The position numbers and the translations under genes are program-made. DNA of 64,000 bases from Actinophytocola sp. (lineage in GTDB: Bacteria > Actinomycetota > Actinomycetes > Mycobacteriales > Pseudonocardiaceae), in assembly GCA_009377395.1 (NCBI GenBank), contig WHUB01000002.1:47231-111230 (forward strand). The letters run 5' to 3'. The notes under the pieces are model-generated. The model saw nothing but the letters and a program-made list of their open reading frames with translations, was not told the DNA's origin and did no database searches. Shown piece by piece: positions 1 through 64,000 of the stretch (within the stretch, counting starts at the first letter, position 1; each line of letters begins with the position of its first letter).

Positions 1-312
1 CTGCTGTCCGGCGAGCTGGAGCGGTTCACCGAGAACACCATCGTCGACCCGGCCGCGCTGCGCGAGGAGCTCGACGAGGTGGTCGGCAACGGCTTCGCGA
101 CCACCATCGAGGAGTTCGAGGAGGGCCTCAACGCGGCGGCGGCGCCGATCCGCGACGCCGAGGGCACGGTCGTGGCCACCATCGGGGTGTCGGGCCCGTC
201 GTACCGGCTCGACGCGGACGAGCTGCGCAAGCTGGCGCCGGGGATCCGCGAGGCGGCCGACCTCGCGTCGAGCCGGATGGGCTACTTCCACCCGGTCAGT
301 AGCGACGACTGA
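1..312 (+). CDS. IclR-family transcriptional regulator, C-terminal part (5' end outside window)
   Basis: The frame is open from base 1 and ends at TGA 310-312, so only the last 103 residues are visible. The fragment has the effector-binding half of IclR regulators: the segment AAPIRDAEGTVVATIGVSGP is typical of the ligand-binding core, followed by a final helix (ELRKLAPGIREAADLASSRM). The helix-turn-helix lies outside the window. IclR proteins are dimeric repressors or activators that sense small organic acids; the target here cannot be told. Its last 17 bases overlap the end of the convergent acetyltransferase gene. Confidence 0.85.
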   Translation: MLSGELERFTENTIVDPAALREELDEVVGNGFATTIEEFEEGLNAAAAPIRDAEGTVVATIGVSGPSYRLDADELRKLAPGIREAADLASSRMGYFHPVSSDD

Positions 313-856
313 CCGACCCCGGCGAGGGCACGAGCGGCGCCATGACGGCGACCAGGTCACGCCGCATGCACACCCTCGGCCACTTGCCGAGGCCGTTGCC
401 GCGTTCGTCCTCCAGGATGGCCAGCAGGCCGGGCGTCAGCTCGGCGAGGTCGAGCTCCCGGAAGCCGCACCGCAGGTAGTACGGCGCGTTCCACGGCACC
501 TGCGAGAACGTGGTCAGCGTGAGCGCCTCGACGCCGCACCGCGCCGACTCGTCGGCGGTATGGTCGAGCAGCGCCTTGCCGATGCCGCGCCGCGCGAAGT
601 CGGGATGCACCGAGACCTGTTCGATGTGGGTGTTGCCGTCGACGACATCGGTGATCAGATACGCCATCAGCCTGCCGAAGGGCCCGACCGCCACCCATGC
701 CTCCCCGTTGCGCTGGGCATATGCCAGCTCGGCGAGGGTGGGTGGATCGTCGTCGGCGATCTCCGCCATCCCGATGTCACGGAAACACCGGCCGGCGGCA
801 CGCTCGATGTCCTGCAGCGCAAGCAGCTCGTCGGCACGAGCCGTTCGGATACGCAC
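296..856 (-). CDS. GNAT-family N-acetyltransferase
   Basis: The 186-residue protein has the GNAT acetyl-CoA fold: the beta-4 strand and pyrophosphate loop read IEQVSVHPDFARRGIGKALL (Q/RxxGxG/A signature ARRGIGKA), followed by LTLTTFSQVPWNAPYYLRCGF, the usual C-terminal strand. It should acetylate a small amine or an N-terminus in the cytoplasm; the substrate is unknown. I chose the GTG at 856 (VRIRTARADELL) because GNAT domains begin right there and a GATACT hexamer sits six bases upstream, suggesting a leaderless transcript; the ORF track extends 12 residues further to 892. It converges with the IclR gene and diverges from the mini-ORF/ATP-grasp pair. Confidence 0.85.
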   Translation of the reverse strand: MRIRTARADELLALQDIERAAGRCFRDIGMAEIADDDPPTLAELAYAQRNGEAWVAVGPFGRLMAYLITDVVDGNTHIEQVSVHPDFARRGIGKALLDHTADESARCGVEALTLTTFSQVPWNAPYYLRCGFRELDLAELTPGLLAILEDERGNGLGKWPRVCMRRDLVAVMAPLVPSPGSVSRRY

Positions 857-921
857 GCCACCAGTATCGACTCCCGCAGCGCACCGTGCCACCGCCGACC
901 GGCTGTGGCATCATCTCGATC

Positions 922-954
922 ATGAACATCATTTCCATTAGCTGGATCGAGTGA
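922..954 (+). CDS. Candidate 10-residue peptide ORF (MNIISISWIE) in front of the ATP-grasp gene
   Basis: An ATG at 922 opens a ten-codon frame that closes with TGA at 952-954, one base before the ATG of the ATP-grasp gene at 956. The peptide is isoleucine-rich (four Ile of ten) with Ser, Trp and a C-terminal Glu. The ATP-grasp gene has only a weak Shine-Dalgarno of its own (GGATCGAG lies inside this ORF), so the ORF could act through translational coupling. Alternatives are a leader peptide or a minimal precursor peptide for the ligase. The mini-ORF itself lacks a clear Shine-Dalgarno, so translation is unproven. Confidence 0.35.
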   Translation: MNIISISWIE

Positions 955-955
955 C

Positions 956-2245
956 ATGGCCACGCTGCTCATGGTGGAGAGCTGGCTGCGCTCGACCGGG
1001 CACAGCCTGCCGCCGCTGATCCGCCGGCTCGGCCACGACTACGTGCTGCTCACCAAGGATCCGGCGCTGTACCCGGACTCGACCGCGGGCCGGCGTCATC
1101 CGGTGCGCGGCAACGCCAGCGAGATCGTGCGCGCCGACACCAACGACCCCGACGCCGCCGTCGCGGCGGCCCGCGCGGTGGCGCGGCGACGCCGGATCGA
1201 CGGCGTGCTGACGACGTGCGACTACTACCTGGCCACCGCCACGCACATCGCCGACGCCCTCGGGCTGCCCGGCGCGCGGCCGGACGTGCTGCACACCGCC
1301 ACCCGCAAGCACCGGGTCCGCCAGGCGCTGGACGCGGCGGGAGTGCCGAGCCCGCGCTTCGCGGTCGCCGACAGCTTCGACGCCGCCCGCACGGCGGCCG
1401 CCTCGCTCGGCTACCCGCTGGTCGCCAAGCCGGTGGACCTCAACTCGGGCACCTCGGTGCAGCGCGTCGAGGACGACACCGAGCTCAAGGACGCCTGCCA
1501 GGAGATCACCGCCGACGAGCACAACACGCGCGGCCAGCCACGGGAGCGGGTGGTGCTGCTGGAGGAGCTGGTCGAGGGGCCCGAGGTCAGCGTCGAGGCC
1601 GTCACGAGCGACGGCGAGACCACGATCGTCGGCATCACCGACAAGAGCCTCGCCGCGCCGCCCGCGTTCGTGGAGTCGGGGCACATGTTCCCCGCCGAGC
1701 CGCCTGGGTCCGCCGTCGCCGAGGCCGAGGCGTACGTGCGGGACGTGCTGCGCGCGCTCGGCTACCGCCACGGCCTCAGCCACACCGAGCTGCGGCTGAC
1801 CAGCGACGGCCCCCGCCTGATCGAGATCAACCCGCGCCAGCCGGGCGGCTACATCTTCGACCTGTTGCGGCTGGTGACCGGCGTCGACCCGCTCGAACAG
1901 TTGGTGCGGCTCAGCCTCGGCGAGTCACCGAAAGCGAGCGAGCCGACCGGCACGGCCAGCGCCGCGGTGTCCTTCGTGATCTCTCCCCGGCCGGGCACGG
2001 TGGTCGGCGTGGCGGGCACCGGCGCGCTCGACGCCGACCCCGGCGTGGTGCGCTGGCGGCTGTCGGTGCCGGCGCGGGCGGGCCTGCCGCGCAGCAACGA
2101 CGCCTACCTCGGCCACGTCGTCACCGCCTCGCCCGAGGCGGGGGCGGCGCGGGCCGAGGCGGCGGCCGCCGTCGACTCGCTCCGGCTGCGCTTTGCCGAC
2201 GGCAGCACGGCACGTCCCATCGGCGTCCCCGGTGTGGTTTTCTGA
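956..2245 (+). CDS. ATP-grasp domain carboxylate-amine ligase family protein
   Basis: The 429-residue protein has the three-part ATP-grasp layout: an N-terminal Rossmann-like region, a central ATP lid/grasp (YPLVAKPVDLNSGTSV and VVLLEELVEGPEVSVEAV) and the metal/phosphate strand LIEINPRQPGGYIFDLL near residues 290-310. A C-terminal extension resembles the biotin-carboxylase-like ATP-grasp subgroup. Such enzymes activate a carboxylate as acyl phosphate and couple it to an amine or other nucleophile. The substrate cannot be read from the sequence. It is followed, four bases after its stop, by a coiled-coil protein gene on the same strand and preceded by a ten-codon ORF. Relatives are often annotated as siderophore or peptide ligases; this is not established here. 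Confidence 0.8.
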   Translation: MATLLMVESWLRSTGHSLPPLIRRLGHDYVLLTKDPALYPDSTAGRRHPVRGNASEIVRADTNDPDAAVAAARAVARRRRIDGVLTTCDYYLATATHIADALGLPGARPDVLHTATRKHRVRQALDAAGVPSPRFAVADSFDAARTAAASLGYPLVAKPVDLNSGTSVQRVEDDTELKDACQEITADEHNTRGQPRERVVLLEELVEGPEVSVEAVTSDGETTIVGITDKSLAAPPAFVESGHMFPAEPPGSAVAEAEAYVRDVLRALGYRHGLSHTELRLTSDGPRLIEINPRQPGGYIFDLLRLVTGVDPLEQLVRLSLGESPKASEPTGTASAAVSFVISPRPGTVVGVAGTGALDADPGVVRWRLSVPARAGLPRSNDAYLGHVVTASPEAGAARAEAAAAVDSLRLRFADGSTARPIGVPGVVF

Positions 2246-2249
2246 CACG

Positions 2250-3089
2250 GTGGACTTCGATGCCGTTGCCGATGAGCTCTACGGCCGCCCGCGCGAGGAG
2301 TTCATCCGCAGGCGCAACGCCCTGGCGGCGGAGGCGGCCGACGCGAAGCTGGCCGCCCGGATCAAGGCGCTGCGCAAGCCGACGCTGGCGGCGTGGCTGG
2401 TCAACCGGCTGGCCAGGGAACGGCCCGACGACCTGGCCGAGCTGACCCGGCTCGGCGAGCAGCTGCGTGCCGCGCACGAGGAGCTGGCCGGTGAGCGGCT
2501 GCGCACGCTGTCGGTGGGGCGGCGCGAGGCCGTCGACGCGCTGACGCTGGCCACGCGGGAGATCGGCCGGAACGCGGGGCTCGGCGTCAGCGACGTCGTC
2601 GCGGACCAAGTGCACGACACGTTGCAGGCGGCGCTGGCCGGTGGCGACGCCGCCGAGCTGGTGGTCGCGGGACGGCTGGCCACGGCGCTCGACCCCTCCG
2701 ACGCGCAGCAGTGGCTCACGGCGGGCACGATGCCGCCGGAGCGGCCCCGCCCCGAGCCGCGCGGGCAGCCGCGTCCCTCCCGGTCCACCGAGAACACCGA
2801 CGAGCTGCGGCGCAGGCGCGAGGAACGCGAGCGCGTCGAACGCGAGGCAGAGACGGCCCGGGAACGGCGGGACACGGCGGCGGAAACGCTGGCCGAGGCG
2901 CGCACCCGCGCCCGCGAGGCCACCGACGAGGTCAACACGCTTCGCGCGAAGCTCGTCAAGGCGCAGCGCTACGAGAAGCTGGCGCGCAACGCGGTACGGG
3001 CGGCGCAGCTCGAACTCGGCACCGCCGAGCGCGAGGCCGAGAACGCCGAACGCGCGCTGCGCCGCCACGAGCGCCCGCCATCGGAGTGA
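2250..3089 (+). CDS. Conserved actinobacterial coiled-coil protein of unknown function
   Basis: I placed the start at GTG 2250 (VDFDAVADELYGRPREEFIRRR), four bases after the ATP-grasp stop; the ORF-track start at 2193 would overlap that gene heavily. The 279-residue product begins with a helical segment rich in RRRNALAAEAADAKLAARIKAL, a motif-like KPTLAAWLVNRLA, and ends with about 120 residues of highly charged Arg/Glu heptad sequence, a probable coiled coil, after a short Pro-rich hinge. There is no signal peptide or membrane helix. I know similar proteins only as conserved hypotheticals of actinobacteria; no function is assigned. Confidence 0.75.
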   Translation: MDFDAVADELYGRPREEFIRRRNALAAEAADAKLAARIKALRKPTLAAWLVNRLARERPDDLAELTRLGEQLRAAHEELAGERLRTLSVGRREAVDALTLATREIGRNAGLGVSDVVADQVHDTLQAALAGGDAAELVVAGRLATALDPSDAQQWLTAGTMPPERPRPEPRGQPRPSRSTENTDELRRRREERERVEREAETARERRDTAAETLAEARTRAREATDEVNTLRAKLVKAQRYEKLARNAVRAAQLELGTAEREAENAERALRRHERPPSE

Positions 3090-3485
3090 TCAGCGGGCGG
3101 TGGTCCGGTACCAGGCGCGGCTTTCGCCCTCCGGCACCAGGATCTGGGCGAGGAGGGTGGTCACCCCGCCACCGATCACCAGCCACAGCAGGGCGGCGAT
3201 GCCCTCGTTGAGCAGGACGTCCAGCTTGGCGCCTGCCGGTGTGAACAGGTTGCCGAGGCCGAGGTCGATCGCCCCGGCCCAGTTGGTGACGAACTGGGCG
3301 AAGTTGTTGGCCATGTTGGCCTCGCCGACGACGAGCACGATGTGGATCGCGAGCACAATGGCGAACAGCCCCGTGACGACGCTGATCACCCCGTTGACGA
3401 CCCGCACGAAGGCGAGCCGTCCGGTCGGCCGCTCCGTCACGACCTCGCCGTACTGGGCATGGCCGGGTTCTGGGTTGGTCGTCAT
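3090..3485 (-). CDS. Small integral membrane protein, unknown function
   Basis: The ATG at 3485 starts a 131-residue protein with a short hydrophilic N-terminus and about three hydrophobic segments: VVNGVISVVTGLFAIVLAIHIVLVV, an amphipathic stretch around GAIDLGLGNLF, and LLNEGIAALLWLVIGGGVTTLLAQIL. Its stop abuts the stop of the convergent coiled-coil gene with no spacer. The longer 386-residue ORF in the track is a read-through of non-coding frame over the dioxygenase gene and is not real. The pattern is that of a conserved actinobacterial membrane protein; no function is known to me. Confidence 0.75.
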   Translation of the reverse strand: MTTNPEPGHAQYGEVVTERPTGRLAFVRVVNGVISVVTGLFAIVLAIHIVLVVGEANMANNFAQFVTNWAGAIDLGLGNLFTPAGAKLDVLLNEGIAALLWLVIGGGVTTLLAQILVPEGESRAWYRTTAR

Positions 3486-3523
3486 ATCGGGTGGATAGCC
3501 GCCGCGCCCTGGCGGCAAACACC

Positions 3524-4741
3524 TTACGGCCGGGCGCGGCCGGTCCAGGTCCAGGCGTACCCGGTGTCCTCGCACGCCTCGGCGGCCTCGCCCAGCTCGA
3601 GCGGGGCGAAGGTGTCGACCATGACCGCCGTCTCGTCGAAGAACTCGGCGCCGACCGACGCCTCGGCCGCGCCGGGCTGCGGCCCGTGGGTGCAGCCGGA
3701 CGGGTGCAGCGAGAGCGACCCGACGTCGATGCCGGAGCCCTTGCGCGCCTCGTAGTTGCCGCGCACGTAGAACATCAGCTCGTCGGAGTCGACGTTGGCG
3801 TGGTTGTACGGCACCGGGATCGCCAGCGGGTGGTAGTCGACCTTGCGCGGGCAGAAGGAGCAGACGACGAAGTTCGGCCCCTCGAACGTCTGGTGCACCG
3901 GCGGCGGCTGGTGCACCCGGCCGGTGATCGGCTCGAAGTCGTCGATGTTGAACACCCACGGATACAGGCAGCCGTCCCAGCCGACGACGTCGAACGGATG
4001 GTGGTCGTAGGTGAACCGCGTCAGCCCGGCGCGGTGGCGCACCAGGACGTCGGTGTCGCCGTCGGCGTCGTGCCCGTCGACGAGCAGCGGCTCGACCGGT
4101 CCGCGCAGGTCGCGTTCGCAGTACGGCGCGTGTTCGAGGAACTGTCCCCTGGCGGACAGGTAGCGCTTGGGCGGCCCGACATGACCGCGCGCCTCCAGCG
4201 ACAGGATGCGCAACGGCGCAGCGACATTCTGGTCCCGCCCGCCACCCCAACTGGCACCAGGCACGACGCGGTAGGTGGTCGAGGTCGGCAGCACCACGTA
4301 GTCGCCGTCGCCGACGTCGAGCGCGCCGTAGATGGTCTCGATGGTGCCGGTGCCGCCCTGGATGTAGAGCAGCTCGTCGCCCGCCGCGTTGCGGTAGAGC
4401 GGGCTCGGCTCGCTCGCCACGGCGAAGCCGATGGTGACGTCGTTGTTGCCGAACAGCCTGCGCCGCGCGGTGATCGCGTCAGCGTCGGGTTTGAAGCCGA
4501 GGTCCTGGGTGCGATACGCGCGCGGCTTGAGCGGGTGGTTGGGCACGATCGGTCCGCGCTCGTCCTCGACGGCTTCCGCGCCGACGATCGCGGTCGGCAG
4601 GTTGCGGTGGTAGAGCAGGGCGGAGTCGGAGGAGAACCCCTCGACACCCATCAGCTCCTCGGCGTAGAGGCTGCCGGTCGGGGAACGGAACTGGGTATGC
4701 CGTTTGGGCGGTATCTCGCCGACCTTGCGGTAGTACGGCAT
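3524..4741 (-). CDS. hmgA: Homogentisate 1,2-dioxygenase
   Basis: This enzyme opens the ring of homogentisate to maleylacetoacetate in tyrosine and phenylalanine catabolism, using Fe(II) and O2. The 405-residue protein starts MPYYRKVGEIPPKRHTQFR, the family's N-terminal signature. The C-terminal cupin shows the iron-binding region HHPFDVVGWDG, then NHANVDSDELMFYVRGNY with the Glu ligand and HPSGCTHGPQPG with the final His. The start at 4741 has an AGGAG site about nine bases upstream; the track start at 4885 reads into the divergent promoter. The gene diverges from a conserved gene and an IclR regulator across a 76-bp region with two inverted repeats, so IclR control is likely. Maleylacetoacetate isomerase and fumarylacetoacetase genes are not next to it. 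Confidence 0.93.
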   Translation of the reverse strand: MPYYRKVGEIPPKRHTQFRSPTGSLYAEELMGVEGFSSDSALLYHRNLPTAIVGAEAVEDERGPIVPNHPLKPRAYRTQDLGFKPDADAITARRRLFGNNDVTIGFAVASEPSPLYRNAAGDELLYIQGGTGTIETIYGALDVGDGDYVVLPTSTTYRVVPGASWGGGRDQNVAAPLRILSLEARGHVGPPKRYLSARGQFLEHAPYCERDLRGPVEPLLVDGHDADGDTDVLVRHRAGLTRFTYDHHPFDVVGWDGCLYPWVFNIDDFEPITGRVHQPPPVHQTFEGPNFVVCSFCPRKVDYHPLAIPVPYNHANVDSDELMFYVRGNYEARKGSGIDVGSLSLHPSGCTHGPQPGAAEASVGAEFFDETAVMVDTFAPLELGEAAEACEDTGYAWTWTGRARP

Positions 4742-4774
4742 GAGGATCTCCTGGGATACGGGAGAAAACTGTGT

Positions 4775-4815
4775 CCGATAATCGGAACATTTCGTTCGAC
4801 TATAGTACGCTACTA
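4775..4815. promoter_or_regulatory. Divergent promoter/operator region between hmgA and the 4818 gene
   Basis: Two inverted repeats are visible in 41 bases: CCGAT-A-ATCGG (4775-4785) and TAGTA-CGC-TACTA (4803-4815). The second overlaps a TACGCT hexamer (4806-4811) that lies six bases before the GTG at 4818, so that gene probably makes a leaderless mRNA. The region is also unusually AT-rich for this genome. The IclR regulator encoded at 5710 is the natural candidate to bind one of the repeats, by gene order only. Confidence 0.6.
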
Positions 4816-4817
4816 GC

Positions 4818-5693
4818 GTGTCAGTCGTGTCAAGCGCAGTGGAATTCACGCCGCCCGGCCCCAGCGGCATCCCGCCCCTCTTCACGCGACTCGTCGACGA
4901 CTCCGCGCTCTTCCCGCCGGGCGCCGCCGCGATGTCCGATGCGCTGCACGCCTACCTCGACGCCCGCGCCGGTGAGTACTCCGGCATCCTCGGCCTCTTT
5001 CTCTGCCCCGCGTCCCGGCTGCCCGAGCTCATCACCGAGATCATCAAGATCAAGCCGTCCGCCCCGCTGCCCATCTCGCTGATCATCGACACCGGCCTCG
5101 GCGGCGTGCCGAAGGCGATCTCGATCGTCGAGTCCCGCGCCGAACTGCTGACCCTGCGCATGGTCGAAATGCCCGCTCCGTCCGATGTGGACGAAGTCTG
5201 GCTGGAGCGGGTGTCCGAGTTCGTGCCGGAGGACGTGGTGCGCGTCGTCGAGCCCCGGCGCGGCAAGGGCTGGCTCGACGGCGTCCGCAAGGTCATCGAG
5301 CACGGCAGCTGGCCCAAGATCCGCTGCGGCGGGGTGTCGACCGAGAACTTCCCCACCGTCGACGAGGTGGCCGACTTCTTCTCGGTCGTCGCGGGCGTCA
5401 CCGGCGCCTCGTTCAAGGCGACCAACAGCCTGCACCGCGCGGTGCGCCATGTCGACGACGAGACCGGCTTCACCCACCACGGCTTCCTGAACCTGCTCAT
5501 CGCGTCGGCCCGCTGCCTCGCCGGCGGTGACGTCCGCGAAGCGCTCGAAGCCACCGACGGCCAGGCGCTCGCCGCCGAGGCGAGCGAGCTGAGCGACTCC
5601 GCCGCCAAGGCGGTGCGGGAGCTGTTCGCCTGCTACGGCTCAGGCACCTTCACCGAGGCCGTCGACGACCTCGAGGAGCTGGGCCTGCTGTGA
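4818..5693 (+). CDS. Conserved hypothetical protein, linked to homogentisate dioxygenase
   Basis: The 291-residue protein begins at GTG 4818 directly behind a TACGCT hexamer. It has no signal peptide or membrane helix and looks like an alpha/beta (TIM-barrel-like) cytosolic protein: alternating strands and helices such as PLPISLIIDTGLGGVPKAISIV, PEDVVRVVEPRRGKGWLDGVRKVIEHG and WPKIRCGGVSTENFPTVDEVADFF, then ASFKATNSLHRAV. I recognise it only as a conserved actinobacterial family. Its divergent pairing with hmgA and co-direction with the IclR gene 16 bases downstream suggest a role in aromatic amino acid catabolism; this is inference. Confidence 0.75.
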   Translation: MSVVSSAVEFTPPGPSGIPPLFTRLVDDSALFPPGAAAMSDALHAYLDARAGEYSGILGLFLCPASRLPELITEIIKIKPSAPLPISLIIDTGLGGVPKAISIVESRAELLTLRMVEMPAPSDVDEVWLERVSEFVPEDVVRVVEPRRGKGWLDGVRKVIEHGSWPKIRCGGVSTENFPTVDEVADFFSVVAGVTGASFKATNSLHRAVRHVDDETGFTHHGFLNLLIASARCLAGGDVREALEATDGQALAAEASELSDSAAKAVRELFACYGSGTFTEAVDDLEELGLL

Positions 5694-5709
5694 CCGCAAG
5701 GTCCCGGTC

Positions 5710-6348
5710 ATGAGCACGGCGAACTCAGGCAGTTCGCTGACGCTCGACCGAGGACTGGCGCTGTTGCAGACCGTCGCCGACGCCGAGGGGCAGGCGTGCA
5801 GCGTCTCCGAGCTGGCCGACCGCATCGGCGTCAGCCGGGCGGCGGTGTACCGGCTGCTCGGGCCGCTGGTCGAGCGCGGGCTGGTATGGCGCGACGGCAC
5901 CAAGGTGCGGCTCGGTGTCGGCCTGCTGCGGCTGGCCGACCGCGTGCTGCCGCAGCTGCGCGAGGCCGCGACGCCGATCCTGCGCGCGCTGGCCGAGGAG
6001 GTCGGCGCCACCGCGCACCTGTCCATCGCCGACGGCGACACCGTGCAGGCCGTCGCGGTGATCGAGCCGTCGTGGACCAGCTATCACGTCGGCTACCGGG
6101 TGGGCAGCAGGCACCCGATCAGCAAGGGCGCCGCGGGCAAGGCGATCACGCTGCGGCAGGACGACCCGGAGTGGGTGGCGACGGTCGGCGAGCTACAGCC
6201 GGGCGCGTTCGGCGTCGCGGCGCCGGTGCGGAAGGTGATGGGGCTGCGCGCCAGCATCGGCGTGGTGTCGCTGCACCATCTCGACCCCGACGAGGTCGGC
6301 CCGCGCGTGGTGTCCTCGGCGACCGAACTGGCTCGCGTGCTGCGCTGA
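5710..6348 (+). CDS. IclR-family transcriptional regulator, probable regulator of the hmgA locus
   Basis: The 212-residue protein has an N-terminal winged helix-turn-helix (LTLDRGLALLQTVADAEG, CSVSELADRIGVSRAAVYRLLGPLVERGLVWRDG) and an effector-binding domain starting near LPQLREAATPILRALAEEVGATAHLSIADGD and containing HPISKGAAGKAI, the family signature. It is shorter than usual (about 250 residues) because the last effector strands are compact. It follows the 4818 gene by 16 bases, so the two are likely co-transcribed, and would act on the divergent hmgA promoter. Effector probably a homogentisate-pathway acid, inferred from context only. Confidence 0.88.
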   Translation: MSTANSGSSLTLDRGLALLQTVADAEGQACSVSELADRIGVSRAAVYRLLGPLVERGLVWRDGTKVRLGVGLLRLADRVLPQLREAATPILRALAEEVGATAHLSIADGDTVQAVAVIEPSWTSYHVGYRVGSRHPISKGAAGKAITLRQDDPEWVATVGELQPGAFGVAAPVRKVMGLRASIGVVSLHHLDPDEVGPRVVSSATELARVLR

Positions 6349-6366
6349 CTCGACCGGCGTGTCGGG

Positions 6367-6395
6367 TTGGCATATTCGAACAGGTGTTCTAGTAT
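6367..6395 (+). promoter_or_regulatory. LexA-box promoter of the DUF222/HNH gene
   Basis: A strong promoter is readable: TTGGCA (6367-6372), a 17-base spacer, and TAGTAT (6390-6395) six bases before the ATG at 6402, predicting a leaderless transcript. The spacer and -10 are covered by TCGAACAGGTGTTCTA (6376-6391), with the perfect core GAACA-GG-TGTTC that matches the actinobacterial SOS box (TCGAACRNNTGTTCGA type). LexA bound here would block RNA polymerase directly. Confidence 0.8.
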
Positions 6396-6401
6396 CGGAG
6401 C

Positions 6402-7670
6402 ATGCCGGATCCGACCCGCCTTCCGTTCTCGCCTGGTACCGCGTGGCACCGGGCGGATCGGACCGCGTTGGTCACGGCTTTGTGCGAGACCGAGACGATG
6501 ATCCGGCGGGCGCAGGCGGCGCAGAGCGAGATCCTGGCGGAGATGCAGTCGCGGGGTGTGCCGCAGACGTTCGGCTACGCCGACGTCGAAGCCGTGGTCA
6601 AGGACGTCATCCGCTGCGACCGGCCCGAGGCCAGGGCCCGAGTCCGCCGCGCCTTGGCGTGCCACGAGCACACCGAAGGCACCCGCCGCATGCCCGCCGC
6701 CGCACCGGCCACCGCAGCCACCTCGGCCGAAGGCGCGATCAGCGCCCGGCACATCGACTCGATTCTGCGCACGCTGGCGGAGATCCCCGGCACCGTGCCG
6801 GAGGAGGAACGCCTCGGCTACGAGAAGATTCTGGCGGACCTGGCCCGCGAGTCACCACCGGCAGCGGTAGATCGAGCCGGAAGGCACCTGCTGGCACGCA
6901 TAGAACAAGACCACCTCGCCCGCGACCCCGCCGAACCCCCACCGCCACCCGCACGCGAACTCAACTGGGCGTGGAACCGGGACCGGCAGCTCTGTTTCGC
7001 CGGGCGCCTCGACGCGGTCTCGGGTGCGCTGTTCGAGAAACTATTGTCACCACTGGCCAATCCACGCCCCGGACCGGACGGCCAACGCGACACCCGCCCG
7101 ATCGACCAACGCCACGGCGACGCCTTCGCCGAACTGCTGGACCACACCCAACGAGCAGCAGACCTCCCGACCGAAGCAGGCGAGAAACCCGCCCTGCTCG
7201 TCACCATGAGCATCGATGGTCTGCACGGGCGACGGGAACCGCCACTGCTCAACGAAGATATCCCGATTCCCGTTGGCGAGGCCCGACTGCTCGCTTGCGA
7301 TGCGCGGGTCATCCCCGCCGTGCTCGGCAGCAGTGGTGAACTGCTCGACCTCGGCCGCGAAACCCGGCTGGCCACGACAGCACAACGCCGCGCCCTCGGC
7401 CTACGGGACCGCGGCTGCGTCTTCCCCGGCTGCACCAGGCCCAGCAACTGGTGCCAAGCACACCACATCGTCGACTGGATCAACGGCGGACCGTCCGATT
7501 TAGACAATCTCGTTCTGTTGTGCGGCATGCACCACCGCCTCATGCACACCAGCGAGTGGACCAGCCGCATGGCCGACGACGGCAAACCCGAATGCATACC
7601 GCCGCCATGGTTCGATCCGAAGCAGACGCCCCGCCGCAACCACACATTCCATCCGCCCGACACCGGCTGA
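6402..7670 (+). CDS. DUF222 and HNH-endonuclease domain protein (13E12-repeat family)
   Basis: The 422-residue protein has an N-terminal helical DUF222 region (MIRRAQAAQSEILAEMQSRG onward), a variable Pro-rich middle and a C-terminal HNH nuclease: RDRGCVFPGCTRPSNWCQAHHIVDW followed by NGGPSDLDNLVLLCGMHHRLMH. The paired His (AHHI), Asn (DNL) and His (HH) are the catalytic and metal ligands, with Cys pairs for structural zinc. In Mycobacterium the related 13E12 repeat genes are LexA-regulated, which fits the SOS box found here. Its cellular task is unknown; it may act as a mobile or selfish nuclease or in DNA damage response. Start at ATG 6402 is fixed by the promoter. Confidence 0.9.
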   Translation: MPDPTRLPFSPGTAWHRADRTALVTALCETETMIRRAQAAQSEILAEMQSRGVPQTFGYADVEAVVKDVIRCDRPEARARVRRALACHEHTEGTRRMPAAAPATAATSAEGAISARHIDSILRTLAEIPGTVPEEERLGYEKILADLARESPPAAVDRAGRHLLARIEQDHLARDPAEPPPPPARELNWAWNRDRQLCFAGRLDAVSGALFEKLLSPLANPRPGPDGQRDTRPIDQRHGDAFAELLDHTQRAADLPTEAGEKPALLVTMSIDGLHGRREPPLLNEDIPIPVGEARLLACDARVIPAVLGSSGELLDLGRETRLATTAQRRALGLRDRGCVFPGCTRPSNWCQAHHIVDWINGGPSDLDNLVLLCGMHHRLMHTSEWTSRMADDGKPECIPPPWFDPKQTPRRNHTFHPPDTG

Positions 7671-7693
7671 CGGCGTGGGGCACGTGCGTGCTG

Positions 7694-9040
7694 CTACCCC
7701 CGGGGCCGCAGCGTCATCGGGATGCCGTTGGCTGGGCGCAGCGTGACCGCCGTCAGCGCCTGCGGCTGGTGCCCCGGCACGAGGTCGAGCTCGAACCGCT
7801 GCGTGATCGTGGCGAGCAGCAGCACCGCCTCCAGCATCGCGAAGCCACCGCCGACGCACTGCCGCCGCCCGCCACCGAACGGCAGGTAGGCGAGCCGGTG
7901 CCGTTCCGGGGCACCCGGCAGGAAACGACGCGGGTCGAACCCCTCCGGGTTCGGCCAATGGTCCGGGTTGCGGTGCACCAGGTACGGCGGCGTGGCGACG
8001 ACGCTGCCCGCGGGCACCGAGATGCCGTCGAGCTCGTCGGCCTGGCGGGCCTCCCGCTCGATCATCCAGGCCGGTGGGTAGAGCCGCATGGACTCGGAGA
8101 GCACGGCCGACGTCCACTCCAGCTTGCCCAGGTCGGCCGCAGTGGCAGCGCGGCCGGAGAGCACGTCGTCGACCTCGGCGACGAGCCGCTGCCGGGCGTC
8201 CGGGTGACGGGAGAGCAGCAGCAGCGTCCACGCCAGGGCGTTGGCGGTGGTCTCGTGCCCGGCGAGCAGGACGGTCATCAGCTCGTCGCGGACCTGCTGC
8301 TCGTCGAGCGGGTTGCCGTCATCGTCGCGGGCGGCGAGCAGGGCGTCGAGTAGGTCCCTCTCGTCTTTGCCGGCCGGTGTGGCGCGGCGGCGCGTGATCA
8401 GGCCGTCGACCACGCCGCGCAGATGCCGCTCGGCGCCCCTGGCGCGCAGCCGGGCCGGCGTCGGCCAGCGGTGATAGTCCGGCACCAGCAGGAACAGCGG
8501 GTGGCGCACCACCTTCACGAAGGCCGTCAGCACAGTCTCCAACGCGGGACCCATCTCGCCCGCCTCGCCGCTGAGGTCGGCGCTGAACAGCGCACGTCCG
8601 ACGACATCGAGGGTGAGCGCGCTCATCTCGTCGGCGACGTCGACGACGCTGCCACCGCCGAGCGCCGCCCAGCGGTCCATGGCGCTGCCTGCGGCGTCGA
8701 CCATGGCCGGGGCGAACGCGTCGATGCGCCTGCGGGCGAACATCGGCTGCACTAACCTGCGCTGCCGCGCCCAGCTCTCGTCCTCGTTGGTGAGCAGGCC
8801 GTTGCCAAGCAGCTCGGTAAGCGGACGGTAGGTGCGCGCCTTGCGGTAGTTGTCCTGGTAGCCGACCAGCACCTGCCCGACGAGCTCCGGCCGGGAGGTG
8901 AGCACGAGCTGGTTGCCGCGCGGCAGCGGGATCCGCACCAGGTCTTGGTCCCGGGTGAGCGACGAGATGGCGACGAGCGGGTCCGCGCGCAGCGTGGGCA
9001 GGAACCGCAGTGCCTCGCGTCCGCTGAGTTCTCGCGCCAT
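7694..9040 (-). CDS. Cytochrome P450
   Basis: The 448-residue haem monooxygenase shows the I-helix oxygen-binding motif LAGHETTANAL, the K-helix ESMRLYPPAW (ExxR), the meander sequence FDPRRFLP and the haem loop FGGGRRQCVG with the iron-ligating Cys near residue 395. There is no N-terminal anchor, so it is soluble. The sequence style (RQRRLVQPMFARRRI) is of the bacterial P450 group that resembles CYP4/CYP102 class enzymes, often fatty acid or terpene hydroxylases; substrate unknown. No ferredoxin or reductase gene is nearby. The ATG at 9040 has a GGGAGG site six bases upstream. It stands alone, 57 bases after the transporter gene. Confidence 0.93.
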   Translation of the reverse strand: MARELSGREALRFLPTLRADPLVAISSLTRDQDLVRIPLPRGNQLVLTSRPELVGQVLVGYQDNYRKARTYRPLTELLGNGLLTNEDESWARQRRLVQPMFARRRIDAFAPAMVDAAGSAMDRWAALGGGSVVDVADEMSALTLDVVGRALFSADLSGEAGEMGPALETVLTAFVKVVRHPLFLLVPDYHRWPTPARLRARGAERHLRGVVDGLITRRRATPAGKDERDLLDALLAARDDDGNPLDEQQVRDELMTVLLAGHETTANALAWTLLLLSRHPDARQRLVAEVDDVLSGRAATAADLGKLEWTSAVLSESMRLYPPAWMIEREARQADELDGISVPAGSVVATPPYLVHRNPDHWPNPEGFDPRRFLPGAPERHRLAYLPFGGGRRQCVGGGFAMLEAVLLLATITQRFELDLVPGHQPQALTAVTLRPANGIPMTLRPRG

Positions 9041-9073
9041 CGCCGCCTCCCTGCTCGATGGGACTTATACAAG

Positions 9074-9101
9074 CGTCTATCCACCGGGCAGCCGGTGTCA
9101 A
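9074..9101 (-). promoter_or_regulatory. Possible P450 promoter
   Basis: On the minus strand a perfect TTGACA (9101-9096) overlaps the stop codon of the upstream transporter gene, with TAGACG (9079-9074) 16 bases further on and a TATAAG a few bases later. Either could be the -10. The following 5' leader would be about 30 bases and carries the GGGAGG site. Confidence 0.4.
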
Positions 9102-9697
9102 GCGAAGGTCTGCACCCCGGCGACGACCGCGAAGGCGGCGAAGGCGAAGCCCGACACCCGGTGCAGCAGGCGCGGGTCGATGCGGGAGCGCACCTTGCGG
9201 CCGAGCAGCACCGCCACCCCGGCGACGGCGACGAGCGCGGCGAACGACCCGAGCCCGACCGCGAGCGGCGCGCCCCAGCGCGCGGCGAGCCCGACGGTCG
9301 CGAGCTGCGAGGCGTCCCCGAGCTCGGCGGCGAAGAGGACGCCGAACGACGTCAGCGCCGCCCGGCCGAACGACACCGGGCGAGCGCCGTGGTGGCTGGC
9401 GTCCTCCGCGCCGTCGCGCACCGGAGCGAAACCTTCCCGCAGCAGCAGGTAAGCACCGACGCCGAACAGCAGCGCCACCACGCCGGTCACCAGCATGTCC
9501 GGCAGCAGTCGCAACGCACCGCCGAACAGCGCCGCCACGGTGACGTGCACCGCGAACGCCGCACTGACCCCGGCGAACACCGGCAGCGCGCGGTAGCGCG
9601 TGGTCAGCACCAGCGTGGCCACCAGCGTCTTGTCCGGCAGCTCGACCGCGAAGACCAGCGCGAACGCGCTGAGCAGTGCCAGCAATTCGGTCGTCAT
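9098..9697 (-). CDS. TMEM165/GDT1 (UPF0016) family cation transporter
   Basis: The 199-residue membrane protein contains the family's two inverted repeats, each with a short acidic signature: AVELPDKT near residue 20 and AAELGDASQ near residue 125 (consensus E-x-G-D-K/R-T/S). About six hydrophobic helices surround a central charged loop (REGFAPVRDGAEDASHHGAR). Family members move Mn2+ or Ca2+ in exchange for protons, in bacteria usually for manganese export; the P in the first motif (ELPD) is a common bacterial variant. ATG 9697 was chosen over the track start because of an AGG site and because the protein begins at its first helix. Two inverted repeats lie upstream. Confidence 0.85.
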   Translation of the reverse strand: MTTELLALLSAFALVFAVELPDKTLVATLVLTTRYRALPVFAGVSAAFAVHVTVAALFGGALRLLPDMLVTGVVALLFGVGAYLLLREGFAPVRDGAEDASHHGARPVSFGRAALTSFGVLFAAELGDASQLATVGLAARWGAPLAVGLGSFAALVAVAGVAVLLGRKVRSRIDPRLLHRVSGFAFAAFAVVAGVQTFA

Positions 9698-9710
9698 GAT
9701 TACCTGCGTC

Positions 9711-9779
9711 CCCTTTCCATTCCACGCTAACGGAAAGGGAATACGAAGGTCCATATTATCGGAATTGCTAATCGCAATT
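9711..9779. promoter_or_regulatory. AT-rich leader of the GDT1 gene with two inverted repeats
   Basis: Between the end of the peptidase gene and the GDT1 start lie GGAAAGGG/CCCTTTCC (arms 9711-9718 and 9732-9739) and AATTGC-TAATC-GCAATT (9763-9779), embedded in sequence much richer in A+T than the genome. A metal-responsive operator would suit a cation exporter. I cannot fit the region to the yybP-ykoY manganese riboswitch consensus. Confidence 0.4.
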
Positions 9780-9813
9780 TTTGTCGCGCGGCTGCCCTAT
9801 TTTTCGGCGCGCC

Positions 9814-11832
9814 TCAATCACATTTTCCGCGCGCCAGTCGCTGCAACAGGAACTCGAACACCAGCGCCCACTTGACCGCCCGCTGCTCGTTGTCGGCGGC
9901 GCCGCCGTGGCCGCCCTCGATGTTCTCGTAGTAGCGCACGTCGAGATCGAGCTCACGCATCCGCGCCACCATCTTGCGGGCGTGGCCGGGGTGCACCCGG
10001 TCGTCGCGGGTGGACGTCATCAGCAGCGTCGGCGGATAGGTCCGGTCTGGCGCGACGTTGTGATACGGCGAGTATTTCCGCAGGTAGGCGCGGTCGTCGG
10101 CGTCGTCGGGGTCGCCGTACTCCGCCATCCAGGACGCCCCGGCGAGCAGCAGGTGGTAGCGCAGCATGTCCAGCAGCGGCACCGAGCTGACCACCGCGCC
10201 GAACAGCTCCGGGTAACGGGTCAGCATGACGCCGGTGAGCAGCCCGCCGTTGCTGCCGCCCTCGACGCCGAGCCGGTCGGCGGTGGTAATGCCGCGCTCG
10301 ACGAGGTCGCGAGCGACGGCGGCGAAATCCTCGTACACCCGCAGCCGGTTCCGTTTCTGCACGGATTGGTGCCAGTGCGGTCCGTATTCCCCGCCACCCC
10401 GGATATTGGCCACCACATAGGTGCCGCCGCGCGCCAGCCAGGACCGGCCGACAATTCCGCTGTAGGACGGCGTGAGCGAAATCTCGAAACCGCCGTAACC
10501 GGTGAGCAGCGCCGGTCCGTCCGGCTCTGGCGGACCGACGACGAAGTACGGGATGCGGGTGCCGTCGTCCGAGGTCGCGAAGTGCTGGGCCACCGTGAGG
10601 CCGTCGGCGTCGAACCGCGCCGGCGCCCGCTTGAGCGTCTCCAACTCGCCGCCGATCACGCCCCGGTGCAGCGTGGCGGGCTGGGTGAAGCCGCTGACGT
10701 CGAGCAAGAACTCGTCGCTGTGGTCGGGGTCGGTGCCCCGGATGTCGGCCGTGCCGACATCCGGCACGCCGGCGAGCGGCTGCCTGCGCCAGCCCTCGCC
10801 CGGGGTCAGCACGTCGAGCCTGCTCTTGACGTCGGTCAGCGTGGCGAGGATCAGGTGGTTCCGGGTCCAGGCGTGGTAGCTCAGCGAGGTGTGCTCGTCC
10901 GGCTCGAACAGCACGGTGAACTCGCGCGATCCGGCGAAGAAGTCGGCGAACCGGATGGCGAGCAGCGCCCCGGCCGGATGGGTGGCGTCGCCGATGGTCC
11001 AGTCGGAGCGGGTCTGCACCAGCAGCCACTCTCGTTCGACGTCGATCTCGGCGTCGTCGGGCACGTCGATGCGGGTGAGCTCGCCGCCGGGGCCGAGCAG
11101 GTAGTGCTCGGTGCGGTAGAAGTCGACGGCGCGGGCCACGAAGTCGCGCTCGTAGCCGGGGGTCGGGTCGTGGTACGCGACGACGGCGACGTCGTCCGGC
11201 TTGCCCTCGAACACGGTCGTCGCCTCGGACAGCGGGGTGCCGCGCCGCCAGCGCTTGGCGAGCCGGGGGTAGCCGGAGGTGGTCAGCGACCCGTCGCCGA
11301 AGTCGGTGCCGACGAAGACGTGGTCGGCGTCGATCCAGCCGACGCGGCTCTTGGCCTCCTCGAGCGCGAAGCCGTCGTCGGCGAAGGTCAGCGACTCGAG
11401 GTCGAACTCGCGGACCACGGTCGCGTCGGCGCCGCCGCGCGAGAGCTGCACCAGGCAGCGGTCGTAGCCAGGGCGCAGCACCTTCGGGCCCTGCCACACC
11501 CAGTTCTCGCCCTCGGCGGCGGCGAGCCCGTCGACGTCGATCAGCAACTGCCAGTCCGGCTCCGGCGTGCGGTACGACTCGAGCGTGGTGCGCCGCCACA
11601 GCCCGCGCGGGTGGGCGGCGTCCTGCCAGAAGTTGTAGAGGTACTCGCCCCGGCGCGCGACGTACGGGATGCGGTCGTCGGCGTCGAGCACCGCCCGGCT
11701 GTCGTCGCGCAGCTCGCCGAAGCGGGTCGACGCGGTCAGTTCGGCGAGGGCCTCGTCGTTGCGGGAGCGCACCCAGTCGAGCGCGTCCTCCCCGGTGACG
11801 TCTTCCAGCCACAGATAAGGATCGTTTTCCAC
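9814..11832 (-). CDS. Prolyl oligopeptidase family serine peptidase (S9A)
   Basis: The 672-residue protein has the S9A layout: a short N-terminal segment (DPYLWLEDVTGEDALDWV), a seven-bladed beta-propeller from about residue 60 to 400, and an alpha/beta hydrolase domain. The catalytic triad is visible: Ser527 in GGSNGGLLTG, Asp610/611 in TSTRDDRVHPGH and His642 in IEGGHGG. It cleaves short proline-containing peptides; no signal peptide is seen, so it is cytoplasmic. Start is GTG 11832, preceded by TAGCCT with seven bases between, which suggests a leaderless message. It lies downstream of the 11853 gene with a 20-base gap. Confidence 0.93.
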   Translation of the reverse strand: MENDPYLWLEDVTGEDALDWVRSRNDEALAELTASTRFGELRDDSRAVLDADDRIPYVARRGEYLYNFWQDAAHPRGLWRRTTLESYRTPEPDWQLLIDVDGLAAAEGENWVWQGPKVLRPGYDRCLVQLSRGGADATVVREFDLESLTFADDGFALEEAKSRVGWIDADHVFVGTDFGDGSLTTSGYPRLAKRWRRGTPLSEATTVFEGKPDDVAVVAYHDPTPGYERDFVARAVDFYRTEHYLLGPGGELTRIDVPDDAEIDVEREWLLVQTRSDWTIGDATHPAGALLAIRFADFFAGSREFTVLFEPDEHTSLSYHAWTRNHLILATLTDVKSRLDVLTPGEGWRRQPLAGVPDVGTADIRGTDPDHSDEFLLDVSGFTQPATLHRGVIGGELETLKRAPARFDADGLTVAQHFATSDDGTRIPYFVVGPPEPDGPALLTGYGGFEISLTPSYSGIVGRSWLARGGTYVVANIRGGGEYGPHWHQSVQKRNRLRVYEDFAAVARDLVERGITTADRLGVEGGSNGGLLTGVMLTRYPELFGAVVSSVPLLDMLRYHLLLAGASWMAEYGDPDDADDRAYLRKYSPYHNVAPDRTYPPTLLMTSTRDDRVHPGHARKMVARMRELDLDVRYYENIEGGHGGAADNEQRAVKWALVFEFLLQRLARGKCD

Positions 11833-11852
11833 TCCCGCGAGGCTAGCCGCTG

Positions 11853-13013
11853 TCAGCTCGGCCGATGCCAGCCGTTCAGCTTCACCTGCTCCGCCTGCTC
11901 CCGCTCGCGCTTGGCCAGCTCGGCATGCAGCTCCCGCAGCAGCTCCCGGTCCCGCTCGCTGAGCTGGGCCTCCGCGTCGCTGGCAGGCATCTGCACCGAC
12001 TCCTGCTGCGGCGCGCGCTCGGCGGCCTCGGCCCGCCGCAACGCGTCCTGCAGCTTCTGCACGTCGGCGTCGGAGAGCTCCGTCGTGCTTTCCACGGCGG
12101 ACTCCGGGAAGTTGACCACCCGGCTCGCGCCTTGGTCCGGCGGCTCGGCCTGGCTGTCCTCGCGCGCGTGCTCGGCGGTCTGCTGCTTCGCGGTCGGTTC
12201 GAGCTGCGGCCAGAACGACTCACCGGGCTGCCGATCCGCGCGGTGGTGTCCGTTGGTGCGGCGCGGCTCGGTCGTGGTGGACTCGGTCGGCTGGTGCGCC
12301 GCGAACGCCGGTTGCTCCGGCGGCGCGGAGAAGCCGGCAGCCGCGGGCTCGGCCTCCTGCTGTGGCCGTCGCAGCTCCCGCACCGGCGCGCTGCTCGCCG
12401 CCTCGGCGGTCAGGACCGGCATCGCGGCCGCGAGCGCCCGCTGCTGGTAGCTCGGCCAGTCCACCGCGGGCGAGGCCACCTCGACCACGGCCGGAACGCC
12501 CGCGTCGCGTAGCGCGACGGCGACCCGCTGCGCCGTCGCGGGCGGGCTGCCCTTGGCGCCGACCTCGATCAGCACGACACGTTGCGGCACCGCGCCGGGC
12601 ACCCTGCCCGCGGCGGTGTTGCGCCACACCGCGTGGACGGCGCGCAGGTCGGGCAGCGCCGCCTTGATCGGCTCGATCGCCGCCGCCACGCCCGCGTCCG
12701 GCTGGTTGTCCGCGCCGAACTGGTGCGCTGGTTCGACGTCCTGCTCGCCGACGGTCAGCTTCTCGAGCAGCGAGACGTCACCGCCGCTCGCCGCCAGCAC
12801 CTCGCCGAACTCCTGCCGTTCCGACGACCGCAGCGGAATCTCACCCGCGATGAGGGTGCCCGCGACCAACTCGGCCGCCTCGTCGGCCCGCGCCGACGCC
12901 GACAGTTGCCTGGCGTGGCCGAGCGCGCCGTCATCGATCCTGCCCGCCAGCGCCAGCAGCACGCTGTGCAGCCGCATCGGCACCGACGTCGCTTTCCCCT
13001 CGTGGTTTGCCAC
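11853..13013 (-). CDS. Unknown protein with long charged, low-complexity C-terminus
   Basis: The 386-residue protein starts at GTG 13013 behind GAGGGAG. Residues 1-200 form a folded region (LHSVLLALAGRIDDGALGHARQ, then AVHAVWRNTAAGRVPG, PQRVVLIEVGAKGSPPATAQRVAVALRDAG, DWPSYQQRALAAAMPVL). This pattern is shared with the upstream gene product, so the two look like diverged tandem paralogues. Residues about 205-386 are Gln/Glu/Ala/Pro-rich and end in a predicted coiled coil (ELHAELAKREREQAEQ). No known domain is recognised. It is 39 bases from the upstream gene and is probably in one operon with it. Confidence 0.7.
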   Translation of the reverse strand: MANHEGKATSVPMRLHSVLLALAGRIDDGALGHARQLSASARADEAAELVAGTLIAGEIPLRSSERQEFGEVLAASGGDVSLLEKLTVGEQDVEPAHQFGADNQPDAGVAAAIEPIKAALPDLRAVHAVWRNTAAGRVPGAVPQRVVLIEVGAKGSPPATAQRVAVALRDAGVPAVVEVASPAVDWPSYQQRALAAAMPVLTAEAASSAPVRELRRPQQEAEPAAAGFSAPPEQPAFAAHQPTESTTTEPRRTNGHHRADRQPGESFWPQLEPTAKQQTAEHAREDSQAEPPDQGASRVVNFPESAVESTTELSDADVQKLQDALRRAEAAERAPQQESVQMPASDAEAQLSERDRELLRELHAELAKREREQAEQVKLNGWHRPS

Positions 13014-13052
13014 CTTGCGACTCCCTCTAGCTCGCGGGTGGTGCGGACGGGC

Positions 13053-13661
13053 TCATGCCGTGGCCCCGACCGCACCGACACTGACGGGACGTGAGTTCGC
13101 CAGCGCCTCCCGGTGGTAGTCAGGCATCTCGAAGTTCTCCGGCAGCACCTCGATGCTCGGCTCGTCGTCGCCGAGCACCCGCAGCACCCGTTGCAGCTCG
13201 CCGGTCAGCCGGGGCCAGCCGGAGACGGCGGCGACCAGCAACACCCGCTTCGGGTTCCGGCCCCGTTCGTCGTGACGCCAGCTCGCGCGGACCTCACCGA
13301 CGTCCGGCCTGCCGCGCAGTGCAGCATCGAGCAACGCCGCCACCGAGTCGGGCCCGCTCGCTCGTTCCGGCGGCGTGTCGGAGAAGGTATAGCGAGGAAC
13401 AGCGGTCTCGCCGACCCGCAGCGTCGCGCTGAGCTGATGGAAGTCGGCGCCGTGCGGGATGAGCCCCTTCGACAGCAACGCGTGTTCTCGCTGGTCAAGC
13501 TCGATTCCGTGCCGGAGCAGCGACTTCGGCACGGTGCTGGCGAGCACGCTGAGCTGGCCCTCGCCGAGCCAGTCCCGGAACCGCCAGAGCGCCACGTCGG
13601 GCAGCCGGCCGGCGAGCAGGAGCAGCAGCTCGTGGCACGCCAGCTCGTCGTCGGATTCCAT
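13053..13661 (-). CDS. Unknown protein, paralogue of the downstream gene
   Basis: The 202-residue protein (ATG 13661, GGAGG site seven bases upstream) has the same order of segments as the N-terminal half of the 11853 product: LLLLLAGRLPDVALWRFRDWL, then EVRASWRHDERGRNPKRVLLVAAVSGWPRLTGELQRVLRVLG and MPDYHREALANSRPV. It lacks the long charged tail. No signal peptide or membrane helix. The pair reads as an operon. The nature of the shared fold is not recognised; the phrasing of VRASW..G..P.RVLLV could belong to an alpha/beta or effector-like domain, but I assign no function. Confidence 0.7.
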   Translation of the reverse strand: MESDDELACHELLLLLAGRLPDVALWRFRDWLGEGQLSVLASTVPKSLLRHGIELDQREHALLSKGLIPHGADFHQLSATLRVGETAVPRYTFSDTPPERASGPDSVAALLDAALRGRPDVGEVRASWRHDERGRNPKRVLLVAAVSGWPRLTGELQRVLRVLGDDEPSIEVLPENFEMPDYHREALANSRPVSVGAVGATA

Positions 13662-13785
13662 CGGCCCTCCACCGTGCACGCTGAGACACCTGCGACCGCA
13701 GCATGCCACACTCAAAGTTCACTCGTTAGAGGGGCGGCGAAACCAATCTGTGACTTACGGTATACGACAGTCGTGAGGAGGACAT

Positions 13786-14082
13786 GTGCTGGTCGCGTTC
13801 AGTGTGAGCCCGCTCGGCGGGGAGTCCGACAGCGTCGGCGAGGCGGTCGCGGAGGCGGTGCGGGTGGTCCGCGAGTCGGGTCTGCCCTGTGAGACCAACG
13901 CCATGTTCACCCTGGTGGAAGGCGACTGGGACGAGGTCATGGCCGTCGTCAAGCGGGCGACGGAGGTCGTGCAGCAGCGCGCTCCCCGGGTGAGCCTCGT
14001 GCTCAAGGCCGACGTGCGGCCGGGGCACACCGGGCAGCTCACGGCGAAGCGGGAGCGCGTCGAGCGCCACCTGACGGAGTGA
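13786..14082 (+). CDS. MTH1187/UPF0045-family (thiamine-binding type) protein
   Basis: The 98-residue ferredoxin-like protein matches the MTH1187/YkoF group: it begins [26 protein letters not shown], carries [22 protein letters not shown] and ends in [27 protein letters not shown]. Members bind thiamine or related hydroxymethylpyrimidine compounds as small homomultimers; a direct role is not proven. Start is GTG 13786 with AGGAGG (13776-13781) four bases upstream. It stands between two minus-strand genes and so has its own promoter; no TPP riboswitch is visible. Confidence 0.83.
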
Positions 14083-14085
14083 CGG

Positions 14086-14385
14086 TCAGGACGTCGTGCG
14101 CTTGAGCTCGATCTCGTAGGACGCCTGGCCGTCCTTGATCGACGTCACGACGACCTCGACGTGGTAGTCGACGCCGTCCGCCGTCATCGTGCACGTGGTG
14201 AGCTCGGCGATCTGCGCGGTCACCGGGCCCTTGCACCGCAGCTCGTCCGGCGGGGTGTTGGCCTTGCGCAGCGCGTCGGCGACGCCGTGCTCCAGGTTCT
14301 GGACGGAGATGACGTCCTCGGTGCTCGTGCCGCACCCACCGGCCGCGAGCGCCACCGCCACCGCGACCATCCCCCTGCGCACCAT
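14086..14385 (-). CDS. Small lipoprotein with DUF4333-type domain
   Basis: From ATG 14385 the 99-residue product starts MVRRGMVAVAVALAAGGCGTS, a lipoprotein signal peptide with lipobox AGGC. The mature part (EDVISVQNLEHGVADALRKANTPPDELRCKGPVTAQIAELTTCTMTADGVDYHVEVVVTSI) has two Cys that probably form a disulfide and matches the DUF4333 pattern of actinobacterial envelope proteins. It would be anchored on the outer face of the cytoplasmic membrane. Function unknown. The track's longer ORF runs upstream through an intergenic repeat. It converges with the thiamine-binding gene with three bases between stops. Confidence 0.8.
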   Translation of the reverse strand: MVRRGMVAVAVALAAGGCGTSTEDVISVQNLEHGVADALRKANTPPDELRCKGPVTAQIAELTTCTMTADGVDYHVEVVVTSIKDGQASYEIELKRTTS

Positions 14386-14746
14386 CACGTGTCCTCGCCG
14401 TCCTCTCTGCCCGCTTTCCGGTCCAGCGGGTCCAACACTAGCGCCGCGAGTGTGGAACACGGCGGCGGGAACGTGGGACACGACGTCCCGGGCGCGGGAC
14501 ACGACGCGAGGGTGAGGGGCGTCACCGCAGGGCCGCGACATCCGCCCGGCTTTGTTGGGGGTCTACAACCTCGGGGCGTGGCCGGGTGAGGGCCACGACC
14601 ATTCCGGTACCGGCAAGTAACCGGCATGCTTGCAGAAGGGAAGCGGGAATCGCCCGCTTGATCTCGACAGTGTTGTTGTTCCGGTTTCCTTGGCCGACTC
14701 ACACAGTTCCGGCCACAATCCGCGACCCCACCCAGGAGGCTCACCG
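14386..14746 (+). other. Intergenic region upstream of the carboxylase, 361 bp
   Basis: This gap holds no convincing gene. Its left part (14446-14515) is a short repeat cluster described separately. A perfect palindrome CCGGTACCGG lies at 14604-14613 and a hairpin AAGCGGG-AATCG-CCCGCTT at 14641-14659, not followed by a T run. The carboxylase Shine-Dalgarno AGGAGG is at 14734-14739. I could not find a convincing -35/-10 pair. Confidence 0.6.
14446..14515. repeat. Three degenerate copies of a GTGGGACACG-type repeat
   Basis: Three units spaced by about 23-24 bases read GTGTGGAACACGGCG, GTGGGACACGACGTC and GCGGGACACGACGCG. The same motif appears on the same strand at 35009-35085, inside a coding region. 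The units contain short dyads (GTGGAACAC, GTGGGACAC) that could form small hairpins in either strand. Confidence 0.6.
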
Positions 14747-17700
14747 GTGTTTCGCCGTGTCGTCATCGTCAACCGAGGCGAAGCCGCGATGCGGCTGATC
14801 CACGCCGTCCGCGATCTCAGCGCGGAGACGGGCAGTCCGATCGAGACCGTCGCGCTCTACACCGACGCCGAACGCACCGCGACGTTCGTCCGAGAGGCCG
14901 ACATCGGCTACTGCCTCGGGCCTGCCGCCGACCGGCCGTACCTCGACATGGCCGTCCTGGAACGCGCCCTGACGGACACCGGCGTCGACGCCGCCTGGGT
15001 CGGCTGGGGCTTCGTCGCGGAGGACCCCGCGTTCGCGGAGCTGTGCGAGCGGATCGGCGTCACCTTCATCGGGCCGAGCGCCGACGCGATGCGCAGGCTG
15101 GGCGACAAGATCGGCGCGAAGCAACTCGCCGAGGAGGTCGGGGTACCTGTGGCGCCGTGGAGCGGCGGGCCGATCGGCGACGCCGACGCCGCGCGCCATG
15201 CCGCCAAGGAGATCGGCTACCCGCTCATGCTCAAGGCCACCGCGGGCGGTGGCGGCCGCGGCATCCGGGTCGTGACCAGCGACGACGAGCTGACCGACGC
15301 CTTCACCCGCACCAGCGAGGAGGCGGCGAGGGCGTTCGGCAGCGGGGTCGTCTTCCTGGAACGGCTGGTCACCGGCGCGCGGCACGTCGAGGTACAGGTG
15401 ATCTCGGACGGCGAGACGGCGTGGGCGCTCGGCGTGCGCGACTGCTCGGTGCAGCGGCGCAACCAGAAGATCATCGAGGAGTCCTCCTGCCCGCTGCTCG
15501 ACGCCGACCAGATCCACCAGCTCAAGTCGTCCGCCGAACGGCTCGCCGTCGCGGTCGGCTACCGGGGCGCGGCCACCGTCGAGTTCCTGTACCAGCCGAT
15601 CGAACGGCTGTTCGCGTTCCTCGAGGTCAACACCCGGCTCCAGGTGGAGCACCCGATCACCGAGGCGACCACCGGCACCGACCTGGTCAAGGCGCAGCTG
15701 CACGTCGCGTCCGGCGGGAAGCTCACCGGCGACATGCCGCCCGAGTCCGGCCACGCCATCGAGGCACGCCTGAACGCCGAGGACCCCGACCGCGACTTCG
15801 CCCCGGCCCCGGGCCGGATCGCGCTGCTCGACCTGCCCGCCGGTCCCGGCATCCGGGTCGACACCGGCGTCACGGCGGGCGACACCATTCCCGCCGACTT
15901 CGACTCCATGATCGCCAAGATCATCGCGTACGGCCGCACCCGCGAGGAGGCATTCGGCAGGCTGCGCCGCGCCATCCGGGAAACCACCGTGATCATCGAG
16001 GGCGGCGTCAGCAACAAGAGCTTCCTGCTCGACCTGCTCGACGAGGATGCCGTGGTCTCGGCGACGGCGGACACCGGCTGGATCGACCGGGTGCGCGCCG
16101 AGGGCGGCCTCGTCTCCGACCGGCACTCCGGCATCGCGCTCGCGGCGGCGGCGATCGAGGCGTACGAGGACGCCGAGCACACCGAGCGGCAGCGGCTGTT
16201 CGCGACCGCGCACGGCGGCCGCCCGCAGGTGCAGCACGAGGTGGACCGCGCCATCGACCTCAGCCTGCGCGGCACCAGCTACCGGGTGAAGGTCGCCAAG
16301 ATCGGCCCGCATCGCTTCCGAATCGAGATCGGCGCCGACGACACCGATGTGACCACTGTGGACGCCGATCTGGAGCGCTACGGCTCCGGCGGCAACGGCC
16401 ACCGCGACGCCGCCACCGGCAGGATCGTCGTCAACGGCCACAGCTTCCGGCTGGTCACCCACACCCACGGCCCGGTGCACCTGATCGAGGTCGACGGCAC
16501 CGCGCACCGGGTCAGCCGCGACGAGGGCGGCGTGCTGCGCTCACAGTCCCCGGCGCTGGTGGTGGCGACGCCGGTCGAGGCGGGCGCCGAGGTCGAGGCG
16601 GGCGCGCCGGTGATCGTGCTGGAGAGCATGAAGATGGAGACGGTGCTGCGGGCGCCGTTCGCCGCGACGCTGCGGGAGTGCTTCGTCGCCGCGGGCAGCC
16701 AGGTCGAGACGGGCGCGCCGCTGCTGCGGCTGGAACCCCGCGCCGATGACGACGAGGAACCGGCCGCCACGGCCGCACCCGTCGACCTCGCGCTGCCTGC
16801 CCCGTCGAACGGCTCCCCGGCCGACCGCGCCGCCCGTCACCTGGAGGACATGCGCAGCATCCTGCTCGGCTTCGACGTCGACCCGGACGACGACGGCAGC
16901 ATCCTGCGCGGCTATGTCGCCAACCGCGCCGCCGCGGACGAGACCAGGCTCGCCGCCGAGGTCGAGCTGCTCGAACTGTTCGCCGACATCTCCGAGCTGA
17001 GCCGCAACAAGCCGGCGGGCGAGGAGACCAGGGCCGAGACCCGGGTGCACAGCGCCCGCGAGTACTTCCACTCCTACCTGCAGAGCCTCGACGTCGAACG
17101 CGCGGGCGTGTCGGAGACCTTCACCCACCGGCTCCAACAGGTGCTCGGCCGCTACGGCGTCGACGACCTCGAACGCTCCGAGGCATTGGAGGAGGCGGTG
17201 TTCCGCATCTTCCTCGCGCAGCAGCGGGTCAGCGCCGACGTCGAGGTGGTCACCACGGTGCTGCGGCAGTGGCTCACCGACCCGCCGCCGGTCGGCGACG
17301 CCCGGTTCACCGCCGGCGAGGCGGTGGAGCACCTGGTCGCGGCGACCCAGCTGCGCTTCCCCGCCGTCGGCGACCTCGCCCGCGGCGTCGCCTTCCGCTG
17401 GTTCGCCCAGCCGATGCTGCGCCGCACCCGCGCCGAGGTCTATGCCGGAGTGCGAGGACACCTGCGTTACCTGGACGAACACCCCGACGCGCCCGACCGC
17501 GCCGAGCGCGTCAAGGAGATGGTCGCCAGTCCCGAGCCGCTGGTGCGGCTGCTCGGACAGCGCATCGGCAGGCAGGGCTGCGACCTCGGCCCGCTGCTGG
17601 AGGTCATGACCCGCCGCTACTACCGGGCGCGCGGGCTCGAGGACGTCCGCTGCTACGAGACCGGCGGCCAGTCGTTCGTGTCGACGTCGTTCGTCCTGGA

Positions 17701-20260
17701 CGACCAGCGGCTACGGCTGCTGGCCACCGCGACCGACTACGCCGAGCTGCCGAAGGCGGCGCGCACCCTCGCCGAGATCGCCGCGGGTAAGGACGGCACC
17801 TCCGATCTGGTCGCGGACCTCTACCTGACCTGGCCGGACCAGCCGACCGGCGCCGACGCGGCCGATGTCATGGCGGCCCGGCTGCGCGCCGTGCTCAGCG
17901 AGGTGCCCGAGCTGACGCGGGCCCGCCGCGTCACCACGACGGTGGCGGGCGCGGGGCGCGGCCCGACGATGCACCATCACTTCACGTTCCGGCCGTCCAC
18001 CGCAGGGCTGACCGAGGAGCGGCTGATCAGGGGACTTCACCCGCTCGTCGCGCAGCGGTTGCAGCTGCAGCGGCTGAGCAACTTCGACCTGACCCGGCTG
18101 CCGTCCGCCGACGAGGACGTCTACCTGTTCCGGTGCGTCGCGCCGCACAACCAGTCCGACGAGCGGCTGGTCGCGATGGCGCAGGTGCGTGACCTGACAC
18201 CGCTGCGAGACAACGACGACAGGCTGGTCTCGCTGCCCGCGGCGGAGGGCGCGCTCGCCGCGTGCCTCGACGCGATCCGCAAGGTGCAGGCGCAGCGGCA
18301 GCAGAAGAACCGGCTCGACACCAACCGGATCCTGATCTACGCCTGGCCACCGAGCGAGCTGACGGCGGACGAGGTGACCGCGCTCGCGGAGCGGATCGTG
18401 CCGTCCACGGCAGGCGCGGGCATCGAGGAGGTCCGATTCATCGGGCGGCAGCGCGACCGCGACACCGGCACGCTGCACGACGTCGCGGTGCGGGTGTCCT
18501 ACGACCCGAGCTCCGGGGTCGAGGTAACGATCGGCGAGCCGACGACGGAGCCGATCACGCCGCTGGACGACTACGCGCAGCGGGTGCTACGGGCGCGCAG
18601 GCGCGGCACGGTGTACCCGTACGAGCTGATCGAGCTGCTCACCGGCAAGGACGGCGACTTCACCGAGTACGACCTCGACGACTTCGGCGCACTGGTGCCG
18701 GTCGACCGGCCGAAGGGCCACAACAAGGCGGCGATCGTCACCGGGGTCGTCAGCACGCCGACCGCACGCCACCCGGAAGGCGTCACGCGGGTGGTGCTGC
18801 TGGGTGACCCGACGAAGGCGCTCGGCGCGCTGGCCGAGCCGGAGTGTGCCCGGGTGATCGGTGCGCTGAACCTGGCCGAGCGGCTCGAGGTGCCGGTGGA
18901 GTGGTTCGCGCTGTCGGCGGGCGCGAAGATCTCGATGGACTCCGGCACCGAGAACCTGGACTGGGTCGGTCGCACGCTGCAACGCATAGTCCGGTTCACG
19001 CAGGACGGCGGCGAGATCAACGTCGTGGTGGCGGGCATCAACGTCGGCGCGCAGCCGTACTGGAACGCCGAGGCGACGATGCTCATGCACACCAAGGGAA
19101 TCCTGGTGATGACGCCGGACTCGGCGATGGTGCTGACCGGCAAGCAGTCGCTCGACTTCTCCGGCGGCGTCTCGGCCGAGGACAACTTCGGCATCGGCGG
19201 CTACGACCGGGTGATGGGGCCGAACGGGCAGGCGCAGTACTGGGCGCCCGACCTCGCCGGGGCGCGGGACGTGCTGATGTCGCACTACGACCACTCCTAC
19301 GTCGTGCCCGGCGAGTCCGGGCCGCGCCGGGTGACGACGTCCGACCCGACCGATCGGGACATCTCGCCGTTCCCGCACGAGCTGGCGGGCAGCGACTTCA
19401 CCACGGTCGGCGAGATCTTCACCGCGAACCCGGAGCGCAAGAAGGCGTTCGACATCCGCACGCTGATGCGGGCGGTCGCCGACGCCGACCACCCGCTGCT
19501 GGAACGCTGGGCGGGCATGGCGGACGCCGAGATGGCCGTCGTCACCGACACCCACCTCGGCGGCTATCCGGTGTGCCTGATCGGGATCGAGTCGCAGTCC
19601 GTGCCGCGCCGTGGTTTCCCGCCGACCGACGGGCCGGACACCTACACCGCGGGCACGCTGTTCCCGCGCTCGTCGAAGAAGGTGGCCCGCGCCATCAACG
19701 CGGCGAGCGGCAACCGGCCGCTGGTGGTGCTGGCGAACCTGTCCGGCTTCGACGGCTCGCCGGAGTCGATGCGCAAGCTGCAACTGGAGTACGGCGCCGA
19801 GATCGGGCGGGCGATCGTCAACTTCGACGGGCCGATCGTGTTCTGCGTGATCTCCCGCTACCACGGCGGCGCGTTCGTGGTGTTCTCCAAGGCGCTCAAC
19901 CCGAACATGACCGTGCTGGCGGTCGACGGCTCGTACGCCTCGGTGATCGGCGGCGCGCCCGCGGCGGCGGTGGTGTTCCCGGGCGAGGTCAACGCGCGCA
20001 CCGCGGCCGACGAGCGGGTGCGGGCGGTCGAGGAGCGGCTGGCTGCGGCGTCGGGCGCCGAGCGGGCCGCGCTGGCGACCGAGCTCGCCGAGACGCGCGC
20101 GGCGGTGCGCTCGGAGAAGCTGGGGCAGGTGGCAGCGGAGTTCGACGCGGTGCACAGCATCCGGCGGGCCGTCGACGTCGGCTCGGTGGACGCCATCATC
20201 TCGCACACCCGGCTGCGCCCGGAGCTGATCGAGGCGGTGGCGCGCGGCGTGGCTCGCTGA
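14747..20260 (+). CDS. Single-chain multidomain acyl-CoA (acetyl/propionyl-type) carboxylase
   Basis: One 1837-residue chain holds all activities of a biotin carboxylase. Residues about 1-450 are biotin carboxylase (FRRVVIVNRGEAAMR, ATP loop KATAGGGGRGI, FLEVNTRLQVEHPITE). The biotinyl domain has ESMKMET with Lys629. Residues about 700-1280 form a long central region, and 1290-1835 is the carboxyltransferase (GINVGAQPYWNAEATM, GGAYDRVMGP-like GGYDRVMGPNGQAQYW, YHGGAFVVFSKALNPN). It carboxylates an acyl-CoA with bicarbonate and ATP. The order BC-BCCP-central-CT is that of eukaryotic acetyl-CoA carboxylase, not of the split bacterial enzyme. GTG 14747 is set by AGGAGG seven bases upstream; the track's start adds 39 residues of untranslated leader. 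Substrate chain length is not readable. Confidence 0.9.
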   Translation: MFRRVVIVNRGEAAMRLIHAVRDLSAETGSPIETVALYTDAERTATFVREADIGYCLGPAADRPYLDMAVLERALTDTGVDAAWVGWGFVAEDPAFAELCERIGVTFIGPSADAMRRLGDKIGAKQLAEEVGVPVAPWSGGPIGDADAARHAAKEIGYPLMLKATAGGGGRGIRVVTSDDELTDAFTRTSEEAARAFGSGVVFLERLVTGARHVEVQVISDGETAWALGVRDCSVQRRNQKIIEESSCPLLDADQIHQLKSSAERLAVAVGYRGAATVEFLYQPIERLFAFLEVNTRLQVEHPITEATTGTDLVKAQLHVASGGKLTGDMPPESGHAIEARLNAEDPDRDFAPAPGRIALLDLPAGPGIRVDTGVTAGDTIPADFDSMIAKIIAYGRTREEAFGRLRRAIRETTVIIEGGVSNKSFLLDLLDEDAVVSATADTGWIDRVRAEGGLVSDRHSGIALAAAAIEAYEDAEHTERQRLFATAHGGRPQVQHEVDRAIDLSLRGTSYRVKVAKIGPHRFRIEIGADDTDVTTVDADLERYGSGGNGHRDAATGRIVVNGHSFRLVTHTHGPVHLIEVDGTAHRVSRDEGGVLRSQSPALVVATPVEAGAEVEAGAPVIVLESMKMETVLRAPFAATLRECFVAAGSQVETGAPLLRLEPRADDDEEPAATAAPVDLALPAPSNGSPADRAARHLEDMRSILLGFDVDPDDDGSILRGYVANRAAADETRLAAEVELLELFADISELSRNKPAGEETRAETRVHSAREYFHSYLQSLDVERAGVSETFTHRLQQVLGRYGVDDLERSEALEEAVFRIFLAQQRVSADVEVVTTVLRQWLTDPPPVGDARFTAGEAVEHLVAATQLRFPAVGDLARGVAFRWFAQPMLRRTRAEVYAGVRGHLRYLDEHPDAPDRAERVKEMVASPEPLVRLLGQRIGRQGCDLGPLLEVMTRRYYRARGLEDVRCYETGGQSFVSTSFVLDDQRLRLLATATDYAELPKAARTLAEIAAGKDGTSDLVADLYLTWPDQPTGADAADVMAARLRAVLSEVPELTRARRVTTTVAGAGRGPTMHHHFTFRPSTAGLTEERLIRGLHPLVAQRLQLQRLSNFDLTRLPSADEDVYLFRCVAPHNQSDERLVAMAQVRDLTPLRDNDDRLVSLPAAEGALAACLDAIRKVQAQRQQKNRLDTNRILIYAWPPSELTADEVTALAERIVPSTAGAGIEEVRFIGRQRDRDTGTLHDVAVRVSYDPSSGVEVTIGEPTTEPITPLDDYAQRVLRARRRGTVYPYELIELLTGKDGDFTEYDLDDFGALVPVDRPKGHNKAAIVTGVVSTPTARHPEGVTRVVLLGDPTKALGALAEPECARVIGALNLAERLEVPVEWFALSAGAKISMDSGTENLDWVGRTLQRIVRFTQDGGEINVVVAGINVGAQPYWNAEATMLMHTKGILVMTPDSAMVLTGKQSLDFSGGVSAEDNFGIGGYDRVMGPNGQAQYWAPDLAGARDVLMSHYDHSYVVPGESGPRRVTTSDPTDRDISPFPHELAGSDFTTVGEIFTANPERKKAFDIRTLMRAVADADHPLLERWAGMADAEMAVVTDTHLGGYPVCLIGIESQSVPRRGFPPTDGPDTYTAGTLFPRSSKKVARAINAASGNRPLVVLANLSGFDGSPESMRKLQLEYGAEIGRAIVNFDGPIVFCVISRYHGGAFVVFSKALNPNMTVLAVDGSYASVIGGAPAAAVVFPGEVNARTAADERVRAVEERLAAASGAERAALATELAETRAAVRSEKLGQVAAEFDAVHSIRRAVDVGSVDAIISHTRLRPELIEAVARGVAR

Positions 20261-20269
20261 CCTCCGGCA

Positions 20270-20336
20270 CCGCGAGTCCCGGGATACGGTGCCGCGAGTC
20301 CCCGGGACTCGCGGCACCAGAACGCGGGACTCGCGG
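20270..20336. repeat. Palindromic intergenic repeat, copy A
   Basis: Starting ten bases after the carboxylase stop is a stretch built from CGCGAGTCCCGGGATAC and its inverse GGGACTCGCGGC. It includes a perfect inverted repeat with 15-base arms (GGTGCCGCGAGTCCC at 20288-20302 and its complement at 20304-20318, one base between). A second copy follows the ferritin gene. It would form a strong hairpin and may serve as a transcription terminator, though no T run follows. Confidence 0.8.
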
Positions 20337-20342
20337 CGTCGG

Positions 20343-20379
20343 TTGCCTTCGACCCACGCCAAGGTTAGGCTCACCTAAC
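20343..20379 (+). promoter_or_regulatory. IdeR/DtxR iron box over a promoter
   Basis: TTGCCT (20343-20348), 17 bases and TAGGCT (20366-20371) form a promoter ending just before the ATG at 20380. The iron box GTTAGGCTCACCTAAC (20364-20379) covers the -10 and the transcription start. It matches the actinobacterial IdeR/DmdR1 consensus (TTAGGTTAGGCTAACCTAA). Iron-loaded IdeR would repress; the mRNA would have almost no leader. Confidence 0.88.
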
Positions 20380-21186
20380 ATGACCAGCACGGTACGGAAG
20401 CGGCCCCCCGCGCCCTCCCCCGAGGCGAAGGCCAAGTCGATCGCGGCGCGGCGCGCATCGGCACGGCTGGCGCCCGCCGCCGCGCACGAGCTGACCGGCG
20501 AGATCACCGGCAGGGCGACCGGGGCGGCGGCGCCGACGACCCCGCGGCTGTGCCACGTGCACAACAGCGGCGGCGCGAGCATCCTGCTCGACGAGCGGGA
20601 CCCGCTCGTCGACACCACGTCGACCGCACCCGGCGGCGACCTCCCCGTGCTGCTCGAGCTGACCGACCTCGCGCCGGTCGGGCTGCGGGAGCGTACCCGG
20701 GGCCTGCTGTGGATCACCGGCTGGCTCCGGCTGCTGCCCACGCAGACGGACCGGCAGCTGGCGCTCGACATCGCCGAGGAGCGCCCGGCCGCCGAACTGC
20801 TCGACATCGGCCACGGCGTGCGGTTGCTGTGCCTGCACCCGTCGTCGCTCGTGCTCGCCGACAGCGACGGCACCCAGCCGCTGCTGCCCCGGCAGTTCGC
20901 CGAGGCCGAGCCGGATCCGTTCTGCGAGTACGAGCACTACTGGCTGCGGCATCTGGAAGGCGAGCACGCCGACGTCGTCGACGCGCTGGCGCGGCACGTG
21001 CCCGCCGAGCTGCGACACGGCACGATCCGGCCGCTCAGCCTGGACCAGTTCGGGCTCCGGCTGCGGGTCGAGACCGACAGCGGGGACCACGACGTGCGGC
21101 TGGCGTTCCGGCAGCCAGCGGTCACCCCGAAACAGCTCGGCGTCGAGATGCGACGTCTCGTCGGCTGCCCGTTCCTCGCCGCGTAA
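20380..21186 (+). CDS. Iron-regulated DUF2470 domain protein
   Basis: The 268-residue protein starts at the ATG abutting the iron box. Its N-terminal half resembles the FMN-binding split-barrel region of HugZ-like haem proteins (CHVHNSGGASILLDERDPLV, ARTRG-like LWITGWLRLL). The C-terminal part (EHYWLRHLEGEHADVVDALARHVPAELRHGTIRPLSLDQFGLRLRVETDSGDHDVRLAFRQP) is the DUF2470 domain linked to haem utilisation. This suggests a role in haem iron handling in the cytoplasm under iron starvation. No transporter or siderophore gene is adjacent. The domain call is good; the specific activity is inferred. Confidence 0.82.
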   Translation: MTSTVRKRPPAPSPEAKAKSIAARRASARLAPAAAHELTGEITGRATGAAAPTTPRLCHVHNSGGASILLDERDPLVDTTSTAPGGDLPVLLELTDLAPVGLRERTRGLLWITGWLRLLPTQTDRQLALDIAEERPAAELLDIGHGVRLLCLHPSSLVLADSDGTQPLLPRQFAEAEPDPFCEYEHYWLRHLEGEHADVVDALARHVPAELRHGTIRPLSLDQFGLRLRVETDSGDHDVRLAFRQPAVTPKQLGVEMRRLVGCPFLAA

Positions 21187-21218
21187 GGTGTAGCTCCCCC
21201 GGCAGGGAACGAGGAACC

Positions 21219-22031
21219 GTGTTGAGCAACTTACGCGGCTGGCTGTCGCCCGCGCAGGCCCCGCGCCCCGACGTGGTCACCGACGCCTCGCAGCGCAGGG
21301 CGATCGTGATCGAGGTCGTCATCGTCTTCGCCCTCACCCTCGGCCTCTCCGCGATGCAGAGCCTGCTCTCGCTGCTCGAGTCGTTGCTGCGAGCCGGGGC
21401 GCTGTCCGAGCAGCACATCGCGCTGAACCGCCCGCAGGCCGCCATCGGCCTCATCGACATGCTCATGCAGGTGCTGGGCGCCGTGCAGCTGATCGCCTGG
21501 GGCGCCATGGGGCTGTACCTGCTCTGGCGGGCCGGCTTCAAGCTCGCTCAGATCGGCATGCCGCCCCGGATCGGCGGCCGCGACCTCGGCATCGGCGTCG
21601 CGCTCACCGCCGTCATCGGCATCCCCGGCCTGGTGTTGTACCTGGTCAGCTGGCAGCTCGGGCTCAGCGTGACGGTGGTGCCCTCGCTGCTCGACGAGAC
21701 CTGGTGGCGGCCGATCACGCTGACGCTGTCCGCCTTCGGCAACGCCTTCGCCGAAGAGGTGCTGCTCGTCGGCTTCCTGCTCACCCGGCTGGGGCAGCTG
21801 GGGATGTCCGCCAACTCGTCGTTGCTGCTCTCGTCGTTGCTACGCGGCGCCTATCACCTCTACCAGGGCGCGGCCGGGTTCGTCGGCAACATCGTGATGG
21901 GACTCGTTTTCGGCCGGGTGTGGCAACGCACCAACCGGCTGTGGCCGCTGGTGATCGCGCATACCCTGCTGGACTTCGTCGCCTTCGTCGGCTACGCGCT
22001 GCTCGAGCCGGTGCTGCCCTGGCTGCCTTAA
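21219..22031 (+). CDS. CPBP/CAAX-type intramembrane metalloprotease
   Basis: The 270-residue protein has about seven hydrophobic helices and the three family motifs in the last third: [15 protein letters not shown] (the EExxx(R) glutamates), RGAYHLYQG (FxxxH-like) and [11 protein letters not shown] (HxxxD/N). These residues bind zinc within the membrane. Bacterial members process bacteriocin-like or unknown membrane substrates. Start GTG 21219 has GAGGA six bases upstream; the track ORF is a read-through from the DUF2470 gene. It ends at TAA 22029-22031, which lies within the promoter of the next gene. Confidence 0.85.
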
Positions 22032-22041
22032 GCTCGGGTAC

Positions 22042-23229
22042 GTGATATCCCGGGTGGACAGTGAGGTCGGCCAGCTGCGCACCGTGCTGCTGCACCGGCC
22101 GGGCGAGGAGCTCAAGCGGCTCACGCCCCGCAACAACGACGCGCTGCTGTTCGACTCGATCCCGTGGGTCGCCCGCGCGCAGGACGAGCACGATCGGTTC
22201 GCGGAGGTGCTGCGCTCCCGCGACGTCGAGGTGCTGCTGCTCGCCGACATGCTGCGCACCGCGCTCGCCGATCCCGCCGCGCACGACGCGGGCGTGCTGG
22301 CGGCCGTCGACCGGCGCAGGCTCGGCACCGACCTCGCCGACGTGCTCAGCTCCCATCTGTCCAGTGTGGACGCGCCGACGCTCGCCGAGACGCTGATCGC
22401 GGGCCTGACGTTCGAGGAGCTTCCCGCCGCGGAAGGGGCCTCGCTCGTCCGCGAGATGCACCACCCGCACGACTTCGCCATCGACCCGCTGCCGAACCTG
22501 CTGTTCACCCGGGACTCGTCGGTGTGGATCGCCGACACCGCCGCGGTGGCGTCGCTGGCCCTGCCCGCCAGGCGCAGGGAGACGTCGCTGCTCGACCTGA
22601 TCTACGACTTCCACCCGCGCTTCGCCGACACCGAACTGGCCTACGGCTCCCACCACGCCCCGGTCGAGGGCGGCGACGTGCTGCTGCTCGCGCCCGGGGT
22701 GGTCGCCATCGGCGTCGGCGAGCGGACCACGGCCGCCGGTGCCGAGTCGCTGGCGCGGTCGGTGTTCGCCGACGACCTCGCCCACACCGTGCTGGCCGTG
22801 CCGATCACGCAGCGCAGGGCCACCATGCATCTGGACACCGTGTGCACCATGGTCGACACCGACGCCGTCGTGATGTACCCGCTCGCCCGCGACGAGCTCA
22901 TCGCCTACACGCTGCGCGCCGACGACGACGGCCTGCGGGTGGACGGCCCCGCGCCGTTTCTCATGGCGGCGGCCGCCGCCATGGGCATCGACCGGCTGCG
23001 GGTGATCGACACCGGGCTCGACCCGGTTACGGCGGAACGGGAGCAGTGGGACGACGGCAACAACACCCTCGCGATCGCGCCGGGCACGGTCGTCGGCTAC
23101 GAGCGCAACGTCGAGACCAACGCGCGGCTGACGCAGGCGGGCATCGAGGTGCTGCCGATCGCGGGCTCCGAGCTCGGCTCCGGCCGGGGCGGGCCGCGCT
23201 GCATGTCCTGCCCCATTTCGCGGGAATGA
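22042..23229 (+). CDS. arcA: Arginine deiminase
   Basis: The enzyme hydrolyses arginine to citrulline and ammonia. The 395-residue protein has the family landmarks: [25 protein letters not shown] at the N-terminus, [38 protein letters not shown] (catalytic His) and [12 protein letters not shown] with catalytic Cys387. Start is GTG 22042; a TAAGCT hexamer (22029-22034) lies seven bases upstream and overlaps the preceding stop codon, so a leaderless mRNA is likely. The rest of the pathway (ornithine carbamoyltransferase, carbamate kinase, antiporter) is not next to it, so its role may be stress or pH response rather than fermentation. Confidence 0.95.
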
Positions 23230-23342
23230 TTCCTGCAAAGAAGAGGAGAGCCTTACCGAAATGAGCCAAACCTTTCCTCGCGAATTGTAGATCACTATTT
23301 TTTCGATGGCATTCCCGTCGATATCGGAGCTATTGTCGAAAT

Positions 23343-23888
23343 ATGTCTACAACCAAGAAAGAACCGCGTTCGAAGTTCTATGAGCTCCTGCAACAGCAGG
23401 TGAGCAATGAGGTCCGCGCGTCGCAACAGTACGTCGCGCTCGCGGTGTGGTTCGACTCCGAGGACATGCCGCGACTCGCCAAGCGCTTCTACACGCAGGC
23501 CGTCGAGGAGCGCAATCATGCGCTGGCGATCGTGCAGTATCTGCTCGACACCGACCATCACGTCGAGATTCCCGGCACCGGCGAGATCCGCAACGACTTC
23601 TCCGAGCCGGTCGAACTCATCGAGTTCGCGCTGAACCAGGAGAAGGACGTCGCGCGCGATATCGAGAACCTGGCACGGACCGCCCGCGCCGAGGACGACT
23701 ACACCGGCGAGCAGTTCCTGCAATGGTTCCTCAAGGAACAGGTCGAGGAGATCTCGCGGATGTCGACGCTGCTCAACGTCGCCAAGCGCGCGAAGGGCAA
23801 CGTGTTCGAGATCGAGCGGTTCCTCGACACCGAGTCCGGCGGCGGCGTCGACCCGACCATGCCGCCGGTCGCGGGCGGCGCGCTGTAA
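23343..23888 (+). CDS. Ferritin (non-haem type)
   Basis: The 181-residue four-helix protein stores iron. It begins after a short tail with SKFYELLQQQVSNEVRASQQYVALAVWFDSEDMP, then YTQAVEERNHALAIVQYLLDTDHHVEIPG, giving the ferroxidase Glu and ExxH ligands (EERNH), and QFLQWFLKEQVEEISRMSTLL supplies the other Glu/Gln ligands. This is the BfrB-like actinobacterial ferritin type. TATTGT (23331-23336) lies six bases before the ATG, which predicts a leaderless transcript; there is no Shine-Dalgarno. I see no clear IdeR box. A palindromic repeat follows directly after the stop. Confidence 0.93.
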   Translation: MSTTKKEPRSKFYELLQQQVSNEVRASQQYVALAVWFDSEDMPRLAKRFYTQAVEERNHALAIVQYLLDTDHHVEIPGTGEIRNDFSEPVELIEFALNQEKDVARDIENLARTARAEDDYTGEQFLQWFLKEQVEEISRMSTLLNVAKRAKGNVFEIERFLDTESGGGVDPTMPPVAGGAL

Positions 23889-23981
23889 CGTCGCGAGTCC
23901 CGAGTTACCGGGTCGCGAGTCCCGGGATACACGGTCGCGAGTTCCGGGGACTCGCGGCACCGGAACGTGGGACTCGCGACG
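23889..23981. repeat. Palindromic intergenic repeat, copy B
   Basis: This repeat begins right at the ferritin stop. The outer arms CGTCGCGAGTCCC (23889-23901) and GGGACTCGCGACG (23969-23981) are perfect inverted repeats. Between them are two further direct copies of TCGCGAGTCCCG/TCGCGAGTTCCG and an inverted GGGGACTCGCGGCACCGGAACG that matches copy A. Both copies sit at the 3' end of plus-strand genes. Confidence 0.8.
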
Positions 23982-23991
23982 CAGGCCAGGG

Positions 23992-24720
23992 TCAGCCGCA
24001 GTCCTGCTTCTCGTTGACCAGTTGCAGGCGGCTGACCCGGTCGTCGGCGCCGATCGTCACCCGGTAGTAGCCACCGGCGCCGGTCGCGATGGTGTAGCGC
24101 GCCGCGGACCGGTCGACCGGGTAGCTGCGCTCCACCTGTTCCCTGGTCGAGCCGACCGAGACGCCCTCCGGGGTGCTCGCCGTGCTCGCGGTGACGACGG
24201 CGAGTCCGTCCTCGGCCGAGACCACGATGTCGCGCACCTCGCGGCCGGCCTCGGCCAGCCGGTACCGCGCGCAGCCGGTGGCCGGCGGCGCCGCGGGGTG
24301 GGCGAGCATGCCGGTCTGCCGGATCTCGGCGTACGACATGCCGAGCCGCAGCACGCCGTAGCCGCGCGGCCCGAGCCGCGTCGGCCTCGACGGCGCGAGC
24401 TGCCGTGCCATGACATCCGCCCCTGAGCGGGCTTCGGCCGCGGGCGGGGCGGACGTGGGTCGCGCGTCCTGTGCCAGCGATGACTCCGTGCCCGGCTGCG
24501 GAATCGCCAGCAGGACGCCGCCCGCGAGCGCGGCGGCGACGGCGAGCGAGCCGCCGGTCGCGTAGCCGATCTCGCGCCGCCTGCGCCTGCGCCGCGCGGC
24601 GGCCACGATGGCGTCCTTCGCCGCCGCCGTCGGCCGCAGCGCGAGCCGGTCGTCGGCGAGCGACGCGCGCAGGCCGTCGGTGAACTCGGCGAGTTCGGCG
24701 TCGTCGTCGTGCTCGGTCAC
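23992..24720 (-). CDS. Probable anti-sigma-like membrane protein paired with the SigE-family sigma factor
   Basis: The 242-residue protein starts at GTG 24720 (GGGAGG upstream), 13 bases after the sigma gene. A cytoplasmic N-terminus of about 50 residues (ELAEFTDGLRASLADDRLALRPTAAAKDAIVAAARRRRRRREIGYA) precedes one membrane helix (GGSLAVAAALAGGVLLAIP), with an exported domain of about 160 residues with two Cys (TGCARYR and KQDCG). This topology and the gene order fit an anti-sigma factor or sigma-linked sensor, although no zinc-binding HxxxCxxC is present. The exported part has repeated VRLGMSYAEI/GSTREQVERSYP elements of unknown function. Confidence 0.65.
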   Translation of the reverse strand: MTEHDDDAELAEFTDGLRASLADDRLALRPTAAAKDAIVAAARRRRRRREIGYATGGSLAVAAALAGGVLLAIPQPGTESSLAQDARPTSAPPAAEARSGADVMARQLAPSRPTRLGPRGYGVLRLGMSYAEIRQTGMLAHPAAPPATGCARYRLAEAGREVRDIVVSAEDGLAVVTASTASTPEGVSVGSTREQVERSYPVDRSAARYTIATGAGGYYRVTIGADDRVSRLQLVNEKQDCG

Positions 24721-24733
24721 GTCCGGCCTCCCT

Positions 24734-25231
24734 TCACCCGTCGCTCTCGATCGGCGTGCCGACCCGGGTCCGCAGCGTCGCGATCGCCTTGCTCGCCTGG
24801 CTCTTCACCGTTCCCGGACTGACCCCGAGCGAGTCGGCTATCTCGCTTTCGGAGAGTCCCTCGTAATAACGCAGCACGATGACGGCGCGTTGCCTCGGCG
24901 GCAACTGCCCGACCGCCCGCAGCAACGGCTCGTGCTCGAACGGGTCGGCCTCGGTGTAGCCGCGCTGCTCCGGGGTTTCGGCGACCAGCGTCTCCCGCTT
25001 GACGCGCCGCCACCTGCTGATGTGGGCGTTGGCCATCGACCGTCTGATGTAGGCGACCGGGTCGGTGGTCTTGCGGCGAACGCTGGGCCACCTCGAGCCG
25101 ATCTTCTCCAGCACGGTCTGCACCAGATCGCTGGCATCGTGCGGGTTTCCGGTGAGCACGTAGCCGTAGCGCAACAGCCCGGACAGCTCGGCCTCGACGA
25201 ACTCCCCGAAGTCCGCGAGGTCGCTTGCCAC
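24734..25231 (-). CDS. SigE-family RNA polymerase sigma-70 factor (ECF type)
   Basis: The 165-residue protein is a minimal sigma factor: region 2 (FGEFVEAELSGLLRYGYVLTGNPHDASDLVQTVLEKIG, AYIRRSMANAHISRWRR) and region 4 (LPPRQRAVIVLRYYEGLSESEIADSLGVSPGTVKSQASKAIATLR). It matches the actinobacterial SigE-family (TIGR02983-like) group, often controlled by a downstream membrane partner. GTG 25231 with GGGAGG upstream. Gaps of 13 bases to both neighbours suggest transcription together with the DUF5926 and membrane-protein genes. Target promoters are unknown. Confidence 0.92.
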   Translation of the reverse strand: MASDLADFGEFVEAELSGLLRYGYVLTGNPHDASDLVQTVLEKIGSRWPSVRRKTTDPVAYIRRSMANAHISRWRRVKRETLVAETPEQRGYTEADPFEHEPLLRAVGQLPPRQRAVIVLRYYEGLSESEIADSLGVSPGTVKSQASKAIATLRTRVGTPIESDG

Positions 25232-25244
25232 GAATGCCTCCCGG

Positions 25245-26129
25245 TCAGCGCAGCGTGAACTGCCGGCCGATCAGCCCGTCCCTCGCCCGGCGCTCGGCCG
25301 CGTCGAGTGGCTGCTCCGCCAGGCTCACCAGGGCCTCCTCCAGCCGCGCGCCGAGCTGCTTGGCGGGCTCGACCCACTCCCGCGCGTGCGCGTCGGGGTC
25401 GAGGTCCCACACCGGGACGAGCAGCCCATGCGCCCGGAACGACCCCGCGTAGCGGGACTCTTCGCCGAGCGCGAGCTCGCCCCGCACCGACAACCGTGCC
25501 AGCGCCTTGAGCACCTCGTTCTCGTCCTCCTGCCGCACCCAGCGCAGGTGCGCCTTCTCGCCCGCGTCCACCCAGTACGCGGCCGGGCCGATGCGCTCGG
25601 TCGGCTTGATCGCCTCGTTGGCCCGCTCCAGTGAGAGCGCGACCTCGCTGGTCGGCTCGGTGTCGGCGTCCATCCACCAGGAGAAGTCCTCGTGCAGCTG
25701 CGGCTCGAGCTCGGCGTCGGCGACGAGCAGGTCCTGCAGGCGCTCGTGCTCGCTCGGCTCGCTGGTGGTGTCCGGCGCGGCGAGCACGGCGCCGGGCTCG
25801 GCGTCGAGCACCCAGCGCAGCGAGCGGCCGACGTCCCGGCTCACGTCGGAGGAGCGGGTCTGCACCTGGAGGCCGACGAACCGCTCGCCGTCGGCGCGCA
25901 CCATCGCGGCGGCGGCACCGGGCAGCACGCTCGCCAGCGTGACCTGCTTGTCCCCGGCGTCGGCCAGCGTCAGCGGCGCGGTCGCCGACGGGACGAACTC
26001 CCGCAGCGCGATCAGCTCGGGCTCGGCGGCAAGCCCCTCGAACGGCCTGCCGACGAAGACGTCCCTGACCTTGCGGCGCCTGCCTTCCGCCCGGCGTTCC
26101 GTCCGTGCCTTCCGGGAACCCTTGCCCAC
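25245..26129 (-). CDS. DUF5926-type conserved actinobacterial protein
   Basis: The 294-residue soluble protein starts with a very basic segment (MGKGSRKARTERRAEGRRRKV), suggesting nucleic acid or ribosome contact, followed by a conserved alpha/beta region (VRDVFVGRPFEGLAAEPELIALREFVPSATAPL, PLHEDFSWW-like LHEDFSWWMDADTEP, RIGPAAYWVDAGEKAHLRWVRQEDE). I recognise the overall form as DUF5926; its function is unknown. GTG 26129 has a GGAGG site. It lies 13 bases ahead of the sigma factor gene and may share its transcript. Confidence 0.75.
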   Translation of the reverse strand: MGKGSRKARTERRAEGRRRKVRDVFVGRPFEGLAAEPELIALREFVPSATAPLTLADAGDKQVTLASVLPGAAAAMVRADGERFVGLQVQTRSSDVSRDVGRSLRWVLDAEPGAVLAAPDTTSEPSEHERLQDLLVADAELEPQLHEDFSWWMDADTEPTSEVALSLERANEAIKPTERIGPAAYWVDAGEKAHLRWVRQEDENEVLKALARLSVRGELALGEESRYAGSFRAHGLLVPVWDLDPDAHAREWVEPAKQLGARLEEALVSLAEQPLDAAERRARDGLIGRQFTLR

Positions 26130-26183
26130 GTCGGTCCTCCTCGCGACAAAGTTCGAGTGCGCTGGTGAGACGCTACCCGGCGG

Positions 26184-27212
26184 CTATCTGCTCGCCCCGG
26201 CAGGGCGCGCCGTACGTGGCTCGGGCGCCGGTGCGCCGCGCACCCCCACCACCCTGAGCCGCCGCAACGAGCCAAGGTGCCTCGGTTCGAGCAGCGCCAT
26301 CACCCTGCGGATCACCAGCACGGTCAGCACGGCGAGCGTGGCGGCGGCCAGCTCGGTCGACGCGGTCAGCACCACGGCGTCGGCCTGTTGTTGCAGGCCT
26401 TCGCGAGCGCGCCAGATCGCGGTCACCACGACGAGCACGCCGTTGCCGACCCAGGCGACCCACCACAGCAGCACCTGCCACGACGGCCGCATCCGCGCGC
26501 TGGGGCCGTTGCCGAGCGCGGCGTGTTCCAGCTCGACGAGCACCGGGCCCCCGAGCACGAGACCCACCGTGACCACGACGAGCGCCACCGCTGGCATCAG
26601 GGTCACGGCGACGGCCGACAGCGCCGGAACCAGCGAGAGGAGCCAGAGCAGGCCGAGCGCGAGTCCGACTGCGGGCCACGGCCCGAAGATGCGCAGCACG
26701 ACGCCGAACATCGAACGAGGCGGCTGATAGCCGAAGCGCCGGGCGGCCACCGTCCGGGCGAGCACGAACCAGCCGAACGTCATGATCACGGCGGCGAGCG
26801 AGAGCAGCGGCACCGTCGCCAGGTACCCCCACACCACGAGCCGGTCGGAGACGCCGACCGCGGTCGCGCTCAGCGCGGTCTCCCTGCTCTGCACCAGCAG
26901 CGCGTAGCGCCACAGCTCCGCGGCGCCCGCCAGCGCGGTGAACACCGCGAGCACGAGCAGCACCACCGTGGCGCCGACGCCGACGGTGCGCTGCGCCGCC
27001 GCCGGGTCCGGCGCGCTGCTCGCGGTGCCCGGCACATGCGTCGGCAGCCGCCAGATCAGGTTGGGAAAGCCCCACCTCGGCGGCGCCGGGTAGGACGGCG
27101 GGCCGGTGTAGGGCGGCTCATGGCGCGGCGTCGCCGGCTGCGCGTCGGGGCGAGGTGGCGTGACCGCCACCCACCTGACCGCGCCGCCCCGGCGCTGCCG
27201 AGCGTCCGCCAT
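26184..27212 (-). CDS. DUF4328-like multi-pass membrane protein
   Basis: The 342-residue protein has a Pro-rich cytoplasmic N-terminus of about 70 residues, then about six hydrophobic helices (VVLLVLAVFTALAGAAELWRYALLV, YLATVPLLSLAAVIMTFGWFVLAR, VGLALGLLWLLSLVPALSAVAV, WQVLLWWVAWVGNGVLVVVTAIW, and others). The pattern FGWFVLARTVAARRFGY and the WWxAW segment suit DUF4328 proteins. It ends with a basic tail. ATG 27212 lies three bases after the rhodanese stop, so the two are co-transcribed. Function unknown. Confidence 0.7.
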   Translation of the reverse strand: MADARQRRGGAVRWVAVTPPRPDAQPATPRHEPPYTGPPSYPAPPRWGFPNLIWRLPTHVPGTASSAPDPAAAQRTVGVGATVVLLVLAVFTALAGAAELWRYALLVQSRETALSATAVGVSDRLVVWGYLATVPLLSLAAVIMTFGWFVLARTVAARRFGYQPPRSMFGVVLRIFGPWPAVGLALGLLWLLSLVPALSAVAVTLMPAVALVVVTVGLVLGGPVLVELEHAALGNGPSARMRPSWQVLLWWVAWVGNGVLVVVTAIWRAREGLQQQADAVVLTASTELAAATLAVLTVLVIRRVMALLEPRHLGSLRRLRVVGVRGAPAPEPRTARPAGASR

Positions 27213-27215
27213 GGC

Positions 27216-27566
27216 TCACAGCACCGTGGGATCGGCACCCGTGTGGTCGTTGACCATGTCCCTGCCCTCGGTCTGCCACGACTTCATGCCGCCGGCGACA
27301 TTGACCGCCTCGAAACCGTTGGCGTTGAGGAACGCCGTCGCCTGCTCGGAGCGGCCGCCGGTGCGGCACACCACGTAGATCGGCTGGTCGTCCGGCAGCT
27401 CGCTCAGCTCGCCCAGCCGGGCGGGCACGTCCCGCAGCGGGATGTGCAGCGCGTCGGGAGCGTGGCCGGCGGCCCATTCGTCCGGCTCGCGCACGTCGAG
27501 CAGCGCGAGGCCGGAGTGCGGCAGGTCGGACACCGATGCGGTGGGTACGTCTTCTGCGAACAGCAC
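27216..27566 (-). CDS. Single-domain rhodanese-like sulfurtransferase
   Basis: The 116-residue protein is one rhodanese domain: LALLDVREPDEWAAGHAPDALHIPL and the active loop YVVCRTGGRSEQAT with the catalytic Cys, ending AVNVAGGMKSWQTEG. It can carry persulfide sulfur or act as a redox partner in the cytoplasm. The track fuses it to a 673-residue shadow ORF over the symporter; I place the start at GTG 27566, which has only a weak Shine-Dalgarno. It follows the symporter by 47 bases and precedes the DUF4328 gene by three. Confidence 0.85.
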   Translation of the reverse strand: MLFAEDVPTASVSDLPHSGLALLDVREPDEWAAGHAPDALHIPLRDVPARLGELSELPDDQPIYVVCRTGGRSEQATAFLNANGFEAVNVAGGMKSWQTEGRDMVNDHTGADPTVL

Positions 27567-27613
27567 ACTCCGATGGTGCCACGACCACCCGTTTCCTGCG
27601 CGTGAGCCGGAGG

Positions 27614-29407
27614 TTACCTGCGGTGCCTGCCCTGGCCGTGGCTGAGGCGGATGCGCTCCTCGGCGCGGCCGTAGCGCGGGATCGCGGCGTCGGTCACGAA
27701 GCCGAGCCGGTCGGGGGCGTGCATGCGCAGCATGAACGAGTTGACCATCGTCGTCTCCGCCTGCCTGCTCGCCAGGCTGACCAGCACCGTGACGACGAAC
27801 GCCGCGGGCACCGACAGCAGCGCGGGCCGCTCGACGAGCACCGGCGCCCAGCCGCCGGTGTAGTCGCTCACGATGTCGAGCGCGAGCGCGGCGAGCACGG
27901 CGAGCCCGCCGATGGCCATGCCCGCCGCGGCGCCCTTCGCGGTCAGCCCGCGCCACCAGATGCCGAGCACGAGCACCGGGCAGAACGTCGACGCAGCGAG
28001 CGCGAACGCGATCGCGATGCTGTGCGCGATGTCGGGATGCCGTGGCAGCAGCGACAGCCCGAGCGCGGCCAGCGCCAGCAGCACGGCGGCCACCCGGAAG
28101 TCGCGCACCCGCTCCGGCATCAGGTCGGCGGAGATCACCCCGGCGACGCTGTACACCAGCCCGGACGTCGCGGCAAGGAACGCCGAGAACACCCCGGCCA
28201 CGACGACGGTGGCGATCAGCTGGCCACCGAGCCCCGGCAGCATCGCCGTCGGCAGCAGCAGCACGGCGGCGTCGGTTCTGCCGGTGATGAGCAGCTGCGG
28301 CACGTAGAGCCGCGACAGCGCGCCGAGCAACGTCGGGAACAGGTAGAACAGCCCGATCAACAGCACGACGTGCAGCGTGGTGCGGCGCGCCGCTCTGCCG
28401 TCCGGGTTGGTGTAGAACCGCGCCAGGATGTGCGGCAGCCCCATGGTGCCGAGCAGCAGCGCGGTGAGCAGCGAGTAGGTGCCGAGCAGGTCCCAGGTGC
28501 CGTCGTTGCCCGGCGCCAGCCAGTCGGTGTTGTCCGCGGGCGCCTCGGCCACGATCGGCGTCGGCGTGCCCTCGGCGAGCCGCAGCGTGGTGCCCGCGGC
28601 GACCTGGTGCGGCACCTCGGCCGACCACAGCACCTCGCCGTCGGCGGGAGCGCCGTCGACCACGCCCTCGGCGTGGAGCCTCGTCGGCGCGTCGACCTCG
28701 AGCGTGACCGGCGTGTCGACGGTGACGGTGGTGTCCGACGGCAGTGTCGGCGGCGCGGCCGTGCCCAGCCCGGTCGCCGCCTGGCCGCCGGTGCCGATGA
28801 ACACGACGCACAGCGCCAGCGTCGGCACCGCGATCGCGAACAGCTTGAGCCAGTACTGGAACGCCTGCGCCAGCGTCGTCGCCCGCATCCCGCCGCCGAG
28901 CACGGTCACCAGCACGACGCCGATGACGGCGGCCGGGCCCGCCCAGCCGGGAATCGGCAGCAGCGCCGTCACCGCGAGCTGCGCGCCCTGGAGCTGCGGC
29001 ACCAGGTAGAGCAGTGCGATCAGCACGGTGATGAGACTCGCGAACCAGCGGATGCCGCGCGAGCCGAGCCTGCCCTCGACGAAGTCGGGCAGCGTGTAGG
29101 CGCCGCTTCGCCGCAGCGGGGCGGCGACGAACAGCATCAGCACCAGGTACCCGGCGGTGAAGCCGATCGGATACCAGAGGGCGTCCGCGCCGTCGGCCAG
29201 GATCGCGCCCGCGATGCCGAGGAACGACGCCGCGCACAGGTACTCGCCGGAGACGGCGGCGGCGTTGCGGCGGGACCGGACCGTCCGGCGCGCCATGTCG
29301 AAGTCCTGCGCGGCGTTCTGCAGGGTGGTCGGCCTACGGCCGAGGTAGAAGGCGACGACCGCCACGAGCCCGGCCACGCTCGCGGCCGTGATCTGCCAAC
29401 CTGTCAT
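27614..29407 (-). CDS. Solute:sodium symporter, cation/acetate (ActP-like) type
   Basis: The 597-residue transporter has the 13-helix sodium:solute symporter fold: SGEYLCAASFLGIAGAILADGADALWYPIGFTAGYLVL, the conserved GGMRATTLAQAFQYWLKL, LPHILARFYTNPDGRAARRTT (family signature) and AGVFSAFLAATSGLVYSVAGVISADL. Between two helices lies an exported insert of about 110 residues rich in Thr/Val/Asp (TLPSDTTVTVDTPVTLEVDAPTRL to DNTDWLAPGNDGTW). Close relatives import acetate, propionate or pyruvate. It is the last gene of a minus-strand cluster with a small two-helix protein, a LytTR regulator and a LytS-type kinase, so these probably control and assist it. Confidence 0.9.
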   Translation of the reverse strand: MTGWQITAASVAGLVAVVAFYLGRRPTTLQNAAQDFDMARRTVRSRRNAAAVSGEYLCAASFLGIAGAILADGADALWYPIGFTAGYLVLMLFVAAPLRRSGAYTLPDFVEGRLGSRGIRWFASLITVLIALLYLVPQLQGAQLAVTALLPIPGWAGPAAVIGVVLVTVLGGGMRATTLAQAFQYWLKLFAIAVPTLALCVVFIGTGGQAATGLGTAAPPTLPSDTTVTVDTPVTLEVDAPTRLHAEGVVDGAPADGEVLWSAEVPHQVAAGTTLRLAEGTPTPIVAEAPADNTDWLAPGNDGTWDLLGTYSLLTALLLGTMGLPHILARFYTNPDGRAARRTTLHVVLLIGLFYLFPTLLGALSRLYVPQLLITGRTDAAVLLLPTAMLPGLGGQLIATVVVAGVFSAFLAATSGLVYSVAGVISADLMPERVRDFRVAAVLLALAALGLSLLPRHPDIAHSIAIAFALAASTFCPVLVLGIWWRGLTAKGAAAGMAIGGLAVLAALALDIVSDYTGGWAPVLVERPALLSVPAAFVVTVLVSLASRQAETTMVNSFMLRMHAPDRLGFVTDAAIPRYGRAEERIRLSHGQGRHRR

Positions 29408-29415
29408 CGCCTGTG

Positions 29416-29931
29416 TCAGTTCTCGATCATGTCGACAAACTCGCGTTCGTGCCGCTCGGACAGCCGTTCGTAGACGATGCCGATCACGAACAGCACCGGC
29501 GTCAAGAAGACTCCCAAAATCAGCCAGGCGATGGGGACACCCACAACGGTGAATGACGCCAATTCGGGGAGCCGCCAGAACAACAGCGGCAGCCCGCCGA
29601 TGAGCAGCACCAGGGCCGCCGCGAACACGACGCTCCAGCGCAGCAGCGCGTTGATCAGGTCTCTGATCAACATCTCGCCCCAGCTCGTCTGCTCGGCGAG
29701 CTCGAGTCGCGACCGCAGCGACTGTGGCGGCGCGCTCTGCGGTCCGCTGAGCACGACCCGCTGCCGCTTCGGCTTCGTCGGCTGGTCGAGCTCGCCCTTC
29801 AGATGGGAGGGCGTGCCGGGAACGCGTTCGACCGTCGCGGCACGGACCGGGCGCATCGACGGCCTGCTCCTGCCGAGCGTCGGGTCCGGACTTCTCACCC
29901 GTTTGCGATGCGATGGCGCTCCGTCGGACAT
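29416..29931 (-). CDS. Small two-helix membrane protein preceding the symporter
   Basis: The 171-residue protein has a long basic, Pro/Ser-rich cytoplasmic tail (about 85 residues), two hydrophobic helices (LLRWSVVFAAALVLLIGGLPLLFW and VVGVPIAWLILGVFLTPVLFVIGIVYERL) and a charged C-terminus. It starts five bases after the LytTR regulator gene and ends eight bases before the symporter. Its form and position resemble the DUF485 protein that precedes ActP in other bacteria, so it may be an accessory subunit; that is inference. The long N-terminal tail is not usual for DUF485. Confidence 0.75.
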   Translation of the reverse strand: MSDGAPSHRKRVRSPDPTLGRSRPSMRPVRAATVERVPGTPSHLKGELDQPTKPKRQRVVLSGPQSAPPQSLRSRLELAEQTSWGEMLIRDLINALLRWSVVFAAALVLLIGGLPLLFWRLPELASFTVVGVPIAWLILGVFLTPVLFVIGIVYERLSERHEREFVDMIEN

Positions 29932-29936
29932 GCCCG

Positions 29937-30755
29937 TCAGCCGTTTCTCACACTGCCGGTGAGTCTGTCCTTCAGCTCCCGGGTGTGGCGCCGCGACACC
30001 GGCAGCACCTTGTCGCCGTTGCCGAGGACGACCTGGTACCCGCCCTGCCCCATGCGCAGCTCGGTGATCAGCCGCAGCGCGACGAGGTAGGAGCGGTGGA
30101 TCCGCACGAACCCCGCCCTGCCCCAGCGTTCCTCGAGCTGGGCGAGCGGAATGCGGACGAGGTGCGAGGCGCCGTCGGTGGTGTAGAGCCGGGCGTAGTC
30201 GCCCTGCGCCTCGACCCACCGCACCTGCGCGCGCTGGATCAGCTTGGTCGTGCCCGCCAGCTCGACCGGGATGACCTCGTCGTCACCGGGCATCAGCCGC
30301 TCGTCCGCCGCGCCGTCGTCCGGCCGTTCCCGCAGCTTCTCGAGCACCCTGTCGATCGACTTGTCCAGCCGGGGCTGCTCGTACGGCTTGAGGATGTAGT
30401 CGATCGCACCGAGATCGAAGGCGTTGACCGCCTCGTCGGTGTGGCCGCTGACGAACACGAGCAACGGCGCCGGATTGAGCGCGGCGAACACCCGCGCCAT
30501 CTCCATGCCGGTGAGTCCTGGCATGTGGATGTCGGCGAACACGACGTCCACCGGCGGCAGGCCGCTGGCCTTGCGTTCTTCCAGGATCGGGTGGCCGTAG
30601 GAGATGAACCGCAGCGCCTCGGACGCGTCCACCGCGTTGAAGATCTTGCCGACGTGCGGGTTGTTCTCCAGCCGGTGCGTCAGCATCTCCATGCCGGGCT
30701 CTTCGTCGTCCACGGCGAGGACGACGAGCCTCCTGGTGTCGTCTTGAGTACTCAC
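29937..30755 (-). CDS. LytTR-family response regulator
   Basis: The 272-residue protein has a receiver domain (VVLAVDDEEPGMEML, phospho-acceptor Asp in VVFADIHMPGLTGMEMARV, FVSGHTDEAVNAFDLGAIDYILKPY) and a C-terminal LytTR DNA-binding domain (VRWVEAQGDYARLYT, RIPLAQLEERWGRAGFVRIHRSYLVAL, VLPVSRRHTRELKDRL). It should bind direct repeats near target promoters such as the symporter operon. I use GTG 30755 (VSTQDDTRRL); upstream TTG and ATG alternatives at 30788 and 30767 add 4-11 residues. Its likely cognate kinase lies two genes upstream, with an SppA gene in between. Confidence 0.92.
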   Translation of the reverse strand: MSTQDDTRRLVVLAVDDEEPGMEMLTHRLENNPHVGKIFNAVDASEALRFISYGHPILEERKASGLPPVDVVFADIHMPGLTGMEMARVFAALNPAPLLVFVSGHTDEAVNAFDLGAIDYILKPYEQPRLDKSIDRVLEKLRERPDDGAADERLMPGDDEVIPVELAGTTKLIQRAQVRWVEAQGDYARLYTTDGASHLVRIPLAQLEERWGRAGFVRIHRSYLVALRLITELRMGQGGYQVVLGNGDKVLPVSRRHTRELKDRLTGSVRNG

Positions 30756-30830
30756 AGTAACTAGCATCCTGCCTAGTACCGCAGGCAATGTCCAGAGTGA
30801 AATCAGGACCCTGGCGCCTGTCGCTTTCTG

Positions 30831-31685
30831 TTACAAACCGAACCTCGACCAGGTCGATCGCTGCTCGATCGCGTTGACCAACGCGGTGGCGCCCGCCGCG
30901 GCGGGACCGCCGAGACCGATCCGCGCGAGCAGCGGTTTCTTCGGCTCGGCGACCGTGATCTCGGCGTCGGGAAAACGCTTGCCGACGACCTCGCGCATCG
31001 TGCCGATGCCGTCGATGAGGCCCAGTTCCTCTGCCTTGGGGCCGAGCCAGATGTCACCGCTGAACAGGCCGGGATCGTCGGCGAGCTTGTCGCCGCGTCG
31101 CTCCCGCACCCACTCGCCGAAGAGCTGGTGGAGCTGTTCGTGCATGTTCTTGAGCCAGGCCACGTCCGCCGGGTCCTCCGGCTGGAACGGGTCGAGCCGC
31201 CGCTTGTTCTCGCCCGCAGTGTACAGCCTGCGCTCGATGCCGAACCGTTCGATCAGCTGCGAGAAGCCGAAGCCGCCGCTGACGACGCCGATCGAGCCGA
31301 CCATGGACGTCCGGTGCGCGTAGATCTCGTCGGCAGCGCAGGCGAGCCAGTAGCCACCCGAGGCGGCGACGTCCTCGCAGAACGCGAGCACCGGCACCTG
31401 CTTGTCCGCCGCCAGCTCGCGGATGCGCTCCGCGATCAGCCCCGACTGCGTCGCCGCGCCGCCGGGCGAGTTGACCAGCAGGGCGACCGCCTTGAGCCGG
31501 TCGTGGCCGAACGCCCGGGTCAGCGCGGACTCGACCGAGGAGACGTTGAGCGTTCCCCTGCCGAACGGCGTGCTGTGCGGGGTGATGACGCCGTGCAGCT
31601 TGACCACGGAGACGACGTCGGTCTTGTCGGTGCGTTCGGCGATCTTCTTGGGCAGGTGGGAGGACAGTCGTTCGGTCACGCTCAT
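30831..31685 (-). CDS. sppA: S49-family peptidase, SppA-like
   Basis: The 284-residue protein has the single-domain SppA core: VVKLHGVITP, ALLVNSPGGAATQS, CEDVAASGGYWLACAADEIYAHRTSMVGSIGVV with nucleophile Ser109, and ENKRRLDPFQP with general-base Lys161, the 52-residue spacing seen in Bacillus SppA. It lacks an N-terminal membrane helix, having instead a short charged start (MSVTERLSSHLPKK), so it may be peripheral or cytoplasmic. SppA enzymes degrade cleaved signal peptides. The gene sits between the LytS-type kinase and LytTR regulator genes, all on one strand, which is unusual. Confidence 0.9.
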   Translation of the reverse strand: MSVTERLSSHLPKKIAERTDKTDVVSVVKLHGVITPHSTPFGRGTLNVSSVESALTRAFGHDRLKAVALLVNSPGGAATQSGLIAERIRELAADKQVPVLAFCEDVAASGGYWLACAADEIYAHRTSMVGSIGVVSGGFGFSQLIERFGIERRLYTAGENKRRLDPFQPEDPADVAWLKNMHEQLHQLFGEWVRERRGDKLADDPGLFSGDIWLGPKAEELGLIDGIGTMREVVGKRFPDAEITVAEPKKPLLARIGLGGPAAAGATALVNAIEQRSTWSRFGL

Positions 31686-31724
31686 GCGCCCCAGCCTAGC
31701 CACGACAAGCCGCGGACGCCGGGA

Positions 31725-33086
31725 TCAGCGCACCCCGCCCCGGGCAGGACGCATCCTCGGCCGCGTCGCCCGGTTCCGCTCGGCGCGGTTCTGCTGCTGC
31801 GGCGGCAGCAGCGGCGAGCCCGAGCCGTCGGTGGTGTCCTTGGGCGGGGTGTATGTCGGCACGTCGGGGCGCGCGGCCGGGTGGAACTTCGGCACCCGCA
31901 ACGTCACCTTCATGCCCGCGCCCTTGGCGGTCTCGACGATCAGCGGGTAGTCGGGGCCGAACAGCTGCCGCATCCGGTGGTTGATGTTGCCGAGCCCGAC
32001 GTGCGCGCCGGTGTGGTGCGAGTCGCGCAGCTCCTCGAGCCGGGCCGGGTCCATGCCGACGCCGTCGTCCTCGACGCTGATCATCGCCTCGTTGCCCGCG
32101 TCCTCCGCGATGACGGTGACGGTGCCGCCACCCGGCTTGCTCGCCAGGCCGTGCTTGACGGCGTTCTCCACCAGCGGCTGCACGATCAGGAACGGCACCA
32201 CGACCGAGAGCACCTCGGGTGCGATCTTGAGCCGCACGTTGAGCCTGCCGCCGAAGCGGGCGGTCTCGATCGTGAGGTAACGGTCGATGTTGCGCAGCTC
32301 CTCCGCGAGCGTGGTGAACATGCCGGAGCTGCGGAACGAGTAGCGGGTGAAGTCAGCGAACTCGAGCAGCAGCTCGTTGGCCTCCTCGGGGTCGGTCAGG
32401 ATCATCGAAGAGATGGTGTTGAGCGCGTTGTAGACGAAGTGCGGCGAGATCTGCGCCCGCAGCATCTTGATCTCGGCCTGGTGCAGCGCCCGCTTCGACT
32501 CCTCGAGGCTGGCCAGCTCGAACTGGGTGCGCACGAACTGCGCCACCGCGTCGGCCATGTGGATCAGTCGCTGTCCCCGGCTCTTGCCGACGACGATCAG
32601 CACCGCCTGGGTGGAGCCGTCGACGATCAGCGGCACGATGACGGCGGTGCGCATCCGGCACGCGCTGCCCCGCTCGCACGGCAGCTTCTCGTGCACGACG
32701 ATCTCGCGATGGTTGCCGTCCCGCGCCGCGGCGATGGCGTCGACGAAGTCGACGTAGTGATCGTTCGCCTCGCCGTCCCAGCTCTGCAGGATGCCGTGGG
32801 CGTCGGTGATGCCGATCGCGACGCAGCCGAGCAGGTCGAGCAGGTTTCGGGTGATCCGGTCGGCCGCCTCCTGGTCGAGGCCCTCCCGCAGATCGGGCGC
32901 GGCCAGCGAGAGCTGATGCACCGCGTGCAGCACGGCGTCCTCCGTGGCCTTGCCTGGCCGGCGCGACCGTGCGAAGACCCACACCGTGACGATGACGGCC
33001 AGCACAGCCACACCCCACGGAAGAAGCTGTGACAGCGGCGTGTCGAGCACGCCCTCAATGCTCGGTGAGTAACGCTCCGTTGACAA
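31725..33086 (-). CDS. LytS-type sensor histidine kinase
   Basis: The product (about 453 residues from TTG 33086; GTG 33050 is an alternative) has one N-terminal membrane helix (LLPWGVAVLAVIVTVWVFARS), a GAF-like domain with Cys pairs (LPCERGSACRMRTAVIVPLIVDG), a His_kinase dimer motif ALHQAEIKMLRAQISPHFVYNALNTISSMI with the phospho-accepting His, and a HATPase with LVENAVKHGL and VEDDGVGM. The GAF region may sense a ligand or redox state through its cysteines. A Pro/Arg-rich tail of about 60 residues follows the catalytic domain. It should phosphorylate the LytTR protein of the same cluster. Confidence 0.9.
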   Translation of the reverse strand: MSTERYSPSIEGVLDTPLSQLLPWGVAVLAVIVTVWVFARSRRPGKATEDAVLHAVHQLSLAAPDLREGLDQEAADRITRNLLDLLGCVAIGITDAHGILQSWDGEANDHYVDFVDAIAAARDGNHREIVVHEKLPCERGSACRMRTAVIVPLIVDGSTQAVLIVVGKSRGQRLIHMADAVAQFVRTQFELASLEESKRALHQAEIKMLRAQISPHFVYNALNTISSMILTDPEEANELLLEFADFTRYSFRSSGMFTTLAEELRNIDRYLTIETARFGGRLNVRLKIAPEVLSVVVPFLIVQPLVENAVKHGLASKPGGGTVTVIAEDAGNEAMISVEDDGVGMDPARLEELRDSHHTGAHVGLGNINHRMRQLFGPDYPLIVETAKGAGMKVTLRVPKFHPAARPDVPTYTPPKDTTDGSGSPLLPPQQQNRAERNRATRPRMRPARGGVR

Positions 33087-33193
33087 GGCTTCTGCTGAGT
33101 GTTGCCTGACGCTTTCGGTGCATGGCCTGGGCTGAATGGGCCAGCCGCTACGCCCGGTGAGGTGAATGACCCCTCAAATCGACATACAGAGGG

Positions 33194-34045
33194 TTACCTG
33201 AGCAGTCGATCCATCCGGCGATCCGACAGCGGCTTGCCCTTGGTCTGACAGGTCGGGCAGTACTGGAACGACTTGTCGGCGAACGACACCTCCCGCACGG
33301 TGTCGCCGCAGACCGGGCACGGCAGCCCGGTGCGGGCGTGCACCCGCAATCCGGAGCGCTTCTCGCCCTTGAGCCTGGCAGCCTCCTGTCCGACCGAGCG
33401 CCGCACGGCGTCGGCGAGGATCTGCTGCATCGCCTCGGCGAGCCGGTCGAGCGACTCGGCGTCGAGCTTGTTCGCCGTGGCATACGGCGAAAGTCTGGCC
33501 AGATGCAGGATCTCGTCGGAGTAGGCGTTGCCGATGCCCGCGAGCAGTGACTGGTCCGTTAGGGCGGTCTTGAGGCGTGAGGTGCTGCCGCCGAGGACCG
33601 CGGCGAGGTCATCGCGGCCGAGCGAGAGGGCGTCCGGCCCGAGCCGCGCGATGCTGGTGACGGCGGCTGGATCGGCGACGACCCACACCGCGAGGCCCTT
33701 CTTGGTGCCTGCCTCGGTGAGGTCGAAGCCCGGGCCGCCGAGGTGCACCCGCAGCGCGATCGGTCCTCTGCCCTGGCGCGGCGGGGCCTGCGACAGCGAG
33801 TCCGACCAGCGCAGCCAGCCTGCTCGCGCCAGGTGCGTCACCAGGTGCAGCTCGCCCGCCACCAGGTCGAGGTGCTTGCCGTGCCTGCCGACATCGGTGA
33901 CAGTGCGGCCGACGAGGTCGGTCACCGGCGGGTCGAACGTCTTGAGCACCGCGAGCGACGCGACGTCGACCCGGGTGATCTCGCGCCCGACGCCGTGCTC
34001 GCGCAGGTAGTGTGCGAGCGCTTCGACCTCGGGCAGCTCGGGCAT
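33194..34045 (-). CDS. Fpg/Nei-family DNA glycosylase
   Basis: The 283-residue base-excision repair enzyme starts MPELPEVEALAHYL, giving the catalytic Pro1-Glu2 after Met removal. It has the conserved Lys loop DVGRHGKHLDL, the H2TH region (TDQSLLAGIGNAYSDEILHLARLSPY) and a C-terminal zinc finger CPVC...YCPTC. It removes oxidised bases and nicks by beta/delta-elimination. It is of the longer second Fpg type of actinobacteria rather than the classical MutM, since the zinc finger is followed by an extra basic tail (QTKGKPLSDRRMDRLLR). ATG 34045, with a membrane-protein gene five bases upstream. Confidence 0.92.
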   Translation of the reverse strand: MPELPEVEALAHYLREHGVGREITRVDVASLAVLKTFDPPVTDLVGRTVTDVGRHGKHLDLVAGELHLVTHLARAGWLRWSDSLSQAPPRQGRGPIALRVHLGGPGFDLTEAGTKKGLAVWVVADPAAVTSIARLGPDALSLGRDDLAAVLGGSTSRLKTALTDQSLLAGIGNAYSDEILHLARLSPYATANKLDAESLDRLAEAMQQILADAVRRSVGQEAARLKGEKRSGLRVHARTGLPCPVCGDTVREVSFADKSFQYCPTCQTKGKPLSDRRMDRLLR

Positions 34046-34050
34046 GGCCG

Positions 34051-34491
34051 CTACTCGACCGGGCGGAGCGGGCCCTCGAACTCAGGCAGCGAGTCCCGCT
34101 CGATCGACTGTCTGGCGCGCGTCATCTCGGTGCGGACCTTGATCATGCCGCGCACGGTGCCGACCCAGCGCTCGGACGGCGGGTCGCCCGACTCGTCGCC
34201 GTCGGTCTCGGCGACCACCTTCCACGGCCTGCGCAGCACCCACCGCAGCGGGAAGAACAGCGCGAACAGCAGCAGGGTCAGCAGCACCCAGCCGGGCACG
34301 ATCACGTCGGCGGGGCGCCAGGCGACGAGCACGATGACGAACACGACGATCACCGCGATCATCGCGGCGCCGGACACATACCCGCCCGCGACGTCGTGCT
34401 CGAAGTCGTCGGCCGTGGCTGGTGTGCGCCATTCCAGCTCGCTCCGAAGGGCCCATTGACGTCCGTCGGCGCCCCTCACCTGCCGATCCAT
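34051..34491 (-). CDS. Small membrane protein upstream of the DNA glycosylase
   Basis: The 146-residue protein has an N-terminal acidic/hydrophilic part, two hydrophobic helices (AAMIAVIVVFVIVLVAW and VIVPGWVLLTLLLFALFFPL) and a charged C-terminus (VVAETDGDESGDPPSERWVGTVRGMIKVRTEMTRARQSIE). ATG 34491 with GGGAG upstream. Its stop lies five bases before the glycosylase start, so the two are co-transcribed. I know the pattern only as a conserved actinobacterial membrane protein. Confidence 0.78.
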   Translation of the reverse strand: MDRQVRGADGRQWALRSELEWRTPATADDFEHDVAGGYVSGAAMIAVIVVFVIVLVAWRPADVIVPGWVLLTLLLFALFFPLRWVLRRPWKVVAETDGDESGDPPSERWVGTVRGMIKVRTEMTRARQSIERDSLPEFEGPLRPVE

Positions 34492-34585
34492 CTCAGCTCC
34501 CGTCGCGATTCGTCAGCAACCCTCATGGACACCCAACGTTACCGTGGGCGCACACGCCGAGGCGAGGGTCATCGCGGGATGTCGA

Positions 34586-36070
34586 TCATGGGCAGAAGTC
34601 GTACCAGTAGCGCTCGCGCGACTCGGTGCGGCCGTCGTCGTAGTGGTACTTGATCGACACGTGGCCCTGGCCGTCGTCATACGAGAACTCGTAGACCTCA
34701 CGCCGGTTTTCCGCCTCGTTGTAGGTGTCGCGGTACGTGTAGGTGCTGGCGCACAGTTCGTAGTCGGGCAGCGGCAAGCCGGAGAGAACGCTCGGCGCCT
34801 CGCTGCTCGTCGGCGTGGTGGTCCCGGCCCGCGCATAGGAGCCCGACCTGGCGGCGGGCTGGGTGCTGCTGGGCAGTGTCGTGAGCGGGGTGGCCGGCAC
34901 GGAATGGGTGGTCCGCTCCGGCAGCTGCGGCGACGCCGGCACCTGGCTTGGGAGAGCAGACTGCTGGCTCACCTGGTCGGCGCGCGGCTGCTTGGCGACG
35001 CCGGCGTTGGCGTGAGTGGGCGACTCGGCGTCCGGAGTGGGGGACACGGCGTCGCGAGCGTGGGACACGCTCGAACGCGGGAGCGCGTAGCCGTCGTCGG
35101 GGCCACCGCGTTCGAGGGAAGGCAGGTCGTCGTCGGTGGGTTCGGGCATGCCCTGCTGACCGACAAGGCCGGAGTAGTCGGTCGCCGCCTTGTTCATCGC
35201 GGGGCCGACCGAGAAGCCGAACACCCCGGCGGCGGCCGTCGAGGCGACCGCGACGGCCACCTTCACCTTGGTGCCGGTGAAGACCGACTTGAACGCGCCG
35301 GAGAGGCCCGCCCCCGAACCGGCCGCCGCGGCGGCGATGGCGATCCCGCCGGCGTTGTCTCGCAGCGAGAAGCAGACGTCGCGCAGCTCGTCGTGGGTGG
35401 CGGTGCAGCGTGAGCAGTCGCCGAGGTGCGCGCTGATCCGATCCGCCTCGACCCCGGTGACGCTGCCGGCGGTGTACGCGCCGAGCTTCTCGACCACCGA
35501 CCGGCAGCCGCTCTCGCTCTTGCCGGTGGCAAGGTGGGCCTGGAGGTAGGCGGCGCGCAGGCCGAGACGGGCGCGGCGAGCGAGCGCGGCGGTGGCGTTC
35601 GGGCTCAGGCCGATCTGCGGGGCGACGACGGCGGGCTTGGCGCCTTCCACCTCGGTCTGCCACAGCACGGTGCGCCAGCGTTCAGGCAGGCTGGTGAACG
35701 CCTTGACGATCAAGGAGTGCTCGGCGGCGCGGGCGGGATGCGCGTCGATGACGCCCGCGCGGCTGGTCAGCTCGTCGTCGCTGACGGGGACGTCCTGGGC
35801 CGCGCCCTTCCACTCCCATGACACCCGGCGAGCGACCGTGAGCAGGTACGCGCGCACGTTGTCCTTCGGGCCGTTGCCCCGCTTGACGGCGCGCAGCACG
35901 CGGAAGAAGGTCTCCGCCGTGATGTCCTCGGCCTCGGCGCGGTCCTTCGCCAGTCCGCGCGCGAGCCTGCGCACGGCCGGGGCGTGCTGCTCGAACAGCT
36001 CACTGAAGGCAGCGTCCTGTCCCTCGCGCAGTCGGCGGAGCAGCGCTGGCTCGTCGATCGCCTGCGTCAT
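34586..36070 (-). CDS. ECF sigma factor fused to a zinc anti-sigma-like domain, membrane helix and exported tail
   Basis: One 494-residue chain combines a sigma factor (region 2, AAFSELFEQHAPAVRRLARGLAKDRAEAEDITAETFFRV; region 4, LPERWRTVLWQTEVEGAKPAVVAPQIGLSPNATAALARRARLGL) with a zinc-binding anti-sigma motif H215-x3-C219-x2-C222 (HLGDCSRC). A hydrophobic segment at about 268-290 follows (VAVAVASTAAAGVFGFSV), then a Ser/Thr/Pro-rich linker and a C-terminal Tyr/Asp-rich domain with two Cys (CASTYTYRDTYNEAE to DFCP). It would be a membrane-tethered sigma factor released by proteolysis; that is inferred. ATG 36070 has GGAGG 11 bases upstream; the track start at 36244 runs through the structured leader. 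Confidence 0.87.
   Translation of the reverse strand: MTQAIDEPALLRRLREGQDAAFSELFEQHAPAVRRLARGLAKDRAEAEDITAETFFRVLRAVKRGNGPKDNVRAYLLTVARRVSWEWKGAAQDVPVSDDELTSRAGVIDAHPARAAEHSLIVKAFTSLPERWRTVLWQTEVEGAKPAVVAPQIGLSPNATAALARRARLGLRAAYLQAHLATGKSESGCRSVVEKLGAYTAGSVTGVEADRISAHLGDCSRCTATHDELRDVCFSLRDNAGGIAIAAAAAGSGAGLSGAFKSVFTGTKVKVAVAVASTAAAGVFGFSVGPAMNKAATDYSGLVGQQGMPEPTDDDLPSLERGGPDDGYALPRSSVSHARDAVSPTPDAESPTHANAGVAKQPRADQVSQQSALPSQVPASPQLPERTTHSVPATPLTTLPSSTQPAARSGSYARAGTTTPTSSEAPSVLSGLPLPDYELCASTYTYRDTYNEAENRREVYEFSYDDGQGHVSIKYHYDDGRTESRERYWYDFCP
35009..35085. repeat. GTGGGACACG-type repeat inside the sigma/anti-sigma fusion gene
   Basis: Three units of about 21-24 bases (GCGTGAGTGGGCGACTCGGCGTC, GGAGTGGGGGACACGGCGTC, GCGAGCGTGGGACACGCTCG in part) match the intergenic repeat at 14446-14515. 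Here they are translated on the minus strand as SSVSHARDAVSPTPDAESPTH within the low-complexity linker, keeping frame. This suggests the linker grew by repeat insertion. Confidence 0.55.
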
Positions 36071-36089
36071 CCGGCCAGGTACCTCCTCG

Positions 36090-36153
36090 CCGATCGTCGA
36101 TCGGCCGCCACCATCGGTGGTTACCCTATGGAGTGGCGGAGCCCGTCCGCCAC
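36090..36153. promoter_or_regulatory. Structured leader of the sigma/anti-sigma fusion gene
   Basis: Three perfect inverted repeats lie in 64 bases upstream of the ATG: CCGATCG-T-CGATCGG (36090-36104), CCACC-ATC-GGTGG (36108-36120) and GTGGCGGA-GCCCG-TCCGCCAC (36133-36153). They could be operators for autoregulation or an mRNA structure. A clear -10/-35 for the minus strand was not found. Confidence 0.4.
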
Positions 36154-36347
36154 GCATAGTGTGACGAAAATGCCGACTGAGCGTGACGCTTTTACGCCAC
36201 AGGCAAAGTTGTGCCACCCACCATCGAGGTAAGTCAATGCACACTCCGTAATTTCGTCGGGAGTGTCCGAAACTCGTCGCGGCCCCCTGTGCCGAGAGCG
36301 GCGGCGGGTGTATAGACTGGTCCTCACGCCGAAATCACGGCGTAAAT

Positions 36348-36420
36348 GCGGACGTAGCGCAGCTGGTAGCGCATCACCTTGCCAAGGTGAGGGTCGCGGG
36401 TTCGAGTCCCGTCGTCCGCT
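36348..36420 (+). tRNA. tRNA-Gly (GCC)
   Basis: A complete 73-base cloverleaf is readable. The acceptor stem GCGGACG pairs with CGTCCGC, the anticodon stem CACCT/AGGTG frames the loop TTGCCAA with anticodon GCC (36381-36383), and the T arm is GCGGG-TTCGAGT-CCCGT. CCA is not encoded. A TAGACT hexamer about 30 bases upstream and a small hairpin ACGCCG-AAATCA-CGGCGT (36326-36343) precede it. The discriminator base is shared with the stop codon of the convergent broken hepT gene. Confidence 0.95.
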
Positions 36421-36664
36421 CAGTCCAGCACCGCCCGCGCGGCGGTGATCTCCTCGGCGAGCACCCGGTGCAGTTCAGGCGCGTGCTCATCGACGGCGGC
36501 CCAGACGACGTCGTCATCGACGGTCCAGTATGCGTGCGCGATCCGATTGCGCATCCCTCTGATCAGCGGCCACTCGACGGCCGGATGGGCAGCAAGCCAC
36601 GGTTCGCCGAGTCGTTCAGGGTCGCGTCGACGTAGAGCAGATGCTCCGCCGTCCGCTCGTCCAT
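36420..36664 (-). pseudogene. hepT: Broken HepT (HEPN, DUF86) toxin gene
   Basis: The ATG at 36664 begins MDERTAEHLLYVDATLND, a HepT-like first helix, but this frame stops after 33 codons. In another frame the conserved end of a HEPN toxin follows: ERLGEPWLAAHPAVEW, the catalytic R-x4-H in GMRNRIAHAYW and VDDDVVWAAVDEHAPELH, ending at TGA 36422-36420. The second frame has no start before the active site. Total length is about 81 codons against about 110 for intact HepT, so a segment around helix 2 was deleted with a frameshift. The gene lies directly behind an intact mntA, with one base between. Confidence 0.85.
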
Positions 36665-36665
36665 C

Positions 36666-37205
36666 TCAGGCTGCGATGTCGAGTTGGCGCCGGTGGCGGT
36701 CGACTCGCTGACGGAACAGCTCGTTGGATTCCAGCTCCTTGGTCGTGACCACGTCGACCGAGCAACCGAGCAGGTCGGCCAGCTCCTCGTCCAGACCGAC
36801 GTAGTCGGCGAACGACGCGTCAGGGGTCAGCTCGATCAACAGGTCGAGATCGGAGTCCGGGCGGTCGTCGCCACGAGCGACCGAACCGAAGATCCAGGCG
36901 TGGTCGATCGGATAGCGACCAAGAAGGTGTGCGACTTCGCTGTGGTATCGCTCGAGCAGCTCCGAAGGCCGGATCGCGTTCACCAGCGTCGGTTCGAACT
37001 GGAAGCCCGCGCCACGCAGCAACCGTTCGAGCATGGCGACGGACGGCTGCCGGGCGCCGGACTCGACGTTCGACACGGTGGACTGCGGCACGCCCGCGAC
37101 CTGCGCGAGTTCGCGCTGAGACATCCCGCGACGCAGTCGAGCCTCGCGGACAAGCTCGGCCGCAGTCGAGCTCGAGCTCGATGTCTCGTCACGGGTGCCA
37201 GTCAC
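36666..37205 (-). CDS. mntA: MntA-type nucleotidyltransferase antitoxin with N-terminal XRE domain
   Basis: The 179-residue protein joins an XRE helix-turn-helix (LVREARLRRGMSQRELAQVAGVPQSTVSNVESGARQPSV) to a minimal nucleotidyltransferase domain with the GSVARG...DSDLDLLIEL motif (G107-S108, Asp119, Asp121). In HepT-MntA systems the antitoxin AMPylates a tyrosine of the HEPN toxin. Start is GTG 37205. A perfect 26-base palindrome lies five bases upstream, the likely site for autorepression through the XRE domain. The partner toxin gene is broken, so the protein may survive as a regulator only. Confidence 0.9.
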   Translation of the reverse strand: MTGTRDETSSSSSTAAELVREARLRRGMSQRELAQVAGVPQSTVSNVESGARQPSVAMLERLLRGAGFQFEPTLVNAIRPSELLERYHSEVAHLLGRYPIDHAWIFGSVARGDDRPDSDLDLLIELTPDASFADYVGLDEELADLLGCSVDVVTTKELESNELFRQRVDRHRRQLDIAA

Positions 37206-37209
37206 ACCG

Positions 37210-37235
37210 CCTTGATAGCGGATCCGCTATCAAGG
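37210..37235. promoter_or_regulatory. Perfect 26-bp palindromic operator upstream of mntA
   Basis: The 13-base half-site CCTTGATAGCGGA is followed immediately by its exact complement. It begins five bases from the mntA start codon and lies in the short gap to the msrA stop (37250). Its position suits repression by the XRE domain of MntA. The AT-containing inner part (TATCAAGG on the minus strand) may also hold the -10. Confidence 0.8.
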
Positions 37236-37249
37236 TGGGAGCATTTGAC

Positions 37250-37903
37250 CTAGCCCGTGCCGAGGCCGACTGGGCAGGAGACGCCGGTGCCCGCGATGCC
37301 GCAGTAGCCGTTGGGGACCTTGTGCAGATACTGCTGGTGGTAGTCCTCGGCGTAGTAGAACTCGCCCAGCGGCGCGACCTCGGTGGTGATCACGCCGTGC
37401 CCGGCCTGCCGCAACGCCGCGCCGAACGACTCCGCCGATGCCTCCGCCGCCGCGCGCTGCTCGTCGTCGGCGTAGTAGATCGCCGACCGGTACTGCGTGC
37501 CGACGTCGTTGCCCTGCCGCATCCCCTGCGTCGGGTCGTGGTTCTCCCAGAACACCTTCAACAGCTGCTCGTAGCTGACTCGCTCCGGGTCGTAGACGAC
37601 GAGCACCGCCTCGGTATGCCCGGTGCGGCCGGTGCAGACCTCCTCGTACGTGGGGTTCGGCGTGTAGCCGCCCGCGTAGCCGACCGCCGTCGAGTAGACG
37701 CCCGCCGTCCGCCAGAACAGCCGTTCCGCACCCCAGAAGCAGCCCATGCCGAAGACCGCCGTCCGCAGCCCCGCCGGGAACGGCGGCGTCAGCCGGGCGT
37801 CGGTGTTGACCGCGTGCCGCTCGGCGACAGTGATCGGTTCAGCTCGTCCTGGCAGTGCCTCGGGCTCGCTGACTTGCCTAGTCTTGTCACCGGAAAACCA
37901 CAT
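37250..37903 (-). CDS. msrA: Peptide-methionine (S)-S-oxide reductase
   Basis: The 217-residue enzyme repairs oxidised methionine (S-sulfoxide) using thioredoxin-type reductants. It has the catalytic loop [19 protein letters not shown], the conserved [24 protein letters not shown] and [23 protein letters not shown], and the C-terminal resolving Cys in [18 protein letters not shown] 40-residue N-terminal extension ([19 protein letters not shown]) is typical of actinobacterial MsrA. ATG 37903 chosen over 37948. It diverges from the lactate monooxygenase gene. Confidence 0.95.
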
Positions 37904-37967
37904 GGTTCTACAGTGCCACGACAACCGGCCCGCATCCGAGCACGTCACGAAAAGGTAAGGGTGGACA

Positions 37968-39131
37968 GTGGGGAACTTCGGCGACTTCCAGGCGGCGATC
38001 TACGCCGAGGGCATGTTCGGCGGCACGCCGCCGAAGCTCACCACCGATCTCGCCCACCTCGAGGACCGAGCGGGGGAGAAACTCAGCGCCGAGGCGATGG
38101 GCTACATCGTGCCGAGCGCCGGATCGGGCGCCACCGCGCGGGTGAACCGGGACGCGTTCGACCGCTGGCGCATCGTGCCGCGCATGCTGCGCAACGGCCC
38201 CGACCGTGACCTCTCCTGCACCATCCTCGGCACCGCGATGCCCGCCCCGGTGCTGTTCGCCCCGGTCGGCGTGCAGACGCTGGCGCATGCCGAGGGCGAG
38301 CTGGCCACCGCACGAGCCGCCGCCGCGCTCGGACTCACCTACACCCACTCGACGCAGGCCAGCTACTCCATCGAGGCGGCTGCCGAGGCGAACGGTGACG
38401 CTTCGCGCTGGTTCCAGCTGTACTTCCCGAACGAACGCGAGCTGTGCGTCAGCTTCTTGGAACGCGCCAAGACCGCCGGGTACTCGACCGTCGTCGTCAC
38501 GCTGGACACCACGATGCTCGGCTGGCGGCCCGCCGACCTCGACCGGGGCTTCCTGCCGTTCCTCGCGAGCACCGGCATCGCGAACTACCTCACCGATCCG
38601 GTGTTCAAGGACTCGCTCGCCAAGCCGCCCGAGGATGACCCGGCGATGGCGGCGCTGCGGTTCGCGCAGGTCTTCCCCAACCCCGGCCTCAACTGGGACG
38701 ACATCACCTTCGTGCGGGAACACTGGGACGGCCCCGTCGTGCTCAAGGGCATCCTCTCGGCCGAGGACGCCAGGCTCGCCGCCGACAACGGCGTGGACGG
38801 CATCGTCGTGTCCAACCACGGCGGCAGGCAGGTCGATGGCGCCATCGCCGCGCTCGACGCGCTGCCCGGCATCGCCGACGTCGTCGGCGACCGGCTCACC
38901 GTGCTGTTCGACTCCGGCGTGCGCACCGGCGCCGACGTCGTCAAGGCGATCGCCCTCGGCGCGCAGGCGGTGCTGCTCGGCAGGCCATACCTGTACGGCC
39001 TAGCGCTGGCCGGCCAAGAGGGTGTCGAGCACGTGCTGCGCTGCCTGCTGGCCGAGCTGGACATCACGCTCACCGGCGCCGGGTACACCAGCCACCGGCA
39101 GCTGAGCAGGGAGTCGCTGGTCACGGCGTGA
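37968..39131 (+). CDS. FMN-dependent alpha-hydroxy-acid enzyme, lactate 2-monooxygenase type
   Basis: The 387-residue TIM-barrel flavoenzyme oxidises an L-2-hydroxy acid. Landmarks are [63 protein letters not shown] (the long loop found in lactate monooxygenase), [35 protein letters not shown] with catalytic His/Arg, and [28 protein letters not shown]. Lactate 2-monooxygenase turns lactate into acetate and CO2; related mycobacterial enzymes differ in substrate. GTG 37968; a weak AAGG site precedes it. No respiratory partner gene is adjacent. Confidence 0.88.
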
Positions 39132-39167
39132 TCGCGAGCGAAGCCGGATAAGCGTACGCTCACCGGC

Positions 39168-39791
39168 ATGGGAATCGCCGCACAGGAACGTCAGGCGCTG
39201 TGTGATCTGTTCACCGAGGTCGGCCCGGCGGCGCCGACGCTGTGTGGCGGCTGGCAGACCAAGGACCTCGCCGCGCACCTCGTCGTCCGGGAGCGCAGGC
39301 CGGAGGCGGCGGGCATCCTGCTCAAGCCACTCGCCGATCGGCTGGACCGGATACAGCAGGACTACGCCGCCAAGCCGTGGTCCGACCTGGTGCAGCAGGT
39401 CCGGTCCGGCCCGCCGTGGTACTGGCCCACCCGCATCGGCACGCTTGACGAGCTGACCAACACCGCCGAGTTCTTCATCCACCACGAGGACGTCCGGCGC
39501 GCGAAGCCCGGCTGGGAGCCACGCGAGCCGGACAAGCGCCGCGACGCCGCGCTGTGGCAGATCGTGTCGCGGATGGGCAAGCTGCTGCTGCGGTCGAGCC
39601 CGGTCGGGATCCAGCTACGCACGCCGTCCGGCAGGCAGACGACGGCCAAGCACGCGGCGAACCCGGTGACGGTCATCGGCGAGTCGGGCGAGCTGCTGCT
39701 CTACGCCTACGGCCGCGACGAGACCCGGCTGGACTTCGACGGCGACCCGACCGCCGTCGACACCGTGCAGAGCATCAGCCGGGGCCTGTAG
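39168..39791 (+). CDS. TIGR03085-family (DinB-like) metal-binding protein
   Basis: The 207-residue protein has the mycothiol-dependent isomerase/DinB-like four-helix start (AAQERQALCDLFTEVGPAAPTLCGGWQTKDLAAHLVVRERRPEAA) with metal-binding His residues (AAHLVVRE, FFIHHEDVRRA). It matches TIGR03085, a conserved actinobacterial family. The activity is unknown; related proteins use mycothiol. ATG 39168 lies seven bases behind TACGCT, part of the palindrome AGCGTACGCT (39151-39160), so the message is probably leaderless. It is followed by a DoxX-like gene eight bases downstream. Confidence 0.85.
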   Translation: MGIAAQERQALCDLFTEVGPAAPTLCGGWQTKDLAAHLVVRERRPEAAGILLKPLADRLDRIQQDYAAKPWSDLVQQVRSGPPWYWPTRIGTLDELTNTAEFFIHHEDVRRAKPGWEPREPDKRRDAALWQIVSRMGKLLLRSSPVGIQLRTPSGRQTTAKHAANPVTVIGESGELLLYAYGRDETRLDFDGDPTAVDTVQSISRGL

Positions 39792-39799
39792 GAGAGCCG

Positions 39800-40177
39800 G
39801 TGACCGGTCGGGACTCGCGGCTCGCGCTCGCACTGGCCCTGCTCCTCGGCGGGGTCGGCACCCTGCACTTCGCTGTACCCAAGTTCTTCGACGCGCTGAT
39901 CCCTCGCGCGCTGCCGGGCTCACCGCGCGCCTGGACCTACGGATCCGGTGTCGCCGAGCTCGGCTGCGCCGCCGCCGTCGCGGTGCCGCGAACCCGCCGC
40001 ATAGGCGCGACCCTCACCGCGCTGCTGTTCATCGCGGTGTTTCCCGGCAACGTCAAGATGGCCGTGGACTATCACGCCACCCGCAAGCCGCTGCCGATAC
40101 GGATCGCGACCCTGCTCCGGCTGCCGTTGCAGGCGCCGTTGGTGGCCTGGGCGTGGCGGGTGCGCGACCGCGCGTAG
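39800..40177 (+). CDS. DoxX-like small membrane protein
   Basis: The 125-residue protein has four hydrophobic helices: LALALALLLGGVGTLHFAVPKFFDAL, WTYGSGVAELGCAAAVAV, IGATLTALLFIAVFPGNVKMAVDY and LRLPLQAPLVAWAWRV. The pattern GTLHFAVPKFFDALIPRALPG and FPGNVKMAVDYH is typical of the DoxX superfamily. GTG 39800 with GGAGAG upstream, eight bases after the preceding gene's stop. Function unknown; some relatives help thiosulfate or quinone chemistry. Confidence 0.78.
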   Translation: MTGRDSRLALALALLLGGVGTLHFAVPKFFDALIPRALPGSPRAWTYGSGVAELGCAAAVAVPRTRRIGATLTALLFIAVFPGNVKMAVDYHATRKPLPIRIATLLRLPLQAPLVAWAWRVRDRA

Positions 40178-40264
40178 CCCCGCGACTCCAGAGAGCATCC
40201 AGATCGGCCATCGGCTAAGTTACGACCAGGCATGACGTGGCGGTCGATCGCGAAGGGAGTCCCG

Positions 40265-41350
40265 GTGAGCTGGCAGGAAGAGCTGCGCACGCTTGACGAG
40301 GACTTCTCGGCCGGGAAGATCACCGCCGACCAGTACCGGGAACGACGGGACCAGGTGCTGTCGTCGGCGGCCACGCCCCAGGACCAGCACGAAGGCAACA
40401 GCTACGACGAGACCACCCAATTCGTCGCCAAGAGCCAGGAAACCGAGGACACCGGCGAGGACGCGGAGAAGACGAAGGTGGTGCGGCCAGCGCAGCCGCC
40501 GGTGTCGCCGCCCGGTGGCTTTCCCCAGCAGTACCCGCAGTCCCCCGCCGGCGGATTTCCACAGCAGCAGCCGGCCTGGCACCAGCCTCAGCCCGACGCG
40601 TCCCCGCCGTGGAGCGGACAGGACTTCCCGCCGATCGCGCCGCTGACCGACCAGAGCTGGTTCCAGGAAGAGGACCACACCGACCGGACGACCACTATCG
40701 CCGTGTCGGCGGTCGTCATCCTGCTCGTCGCCGGTCTGGCGGTCGGCGGATGGCTGCTGTGGTTGCGAGGCCCGTCGGAGTCGCCGAGCACGGCGGTCGC
40801 GGCGGCGGAGCTGACCACGACGCCACCGACCACCATCACCACGACAACAACGACGCCGCCCGCGCCACCGCCGCCCACGAGCAACGCCGCAGCACTGGTC
40901 ACACCGCCCGGCCAGAAGCGCCCGGGCGGCGGCCCGTTCGACCTCGCGGCGCTGAACAAGAAGACCCTGCTGCCGTCCTCGATGCTGGACGAGCTCGCGG
41001 CGGCCAAAATGGACACCGGACTACTCAGGATCACCATGGTCGACAAGTCGATCATGGCTGTGCTGGCGGTCGAGCTCACGAAGAAGGACCGGGTCGACGA
41101 GGTCGCCGACGCCTATGCCAAGGCGCAGGCACGCGGCGGCCTGGCGCGCGATGGCGGCCTCTCGATGCGCGGCGTCCAGGTGTACAGCGCACCGAAGCGG
41201 TCCAACAAGGCGGTGTTCCGCGCCGTCTACGTCCTGCACAACCGGGTGATCATCGTGGGGGCCATCGGCACGAACCGCGGCGACGCCGAGCGGCAGTTCG
41301 AGAAGCTGCTGCGGGACCAGGTCGACCACGCGCCGCCGACCGCTCGTTGA
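40265..41350 (+). CDS. Single-pass membrane protein with Thr/Pro linker, unknown function
   Basis: The 361-residue product begins VSWQEELRTLDEDFSAGKITADQYRERRDQVLS, a SHOCT-like short helical pair. A Pro/Gln-rich cytoplasmic stretch, a membrane helix (TIAVSAVVILLVAGLAVGGWLLWL), a Thr/Pro-rich exported linker and a folded exported domain of about 130 residues (FDLAALNKKTLLPSSMLDELAAAKMDTGLLRITMVDKS) follow. GTG 40265 has a GGGAG site; the track start at 40232 lies four bases after the predicted transcription start, so it is possible too. No enzyme motif is visible. Confidence 0.78.
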   Translation: MSWQEELRTLDEDFSAGKITADQYRERRDQVLSSAATPQDQHEGNSYDETTQFVAKSQETEDTGEDAEKTKVVRPAQPPVSPPGGFPQQYPQSPAGGFPQQQPAWHQPQPDASPPWSGQDFPPIAPLTDQSWFQEEDHTDRTTTIAVSAVVILLVAGLAVGGWLLWLRGPSESPSTAVAAAELTTTPPTTITTTTTTPPAPPPPTSNAAALVTPPGQKRPGGGPFDLAALNKKTLLPSSMLDELAAAKMDTGLLRITMVDKSIMAVLAVELTKKDRVDEVADAYAKAQARGGLARDGGLSMRGVQVYSAPKRSNKAVFRAVYVLHNRVIIVGAIGTNRGDAERQFEKLLRDQVDHAPPTAR

Positions 41351-41398
41351 TCCCGACCCGCCCCGCGATCGGACCCACCGTAGCGGCTGTTCGGTCGA

Positions 41399-41427
41399 TT
41401 GAACTGGGCACCGAACCGGCTTAGCGT
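41399..41427 (+). promoter_or_regulatory. Promoter of the DUF5995 gene
   Basis: TTGAAC (41399-41404), a 17-base spacer and TAGCGT (41422-41427) form a vegetative-type promoter. The predicted start near 41434 leaves a leader of about 55 bases before ATG 41489. Confidence 0.55.
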
Positions 41428-41488
41428 CATTTTCAGCCATGGAAACAGTCGCCAGTGATCTATGGCCACATCATGGCTGGAGTGAGAA

Positions 41489-42484
41489 ATGACCCCGATC
41501 CACACCCCTCGTCACCGACGCCGTCTCATGACGGTTCTCGCGGCCGTGCTCGCCCTGGTAGTCGTCCCGTTGCTTCCGGTGACCGCCAGCGCGGAAGACG
41601 CCGCCGTTTCGAATCCGTTGACAATAAATTGGGCAAGCCTCTTGCCCGGATTCATCGGGCCGTTCGATCCAGCCAGTTCCGATGAATGCCTATCCGGAAA
41701 GGACATCTGTGCCAAGAAGACCATCAGGGAGATGGAAAACCAGCTCAATTCCCTTGTCGAGAACTGCGACCACAATGCGGTGTTCTCGCTCGCCTACACC
41801 CGGATCACGCAGGGATACAACTGGATTCGAACCACGACCAACGCCGACGGTAGCCGCTACTACCAGGACACGGCATGGCTGAACTACGTCGTCGAGACGT
41901 TCGCGCGGGCGTACCTGGGGGCGTTCGACAAATGGACCGCCAACGACCCGACGCTGCCCGCGGCGTGGCAGATCGCGTTCGACGCCGCGGCGGCGAAGCG
42001 AGCCACCGGCACCGGCAACCTACTGCTGGGGATCAACGCCCACATCAACCGCGATCTGGCGTTCGTGATGGCGGCGAGCGGGCTGGTCCGGCCTGACGGC
42101 CAGTCGGGCAAGCCGGACTACGACAAGGTCAACGAGCTGCTGCTGATGCTGACGAAGCCGCTCACCGCCGAGCTTGCCGCACGCCTCGACTCGTCCATGG
42201 CCAGTGGCGATGCCAGCCTGGCCGACCCGGCCAGCTACCAGCTGATCGTCGGCTGGCGCGAGCGGGCGTGGCGTAACGCCGAAGCACTGGCCAGCGCGAC
42301 GACGGACGAAGAGTGGGAGCTCACCGCCGCGAGGATCGAGCGAGACGCCGCGGCCGAAGGCGCGCTGCTGCTGACGTCCAACGCCTACCTGCCACCACTG
42401 ACGACGTCACAGAAACGCGACACGTACTGCGCCGCGAACCACTCCGACCCGGCCCCCATGTCCTATCCGTTCAGTCTGAAGTAG
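41489..42484 (+). CDS. Secreted DUF5995-family protein
   Basis: The 331-residue protein begins with a Sec signal peptide (MTPIHTPRHRRRLMTVLAAVLALVVVPLLPVTASA, cleavage before EDAA). The mature part is helical with two close Cys (DECLSGKDICAKK), a conserved core FARAYLGAFDKW, LPAAWQIAFDAAA, LLGINAHINRDLAFVMAASG and a final Cys (DTYCAANH). HINRDL suggests a metal- or ligand-binding site. I recognise it as DUF5995, whose function is unknown. It stands alone behind its own promoter. Confidence 0.83.
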   Translation: MTPIHTPRHRRRLMTVLAAVLALVVVPLLPVTASAEDAAVSNPLTINWASLLPGFIGPFDPASSDECLSGKDICAKKTIREMENQLNSLVENCDHNAVFSLAYTRITQGYNWIRTTTNADGSRYYQDTAWLNYVVETFARAYLGAFDKWTANDPTLPAAWQIAFDAAAAKRATGTGNLLLGINAHINRDLAFVMAASGLVRPDGQSGKPDYDKVNELLLMLTKPLTAELAARLDSSMASGDASLADPASYQLIVGWRERAWRNAEALASATTDEEWELTAARIERDAAAEGALLLTSNAYLPPLTTSQKRDTYCAANHSDPAPMSYPFSLK

Positions 42485-42563
42485 GAACGCCCGCCAGGGA
42501 GTCAGCCGGGGAGCGCGGGGGGGTGAACCGACTCCCTGGGCAGGGCGTGGCACGCGTGGCGAC

Positions 42564-42785
42564 TCAGTCGCCACCTGCGCCGCCGGGATGCTGGCCGTTC
42601 GCCGCACACCATTCTTCGACGGTCTGATCCTGTGCTTCGGCCGCGGCCTCCAGCGCCTGGAACGGCGGGGCCTTGCGCTTGTGCTCCTCGCCGTTCGGCC
42701 CCGGTTCCGCCGTCGCGATACCGGCGCCGCCACCAATCAGCAGCGCGATCGCCACGGGCGCCACGAGCCTGCTCAGTCGCATCAT
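42564..42785 (-). CDS. Small secreted protein, unknown
   Basis: The 73-residue product (ATG 42785, AAGGAG site) starts with a signal peptide MMRLSRLVAPVAIALLIGGGAGIATA cleaved before EPGPNGEE. The mature peptide is about 47 residues: an acidic/basic stretch (EEHKRKAPPFQALEAAAEAQDQTVEEWCAANGQHPGGAGGD) with one Cys. The track only shows it as the tail of a longer wrong start. It diverges from the frameshifted lipoprotein gene. No family recognised. Confidence 0.7.
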   Translation of the reverse strand: MMRLSRLVAPVAIALLIGGGAGIATAEPGPNGEEHKRKAPPFQALEAAAEAQDQTVEEWCAANGQHPGGAGGD

Positions 42786-42895
42786 TGCTCCTTTTCGTTG
42801 CGCTACATTCACAACGGCATCCTGCGGCCAGATCGGCAGGCACGGCCCCAACTTTCGATGTCGCTTGAACGTTGGATTCTGGGTAGTATTTCCCG

Positions 42896-43590
42896 GTGCA
42901 TTCGCTAGGGCAATCAACGTCCACGTCGTCGCGATCGGTGGCGTTGTTCGTTGTTTTTCTGGCGATTGTGGCGGCGTGCGGAACGAGCGATATCGAAAAG
43001 GATTCCGCGCCGCAGGGTGCCGCATTGGCGCCCTCTTTCGCGCCAATTCCGGCCACGCACGTACCCGCGACCACGAGCACCCGCCGCGTCCGGCCGGGCC
43101 GTCGGTCGCGCCGCGCCCGCCGACGGTCACCACGGCCCGGATCACCGACGCCACCGACGACGTCCACTGGACGCTGCGTCCGCCACCCGGCTACACCGAC
43201 ATCACCGCCGCCGCGCTCAGCAGGACGGCGGAGGGGTTCACGCTGCGGGTGCGGTTCGCGGCCGCGCCGCCACCCCGGCAGCCGGACAGCGACACCACCG
43301 GAGACGGCGAGATCGACTACGAGATCTGGGCCAACCTCGCCGACAACGGCTGGGGGCCGAGCTACCCCGCCCGGCGTCATGACGTGGCGCGGTTCATGGC
43401 GGACAGCGGCGTCGACGTCCGCGCGGACGTCGCCACCCTGGTTTTCCGGTTCCCGCTCACGCTGCTGGACGGCGCCACCACCTTCCGATGGGCGACGGCC
43501 ACCGAATGGGGCAGCTACCAGACGCTCGCCACCCCGGCGGCCGACACCGACTACGCCCCCGACATCGGCGCGGCGGCCTTCCCCGGCTGA
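42896..43590 (+). pseudogene. Frameshifted lipoprotein gene (signal and mature domain in different frames)
   Basis: The GTG at 42896, six bases behind TAGTAT (42884-42889), begins MHSLGQSTSTSSRSVALFVV, a lipoprotein signal with lipobox IVAAC near residue 28. This frame runs on to 43600 but becomes Arg/Pro-rich nonsense. In the frame one base back, a well-formed exported domain follows from about 43085 to the stop at 43590 (VTTARITDATDDVHWTLRPP, DGEIDYEIWANLADNGWGP, VFRFPLTLLDGATTFRWATATEWGSY). Loss of one C in the run at 43080-43082 (ACCCG for ACCCCG) would explain it. It could be a real mutation, a sequencing error or, less likely, programmed slippage. Confidence 0.75.
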
Positions 43591-43711
43591 CGCGCGGTGA
43601 TCGCGGTCACCGGGCTCTGGTGATACAAGACCCTTGCCGCAACAATTCGTTAGCCTGCACGTTCACAGGCTGGAGGGTTCAACACAAGGCTGGGGGACGA
43701 AGGAGCGGGCA

Positions 43712-44470
43712 ATGGACATCACCTCGACAGCAGCGATCGTCACCGGCGGTGCGTCCGGGCTCGGCGGAGCGACGGCGGCGGCACTCGCCGCCAAGGGCGC
43801 GAGCGTGTTCGCGTTCGACCTGCCCGCCGCGATCGAGCAGGCCGAGCGCACCGAGGGCATCACCTACGTCGAGACCGACGTGACCGACCCGGAGCAGGTG
43901 CAGGCCGCCGTCGCGACGGCCGCAGGCGCGGGCGTCCCGCTGCGCACCGTGGTGAACTGCGCGGGCATCGGCCCGTCCGCCCGCATCCTGTCGAAGAAGG
44001 GCACGCACGACCTGGCGCTGTTCCGCAAGGTCATCGAGGTGAACCTGATCGGCACCTTCAACGTCACCACCCTCGCCGCCGAGGCCATCGCCAAGACCGA
44101 GCCGCTCGCCGACAACGCGCGCGGCGTCGTCATCAACACCGCCTCCATCGCCGCCTACGACGGGCAGATCGGCCAGGTCGCCTACGCCGCGTCCAAGGGC
44201 GGCGTCGTCGGGCTGAACCTGCCGGCCGCGCGCGACCTCGCCTCGTCCGGCATCCGCGTCATGACGATCGCCCCCGGCATCATCGACACCCCGATGCTGG
44301 CCACGGTCGGCGAGGAGTTCCGCGCCGCGCTCGCGGAGGGCATCCCGTTCCCGAAGCGGCTCGGCAAGCCGGCCGAGTACGCACAGCTCGCCATCGACAT
44401 CGTCGAGCACGACTACCTGAACGGCGAGGTCATCCGGCTGGACGGCTCGCTGCGGATGGCGCCGCGCTGA
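43712..44470 (+). CDS. Short-chain dehydrogenase/reductase, 3-hydroxyacyl-CoA dehydrogenase type
   Basis: The 252-residue NAD(P) enzyme has the SDR marks: TGGASGLGGATA (cofactor loop), ETDVTD (Asp for NAD adenine), NCAGIG, and the catalytic Ser-Tyr-Lys in INTASIAAYDGQIGQVAYAASKGG. The overall sequence, including SARILSKKGTHDLALFRKVIEVNLIGTFN and IIDTPMLATVGEEFRAALAEGIPFPKRLGKPAEYA, is of the HSD10/type-2 3-hydroxyacyl-CoA dehydrogenase group acting in fatty acid or branched-chain degradation. ATG 43712 with AAGGAG upstream; the track start at 43634 is too early. It converges with the nuclease gene. Confidence 0.92.
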   Translation: MDITSTAAIVTGGASGLGGATAAALAAKGASVFAFDLPAAIEQAERTEGITYVETDVTDPEQVQAAVATAAGAGVPLRTVVNCAGIGPSARILSKKGTHDLALFRKVIEVNLIGTFNVTTLAAEAIAKTEPLADNARGVVINTASIAAYDGQIGQVAYAASKGGVVGLNLPAARDLASSGIRVMTIAPGIIDTPMLATVGEEFRAALAEGIPFPKRLGKPAEYAQLAIDIVEHDYLNGEVIRLDGSLRMAPR

Positions 44471-44474
44471 CCCG

Positions 44475-46109
44475 CTACAGGTCGCCGATGTACGGCACGT
44501 CCGCCATCGCCGGTCCCGACATCCACACCCGCAGGGCGTGGGTGGCACGGACGTCGTCCTCGTTGTAGCGCAGCAGCCGCTCCCGCTGCCGCAGGGCGGG
44601 AGCGCTGCCGTCCATGCCGACGGCCTCGCGGTACCACCGCATCGACGCCTCGCCGCTCGCGTCGGGGTCGTCCCAGTCGTGGCCCGCCTGCCGCGCCACC
44701 ACCTTCAGGCCCTTCCCGGCCGTCGACAGGAAGGTGTCCGAGACGCTCTGGAACAGGTCTACCCACTCGTCGGAGTCGACGAACGCCTGCACCTCGCCGA
44801 CCTCGGGCACGCCCGGCTTGCCCGCGAACCGGGTCGCCGAGCCGAGCAGCCAGCGGTTCTCGGCGAGCGCGTTGTAGCAATAGGCGCGGAACGTCAGCCC
44901 CCGCCGCGCCGCCCTGGCGCGCACCTCGCCGAACCAGGACCAGAACTCGGCGAAGGAGCGGGCCTCGTCGTCGGTCGGCACCGGCTCCCAGGTCGCGAAC
45001 GAGTGGTAGCCGTGCGGCAGCCCGATGTCGGCGCCGGACAGCAGCGCGCCCCAGAGGTAGGCGCCGTGGTCGGCGAAGCTCTCCATGTCGACGTCGACCT
45101 CGACGTCGCCGCGTGGCACCACGACCTCGGGCACCTTCCGCACCACCGAGACACCGCCGCGCCACGCCCGCGCGAGCGCGACGGCGTGCTCGAACGTGGT
45201 GCCCGTCAGCGGCACCGGCGGCTCGCCCGCCGGGTCGAGCGCCGCCAGCGCGTCCACCGTCGCGACGCCGCGCTCCCGCAGGTTGACGGCGTCGTCGCCG
45301 CGCACCACCAGGCTGACGTCGCGGGCGTCGAGCAGCGCGGGCTCGCACACCGGCCACCACGGGCACTGCTTGCACTCCACGATCCGGGACGGCTGCGCCA
45401 GCGGCTGGGCGCCGGTAGCCGCCGCGACGGCGATGGCGTGCCGGTCGGCGAAGCGGCCGGCGTACTCGGCCATCGCGCTGCGGTCGCCGGGAAACGTCGG
45501 CGCGTCGAGGTCGTGCCACACCACGACGTCGGCGTCCAGCCCGATCACGCCGCCCCGCGCGGCATCCGGCTCGGCGTACCCGGCCGCGCGCAGCAGTTCG
45601 CGCAGGTGGGCGAGCCGCAGCTGGTCCCTCGGGTGGGAGCGCACCTTGCGCTCGGCGTCCTCCCGCGCGGCTGCCGGGTCGAGGTCGGTCAGCGCCGTCG
45701 TCATCGCCCCGGCGCCGGGGTCGGTGATCCGATGCCGCACCACGATCACCGGCAGGTAGCCGTGCTCGGTGCGCACCAGCACCTCGGCCCCGCCGCGCCG
45801 ACCGCCCTCGGTGTCGGCGGGCAGCAGGGCGCCCGACACGTACGGCGCACCGGCGGCCAGCGCCGCCGCCGTCGCCTCGACCCGCTCCCTCGGCTGCGCG
45901 GTGAGCGGCACGGACACCCAGCCGTCCGGCTGGGCGGTGCGGAGCCGCTCGATGACGTCGAGCCGATGCTCGGCCGCGTCCGCGATGCGCTGCTCGGCCG
46001 CCGGGTTGGGCGGCGCCAGCTCGACGTCGGCGTACGCGGGGTCGTTCTCGAGGTGCACGCGACGCCTGCACCTCGTCAGCACCCCCGCGTCGAGCAGCAC
46101 GTCAGCCAT
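44475..46109 (-). CDS. TM0106-type RecB-like putative nuclease
   Basis: The 544-residue protein combines a RecB/Cas4-like N-terminal nuclease part (GVLTRCRRRVHLENDPAYADVEL, ECKQCPWWPVCEP with a possible iron-sulfur or zinc Cys set, VIGLDADVVVWHDLDAPTFPGDRSAMAEYAGRFADRHA) with a C-terminal RNase H-like 3'-5' exonuclease region (VEVDVDMESFADHGAYLWGALL, and RLLRYNEDDVRATHALRVWM with DEDD-type acids). This matches the TM0106 family. Its biological role is unknown; it probably acts on DNA or RNA in repair or degradation. ATG 46109. It diverges from the DUF6474 gene. Confidence 0.85.
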   Translation of the reverse strand: MADVLLDAGVLTRCRRRVHLENDPAYADVELAPPNPAAEQRIADAAEHRLDVIERLRTAQPDGWVSVPLTAQPRERVEATAAALAAGAPYVSGALLPADTEGGRRGGAEVLVRTEHGYLPVIVVRHRITDPGAGAMTTALTDLDPAAAREDAERKVRSHPRDQLRLAHLRELLRAAGYAEPDAARGGVIGLDADVVVWHDLDAPTFPGDRSAMAEYAGRFADRHAIAVAAATGAQPLAQPSRIVECKQCPWWPVCEPALLDARDVSLVVRGDDAVNLRERGVATVDALAALDPAGEPPVPLTGTTFEHAVALARAWRGGVSVVRKVPEVVVPRGDVEVDVDMESFADHGAYLWGALLSGADIGLPHGYHSFATWEPVPTDDEARSFAEFWSWFGEVRARAARRGLTFRAYCYNALAENRWLLGSATRFAGKPGVPEVGEVQAFVDSDEWVDLFQSVSDTFLSTAGKGLKVVARQAGHDWDDPDASGEASMRWYREAVGMDGSAPALRQRERLLRYNEDDVRATHALRVWMSGPAMADVPYIGDL

Positions 46110-46286
46110 GCGGCCTCCTGCTCGCGCGCGGACACCGCGCCATTGGCCTCACGTCGGCCAGCATGGTGTCCGATGATTCGGACCTGCAAGCAGTCCTCAT
46201 GCCACCACCCTAAGCGCAGCCACCGACACCCCGTGCGGAGCGTGTCCCGCTGGGCGACCGGGCCACCCGGGAAGTAAGTTGATCGC

Positions 46287-46889
46287 ATGGCGCGCAAGAA
46301 GAAGGCGGCGGACGACGCGGAGCACGGCTTCGCGGCGGAAGCCGTCGAGTCGCTGGACAAGGCCGCCGGCTCCAAAGCGCTACGGAAGGCCGCCAAGAAG
46401 GAACGCAAGGCTGCCAAGAAGGCGGCGACGGCTGACGAGGAGCAGGCCCTGACTGTGAAGAAGGCGCGCAACGCGCTGACGGTGACGAAGACGCTCCTTC
46501 CCGCTGTGCTTCCCGTCATCGCTCCGATCGCGGTGCGGGCGGCGGGGGCCTGCCGCGACGCCTACGACAGGTACCAGGCGCACCGGCTCGGCGTCGCCGT
46601 CGACTCCCTCGGCGAGTACTCCGGTCACGGCGCGGCCCTGCATGCGCGGATCGCCGGGCTCTCCGACGGCCTGAGCGAGCTGCGCGTGGGCGGCACGGCC
46701 GAGGGCGCGGCCTTCGCGGCGGAGGCGGTCGGCACCGTCCGCCAGCTCAGCTCGGCGGTGCGGGCCGCGGAGCGGATGCCGTCGGCGCGCAGGCGCGAAG
46801 CACATCGCGCCATCGCTGCCGAGCTGGACGAGATCGAGGCGACCCTGCTGCGGCATCTCGGCGTCGAAACACGGAAGGACCGAGCATGA
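46287..46889 (+). CDS. DUF6474-type conserved actinobacterial protein
   Basis: The 200-residue protein starts with a Lys/Ala-rich basic region (MARKKKAADDAEHGFAAEAVESLDKAAGSKALRKAAKKERKAAKKAA), a semi-hydrophobic segment (TVTKTLLPAVLPVIAPIAVRAAGA) and a helical C-terminal part. I recognise the pattern as DUF6474; function unknown. TAAGTT (46275-46280) lies six bases before ATG 46287, which predicts a leaderless message. Its stop overlaps the copC start by four bases, so the two are translationally coupled. Confidence 0.78.
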   Translation: MARKKKAADDAEHGFAAEAVESLDKAAGSKALRKAAKKERKAAKKAATADEEQALTVKKARNALTVTKTLLPAVLPVIAPIAVRAAGACRDAYDRYQAHRLGVAVDSLGEYSGHGAALHARIAGLSDGLSELRVGGTAEGAAFAAEAVGTVRQLSSAVRAAERMPSARRREAHRAIAAELDEIEATLLRHLGVETRKDRA

Positions 46890-47416
46890 CCCGACCGACA
46901 CTGACGCGCGCCGCGATCGCGGCACTGCTCGCGGTGCTGGCGCTGCTCGGGACGGCGCCGCAGGCGCTGGCGCACACCTCGCTGACCGGCTCTGACCCGG
47001 CGAAGGGGGCGAAGGTCGACGTCGCGCCGAAGCGGGTGACGCTGACCTTCGACGAGCCGGTGCAGTCCGGCGACGTCAACCAGCTCGTCGTCACCGACCC
47101 GTCGGGCGGCCAGTGGGCACACGGCCCGGTCTCGGTCGACGGCAACGAGGTGTCCCGCGCGCTCGGCCAGCTCGGCCCGGCCGGTGAGTACACCATCGGC
47201 TTCCGGGTGCTGTCCGAGGACGGCCACCCGGTGACGAGGGAGATCCCGTTCACCTACACCACCGGCACCTCGGCGGCGCCGGAGACCACCACCGGCACCT
47301 CGGGGACGAACCAGCGCGAGGACGACGCCGGTGTCCCGGTGTGGGTGTGGGTCGTCGGCGCGGTCGCCCTGCTCGGAGCGGGTGGCGCGCTCGCGGTGCG
47401 GCTCGGCCGGGAGTGA
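46886..47416 (+). CDS. copC: CopC-domain copper-binding membrane protein
   Basis: The 176-residue protein has a signal peptide ending in PQALA, so the mature chain begins HTSLTGSDPAKG: the N-terminal His is the copper ligand of CopC domains. The beta-sandwich (VDVAPKRVTLTFDEPVQSG, EYTIGFRVLSEDGHPVTREIPFTYT) supplies DGHP, the second His site. A Thr-rich linker and one C-terminal membrane helix (VPVWVWVVGAVALLGAGGALAVRL) anchor it outside the membrane. CopC proteins handle Cu(II). The usual partner CopD gene is absent nearby. Confidence 0.9.
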   Translation: MTRPTLTRAAIAALLAVLALLGTAPQALAHTSLTGSDPAKGAKVDVAPKRVTLTFDEPVQSGDVNQLVVTDPSGGQWAHGPVSVDGNEVSRALGQLGPAGEYTIGFRVLSEDGHPVTREIPFTYTTGTSAAPETTTGTSGTNQREDDAGVPVWVWVVGAVALLGAGGALAVRLGRE

Positions 47417-47542
47417 CTAGCCGGGCCGAATTCCTAGGATCGCGCGGATCCACATGATCGGAAGCGGTGAACGGTACCGCTACGTCGGTGAACGCCACCC
47501 ACCATCCGGGCGGTTCGTACGGTTCCTCCGGTATGCGCGGAG

Positions 47543-48439
47543 TCAGCGGAACCGGGCCCAGCGCGCCATGCGACTGCCCGCTCTGAGATCCGCGAGCCTT
47601 CGTCGCAACTCCGGCCGCACCTCGGGATGGCTGCGCAGGATCGGCAGCACGCTCGTGGTCAGCTTCAACTCCCGCGCCGCTCGCAGCACCTCGAAGCCCT
47701 CCCAGGCCATGACGTCGAAGCCGTAGGCCTCCGCCAGCTCCCGGTACACCGCCCTCGGCTCGCCGAACCGCAGCACGCCGATCGCGACCGGGATCAGGTC
47801 CCATTCGGGCGGCCCGAACCCGGCCGAGTCGAAGTCGCAGAGCACCGGGCCGTCCGGCCCGGCGAGCACGTTGCCGAGATGCGCGTCGCCGTGTGCCAGC
47901 GCGGGTCGCAGCGGGAAGTCGAGCGCGTCGAGCTTGGCCTGCACCTCGTCACACCGGTCGAGCAGGAACCGCCGGTCGGCGAGGTCCAGCTCCTCGGCGT
48001 CGGCCACCCGTGACCGCACGTCGGTCAGCGGCGACCACCCGGGCAGGCCCGGCGGTGCGGGCAGCGCGTGCACTCGCCGCAGCAACAGCGCCAGGTCGGC
48101 GGGCGCCGGTCGCACCGGCCGCTCGGGCACCCGCCACCACACCGTCGCGACCTGCGCGCCTGCCGTGACCGGCTGCTCGATGCCGGGATAAAGCCGCACC
48201 GCGGGCACGTCGTGGCGGGCGAAGTGCTCGGCGACGCCGACCACCTTGGCGACCCGGTGGCGCAGCGTCTTCGAGGCCACGATGCGCACCACGACCGGCG
48301 CGGCGGCCAGCGCGAACACCGCGTTGTTCGTGAACCGCAGCAGCTCGGCGCCTGCCGGGTCGAGGCCAGCCTGCTCACAGACATCGCCGAGTGCGGCGTC
48401 GAGCTTGTCCCGCGTGAAGCGGGGATTCAGCTCCGGCAC
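47543..48439 (-). CDS. Aminoglycoside phosphotransferase (APH)-family kinase
   Basis: The 298-residue protein has the APH/choline-kinase fold: FTNNAVFALAAAPVVVRIVASKTLRHRVAKVVGVAEHFA (nucleotide-binding lobe), the catalytic loop RPALAHGDAHLGNVLAGPDGPVLCDFDSAGFGPPEWDLIPVAI with Asp/His-x-N and DFD. The substrate may be a small alcohol or an antibiotic; nothing here tells. I use GTG 48439 (VPELNPRFTRDKL). The track joins it to a shadow over the upstream gene. It follows the XRE-TPR regulator by 26 bases and is probably co-transcribed. Confidence 0.87.
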   Translation of the reverse strand: MPELNPRFTRDKLDAALGDVCEQAGLDPAGAELLRFTNNAVFALAAAPVVVRIVASKTLRHRVAKVVGVAEHFARHDVPAVRLYPGIEQPVTAGAQVATVWWRVPERPVRPAPADLALLLRRVHALPAPPGLPGWSPLTDVRSRVADAEELDLADRRFLLDRCDEVQAKLDALDFPLRPALAHGDAHLGNVLAGPDGPVLCDFDSAGFGPPEWDLIPVAIGVLRFGEPRAVYRELAEAYGFDVMAWEGFEVLRAARELKLTTSVLPILRSHPEVRPELRRRLADLRAGSRMARWARFR

Positions 48440-48465
48440 CGCGTGGCAGCCTTCGGGTCGGCCGG

Positions 48466-49851
48466 CTAAGCCGCGTAGAAGGCGTTGATCCGCTCGGTGA
48501 GCTCCCGGGCGTCGGCGTTGTTCTTGCGCTTCTCCGCCTCGGCCCGCATCGGCGCCATCCGGTCCTTGACCCGCGCCGACTTGAGGCCGTCCGCCGCGTC
48601 GAGCGCCGACCGTCCCACCTTCGCGCCGTGGTCGATGTCGCCTTCGAGCAGGTGGTTCGTGGCGAGCGAGCTCAGGTTGAACGCCTTGCTGCGCGCCATG
48701 TCGTCGCCGTAGCTGTCGACTGCCCTGGTCAACGCGGGGATCGCGTACTTGGTGTGGCCGGCGCCCGCGGTGCGCGCGAGCACCGTGTGCACCGTGCCGA
48801 CCATGGCGTGCAGGTCGGTCTGGTTGAAGAACTTCACCCAGGACTCGGCGCTGTCCACGTCGGCGCGGGCGAAGGTGTCCCGGGTCATGCCGAGCAGCTT
48901 GGTCGACTGCAGCTCGTTGCCCATCTCCGCGTAGGCCCACGCCTCGTTCGCGCAGAGCACGGCGACGGCCAGCTCGGAGCCGGACTCCTGCGCCGCGATC
49001 TGACCGAGCTGGAACATCTTCAGCGCGTCGTCCGGCGACTGGTGGTGCAGGTAGACCCTGCCCATCCGGTACAGCACGTTGGCGACGAGCGGGTGGCTGC
49101 CGCCCTCCTTGCCAAGTTCGAGCGCGTTGGCGAAGTGGGTGCGTGCCGAGTCGACGAGCCCGGTGTCGAACGAGGTCCACCCCGCGACGTTGTGCAGGTC
49201 GGCGAGCGCGACGTAGAGCCGCGACCTGACCTGGTCCGTTCCACTCGCCGTGAGCATCTGCCTGCCCCACGACAGCTGTGCGACGACGGCGTCGCGGCAG
49301 AAGCCGCCGCCGTACTGGTAGTCGAGTGCGCGCAAGGCACGGGTAGCGGCTTCGACCTGGCGCACGTCGGCCATGCCGATGCGCGCCGGTGCCGGCGTCG
49401 TCGCCGGGCTCGCCGCGGCCCACGAGCCGGAGTCCACGGCGAACACGGTCGCGCCCATCGTGACCTGGGCGGCGTGCGCAAGGAACCTCCGTCGTTTCAC
49501 CGCCTCGTCCTCCTCAGCGTGTTCAGCGCCGTCACTGCCGGCAGCGACGACCTTGGTCTGCGTGGCCTCGTCGTAGGCGAGACCCATGTAGCCACGCGGG
49601 ATGCCGAGACCGTCGGCGATCCTGGCGAGCACGTCATAGGCCATGACCTGCCTGCCCTTGAGGATCTCGGACACCTCGGACTGCGACTGGCCGGTCATCG
49701 CGGCGATCTGCCGCTGCGAGATGCCGTGACGGCGCAGCAGCCGATACACCGAGCTGACCCGCCTGGCGGCGAGCGCCTCGCGCATCTCGTCGTCTTCCCA
49801 GGCCTCGGTGGGGATCGGGTGAGACTCGGGAACGGACTCAGTCGCTTCCAT
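48466..49851 (-). CDS. XRE helix-turn-helix and tetratricopeptide-type regulator (NsdA-like)
   Basis: The 461-residue protein has an N-terminal XRE domain (RHGISQRQIAAMTGQSQSEVSEILKGRQVMAYDVLARIADGLGIPRGYMGLAYD). A segment with basic and hydrophobic residues (AVKRRRFLAHAAQVTMGATVFAV) resembles a Tat motif but is internal. A long array of TPR-like helices follows (SRLYVALADLHNVAGWTSFDTGLVDSARTHFANALELGKE, HPLVANVLYRMGRVYLHHQSPDDALKMFQLGQIA and so on). It resembles the actinobacterial NsdA-like regulators of development and secondary metabolism; the exact role here is inferred. ATG 49851 has GAGGA upstream. Confidence 0.85.
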   Translation of the reverse strand: MEATESVPESHPIPTEAWEDDEMREALAARRVSSVYRLLRRHGISQRQIAAMTGQSQSEVSEILKGRQVMAYDVLARIADGLGIPRGYMGLAYDEATQTKVVAAGSDGAEHAEEDEAVKRRRFLAHAAQVTMGATVFAVDSGSWAAASPATTPAPARIGMADVRQVEAATRALRALDYQYGGGFCRDAVVAQLSWGRQMLTASGTDQVRSRLYVALADLHNVAGWTSFDTGLVDSARTHFANALELGKEGGSHPLVANVLYRMGRVYLHHQSPDDALKMFQLGQIAAQESGSELAVAVLCANEAWAYAEMGNELQSTKLLGMTRDTFARADVDSAESWVKFFNQTDLHAMVGTVHTVLARTAGAGHTKYAIPALTRAVDSYGDDMARSKAFNLSSLATNHLLEGDIDHGAKVGRSALDAADGLKSARVKDRMAPMRAEAEKRKNNADARELTERINAFYAA

Positions 49852-50212
49852 CGGCAAGCATCCTCATCAGGAGTGGCTTCGTGCTGAAGAGTAGACACAC
49901 CCATTCAACCGCGCGAAATCCCGAAATTGAACCCTTGATCGGCTGAGACGAACTTCCGTGACCGCTCATCGCACGGTCGTGCCGGTCGCCGCTGCCCTCT
50001 CCCATACGCCGCTGTGGACGCGCAGTCTTAACTCAGCGCTCCATGAGCGCAGCAGGGACCGACCGACCACGAAGAGCGGAGATGATCCGGTGGAGCTCCT
50101 CGACTCGCTTGCGAGCCGGCGCATCGGGGCAGTCGCCAACCCGGCACGTCCCGCACGGCGTCCGCTCCCACCGAACACGCATCGCGACGCCGCTAACACT
50201 GAGAGTGACGTT
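49852..50212 (+). other. Intergenic region between the XRE-TPR regulator and a small ORF, 361 bp
   Basis: The region is divergent: the regulator reads left and the 50213 gene reads right. An ORF is open over the right part (49958) but shows shadow-like composition before the ATG at 50213. I find short dyads (GCGCT-CCATG-AGCGC near 50036-50052) but no convincing promoter or RNA gene. Confidence 0.5.
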
Positions 50213-50416
50213 ATGCGGGAGGTGGAGAACGGCCAGACCGTCTGGCGGATCAGCTGCGGCGACATGATCAACCGGGATCGCTGCGTGACGGTGTTCGCGG
50301 ACAACGGCGAGGTCGTCGTCGTCGGACCTCCCGGCGAGACAGCACGGCTCACGAACGGTCAGGTCGGTCAGCTTCGCGCTGCCTTGAACGAAGCGGCAAA
50401 GCTCGCGGAAAGGTAA
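50213..50416 (+). CDS. Small conserved-looking protein (67 residues), unknown
   Basis: From ATG 50213 (GAGAG seven bases upstream) the product is MREVENGQTVWRISCGDMIN followed by RDRCVTVFADNGEVVVVGPPGETARLTNGQVGQLRAALNEAAKLAER. The core reads as three short beta strands and a C-terminal helix, similar in size to DUF397-like small actinobacterial proteins often found with XRE regulators. It ends eight bases before the next gene, with which it is probably co-transcribed. The track start at 49958 adds 85 residues of doubtful sequence. Confidence 0.6.
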   Translation: MREVENGQTVWRISCGDMINRDRCVTVFADNGEVVVVGPPGETARLTNGQVGQLRAALNEAAKLAER

Positions 50417-50424
50417 GGCTCACA

Positions 50425-50790
50425 GTGGACCAGATCCTCGGCCAGGTGCTCCGCAACGCGGTCTGGGAGCGGCTGGACACGCTGGCATCGCTCGCAGACG
50501 ACGCCGACGCGGGATCGTTTGCCTCGGTCGCCCGTACCGAACTGCCCCGGCTTGCCCAGGCATGGCGCGCGATGCTCAGCGCGCACGAGCCGGACGACAG
50601 GGGCGACTGCCCCACCTGCTCGACCCGCTGGCACCGCAGCAAGGCGCCGTGCTCGGTCTGGCAGGCGGCGCACGAGCACCTCGTCGCGGGTGGCCTGTCC
50701 TACGCCCCCGCGCAACGCACGTCGTCCGGCGCCACGGCGGGACGTCACGCGCTGCGGCTGCCCCAGGTCGCGGGCCTCGGCGCCGGTTGA
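50425..50790 (+). CDS. Small Cys-containing protein near an XRE regulator, unknown
   Basis: The 121-residue product has a helical N-terminal part (MDQILGQVLRNAVWERLDTLASLADDADAGSFASVARTELPRLAQAWRAMLSAHEPD) and a Cys cluster CPTCSTRWHRSKAPCSVWQAAHEHL, which with the His residues suggests a zinc site. Similar short proteins of Pseudonocardiaceae lie beside XRE/DUF397 pairs. The C-terminal tail is low complexity. GTG 50425, nine bases after the preceding stop. No defined function. Confidence 0.7.
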   Translation: MDQILGQVLRNAVWERLDTLASLADDADAGSFASVARTELPRLAQAWRAMLSAHEPDDRGDCPTCSTRWHRSKAPCSVWQAAHEHLVAGGLSYAPAQRTSSGATAGRHALRLPQVAGLGAG

Positions 50791-51160
50791 CCCACCAGAC
50801 CTGGCGATGATCGCTGACCGAACCGCCCCCATCGGCCACCGCTGATCATCCGCCACCGGCCGCGGCCAGGCTCGTCCGTCCCCCCGAGCGTCATGAGCCT
50901 GGCTGCGGCCACCCCGACAACTTGCAAATTTCATATCGCTGACCGCCCATCCCCCAAACCCCGCGGGCCGGTGCCGCGCTCCCCCTCCCCCGACCGGCGC
51001 CGGCCCGCGGCCCGTTTCGGGCATCGCCCGCATGGCGTAACATGAAAATCTGTCCTGCGTTGCAATGGCTGAGACCACGGTGACCCCACCGCTGTCTCCG
51101 CCCGTGGCACACGACGCCGCGTGGGGGAACCGCAGGGATGCGAACAGCGAGGAGATGTGC
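50791..51160. other. Intergenic region with strong GC hairpin, 370 bp
   Basis: No convincing gene is seen. A long inverted repeat occupies 50961-51010: left arm CCGCGGGCCGGTGCCG (50961-50976) and right arm CGGCGCCGGCCCGCGG (50995-51010) pair over 16 positions with one G-T, around an 18-base C-rich loop. No T run follows on either strand. A TAACAT hexamer (51038-51043) further right may belong to the TetR gene promoter, leaving a leader of over 100 bases. Confidence 0.55.
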
Positions 51161-51820
51161 GTGTCCGACGTCCATACGGTCCCAAAGGTGGAGTCTGTGG
51201 TCCTACCATCCGAGTTCACTCCGCTTCGCCGTAAACCGGTGCAGCAGCGCAGCGCGAAGCGGGTGGAGAAGATGCTCGACGCGTGCGCCGAGCTGCTCGA
51301 CGACATCGGCTACGACGCCCTGACCACCACGCTGATCGCCAAGCGCGCCGAGGTGGCCGTCGGGTCGCTGTACCAGTTCTTCCCCGACAAGCGCGCCGTG
51401 GTGCAGGCGCTGACCCAGCGCAACCTCGAGCAGTTCATGCAGTCGGTGCAGGACCACATGAGCGAGGTCGACCCCAGCCACTGGTGGGACGTCGTCGACG
51501 GGCTGCTCGACGTCTACCTGCGGATGCACCGCGAGCACCCGGGCTTCTCCAAGGTCCACTTCGGCGACGTCGTCGACGTCAGGCTGCTCGACTCCCGGCG
51601 CGACAACAACACCGTCGTCTCCGACGCGATCACCGCGCTGCTCGGTGGGTGGATCGACCTGCCGGAAGACGAGATCAGGATGCCGGTCGCGCTCGCCGTC
51701 GAAGCGGCGGACGGGCTACTCAAGCTGGCGTTCCGGCGCGATCCCGAGGGCGACCAGCAGATCGTCGACGAGACAAAGCACCTGATCAAGGTCTACCTGG
51801 AGAGCCGGTTCGGCAGCTAA
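51161..51820 (+). CDS. TetR-family transcriptional regulator
   Basis: The 219-residue protein has an N-terminal arm (VSDVHTVPKVESVVLPSEFTPLRRKPVQQRS), then the TetR helix-turn-helix AKRVEKMLDACAELLDDIGYDALTTTLIAKRAEVAVGSLYQFFPDKRAVVQAL and a helical ligand-binding domain (SHWWDVVDGLLDVYLRMHREHPGFSKVHFGDVVDV). I chose GTG 51161, with GAGGAG six bases upstream, over the track's 51065. It converges with the racemase-like gene, their stops overlapping by four bases. The palindrome at 53002-53020 is a possible binding site. Confidence 0.9.
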   Translation: MSDVHTVPKVESVVLPSEFTPLRRKPVQQRSAKRVEKMLDACAELLDDIGYDALTTTLIAKRAEVAVGSLYQFFPDKRAVVQALTQRNLEQFMQSVQDHMSEVDPSHWWDVVDGLLDVYLRMHREHPGFSKVHFGDVVDVRLLDSRRDNNTVVSDAITALLGGWIDLPEDEIRMPVALAVEAADGLLKLAFRRDPEGDQQIVDETKHLIKVYLESRFGS

Positions 51821-52989
51821 CCGAAGTTCTGACCCTCGCCCCGGTAGGTGGGCACGGTGCGCTCGCGGCGGTCGCCGCTGACGACGTGGTAGACGTCGAA
51901 GCGTTCCGCCACCTCACCGGCCTTGGCGTGCCGTAACCAGACTTTGTCGCCGACCGCGAGCCGATCGGCCACAGCGCCGGTCACCGGCGTCTGCACCTCG
52001 CCCGCGCCCTCCCAGCGCAGCAGCCGCAGCCCAGCAGGCAGGTGCGGGCGAGGCAGCCGTGACGGGCTCGGCGTGCCCGAAGCGACGTAACCACCCGCGA
52101 ACAGCGTCACGATGCCGCGTGCCGGTCTGCGCACCACCGGCAACGCGAACAGCACCGCGGGCCGGGGCCGGAAGCCCCGGTAACCGTCGAACAGGGTCGG
52201 CCCGATCAGCCCGGAACCGGCGGCGACCTCGGTGACCGACGGGTCCGCGACGGTCGTCTCGATGCTGCCGGTGCCACCGCCGTTGACGAACTCGACGTCG
52301 GCGACCTCGCGCACCGCCCGCACCGTGGCCGCCCGGCGTCGGCTCAGCTCGGCGGCGGAGCGCCGCCGCATCAGCCGGATCGCCAGCGACGTCACCGGGT
52401 TCCGGGCGGCATCGCCCACCCCGGCGACCTGCCCCTCGTAGCCCATGAGACCGACGAGGTCGAAGCCGCGATCGCTGACCTGCCGCGCGAACGCCGCCGC
52501 CCGCTCCGGGGTGTGGATCGGTGAGCGGCGCGGGCCGATGTGCAGCCCCGGCAGCGGCCGCCAGGAGACGTCGAGCTCGAGACAGACGCGCAACGGCGGG
52601 CGGTCCGGCCCGAGCAGCGTGTCGATCAGGTCGAGGTGCTCGGCGGAGTCGACCGTGATCGTGATGGCCGCGCGGGCGGCGGCGTCGGCGGCAAGCGCGC
52701 GCAGTGCCGTCGCGTCGACCGTCGGGTAGGCGACGAGGATGTCGTCGCTGCCGCCGCACCGGTGCAGCCACAGTGCCTCGGCCAGCGAGTAGGCGAGCAC
52801 ACCCGCCGTTCCCGGCGCGGCGAGCGCGCGGTCGAGCAGGTATCGGCAGCGCAGCGACTTGCTCGCCACCCTGATCGGCGTGCCGTTCGCGCGGCGCACC
52901 AGGTCGGCGAGGTTGGCGTCGAACGCGTCGATGTCGACGACCGCGAGTGGCGCGTCGAGGCCGGCCGTCGCCCGGTCGTACCTGGCCAT
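51817..52989 (-). CDS. Alanine-racemase-fold PLP enzyme (amino-acid deaminase/aldolase type)
   Basis: The 390-residue protein has the alanine-racemase/D-threonine-aldolase fold: LAVVDIDAFDANLADLVRRANGTPIRVASKSLRCRYLL with the PLP Lys44, then LAYSLAEALWLHRCGGSDDILVAYP, VCLELDVSWRPLPGLHIGPRRSPIHTPE, MGYEGQVAG and FVNGGGTGSIETT, and a C-terminal beta domain (GDKVWLRHAKAGEVAERFDVYHVV). It is of the actinobacterial amino-acid deaminase/aldolase branch rather than biosynthetic Alr. ATG 52989 lies six bases behind TAGGGT, again suggesting a leaderless mRNA. Substrate unknown. Confidence 0.85.
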   Translation of the reverse strand: MARYDRATAGLDAPLAVVDIDAFDANLADLVRRANGTPIRVASKSLRCRYLLDRALAAPGTAGVLAYSLAEALWLHRCGGSDDILVAYPTVDATALRALAADAAARAAITITVDSAEHLDLIDTLLGPDRPPLRVCLELDVSWRPLPGLHIGPRRSPIHTPERAAAFARQVSDRGFDLVGLMGYEGQVAGVGDAARNPVTSLAIRLMRRRSAAELSRRRAATVRAVREVADVEFVNGGGTGSIETTVADPSVTEVAAGSGLIGPTLFDGYRGFRPRPAVLFALPVVRRPARGIVTLFAGGYVASGTPSPSRLPRPHLPAGLRLLRWEGAGEVQTPVTGAVADRLAVGDKVWLRHAKAGEVAERFDVYHVVSGDRRERTVPTYRGEGQNFG

Positions 52990-52995
52990 GGGATT

Positions 52996-53020
52996 ACCCT
53001 AATACGAAGAAAATTCGTAT
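52996..53020 (-). promoter_or_regulatory. Promoter and palindromic operator of the PLP enzyme gene
   Basis: On the minus strand TAGGGT (53001-52996) is six bases from the ATG. Just upstream lies a perfect inverted repeat ATACGAA-GAAAA-TTCGTAT (53002-53020), in a locally AT-rich stretch. This is a typical TetR-family operator length and position, and the TetR gene is the next gene downstream. Confidence 0.6.
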
Positions 53021-53060
53021 CCTACGGGCAAGCGTACCGGAAACAGCGGCGCGGTGTGGG

Positions 53061-53714
53061 TTACCGCAGCGCGGCCACGGCGTCCGCGATGGCGGTGTCG
53101 CCGGAGACCAGCTCCAGCGTCGTGCCGATGGTGGCCGGCTCGTCGAGCAGCGCGAGCAGCACGGCCGCGACGTCGTCGCGCGGCACGTCGGCGCGTTCGG
53201 TATGCCCGGCGAGGTACACCAGCCCGGTGCCCGGCTCGTCGGTGAGCCTGCCGGGCCGGAGGATGGTCCAGTCGAGATCGCGCGCCCGCAGGTCGTCCTC
53301 GGCGGCGGCCTTGGCTCGCAGGTAGGCGGCGAACACCTCGCCCACGGCGGGGTCGTCGGCCCGCTCCAGCGCCATCGCGCTGATCTGCAGGTGCCGTCGC
53401 ACACCCGCCGCCGAGGCGGCGTCGGCGAACAGCCCGGCCGCCGCCCGGTCCACCGTCTCCTTGCGTTCGACGCCGCTGCCGGGTCCGGCGCCCGCCGCGA
53501 ACACGGCGGCGTCCGCGCCGCGCAGCACGTTCTCGACCTCGGCGACGCCCGCGGTCTCCAGGTCGACGACGGCCGCCTCGGCACCGGCCTCGGCGAGATC
53601 GGTGCTGTGGCTGGGGTTCCGCACGATGCCGATGACCTCGTCACCGCGAGCGGAGAGCAATGTGGACAGTCGAAGGGCGATCTTGCCGTGACCGCCGGCG
53701 ATCACTACGCGCAT
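53061..53714 (-). CDS. NAD(P)-binding atypical SDR (NmrA/YwnB-like) protein
   Basis: The 217-residue protein begins MRVVIAGGHGKIALRLSTLLSARGDEVIGIVRNP, a GxxGxxG-type Rossmann loop with the NADP-selecting Arg, and continues GAEAAVVDLE, GADAAVFAAGAGPGSG, HLQISAMALE and DWTILRPGRLTDEPGTG, typical of extended SDRs of the NAD(P)H-binding group. No catalytic Tyr-x3-Lys is present; AYLRAKAAAED offers a partial one. It may reduce or sense a small molecule. ATG 53714. The upstream gene ends 26 bases away, so the two may share a transcript. Confidence 0.85.
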   Translation of the reverse strand: MRVVIAGGHGKIALRLSTLLSARGDEVIGIVRNPSHSTDLAEAGAEAAVVDLETAGVAEVENVLRGADAAVFAAGAGPGSGVERKETVDRAAAGLFADAASAAGVRRHLQISAMALERADDPAVGEVFAAYLRAKAAAEDDLRARDLDWTILRPGRLTDEPGTGLVYLAGHTERADVPRDDVAAVLLALLDEPATIGTTLELVSGDTAIADAVAALR

Positions 53715-53740
53715 GACTGGCCAGCGTAGTCGCGCGTCGG

Positions 53741-54394
53741 TCAGTCCACACCGGCCGGGACCTCGTCCACGGCCAGCAGTTGCTCGTAGGCGATCTCGTT
53801 CAGCCAGCGGGACAGCGCGTCGTCCGCGAGCATCATCCGCTCCGGCCTGCCGGGCAGATCGCGCTGCACGATGTTGTCGTCGTCGACCGAGAGCACGTCG
53901 AGCCCGTACGCGCGGGCGCGCGGCAGGCAGTTGTTGACGTAGTCGTGGGTCAACATGGCCGTGTCCGGCAGCACCATCGCGGCGTCGAAGTACCGCGCGA
54001 ACGGCACCGCCCACGCCAGCCCGGTGCGCCAGTGCCGCGCGACGGCGATGACGCCGAGGACCTCGACGGCGGGCGCGGGCGCCTCGTGCGCGAGCTCAGG
54101 CCAGGTCCAGGTGGACACGCTGGCGCGGTCGATCACCGGCGGCATCCCGGTCGCGATGCGCTCGGCGTGGGCGTCCGGCCGCAGCCGCGCGACGAGGTGC
54201 ACCCGGCGGCCGAGCAGCGTCTGCCTCGGCAGCACGACGCCGTCCTTGCCGAGGACCGCGGCGGCCTCCTGCGCGATCTCGTGCGTGCTCGACGGAAGCG
54301 GGCCGGGGGGCACGACCCGGGTCGGGCTCGTCGCCGCGCGATGCGCCGCCGAGGTCGCAGCATCAGAACCCGTACGTCCCGGTGTTGCCGCCAC
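53741..54394 (-). CDS. Unknown soluble protein
   Basis: The 217-residue product from GTG 54394 has GGGAGG eight bases upstream; the track's TTG at 54466 adds 24 doubtful residues. After an Ala/Thr-rich start it shows STHEIAQEAAAVLGKDGVVLPRQTLLGRRVHLVARLRP, TWTWPELAHEAPAPAVEVLGVIAVARHWRTGLAWAVPFARYFDAAMVLPDTAMLTHDYVNNCLPRARAYGLDVLSV and a final acidic helix. The last third reads as alternating strands and helices. I recognise no family. No signal peptide or transmembrane segment. Confidence 0.7.
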   Translation of the reverse strand: MAATPGRTGSDAATSAAHRAATSPTRVVPPGPLPSSTHEIAQEAAAVLGKDGVVLPRQTLLGRRVHLVARLRPDAHAERIATGMPPVIDRASVSTWTWPELAHEAPAPAVEVLGVIAVARHWRTGLAWAVPFARYFDAAMVLPDTAMLTHDYVNNCLPRARAYGLDVLSVDDDNIVQRDLPGRPERMMLADDALSRWLNEIAYEQLLAVDEVPAGVD

Positions 54395-54898
54395 GTGGTC
54401 AGCCTCCCTAGATGTCACAAACCAGCAGGGCCGCTCGCTCCGAGCGGCACATGTCCTGCGTACCAAGCCGGATGTACCTACGTCTGTATCTCGGCACCCT
54501 GCCTGCGATCGGCGGCACGCAGTTGTCGGTGACCGGTCGATAGGCGGTCAACAGGCTTCGGTCGGACGGTGCGGCCGGATGGGTGAGTGCTCTAGCACGT
54601 TGGCATACGTTTGGCCCAGTGGCTGTTACCCAGCGCGAACACACACCCGACACGACCAGGCGTTATGTCCTCGCCGCGTGGTCCCCAGTCCGTGATGTTC
54701 GTGTTCGGCGACCGGGCCGGTCGGGTGCTCGTTGCCGCTCATCGACAGCCGCCGACAGCTCACCGGCGATCACGTCGTTCAGCGGCGGATTTGCCGTTGG
54801 TCGTGGCGAGACGTATATCTCACGACGGCGCTCGGGACCACCACCGTGGCCGCGACGCGCCGTAAGGTGAGCAACGCCGCTGAAACATTGGAGGTCGC
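54395..54898. other. Intergenic region upstream of the CitE-like operon, 504 bp
   Basis: Several small ORFs appear in the track here, but their composition and overlap give no support. A hairpin GCCGCTCG-CTC-CGAGCGGC lies at 54430-54448, about 35 bases upstream of the 53741 gene. The right end holds a good promoter (54791-54819). Nothing else recognisable. Confidence 0.6.
54791..54819 (+). promoter_or_regulatory. Promoter of the CitE-like operon
   Basis: TTGCCG (54791-54796), a 17-base spacer and TATATC (54814-54819) form a clear promoter, giving a leader of about 73 bases before ATG 54899, which has a GGAGG site (54889-54893). Confidence 0.7.
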
Positions 54899-55975
54899 AT
54901 GCGCTCACCGAAGGACTTCTTCGCGCCGCTGGCCCTCGGCGCGCCGGAGCCCGTCCGCGAGATCCCCTTCCGGCCGTCGCGGATGATCCACTTCTTCGAC
55001 CCGAGCAACGAGAAGATGCGCACCAAGGCGCCGTCGATCGCGGCGAAGGTCGACGTGCTGCTCGGCAATCTCGAAGACGCCGTGTCCGCCGACAACAAGG
55101 AGGCCGCGCGCAACGGCCTCGTCGAGGTGGCCAAGGCGAACGACTTCGGCCAGACGCAGCTGTGGACCCGCGTCAACAGCCTCGACTCGCCGTGGGCGCT
55201 CGACGACCTGACCACGCTGGTGACCGAGATCGGCGACAAGCTCGACGTCATCATGGTGCCGAAGGTCGAGGGCGCGCAGGACATCCACTACGTCGACCGG
55301 CTGCTCGCGCAGCTGGAGGCCCGAGCCGGGCTGACGAAACCGTTGCTGGTGCACGCGATTCTCGAAACGGCGAGCGGTGTGGCCAATGTGGAGGACATCG
55401 CGGGCGCGAGCCCGAGGATGCAGGGCATCTCGCTCGGCCCGGCCGACCTCGCCGCGAGCCGCCGGATGAAGACGACCCGCGTCGGTGGCGGGCACCCAGG
55501 CTATTTGGTGCGCACCGACCCGACCGGCGAGGACCTGAACGAGGGACGCACCAGCTATCAGCAGGACCTGTGGCACTACACCGTGGCGCGCATGGTCGAC
55601 GCCTGCGCGATGCACGGGATCCTGCCGTACTACGGGCCGTTCGGCGACATCCGCGACGTCGTCGGCTGCGAGGACCAGTTCCGCAACGCGTTCCTGCTCG
55701 GCTGCGTCGGCGCGTGGAGCCTGCACCCGGCGCAGATCGACATCGCGAAGAAAGTGTTTTCGCCCGCGGCGGAGGACGTCGCGTGGGCGCGGCGGGTCAT
55801 CGCGGCGATGGGCGACGGCACCGGCGCGGTGATGATCGACGGCAAGATGCAGGACGACGCGACCTACAAGCAGTGCAAGGTCGTCGCGGAGCTGGCCGAC
55901 GGGCTCGCCGCCCGCGACCCGGAGCTCGCCGAGGCGTACGACGCCGCCACGAAGGAGGCGATGGCCGGTGAATGA
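54899..55975 (+). CDS. HpcH/HpaI-citrate lyase family CoA-ester lyase (malyl-CoA lyase type)
   Basis: The 358-residue TIM-barrel protein matches the L-malyl-CoA/beta-methylmalyl-CoA lyase branch: [38 protein letters not shown] with substrate-binding Arg and Glu, [58 protein letters not shown] (metal Glu/Asp) and [15 protein letters not shown]. It probably splits or forms malyl-CoA or methylmalyl-CoA. With the next gene it forms an overlapping pair, as lyase and malyl-CoA thioesterase do in Rhodobacter. Exact substrate is inferred. Confidence 0.85.
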
Positions 55976-56876
55976 GACGGTGAATCAGAAACAGGCCGAG
56001 CCGACGCTGCAGGCGTTGCGGCCCCGGCGGTCGGTGCTCTACATGCCGGGCGCCAACGAGCGCGCGCTGGAGAAGGCGAAGACGCTCGACGCGGACGCGG
56101 TGATCCTCGACCTCGAGGACGCGGTGGCCCCCGACGCCAAGGCGGACGCCCGCGAGCGGGTGTGTGCGGCGGCCGCGTCCGGTGAGTACGGCGCGCGCGA
56201 GGTGACCATCCGCGTCAACGGCATCGACACCGACTGGCACGAGGCCGACCTGCGCGCCGCCGCGAAGGCCGGGCCGGACGGCGTCGTGGTGCCGAAGGTG
56301 AACTCGGCGCAGGAGGTGCACGCCATCGAGCGGGCACTCGAGTTCGCCGGCGCGCCGGAGCACACGAAGATCTGGGCGATGGTCGAGACGCCGATCGCGA
56401 TGCTGCGCGCGGCCGACATCGCCGCGGCGAGCGACCGGCTGACCGTGCTCGTGATGGGCACCAACGATCTCGCCAAGGAGCTGCACGCCGAGTTCGTGCC
56501 CGGCAGGGCGCCGCTGCTCGGCGGGCTGTCGCTGGCGCTGCTCGCCGCCCGCGCGACCGGGAAGGTGATCCTGGACGGCGTCTACAACGACGTGAAGGAC
56601 ACCGAGGGCTTCGAGGCGGAATGCCTACAGGGGCGGCAGATGGGCTTCGACGGCAAGACGTTGATCCATCCGGCGCAGCTCGAACCGTGCAACCGGGTGT
56701 TCGCGCCGTCCGAGGACGAGGTTGCCCACTCCCGCAAGGTGATCGAGGCGTTCGACGCCGCGACGGCCGAGGGCAAGGGCGTCGTCACCGTCGACGACCG
56801 CATGATCGAGAACCTGCACGTCGACAACGCCCGCCGCATCCTCGCCATGGCCGACGCCATCGCGGCACGGGGTTGA
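55968..56876 (+). CDS. CitE-like CoA-ester lyase or (3S)-malyl-CoA thioesterase
   Basis: The 302-residue protein is a second, diverged member of the same fold: [133 protein letters not shown]. Its start overlaps the end of the 54899 gene by eight bases, so the two are co-translated. In Rhodobacter the paralogue pair divides lyase and thioesterase steps of the ethylmalonyl-CoA/methylaspartate type pathways. A carboxylase gene in the window could feed the same propionyl/acetyl-CoA economy but is 35 kb away. Confidence 0.85.
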
Positions 56877-56894
56877 TCGCCGTATGATCCGGCC

Positions 56895-57041
56895 GTGACA
56901 GACGGAAACCTCAGCGCCCTGCGTGAGCTTCTCGAGGAGCCGGGTGCGGCGGACGTGCTCGACGATGAGTTCGAGGCCAACGTGGCCGCCGCACGCGAGT
57001 CCGTGGCCGCTGGCCAGGACTCCGATCCGTGGCACGACTGA
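56895..57041 (+). CDS. 48-residue small acidic protein ORF
   Basis: This ORF is too short for the track. TATGAT (56883-56888) lies six bases before GTG 56895, an ideal leaderless arrangement. The product, about VTDGNLSALRELLEEPGAAD then VLDDEFEANVAAARESVAAGQDSDPWHD, is acidic and mostly helical. It ends seven bases before the convergent PLP gene's stop. I see no known family; codon use in the third position is GC-rich like its neighbours, which supports coding. Confidence 0.5.
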   Translation: MTDGNLSALRELLEEPGAADVLDDEFEANVAAARESVAAGQDSDPWHD

Positions 57042-57047
57042 GCCGCG

Positions 57048-58097
57048 CTAACCCAACCGCTCGAGTGCCTGGGTGATGTCCGCCCACAGGTCGTCCGGGT
57101 CTTCGAGGCCGACGCTGAACCGCAGCAGGCCAGCCGGGACGTGGCTGTCACCCGCCAGTGCCGCCCGGCGTTCCACAGTGCTCTCCACCCCGCCGAGGCT
57201 GGTGGCATGCCGGATCAGCCGCAGGTGCGTGCAGAACGCGTCCGCCGAGGCCGCGTCGGTGAGCTCGAACGAGACCACGCCGCCGCCGAGCGACGGGTAG
57301 CGCACGGCCACCACGGCGGGGTGCTCACCGAGCCGCTTGGCGAGGTCGGCCGCCGTCGCGGACACCGCCGCGTAGCGCACCGGCAACGTCCGCATCCCGC
57401 GCAGCGCCAGCCACGCCTCGAGCGCGCCCGGCGTCGCGCCACCGCGCCTGCGCGCCGCGCGCAACCCCTCGGCCAGCCGCTCGGTGGCGGCGACGGTGAC
57501 GCCGAGCAGCAGGTCGCTGTGCCCGCCGATCAGCTTGGTCGCGCTGTGCATCACGACGTCCGCGCCGAGCGAAAGTGGCTGCTGGCCGAGCGGCGTCGCG
57601 AAGGTGTTGTCGACGGCGACGATCGGCGGATCCTCGCTCGCGGCCGCCGCCGCGGCGATCCGCTCGATCGGCATCTCGACCAGGCTCGGGTTGGTCGGCG
57701 ACTCCAGCCAGAGCAGGTCGGCCTCGCCCGCCGCGGCGAGCCACCCGTCGACGTCACGCGGGTCGAGCCGCCGGGCCCGCAGCCTGCCGCTCGCCTCGGC
57801 GTGGTTCAGCGTGTCCCGCATCCCGGCGTAGCTGTCGGTCGGCACGACGACCTCGGCTCCCGCGGGCACCAGGTCGAACACCGCCGACACCGCGCCCATG
57901 CCCGACGCGAACGCCGTCGCGTGCCCGCCTTCGAGATCACCGACAGCCGCCTCGAACGCGCGCCAGGTGTCGGTGGCGTCCTCGCGCGCGTAACCGAGGC
58001 CGAGATGGCTCGCCGGCGTGATCGGCACATTCGCCGGATCTCCCTCGCCGTCCAGCCTGCCGGAGTTGACCGCCCGTGTACGTGCCGACCAGTTCAT
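57048..58097 (-). CDS. Cystathionine gamma-synthase/lyase family PLP enzyme
   Basis: The 349-residue protein belongs to the Cys/Met metabolism PLP family: HATAFASGMGAVSAVFDLVPAGAEVVVPTDSYAGMRDTL, LLWLESPTNPSL, IVAVDNTFATPLGQQPLSLGADVVMHSATKLIGGHSDLLLG with the PLP Lys in HSATKL, and SLGGVESTVERRA, PAGLLRFSVGLED. It may act as cystathionine gamma-synthase, gamma-lyase or a related enzyme; it is slightly shorter than typical (about 380). ATG 58097 has GGGGAC three bases upstream. Its start region is close to the next gene's stop (26 bases). Confidence 0.88.
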   Translation of the reverse strand: MNWSARTRAVNSGRLDGEGDPANVPITPASHLGLGYAREDATDTWRAFEAAVGDLEGGHATAFASGMGAVSAVFDLVPAGAEVVVPTDSYAGMRDTLNHAEASGRLRARRLDPRDVDGWLAAAGEADLLWLESPTNPSLVEMPIERIAAAAAASEDPPIVAVDNTFATPLGQQPLSLGADVVMHSATKLIGGHSDLLLGVTVAATERLAEGLRAARRRGGATPGALEAWLALRGMRTLPVRYAAVSATAADLAKRLGEHPAVVAVRYPSLGGGVVSFELTDAASADAFCTHLRLIRHATSLGGVESTVERRAALAGDSHVPAGLLRFSVGLEDPDDLWADITQALERLG

Positions 58098-58123
58098 GTC
58101 CCCATGATCGCAGAATGGACGGC

Positions 58124-59080
58124 TCACCACTGCCGCATCAGGTCGGTGAGAAATCCCGCAGCCGCCAGGTGGTCGAAATGCGCACGGCGGGCCCTGATGG
58201 TGATCGTCGTCATGCCGGCGACGGTCGCCGCGCCGAAGGCGACCCCGGCGCTGCCGACGGCGGCGGGAAAGACCGCCAGCTCGGTCACGATCCCGCCGGC
58301 ACTGACACTGCCCATTGTGGACACCAGGAACGTCGGCGCGAGCCGGTCGGCCAGTGGCCGGGCCAGGCGACCCAGCGCCGTCGCGGGCAGGTCCGGCGCC
58401 ACCCTCGGCTGGGCGAGCGCGGCATCGATCCGGTCGGCGTCGGGGTCAGCCCCGAGCGGCACCAGCAGACACGCGCTCGCCGCCTCCGGCTCCGGCCTGC
58501 TGCCGTCCCGGCGGGACGCGCCGATCCCAGCCACGATCCGGCCGGGCGCCGCGTTCCAGCTGGCGACCGTCCGGCCGATGGCGGCCGTCAGCGTGGCGGT
58601 CCCCAACGGCAGCGGCCCGGCCCGCAGCGCGACGAGCGCGTCCCCATCGTCGTCACCGGTGCCGCCCGCCGGTGCGATGCGCGCCGACGGCCGCAGCACG
58701 GCGTCGCAGAGCCGCCGGGCGAACGACGTCGGCGCGGCGACGTCGCCGAGTCCGGTCACGCTGCTCGCGACCGGGACGTCGAGCGCGCGGCCCAGCAGCG
58801 CGAGCAGACCCAGTTCGTCGACGGCCGCGTCATTCGCTGCGAGTAGCACCAGCCGGTCGGTCTCGCCGATGGCGACACGCAGCAGCGGGTCGCCCGGCTG
58901 GCACGGCCTGCTGGCAAACGCGTCTCGCACCGCGCCGATGGTCGCCTCGGTGACGGGCTCGGACTCGGGTGGTCGCCCCAGCTGCGGGTACTCGGCGGTC
59001 GTCGCGGCGAGCCGCTGGATCATCTTGTCGGCCTCGGCGGGAAACGCCAGCCGCGCCTGCAGCACGATGCTCCGAGACAC
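58124..59080 (-). CDS. Condensation-domain-like (degenerate) acyltransferase-fold protein
   Basis: The 318-residue protein (GTG 59080, GGAGGG eight bases upstream) has the alternating pattern of the condensation/wax-ester-synthase superfamily: RLAFPAEADKMIQRLAATTAEYPQLG, DPLLRVAIGETDRLVLLAANDAAVDELGLLALLGRAL, LLVPLGADPDADRIDAALAQP, SVSAGGIVTELAVFPAA and ITIRARRAHFDHLAAAGFLTDLMRQW near the end. The position of the HHxxxDG motif reads NDAAVDE, so the catalytic His is missing. It may be inactive or have a different chemistry. The downstream divergent flippase suggests a link to surface glycan export, by position only. Confidence 0.6.
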   Translation of the reverse strand: MSRSIVLQARLAFPAEADKMIQRLAATTAEYPQLGRPPESEPVTEATIGAVRDAFASRPCQPGDPLLRVAIGETDRLVLLAANDAAVDELGLLALLGRALDVPVASSVTGLGDVAAPTSFARRLCDAVLRPSARIAPAGGTGDDDGDALVALRAGPLPLGTATLTAAIGRTVASWNAAPGRIVAGIGASRRDGSRPEPEAASACLLVPLGADPDADRIDAALAQPRVAPDLPATALGRLARPLADRLAPTFLVSTMGSVSAGGIVTELAVFPAAVGSAGVAFGAATVAGMTTITIRARRAHFDHLAAAGFLTDLMRQW

Positions 59081-59298
59081 CGAGGAATCCCTCCAGTTCG
59101 GGCGTGTCGGACAATCTACTGTGCCGACGAGCTTCGTCACAACACGCCCGGGGCACCCGCGGTTGCCGCAGGTGTCAGCACCGTGTCGTAATGGTCACGA
59201 AGCCGGGGGAGCAGCGGCGCCATTCCCGAAAGCGATTTGCCTCTGGTGATGGCGCGACTAAAGTTTCAGGAACTACATTTTGGCGACAGAGGCCTCAT

Positions 59299-60576
59299 AT
59301 GACGCGACTGGCTGCGGCACCCAGGGGTGCGGTCACCCGTGCCCCGGTGAACACGATGATCGTTGCCGTCGCGTTCGGCCTGAGCAACGTCGGCGCCTAC
59401 CTGCTCAACGTCATCGCGCCCCGGCTGCTCGGCCCGCCGCAGTGGGGCGAGTTCGGCTCGCTGCTCGCGATCACCGTCGTCGGCGCCGTACCCGCGCTCG
59501 GGTTGCAGACCTTCGCCGCCCTCCGGGTGGCCAAGCTGCGGGCGTCCGGCGACAGCGCGGACCCACGCACGCTGCCGCGCCGCGACATCGGCCAGCTCCT
59601 CTCGCTCGCGCTCGACGCGAGCGCCGCCGTCACCGGAATACTGCTCGCCGCCACTCCGCTGCTGATGGCGCTGCTGCACTTCACGACGCCGTGGCCGACG
59701 ATGTGCGTCGCGATCGCGCTGGCCGGAGTGACCTGCAACGGCGTGTTCCTCGGCATCCTGCAGGGCGCGCAGCGCTTCGGCGCGCTGGCACGACTGATCG
59801 TCATCGACGGCCTCGGCCGGACCGGCTCCGCAGTCATCGGGCTGCTGGTGTTCGGCACCCCCACCGGCGCGCTCGGCACGATGGTCGTCGGCACGCTGCT
59901 CGTCGCGACCACCGGCTGGCTGATGTGCGGCAGGCCGACGCCCGCCAAGCGGCAGCTCAGCAACGTCCGCGACGTTTTTCTCACCGGTCAGGCACTGCTC
60001 GGGCTGGTGCTGCTCGTCAACCTCGACATGATCCTCGCCCGGCACCACCTGCCGCCTGCGGAAGGCGGCGAGTACGCGGTCGGCTGGGTGATGACCCGGG
60101 CGGCCTACTGGCTGCCGTACGCCATCGCCGTCGTCGCGCTGCCGAGGCTCATCGACGCCGAGCAGCGGCGCCGCATCATCCTGGCGACGCTCGGGTTCTG
60201 CGCCATGCTGAACGCGCTCGTCCTGCTCGTCACGACGGTGTTCGGGGCGGAGATCGTGCGGCTGATCGGCGGCCGTGACTACGTCGGCAGCGGCATGCCG
60301 CTGTGGGCATTCGCACTCGTCGGTTCGCTGCTCTCGCTGGTGCAGCTCCTGCTGTACTCCCGCATCGCGAGCGTCGACCGCCGCTCCACGCTGCTGGTGT
60401 GGCTCGCGGTCGGCGTCGAGATCGTCGTGGTGCGGCTCTGGCTGCACGACTCGCTCGCCGAGATCGTCACCGCGGCGGTGGCGACGACGGCCGCGCTCAT
60501 GGTGCTGAGCGTGCTCATCGAGCTGCGCGACAACCGGCACCGGGCCGTGCTGCCCACCAACCCGCAGCTGCCCTGA
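59299..60576 (+). CDS. Polysaccharide/lipid flippase (MOP superfamily, Wzx/MurJ-like)
   Basis: The 425-residue protein has about twelve hydrophobic helices: MIVAVAFGLSNVGAYLLNVIAPRLLGPPQWGEFGSLLAITVV is the signature start of the oligosaccharide flippase group. ALLGLVLLVNLDMILARHHLPPAEGGEYAVGWVMTRAAYWLPYAIAVVALPRLIDA is the conserved mid-region. It should move a lipid-linked glycan across the membrane. ATG 59299; a TACATT hexamer at 59274 is a possible -10. It is followed by a bidirectional terminator shared with tRNA-Leu. No glycosyltransferase genes are nearby. Confidence 0.87.
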   Translation: MTRLAAAPRGAVTRAPVNTMIVAVAFGLSNVGAYLLNVIAPRLLGPPQWGEFGSLLAITVVGAVPALGLQTFAALRVAKLRASGDSADPRTLPRRDIGQLLSLALDASAAVTGILLAATPLLMALLHFTTPWPTMCVAIALAGVTCNGVFLGILQGAQRFGALARLIVIDGLGRTGSAVIGLLVFGTPTGALGTMVVGTLLVATTGWLMCGRPTPAKRQLSNVRDVFLTGQALLGLVLLVNLDMILARHHLPPAEGGEYAVGWVMTRAAYWLPYAIAVVALPRLIDAEQRRRIILATLGFCAMLNALVLLVTTVFGAEIVRLIGGRDYVGSGMPLWAFALVGSLLSLVQLLLYSRIASVDRRSTLLVWLAVGVEIVVVRLWLHDSLAEIVTAAVATTAALMVLSVLIELRDNRHRAVLPTNPQLP

Positions 60577-60599
60577 CCACGTGTTTCGTTTCTCATCGA

Positions 60600-60625
60600 A
60601 AAGGCCCCGCAGGAGCGGGGCCTTT
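60600..60625. terminator. Bidirectional rho-independent terminator
   Basis: AAAGGCCCCGC (60600-60610), loop AGGA and GCGGGGCCTTT (60615-60625) form a perfect 11-bp stem. On the plus strand it is followed by CTT after the TTT, and on the minus strand the stem's own A-run gives a U tract. It ends both the flippase transcript and the tRNA-Leu transcript. Confidence 0.9.
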
Positions 60626-60635
60626 CTTGGGAGTG

Positions 60636-60718
60636 TGGGCGAGGAGGGAGTTGAACCCTCACGTCCTTTCGGACACACGGACCTGAACCGTGCGCGTCTG
60701 CCATTCCGCCACTCGCCC
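60636..60718 (-). tRNA. tRNA-Leu (CAG)
   Basis: A class II tRNA of 83 bases is readable on the minus strand: acceptor GGGCGAG/CTCGCCC, D arm GGCGGAATGGCAGACGC, anticodon loop TTCAGGT (anticodon CAG, 60685-60683), a long variable arm GTCC-GAAA-GGAC and T arm GAGGG-TTCAACT-CCCTC. The discriminator is A and CCA is not encoded. This tRNA next to fhaA is conserved in several actinobacteria. Confidence 0.95.
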
Positions 60719-60750
60719 GAGCGCTGAACGCCGAACCAGCTTAACGCAGC

Positions 60751-60780
60751 CGGTTACCGGCCCCGTCGCGGGGGTGTCAA
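60751..60780 (-). promoter_or_regulatory. Possible promoter of tRNA-Leu
   Basis: Minus-strand TTGACA (60780-60775), 18 bases, then TAACCG (60756-60751) fit a promoter whose start would be about 26 bases upstream of the mature tRNA 5' end. Confidence 0.5.
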
Positions 60781-60812
60781 CACCGCTCCTGGCACAGTGG
60801 GACCGTTTAGAG

Positions 60813-60850
60813 GATCGGCGAGTGCCGATCCGGCCATGCACAGATACGAT
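60813..60850 (+). promoter_or_regulatory. fhaA promoter region with inverted repeat
   Basis: TACGAT (60845-60850) is a likely -10, with GTGCCG (60822-60827) as a weak -35 at 17 bases. The -35 lies inside a perfect inverted repeat GATCGGC-GAGT-GCCGATC (60813-60830), which may be an operator. The leader before GTG 60889 is about 30 bases and carries GGAGG. Confidence 0.45.
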
Positions 60851-60888
60851 CGGAGCGTGAAAGAGCGTGTGAAGGAGGACGACTCGCG

Positions 60889-62073
60889 GTGGGCCGTATA
60901 CAGCGCTTTGATCGGCGCCTTGAAGGCATCGTGGGCAACACCTTCGCGCGCATGTTCGGTGGCAATGTCGTCACCCAGGAGGTGGCACAGGCCCTTGAGC
61001 GTGAGAGTGAGGACAATGTCCGCGAGCTCGCGGGTGGGCGTCAACTCGCGCCCAACCACTACATCGTGTCGCTCGGTCCGACCGACCATGATCGGATGGC
61101 CGGCGACGAGCGGCACGTCACGCGCGTACTCGCGAACGCTGTCGCTGAACATCTCGCCGAGCACGGTTGGGACACCTATGGTGGCGTCGTAGTCTCGCTA
61201 GAGCGCAACGACGCGCTGCACACCGGACAGTTTCGGACCCGATCGTCCGTGGACCCCGATGTCGCGGCCAACAACATGGGACGCTCAGGACAGGAAGCAC
61301 CACCCCGCAACGCAGGAGACCGAGCAATGAGTCAGCCACCCGGCTACGGCCACTACGACCAGGGCGACCCGTACGGCCAGTACGGCTACGGCCAACCAGG
61401 CTACGGCCAACCAGGCTACGACCAGCAGGGCGGGCAGCCAGCTTACGACCCCGGCTACGGCCAGCCCGGCTACGGTGCACCAGGTGGGCAACCTGGCTAC
61501 GACCCTGGCTACGGCCAGCAGCCCGGGTATGACCCCGGCTACGCGCCCCCGCCCCAGCCCGGCTACGACCCCGGCTACGGCCAGCCCGGCTACGACCCGG
61601 GTGGCTACGGCGCACCGCCACCCCAGCCCGGCTACGACCCCGGCTACGCACCGCCGCCGCCACCACCCGGACAGCCCGGGTACGACCCCGGTTACGGCCA
61701 GCGCGGCTACGACCCGGGTGGCTACGGCGCACCGCCACCCCAGCCCGGCTACGACCCCGGCTACGCACCGCCACCCCCCGGGCGGCCGCTGGCGGCGACG
61801 CTGATCCTCGATGACGGCTCCAACCGCAGCTACTCGCTGAAGCAGGGCGGCAACGTCGTCGGCCGGGGTCAGGACGCCGACTTCCGGCTGCCGGACACCG
61901 GAGTGTCCCGCAGGCACCTCGAGATCACCTGGGACGGCCAGAGTGCGACGCTGGCCGACATCGGCTCGACCAATGGCACTACGGTGAACGGCACACCGGT
62001 GCAGACCTGGCAGCTCGCCGACGGCGACGTGATCAGGGTCGGGCATTCGTCGTTGACGTACCGCGCCCAGTAA
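60889..62073 (+). CDS. fhaA: FhaA: DUF3662 and FHA-domain protein
   Basis: The 394-residue protein has an N-terminal DUF3662 domain (MGRIQRFDRRLEGIVGNTFARMFGGNVVTQEVAQALERE), a Tyr/Gly/Pro/Gln-rich repeat linker (about residues 150-295) and a C-terminal FHA domain (GNVVGRGQDADFRLPDTGVSRRHLEITWDGQSATLADIGSTNGTTVNG) that binds phospho-threonine. In mycobacteria FhaA works with serine/threonine kinases and the peptidoglycan flippase in controlling cell wall synthesis. GTG 60889 has GGAGG upstream. It opens the conserved fhaA-fhaB-pstP-rodA operon. Confidence 0.95.
   Translation: MGRIQRFDRRLEGIVGNTFARMFGGNVVTQEVAQALERESEDNVRELAGGRQLAPNHYIVSLGPTDHDRMAGDERHVTRVLANAVAEHLAEHGWDTYGGVVVSLERNDALHTGQFRTRSSVDPDVAANNMGRSGQEAPPRNAGDRAMSQPPGYGHYDQGDPYGQYGYGQPGYGQPGYDQQGGQPAYDPGYGQPGYGAPGGQPGYDPGYGQQPGYDPGYAPPPQPGYDPGYGQPGYDPGGYGAPPPQPGYDPGYAPPPPPPGQPGYDPGYGQRGYDPGGYGAPPPQPGYDPGYAPPPPGRPLAATLILDDGSNRSYSLKQGGNVVGRGQDADFRLPDTGVSRRHLEITWDGQSATLADIGSTNGTTVNGTPVQTWQLADGDVIRVGHSSLTYRAQ
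61366..61779 (+). repeat. In-frame Tyr/Pro/Gly repeat inside fhaA
   Basis: About twenty short units based on GYGQPGY and GYDPGYAPPPPQP are tandemly repeated, with nearly identical DNA blocks (for example GGCTACGACCCGGGTGGCTA occurs twice). They encode a flexible, low-complexity linker between the DUF3662 and FHA domains. Such repeats are prone to length change by slippage. Confidence 0.85.
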
Positions 62074-62135
62074 AGGCCGAGACGACGTTTCCGGTGTGAC
62101 CGGAGGATGATGGAAGCGGGAGTGGACTTACTCAG

Positions 62136-62603
62136 GTGCCAGAGCTTGTCGTGCAATTGACCAGAGCAGGGTTTTTGGCCCTGCTCTGGTTATTCGTGCT
62201 GGCCGCTCTGCGGGTGGTGCGCTCCGATCTCTACGCGGCGTCCGGCCTCAAGGTCGACATTCCCCATTTCCGCAAGAAACCACAACCACAGAGACCCGGC
62301 GGAGGCGGCAAGTCACCGGGCAAGCTGATCGTCACCCATGGCGCGCTTGCCGGCACTCGGATCGCGCTCGACGGCCGACCGATCCTGATCGGCAGGGCGG
62401 ACGACTCGACACTGGTGCTTGACGACGACTACGCATCGACGCGGCATGCCCGCCTGTCGTTGCGCGGTACCGACTGGTACGTCGAAGATCTGGGATCGAC
62501 GAACGGAACGTACTTGGATCGGGCTAAGGTCACAGCACCACTCCGAGTACCGCTCGGTGTCCCCATCCGGATCGGCAAAACGGTGATCGAGCTTCGCCCA
62601 TGA
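62136..62603 (+). CDS. fhaB: FhaB (FipA-type) FHA-domain membrane-linked protein
   Basis: The 155-residue protein has one N-terminal hydrophobic helix (FLALLWLFVLAALRVV) followed by a short Gly/Pro linker and an FHA domain (GRPILIGRADDSTLVLDDDYASTRHARLSLRGTDWYVEDLGSTNGTYLDRAKV). FhaB/FipA connects kinase signalling with cell division in Mycobacterium. GTG 62136 has no strong Shine-Dalgarno. Its stop overlaps the pstP ATG by four bases. Confidence 0.94.
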   Translation: MPELVVQLTRAGFLALLWLFVLAALRVVRSDLYAASGLKVDIPHFRKKPQPQRPGGGGKSPGKLIVTHGALAGTRIALDGRPILIGRADDSTLVLDDDYASTRHARLSLRGTDWYVEDLGSTNGTYLDRAKVTAPLRVPLGVPIRIGKTVIELRP

Positions 62604-63970
62604 CGCTTGTGCTTCGCTACGCAGCCCGCAGCGACCGGGGTCTGGTTCGCTCCAACAACCAGGACTCCGTGTACGCAGGTCCTCGCCTGCTCGCCTTGGC
62701 AGACGGCATGGGCGGCCACGCGGCCGGTGAGGTCGCCAGCAGGGTCGTCATCGCCGCCCTCGCCCCGCTCGACGACGACGAGCCGGGCGACGACCTGCTC
62801 AGCCAGCTCCGCGAGTCGGTGATCGGCGGCAACAACGCCATCGCTGAGCTGGTCGAGAACGAGCCCGAGCTCGAGGGCATGGGCACGACGCTGACCGCGA
62901 TCCTGTTCTCCGGCAGCACCCTCGGTCTCGTCCACGTCGGTGACTCCCGGGCCTACCTGCTGCGGGGCGGTCAGCTCACCCAGATCACCCACGACGACAC
63001 CTTCGTGCAGAAGCTGCAGGACGAGGGCCGCATCACCGAGGAGGAGGCCGACTCCCATCCGCAGCGCTCGCTGCTGCTCAAGGCGCTGACCGGGCACGAG
63101 GTCGAGCCGAGCCTGACGGTCAGGGAAGCCCGCGCGGGCGATCGGTACCTGCTCTGCTCCGACGGCCTCTCCGGCATGGTCAGCAGGCAGACCCTCGAAG
63201 AGGCCATCACCATCCAGGACGCGCAGGAGTGCGCCGACCGGATGATCGAGCTGGCGCTCAAGGGCGGCGGCACCGACAACGTGACCGTCATCATCGCCGA
63301 CGTAGTCGACGTCGACTACGGCGACGACGCGCCGATCATCGGCGGCGCGGCGGGTGACGGCAGCGACGAGGTCTCCCAGGGCGACTCGCCTGCCGCGCGG
63401 GCCCGCGCGCTCAACCCGCCACCGCCACCGCAGCCGGTGGAGGAACCGGAGCCCCCGGGCCCAAAAGCCGCACGCAGCAATCGGATCAAGCTGATCGCCG
63501 GGCTGGCGCTGGTGCTGCTGGTACTCGCCGCGGCGACGATCACGACCCGGTACTTCGTGATGCAGCAGTACTACGTCGGCGTCAACGAGACTGGTGAGGT
63601 CTCCATCTACCGGGGCATCAAGGGCAGTGTCCTCGGCATCGAGCTGAGTTCGGTCGAGGCCGACTCCTGCGCGGGCACGAGCGCGGCGTGCGAGCCGCTG
63701 ATGTCGGCCGACCTGGTCGAGAGCGTGCAGGACGTGCTGCGCAGCGGGGTGCAGCGGGACAGCATGGCCGACGCCCGCACCTACATCCACACGCTGCGGT
63801 CGAAGTCGAGCTTCCACCGGCAGCCCGCGGAGAGCACGTCGTCGCAGACCGGTGGGCCCTTCCCCGCGCCGACGACGACCAGCCCTGCGCCCACGTCGAG
63901 CAGCCCCAGCCCTAGCCCCACGACGAGCGCCACGCGGACGGCAGGCGCCAACCAGGGTGGCGGTGGCTGA
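62600..63970 (+). CDS. pstP: PstP: PP2C-type serine/threonine phosphatase
   Basis: The 456-residue protein dephosphorylates the PknA/PknB kinases and their substrates. The PP2C domain (residues 1-235) shows SDRGLVRSNNQDSVYAG, LADGMGGHAAGEVAS, VHVGDSRAYLLRGGQL, LLCSDGLSGMV and GGTDNVTVIIAD, with the metal-binding Asp residues. A linker, one membrane helix (KLIAGLALVLLVLAAATITTRYF), an exported domain of about 90 residues and a Ser/Pro/Thr-rich tail follow. ATG 62600 overlaps fhaB; the stop TGA overlaps the next ATG. Confidence 0.96.
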   Translation: MTLVLRYAARSDRGLVRSNNQDSVYAGPRLLALADGMGGHAAGEVASRVVIAALAPLDDDEPGDDLLSQLRESVIGGNNAIAELVENEPELEGMGTTLTAILFSGSTLGLVHVGDSRAYLLRGGQLTQITHDDTFVQKLQDEGRITEEEADSHPQRSLLLKALTGHEVEPSLTVREARAGDRYLLCSDGLSGMVSRQTLEEAITIQDAQECADRMIELALKGGGTDNVTVIIADVVDVDYGDDAPIIGGAAGDGSDEVSQGDSPAARARALNPPPPPQPVEEPEPPGPKAARSNRIKLIAGLALVLLVLAAATITTRYFVMQQYYVGVNETGEVSIYRGIKGSVLGIELSSVEADSCAGTSAACEPLMSADLVESVQDVLRSGVQRDSMADARTYIHTLRSKSSFHRQPAESTSSQTGGPFPAPTTTSPAPTSSSPSPSPTTSATRTAGANQGGGG

Positions 63971-64000
63971 TGAACCGGCCCAGCGGGCTGGTCGGTGGGA
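63970..64000 (+). CDS. rodA: Start of FtsW/RodA/SpoVE-family gene (3' end outside window)
   Basis: Only ten codons are present, from ATG 63970 overlapping the pstP stop by one base (MNRPSGLVGG). The assignment to rodA, a peptidoglycan polymerase, rests on the conserved order fhaA-fhaB-pstP-rodA-pbpA-pknA-pknB in actinobacteria, not on sequence. Confidence 0.55.
   Translation, partial: MNRPSGLVGG

Follow-up and report, generated by a model that had tools for sequence, protein, structure and literature searches.

The locus between tRNA-Gly and msrA in Actinophytocola sp. raises a simple question: why does a complete antitoxin gene with a perfect palindrome in front of it stand beside a broken toxin gene? 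We analyzed this locus within a stretch of 64,000 nucleotides (64 kb; hereafter, the window) and compared it with its relatives. We regard it as probably a laterally acquired type VII-like HepT/MntA toxin-antitoxin (TA) module in decay, the toxin having gone first. The locus includes the following features (coordinates within the window).

36348..36421, plus strand: tRNA-Gly (GCC), converging on the module.
36420..36664, minus strand: hepT remnant, from its start codon to the stop codon overlapping the tRNA end (alignment to intact relatives).
36617..36664, minus strand: HepT residues 1-16 (MDERTAEHLLYVDATL) in the first frame, 15/16 identical to the intact HepT of L026.
36612..36626, minus strand: hepT deletion junction, 106 bp missing in comparison with L026, L023, L024, L063, L028 and L022 (alignment).
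36426..36617, minus strand: HepT residues 52-115 in the second frame, with no in-frame stop (alignment).
36528..36551, minus strand: RNRIAHAY, i.e., RX4HXY, the HepT active site with the AMP-accepting Tyr (sequence; motif definition from PMC7641770).
36666..37205, minus strand: mntA, an XRE/HTH-MNT fusion antitoxin of 179 aa with a GTG start (ORF and profile matches).
37014..37151, minus strand: HTH_3 domain of MntA, aa 19-64 (profile match).
36843..36887, minus strand: GSX10DXD nucleotidyltransferase motif of MntA, aa 107-121 (sequence).
37210..37235, no strand: perfect palindrome of 26 bp, whose 20-bp core (37213-37232) represents the subfamily operator (symmetry and comparison of relatives).
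37212..37217, minus strand: inferred -10 box TATCAA, 6 nt upstream of the start codon (comparison; TANNNT rule from PMC3898074).
37250..37948, minus strand: msrA, the conserved flank on the operator side (annotation and congener comparison).

The locus is a relic of a class I HepT/MntA-type system and holds no working pair, because hepT has suffered a 106-bp deletion and a frameshift. The lesion is directly visible in the alignment to intact relatives as a single internal deletion, with which the helical core loses about 35 residues and the frame is shifted. No full-length toxin is encoded in the window; 12 relatives have full-length pairs. An earlier note on this DNA had called the toxin decayed with its active site still readable, which agrees with the alignment. 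It had also described the N-terminal part as frameshifted and shortened; the frameshift is real, but the damage is in fact one internal deletion after residue 16. The hepT start codon (36664) lies one base past the mntA stop codon, and the remnant's own stop codon (36420-36422, minus strand) shares the last two annotated bases of tRNA-Gly, an overlap that the note had recognized correctly. A 44-aa ORF (36420-36554, minus strand) matches the C-terminal end of the HepT-like family PF01934 (positions 86-118 of 120, E 2e-9) with a score of 37.6 against a cut-off of 23.5, for a fragment only. A similar short word (approximately CGACC) flanks the corresponding stretch in relatives, which makes a short-repeat deletion a plausible cause of the lesion. 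The loss of hepT looks recent, since the second frame is free of stops and the remnant keeps all but 3 of the 33 residues that are invariant elsewhere.

The antitoxin gene is intact, as the note had claimed for both of its domains. The GTG-start ORF is complete, every motif residue is retained, and the XRE/HTH domain comes first, followed by a minimal nucleotidyltransferase domain. A profile search gave matches to HTH_3 (E 2e-15) and to NTP_transf_2/Polbeta (E 5e-12 and 4e-12). MntA scores 46.4 bits against PF01909 (cut-off 21), and its GSX10DXD motif reads GSVARGDDRPDSDLD.

We thus place the module, with its antitoxin fused to an HTH domain, among the remains of an already described type of system. 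Among its closest counterparts is SO_3166/SO_3165 of S. oneidensis, a class I HepT/MntA (HEPN/MNT) type VII TA system (Yao et al. 2020, PMC7641770). There, as here, the MNT gene lies upstream of the HEPN toxin gene, and PF01909 with GSX10DXD is combined with PF01934 with RX4HXY. The window MntA differs from the S. oneidensis class in its N-terminal XRE/HTH domain, its own operator and its length (179 aa vs <150 aa), and its partner toxin has been destroyed. Both components fall below the NCBIfam cut-offs: the window MntA scores 52.5 bits vs 60 for the equivalog MntA_antitoxin (NF047752), and the HepT of the intact relative L026 scores 33 vs 60. The Legionella HEPN-MNT system (PMC11586414) likewise combines a nucleotidyltransferase antitoxin with a HEPN toxin; a term search of that paper returned nothing on a helix-turn-helix, a palindromic operator or an orphan state.

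Relatives were sought at genus, family, order and class level, in two further groups and in plasmids, with MntA as the bait; loci with a toxin but without a trace of mntA would escape such a search. We found 18 distinct subfamily loci with an intact MntA, among which HepT is intact in 12 (L022, L023, L024, L026, L027, L028, L063, L064, L065, L068, L077 and L078) and lost in six. L069 is a more distant thirteenth intact pair and serves as a distant row in the tree. The six toxin losers are directly observed to carry a different lesion each. Besides the window, these are L025, where a deletion leaves a short open hepT frame without the catalytic motif; L029 (genome G335), where the frame is broken after about residue 25; L062, where HepT is cut after residue 45; L067, where it is cut after about residue 30 (the same lesion is found in L079, in two species); and L066, a solitary HTH-MntA on the M. 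avium plasmid pS2b (NZ_CP076860.1, 93338-93871) with no trace of hepT. The hepT break in L029 is followed by what we take, by recognition of the sequence, to be an IS5-type transposase. L066 has a near-perfect operator and lies on a mobilizable plasmid with an FtsK/SpoIIIE-domain gene close by.

On the protein tree the toxin state requires six changes (bootstrap range 5-6; few forks are well supported). A single toxin-less MntA clade (the window, L062, L066 and L067) was considered and dropped, as L077 and L078 of the same group have an intact HepT. In six more loci (L030-L034 and L039) mntA is broken, and none of these has an intact hepT; among the loci recovered by the MntA-anchored search, a broken antitoxin never had an intact toxin next to it.

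The relatives of the window MntA at 60-69% identity occur sporadically, in a few genomes at family, order and class level and on the M. avium plasmid, and an mntA ortholog is absent from three congeners; this distribution fits lateral transfer. A scan of reference genomes gave one match, distant and partial, and a search for viral or phage carriers of the module found none. The further MNT/HepT modules found in the host genome are only distant kin of the window module. In one of them, a second hepT (L017, G000:C244:16833-17111) is interrupted about midway by an in-frame TAG, either real or a base error in the assembly; its partner MNT gene (L005, C244:16532-16747) is open.

The interval between tRNA-Gly and msrA exists in each of the four genomes from this genus and varies among them. 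In three congeners (L047, L048 and L076) an intrinsic terminator stands just past the tRNA gene; its sequence, CTCCCTGA...TCGGGTTCGGGGAG and then a T-rich stretch, was read in all three, and the terminator was scored in two. No terminator was detected in the window between 36250 and 37400, and the hepT remnant begins directly after tRNA-Gly. With the tRNA terminator missing, transcription of tRNA-Gly may continue into hepT and mntA in the antisense direction. In the congener G002 (L046/L076) the same interval holds a frameshifted relic of a Phd/YefM antitoxin; the relic lacks a toxin and is preceded by the imperfect palindrome CCCCAATTTGTCCAATTTGGGG. In G001 and G003 it holds what we presume, from reading the translations, to be an ArsR-like/SRPBCC-like gene together with further genes that differ. 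As to the proposal that the tRNA end is a landing site for mobile DNA, the tRNA-Gly flank does vary among the congeners, but with up to 3 mismatches allowed the window contains the 20-nt tRNA 3' end just once, and no integrase-like gene is found among the adjacent genes, which are msrA, a gene of the FMN-dependent alpha-hydroxy-acid oxidase family and an ECF sigma factor. Att repeats derived from the tRNA were considered and rejected, as the window has none; integrase-type insertion is unsupported because the tRNA 3' end is not repeated.

The palindrome is as perfect as first described: it is symmetric at 26 of 26 positions, only 4 bases (37206-37209) separate it from the GTG, and 0.00 such palindromes are expected in the window by chance. 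With up to 3 mismatches allowed, its central 22 bp occur at a single place in the 4.69-Mb host genome. The exact 18-mer GATAGCGNATCCGCTATC is present in 6 of 392 family genomes, every time adjoining an mntA of this subfamily, and the reversed 18-mer, taken as a control, has no matches in the same genomes. The core of the palindrome is the operator of the HTH-MntA subfamily, to which MntA is predicted to bind. The right arm of the operator is TATCAT in 16 of the 17 other loci (TATCGT in L062), the exception being L029, and in the relatives the start codon follows this -10 box by 6-8 nt; the automatic spacing of 2 in L064 results from a GTG met ahead of the likely ATG, which is also about 7 nt off. 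This arrangement agrees with that of mycobacterial leaderless promoters, which have a TANNNT motif centred 7-12 bp upstream of the start, and 32 of 37 M. tuberculosis TA pairs with a primary start are leaderless (PMC3898074). The double role of the operator arm as a -10 box so close to the start codon implies a putative leaderless, self-repressed mntA promoter. As in an autoregulated TA operon, the operator overlaps the promoter, as judged by comparison, and is conserved among orthologs. In L068 (G999) the symmetry of the operator runs 12 more bp on each side (44 bp in total), past the ATG, which is far longer than in the other loci.

The window box reads TATCAA, 6 nt from the GTG, and its T-to-A change is common only to L029, another toxin loser. 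The change is thus present in two of six toxin losers vs none of 12 intact loci, which is suggestive, not significant. It lengthens the symmetry yet breaks TANNNT, so the perfection of the palindrome is no sign of preserved regulation: the 26-bp palindrome is "more perfect" partly because the conserved last T of the promoter is gone. Three extra base pairs of symmetry are expected by chance in about one of 64 loci. The loss of this T in the inferred -10 box points to decay.

We also compared the branch lengths of mntA at codon positions 1+2 and at position 3. The ratio is 0.67 in L029 and 0.09-0.14 in its intact sisters L027 and L028. The excess of change at positions 1+2 in L029, along with its broken operator, is consistent with relaxed constraint on its mntA after toxin loss; in this sister case antitoxin decay following toxin loss is visible. 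The window mntA has a ratio of 0.28, within the spread of the intact loci (upper values 0.27 and 0.50), and shows no clear relaxation in this test, which is a weak one: the ratios come from printed branch lengths, and third positions are near saturation on the deeper branches. Between L067 and L079 mntA differs by one synonymous change only, which leaves the comparison no power. As the HepT remnant has diverged little, the toxin loss may be too recent for selection on mntA to be visible.

Together these data suggest the following course. In the ancestral state, a leaderless mRNA would start at the mntA start codon and encode the HTH-MntA fusion, then HepT. MntA would bind the 20-bp palindrome with its -10 box and repress its own operon, and the MNT domain would AMPylate the HepT RNase at the Tyr of RX4HXY. 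The module would have been placed between tRNA-Gly and msrA, replacing the tRNA terminator, by a transfer toward this host. Since the 106-bp deletion no full HepT can be made, and, with no toxin left to restrain, mntA would be free to erode; the last T of the -10 box is already A, presumably weakening expression. Decay in the safe order, toxin and then antitoxin, is the simplest account. The lack of clear relaxation in mntA, the kept motif residues and the complete ORF count against decay, as does the assignment of the -10 box by comparison only; continued function of the window antitoxin is possible.

An unlikely alternative to decay is that the solitary HTH-MntA is kept because it is functional, AMPylating and neutralising the HepT of incoming plasmids or sister modules (anti-addiction); toxin loss would then have converted the addiction module to the protective role raised in the note. 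MntA has been kept after toxin loss six times, the MNT motif is intact in the aligned toxin-less members, and a related gene sits on the M. avium plasmid. Orphan antitoxins are common in Klebsiella and have been proposed as anti-addiction modules (PMC7192599); the recurrent antitoxin without a functional linked toxin in K. pneumoniae resembles our case, whereas that study concerns type II and type IV systems, and the antitoxin in the window is enzymatic and type VII-like, with what is left of the toxin gene still next to it. Toxin-first loss, however, is expected even without a benefit, because antitoxin-first loss would be harmful. Moreover, mntA of L029 decays following toxin loss, the conserved T of the -10 box is gone from the window, and the other MNT/HepT modules found in the host are distant relatives only. 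Six independent toxin losses among 18 loci could also mean that the solitary HTH-MntA is a selected state, in which self-regulated AMPylating antitoxins would immunise actinobacteria against plasmid-borne HepT modules, a reading we find more doubtful still.

An artefact of sequencing or assembly, or a minority variant, is a highly improbable source of the hepT break. The host assembly does consist of 622 contigs, with 90.8% completeness and 3.9% contamination, but a clean 106-bp deletion with both sides readable is unlike a base-calling slip, and different hepT lesions occur in other genomes, some of few contigs or one. A sequencing slip is ruled out by the 106 absent bases, and resequencing is very unlikely to restore an intact frame, as this would need about 106 additional bases. 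Least credible is the recruitment of mntA, with its intact HTH domain and perfect operator, to regulate the transcription of other genes: its adjacent downstream gene is the dead toxin and the exact 18-mer is confined to the flank of mntA among the 392 genomes. The operator is unique in the host genome, which speaks against a global role and leaves the note's suggestion of a retained regulator unsupported beyond self-regulation.

Returning to decay, the loci compared provide a small comparative series of the death of a type VII-like enzymatic TA module, in which the toxin goes first, by varied lesions, and the antitoxin and operator later. For the HTH-MntA fusions they supply a conserved operator and an inferred leaderless promoter; we found nothing on either in the two HepT/MntA papers searched. 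The anti-addiction idea can be tested directly with the member on the M. avium plasmid and the chromosomal copies that lack a toxin.
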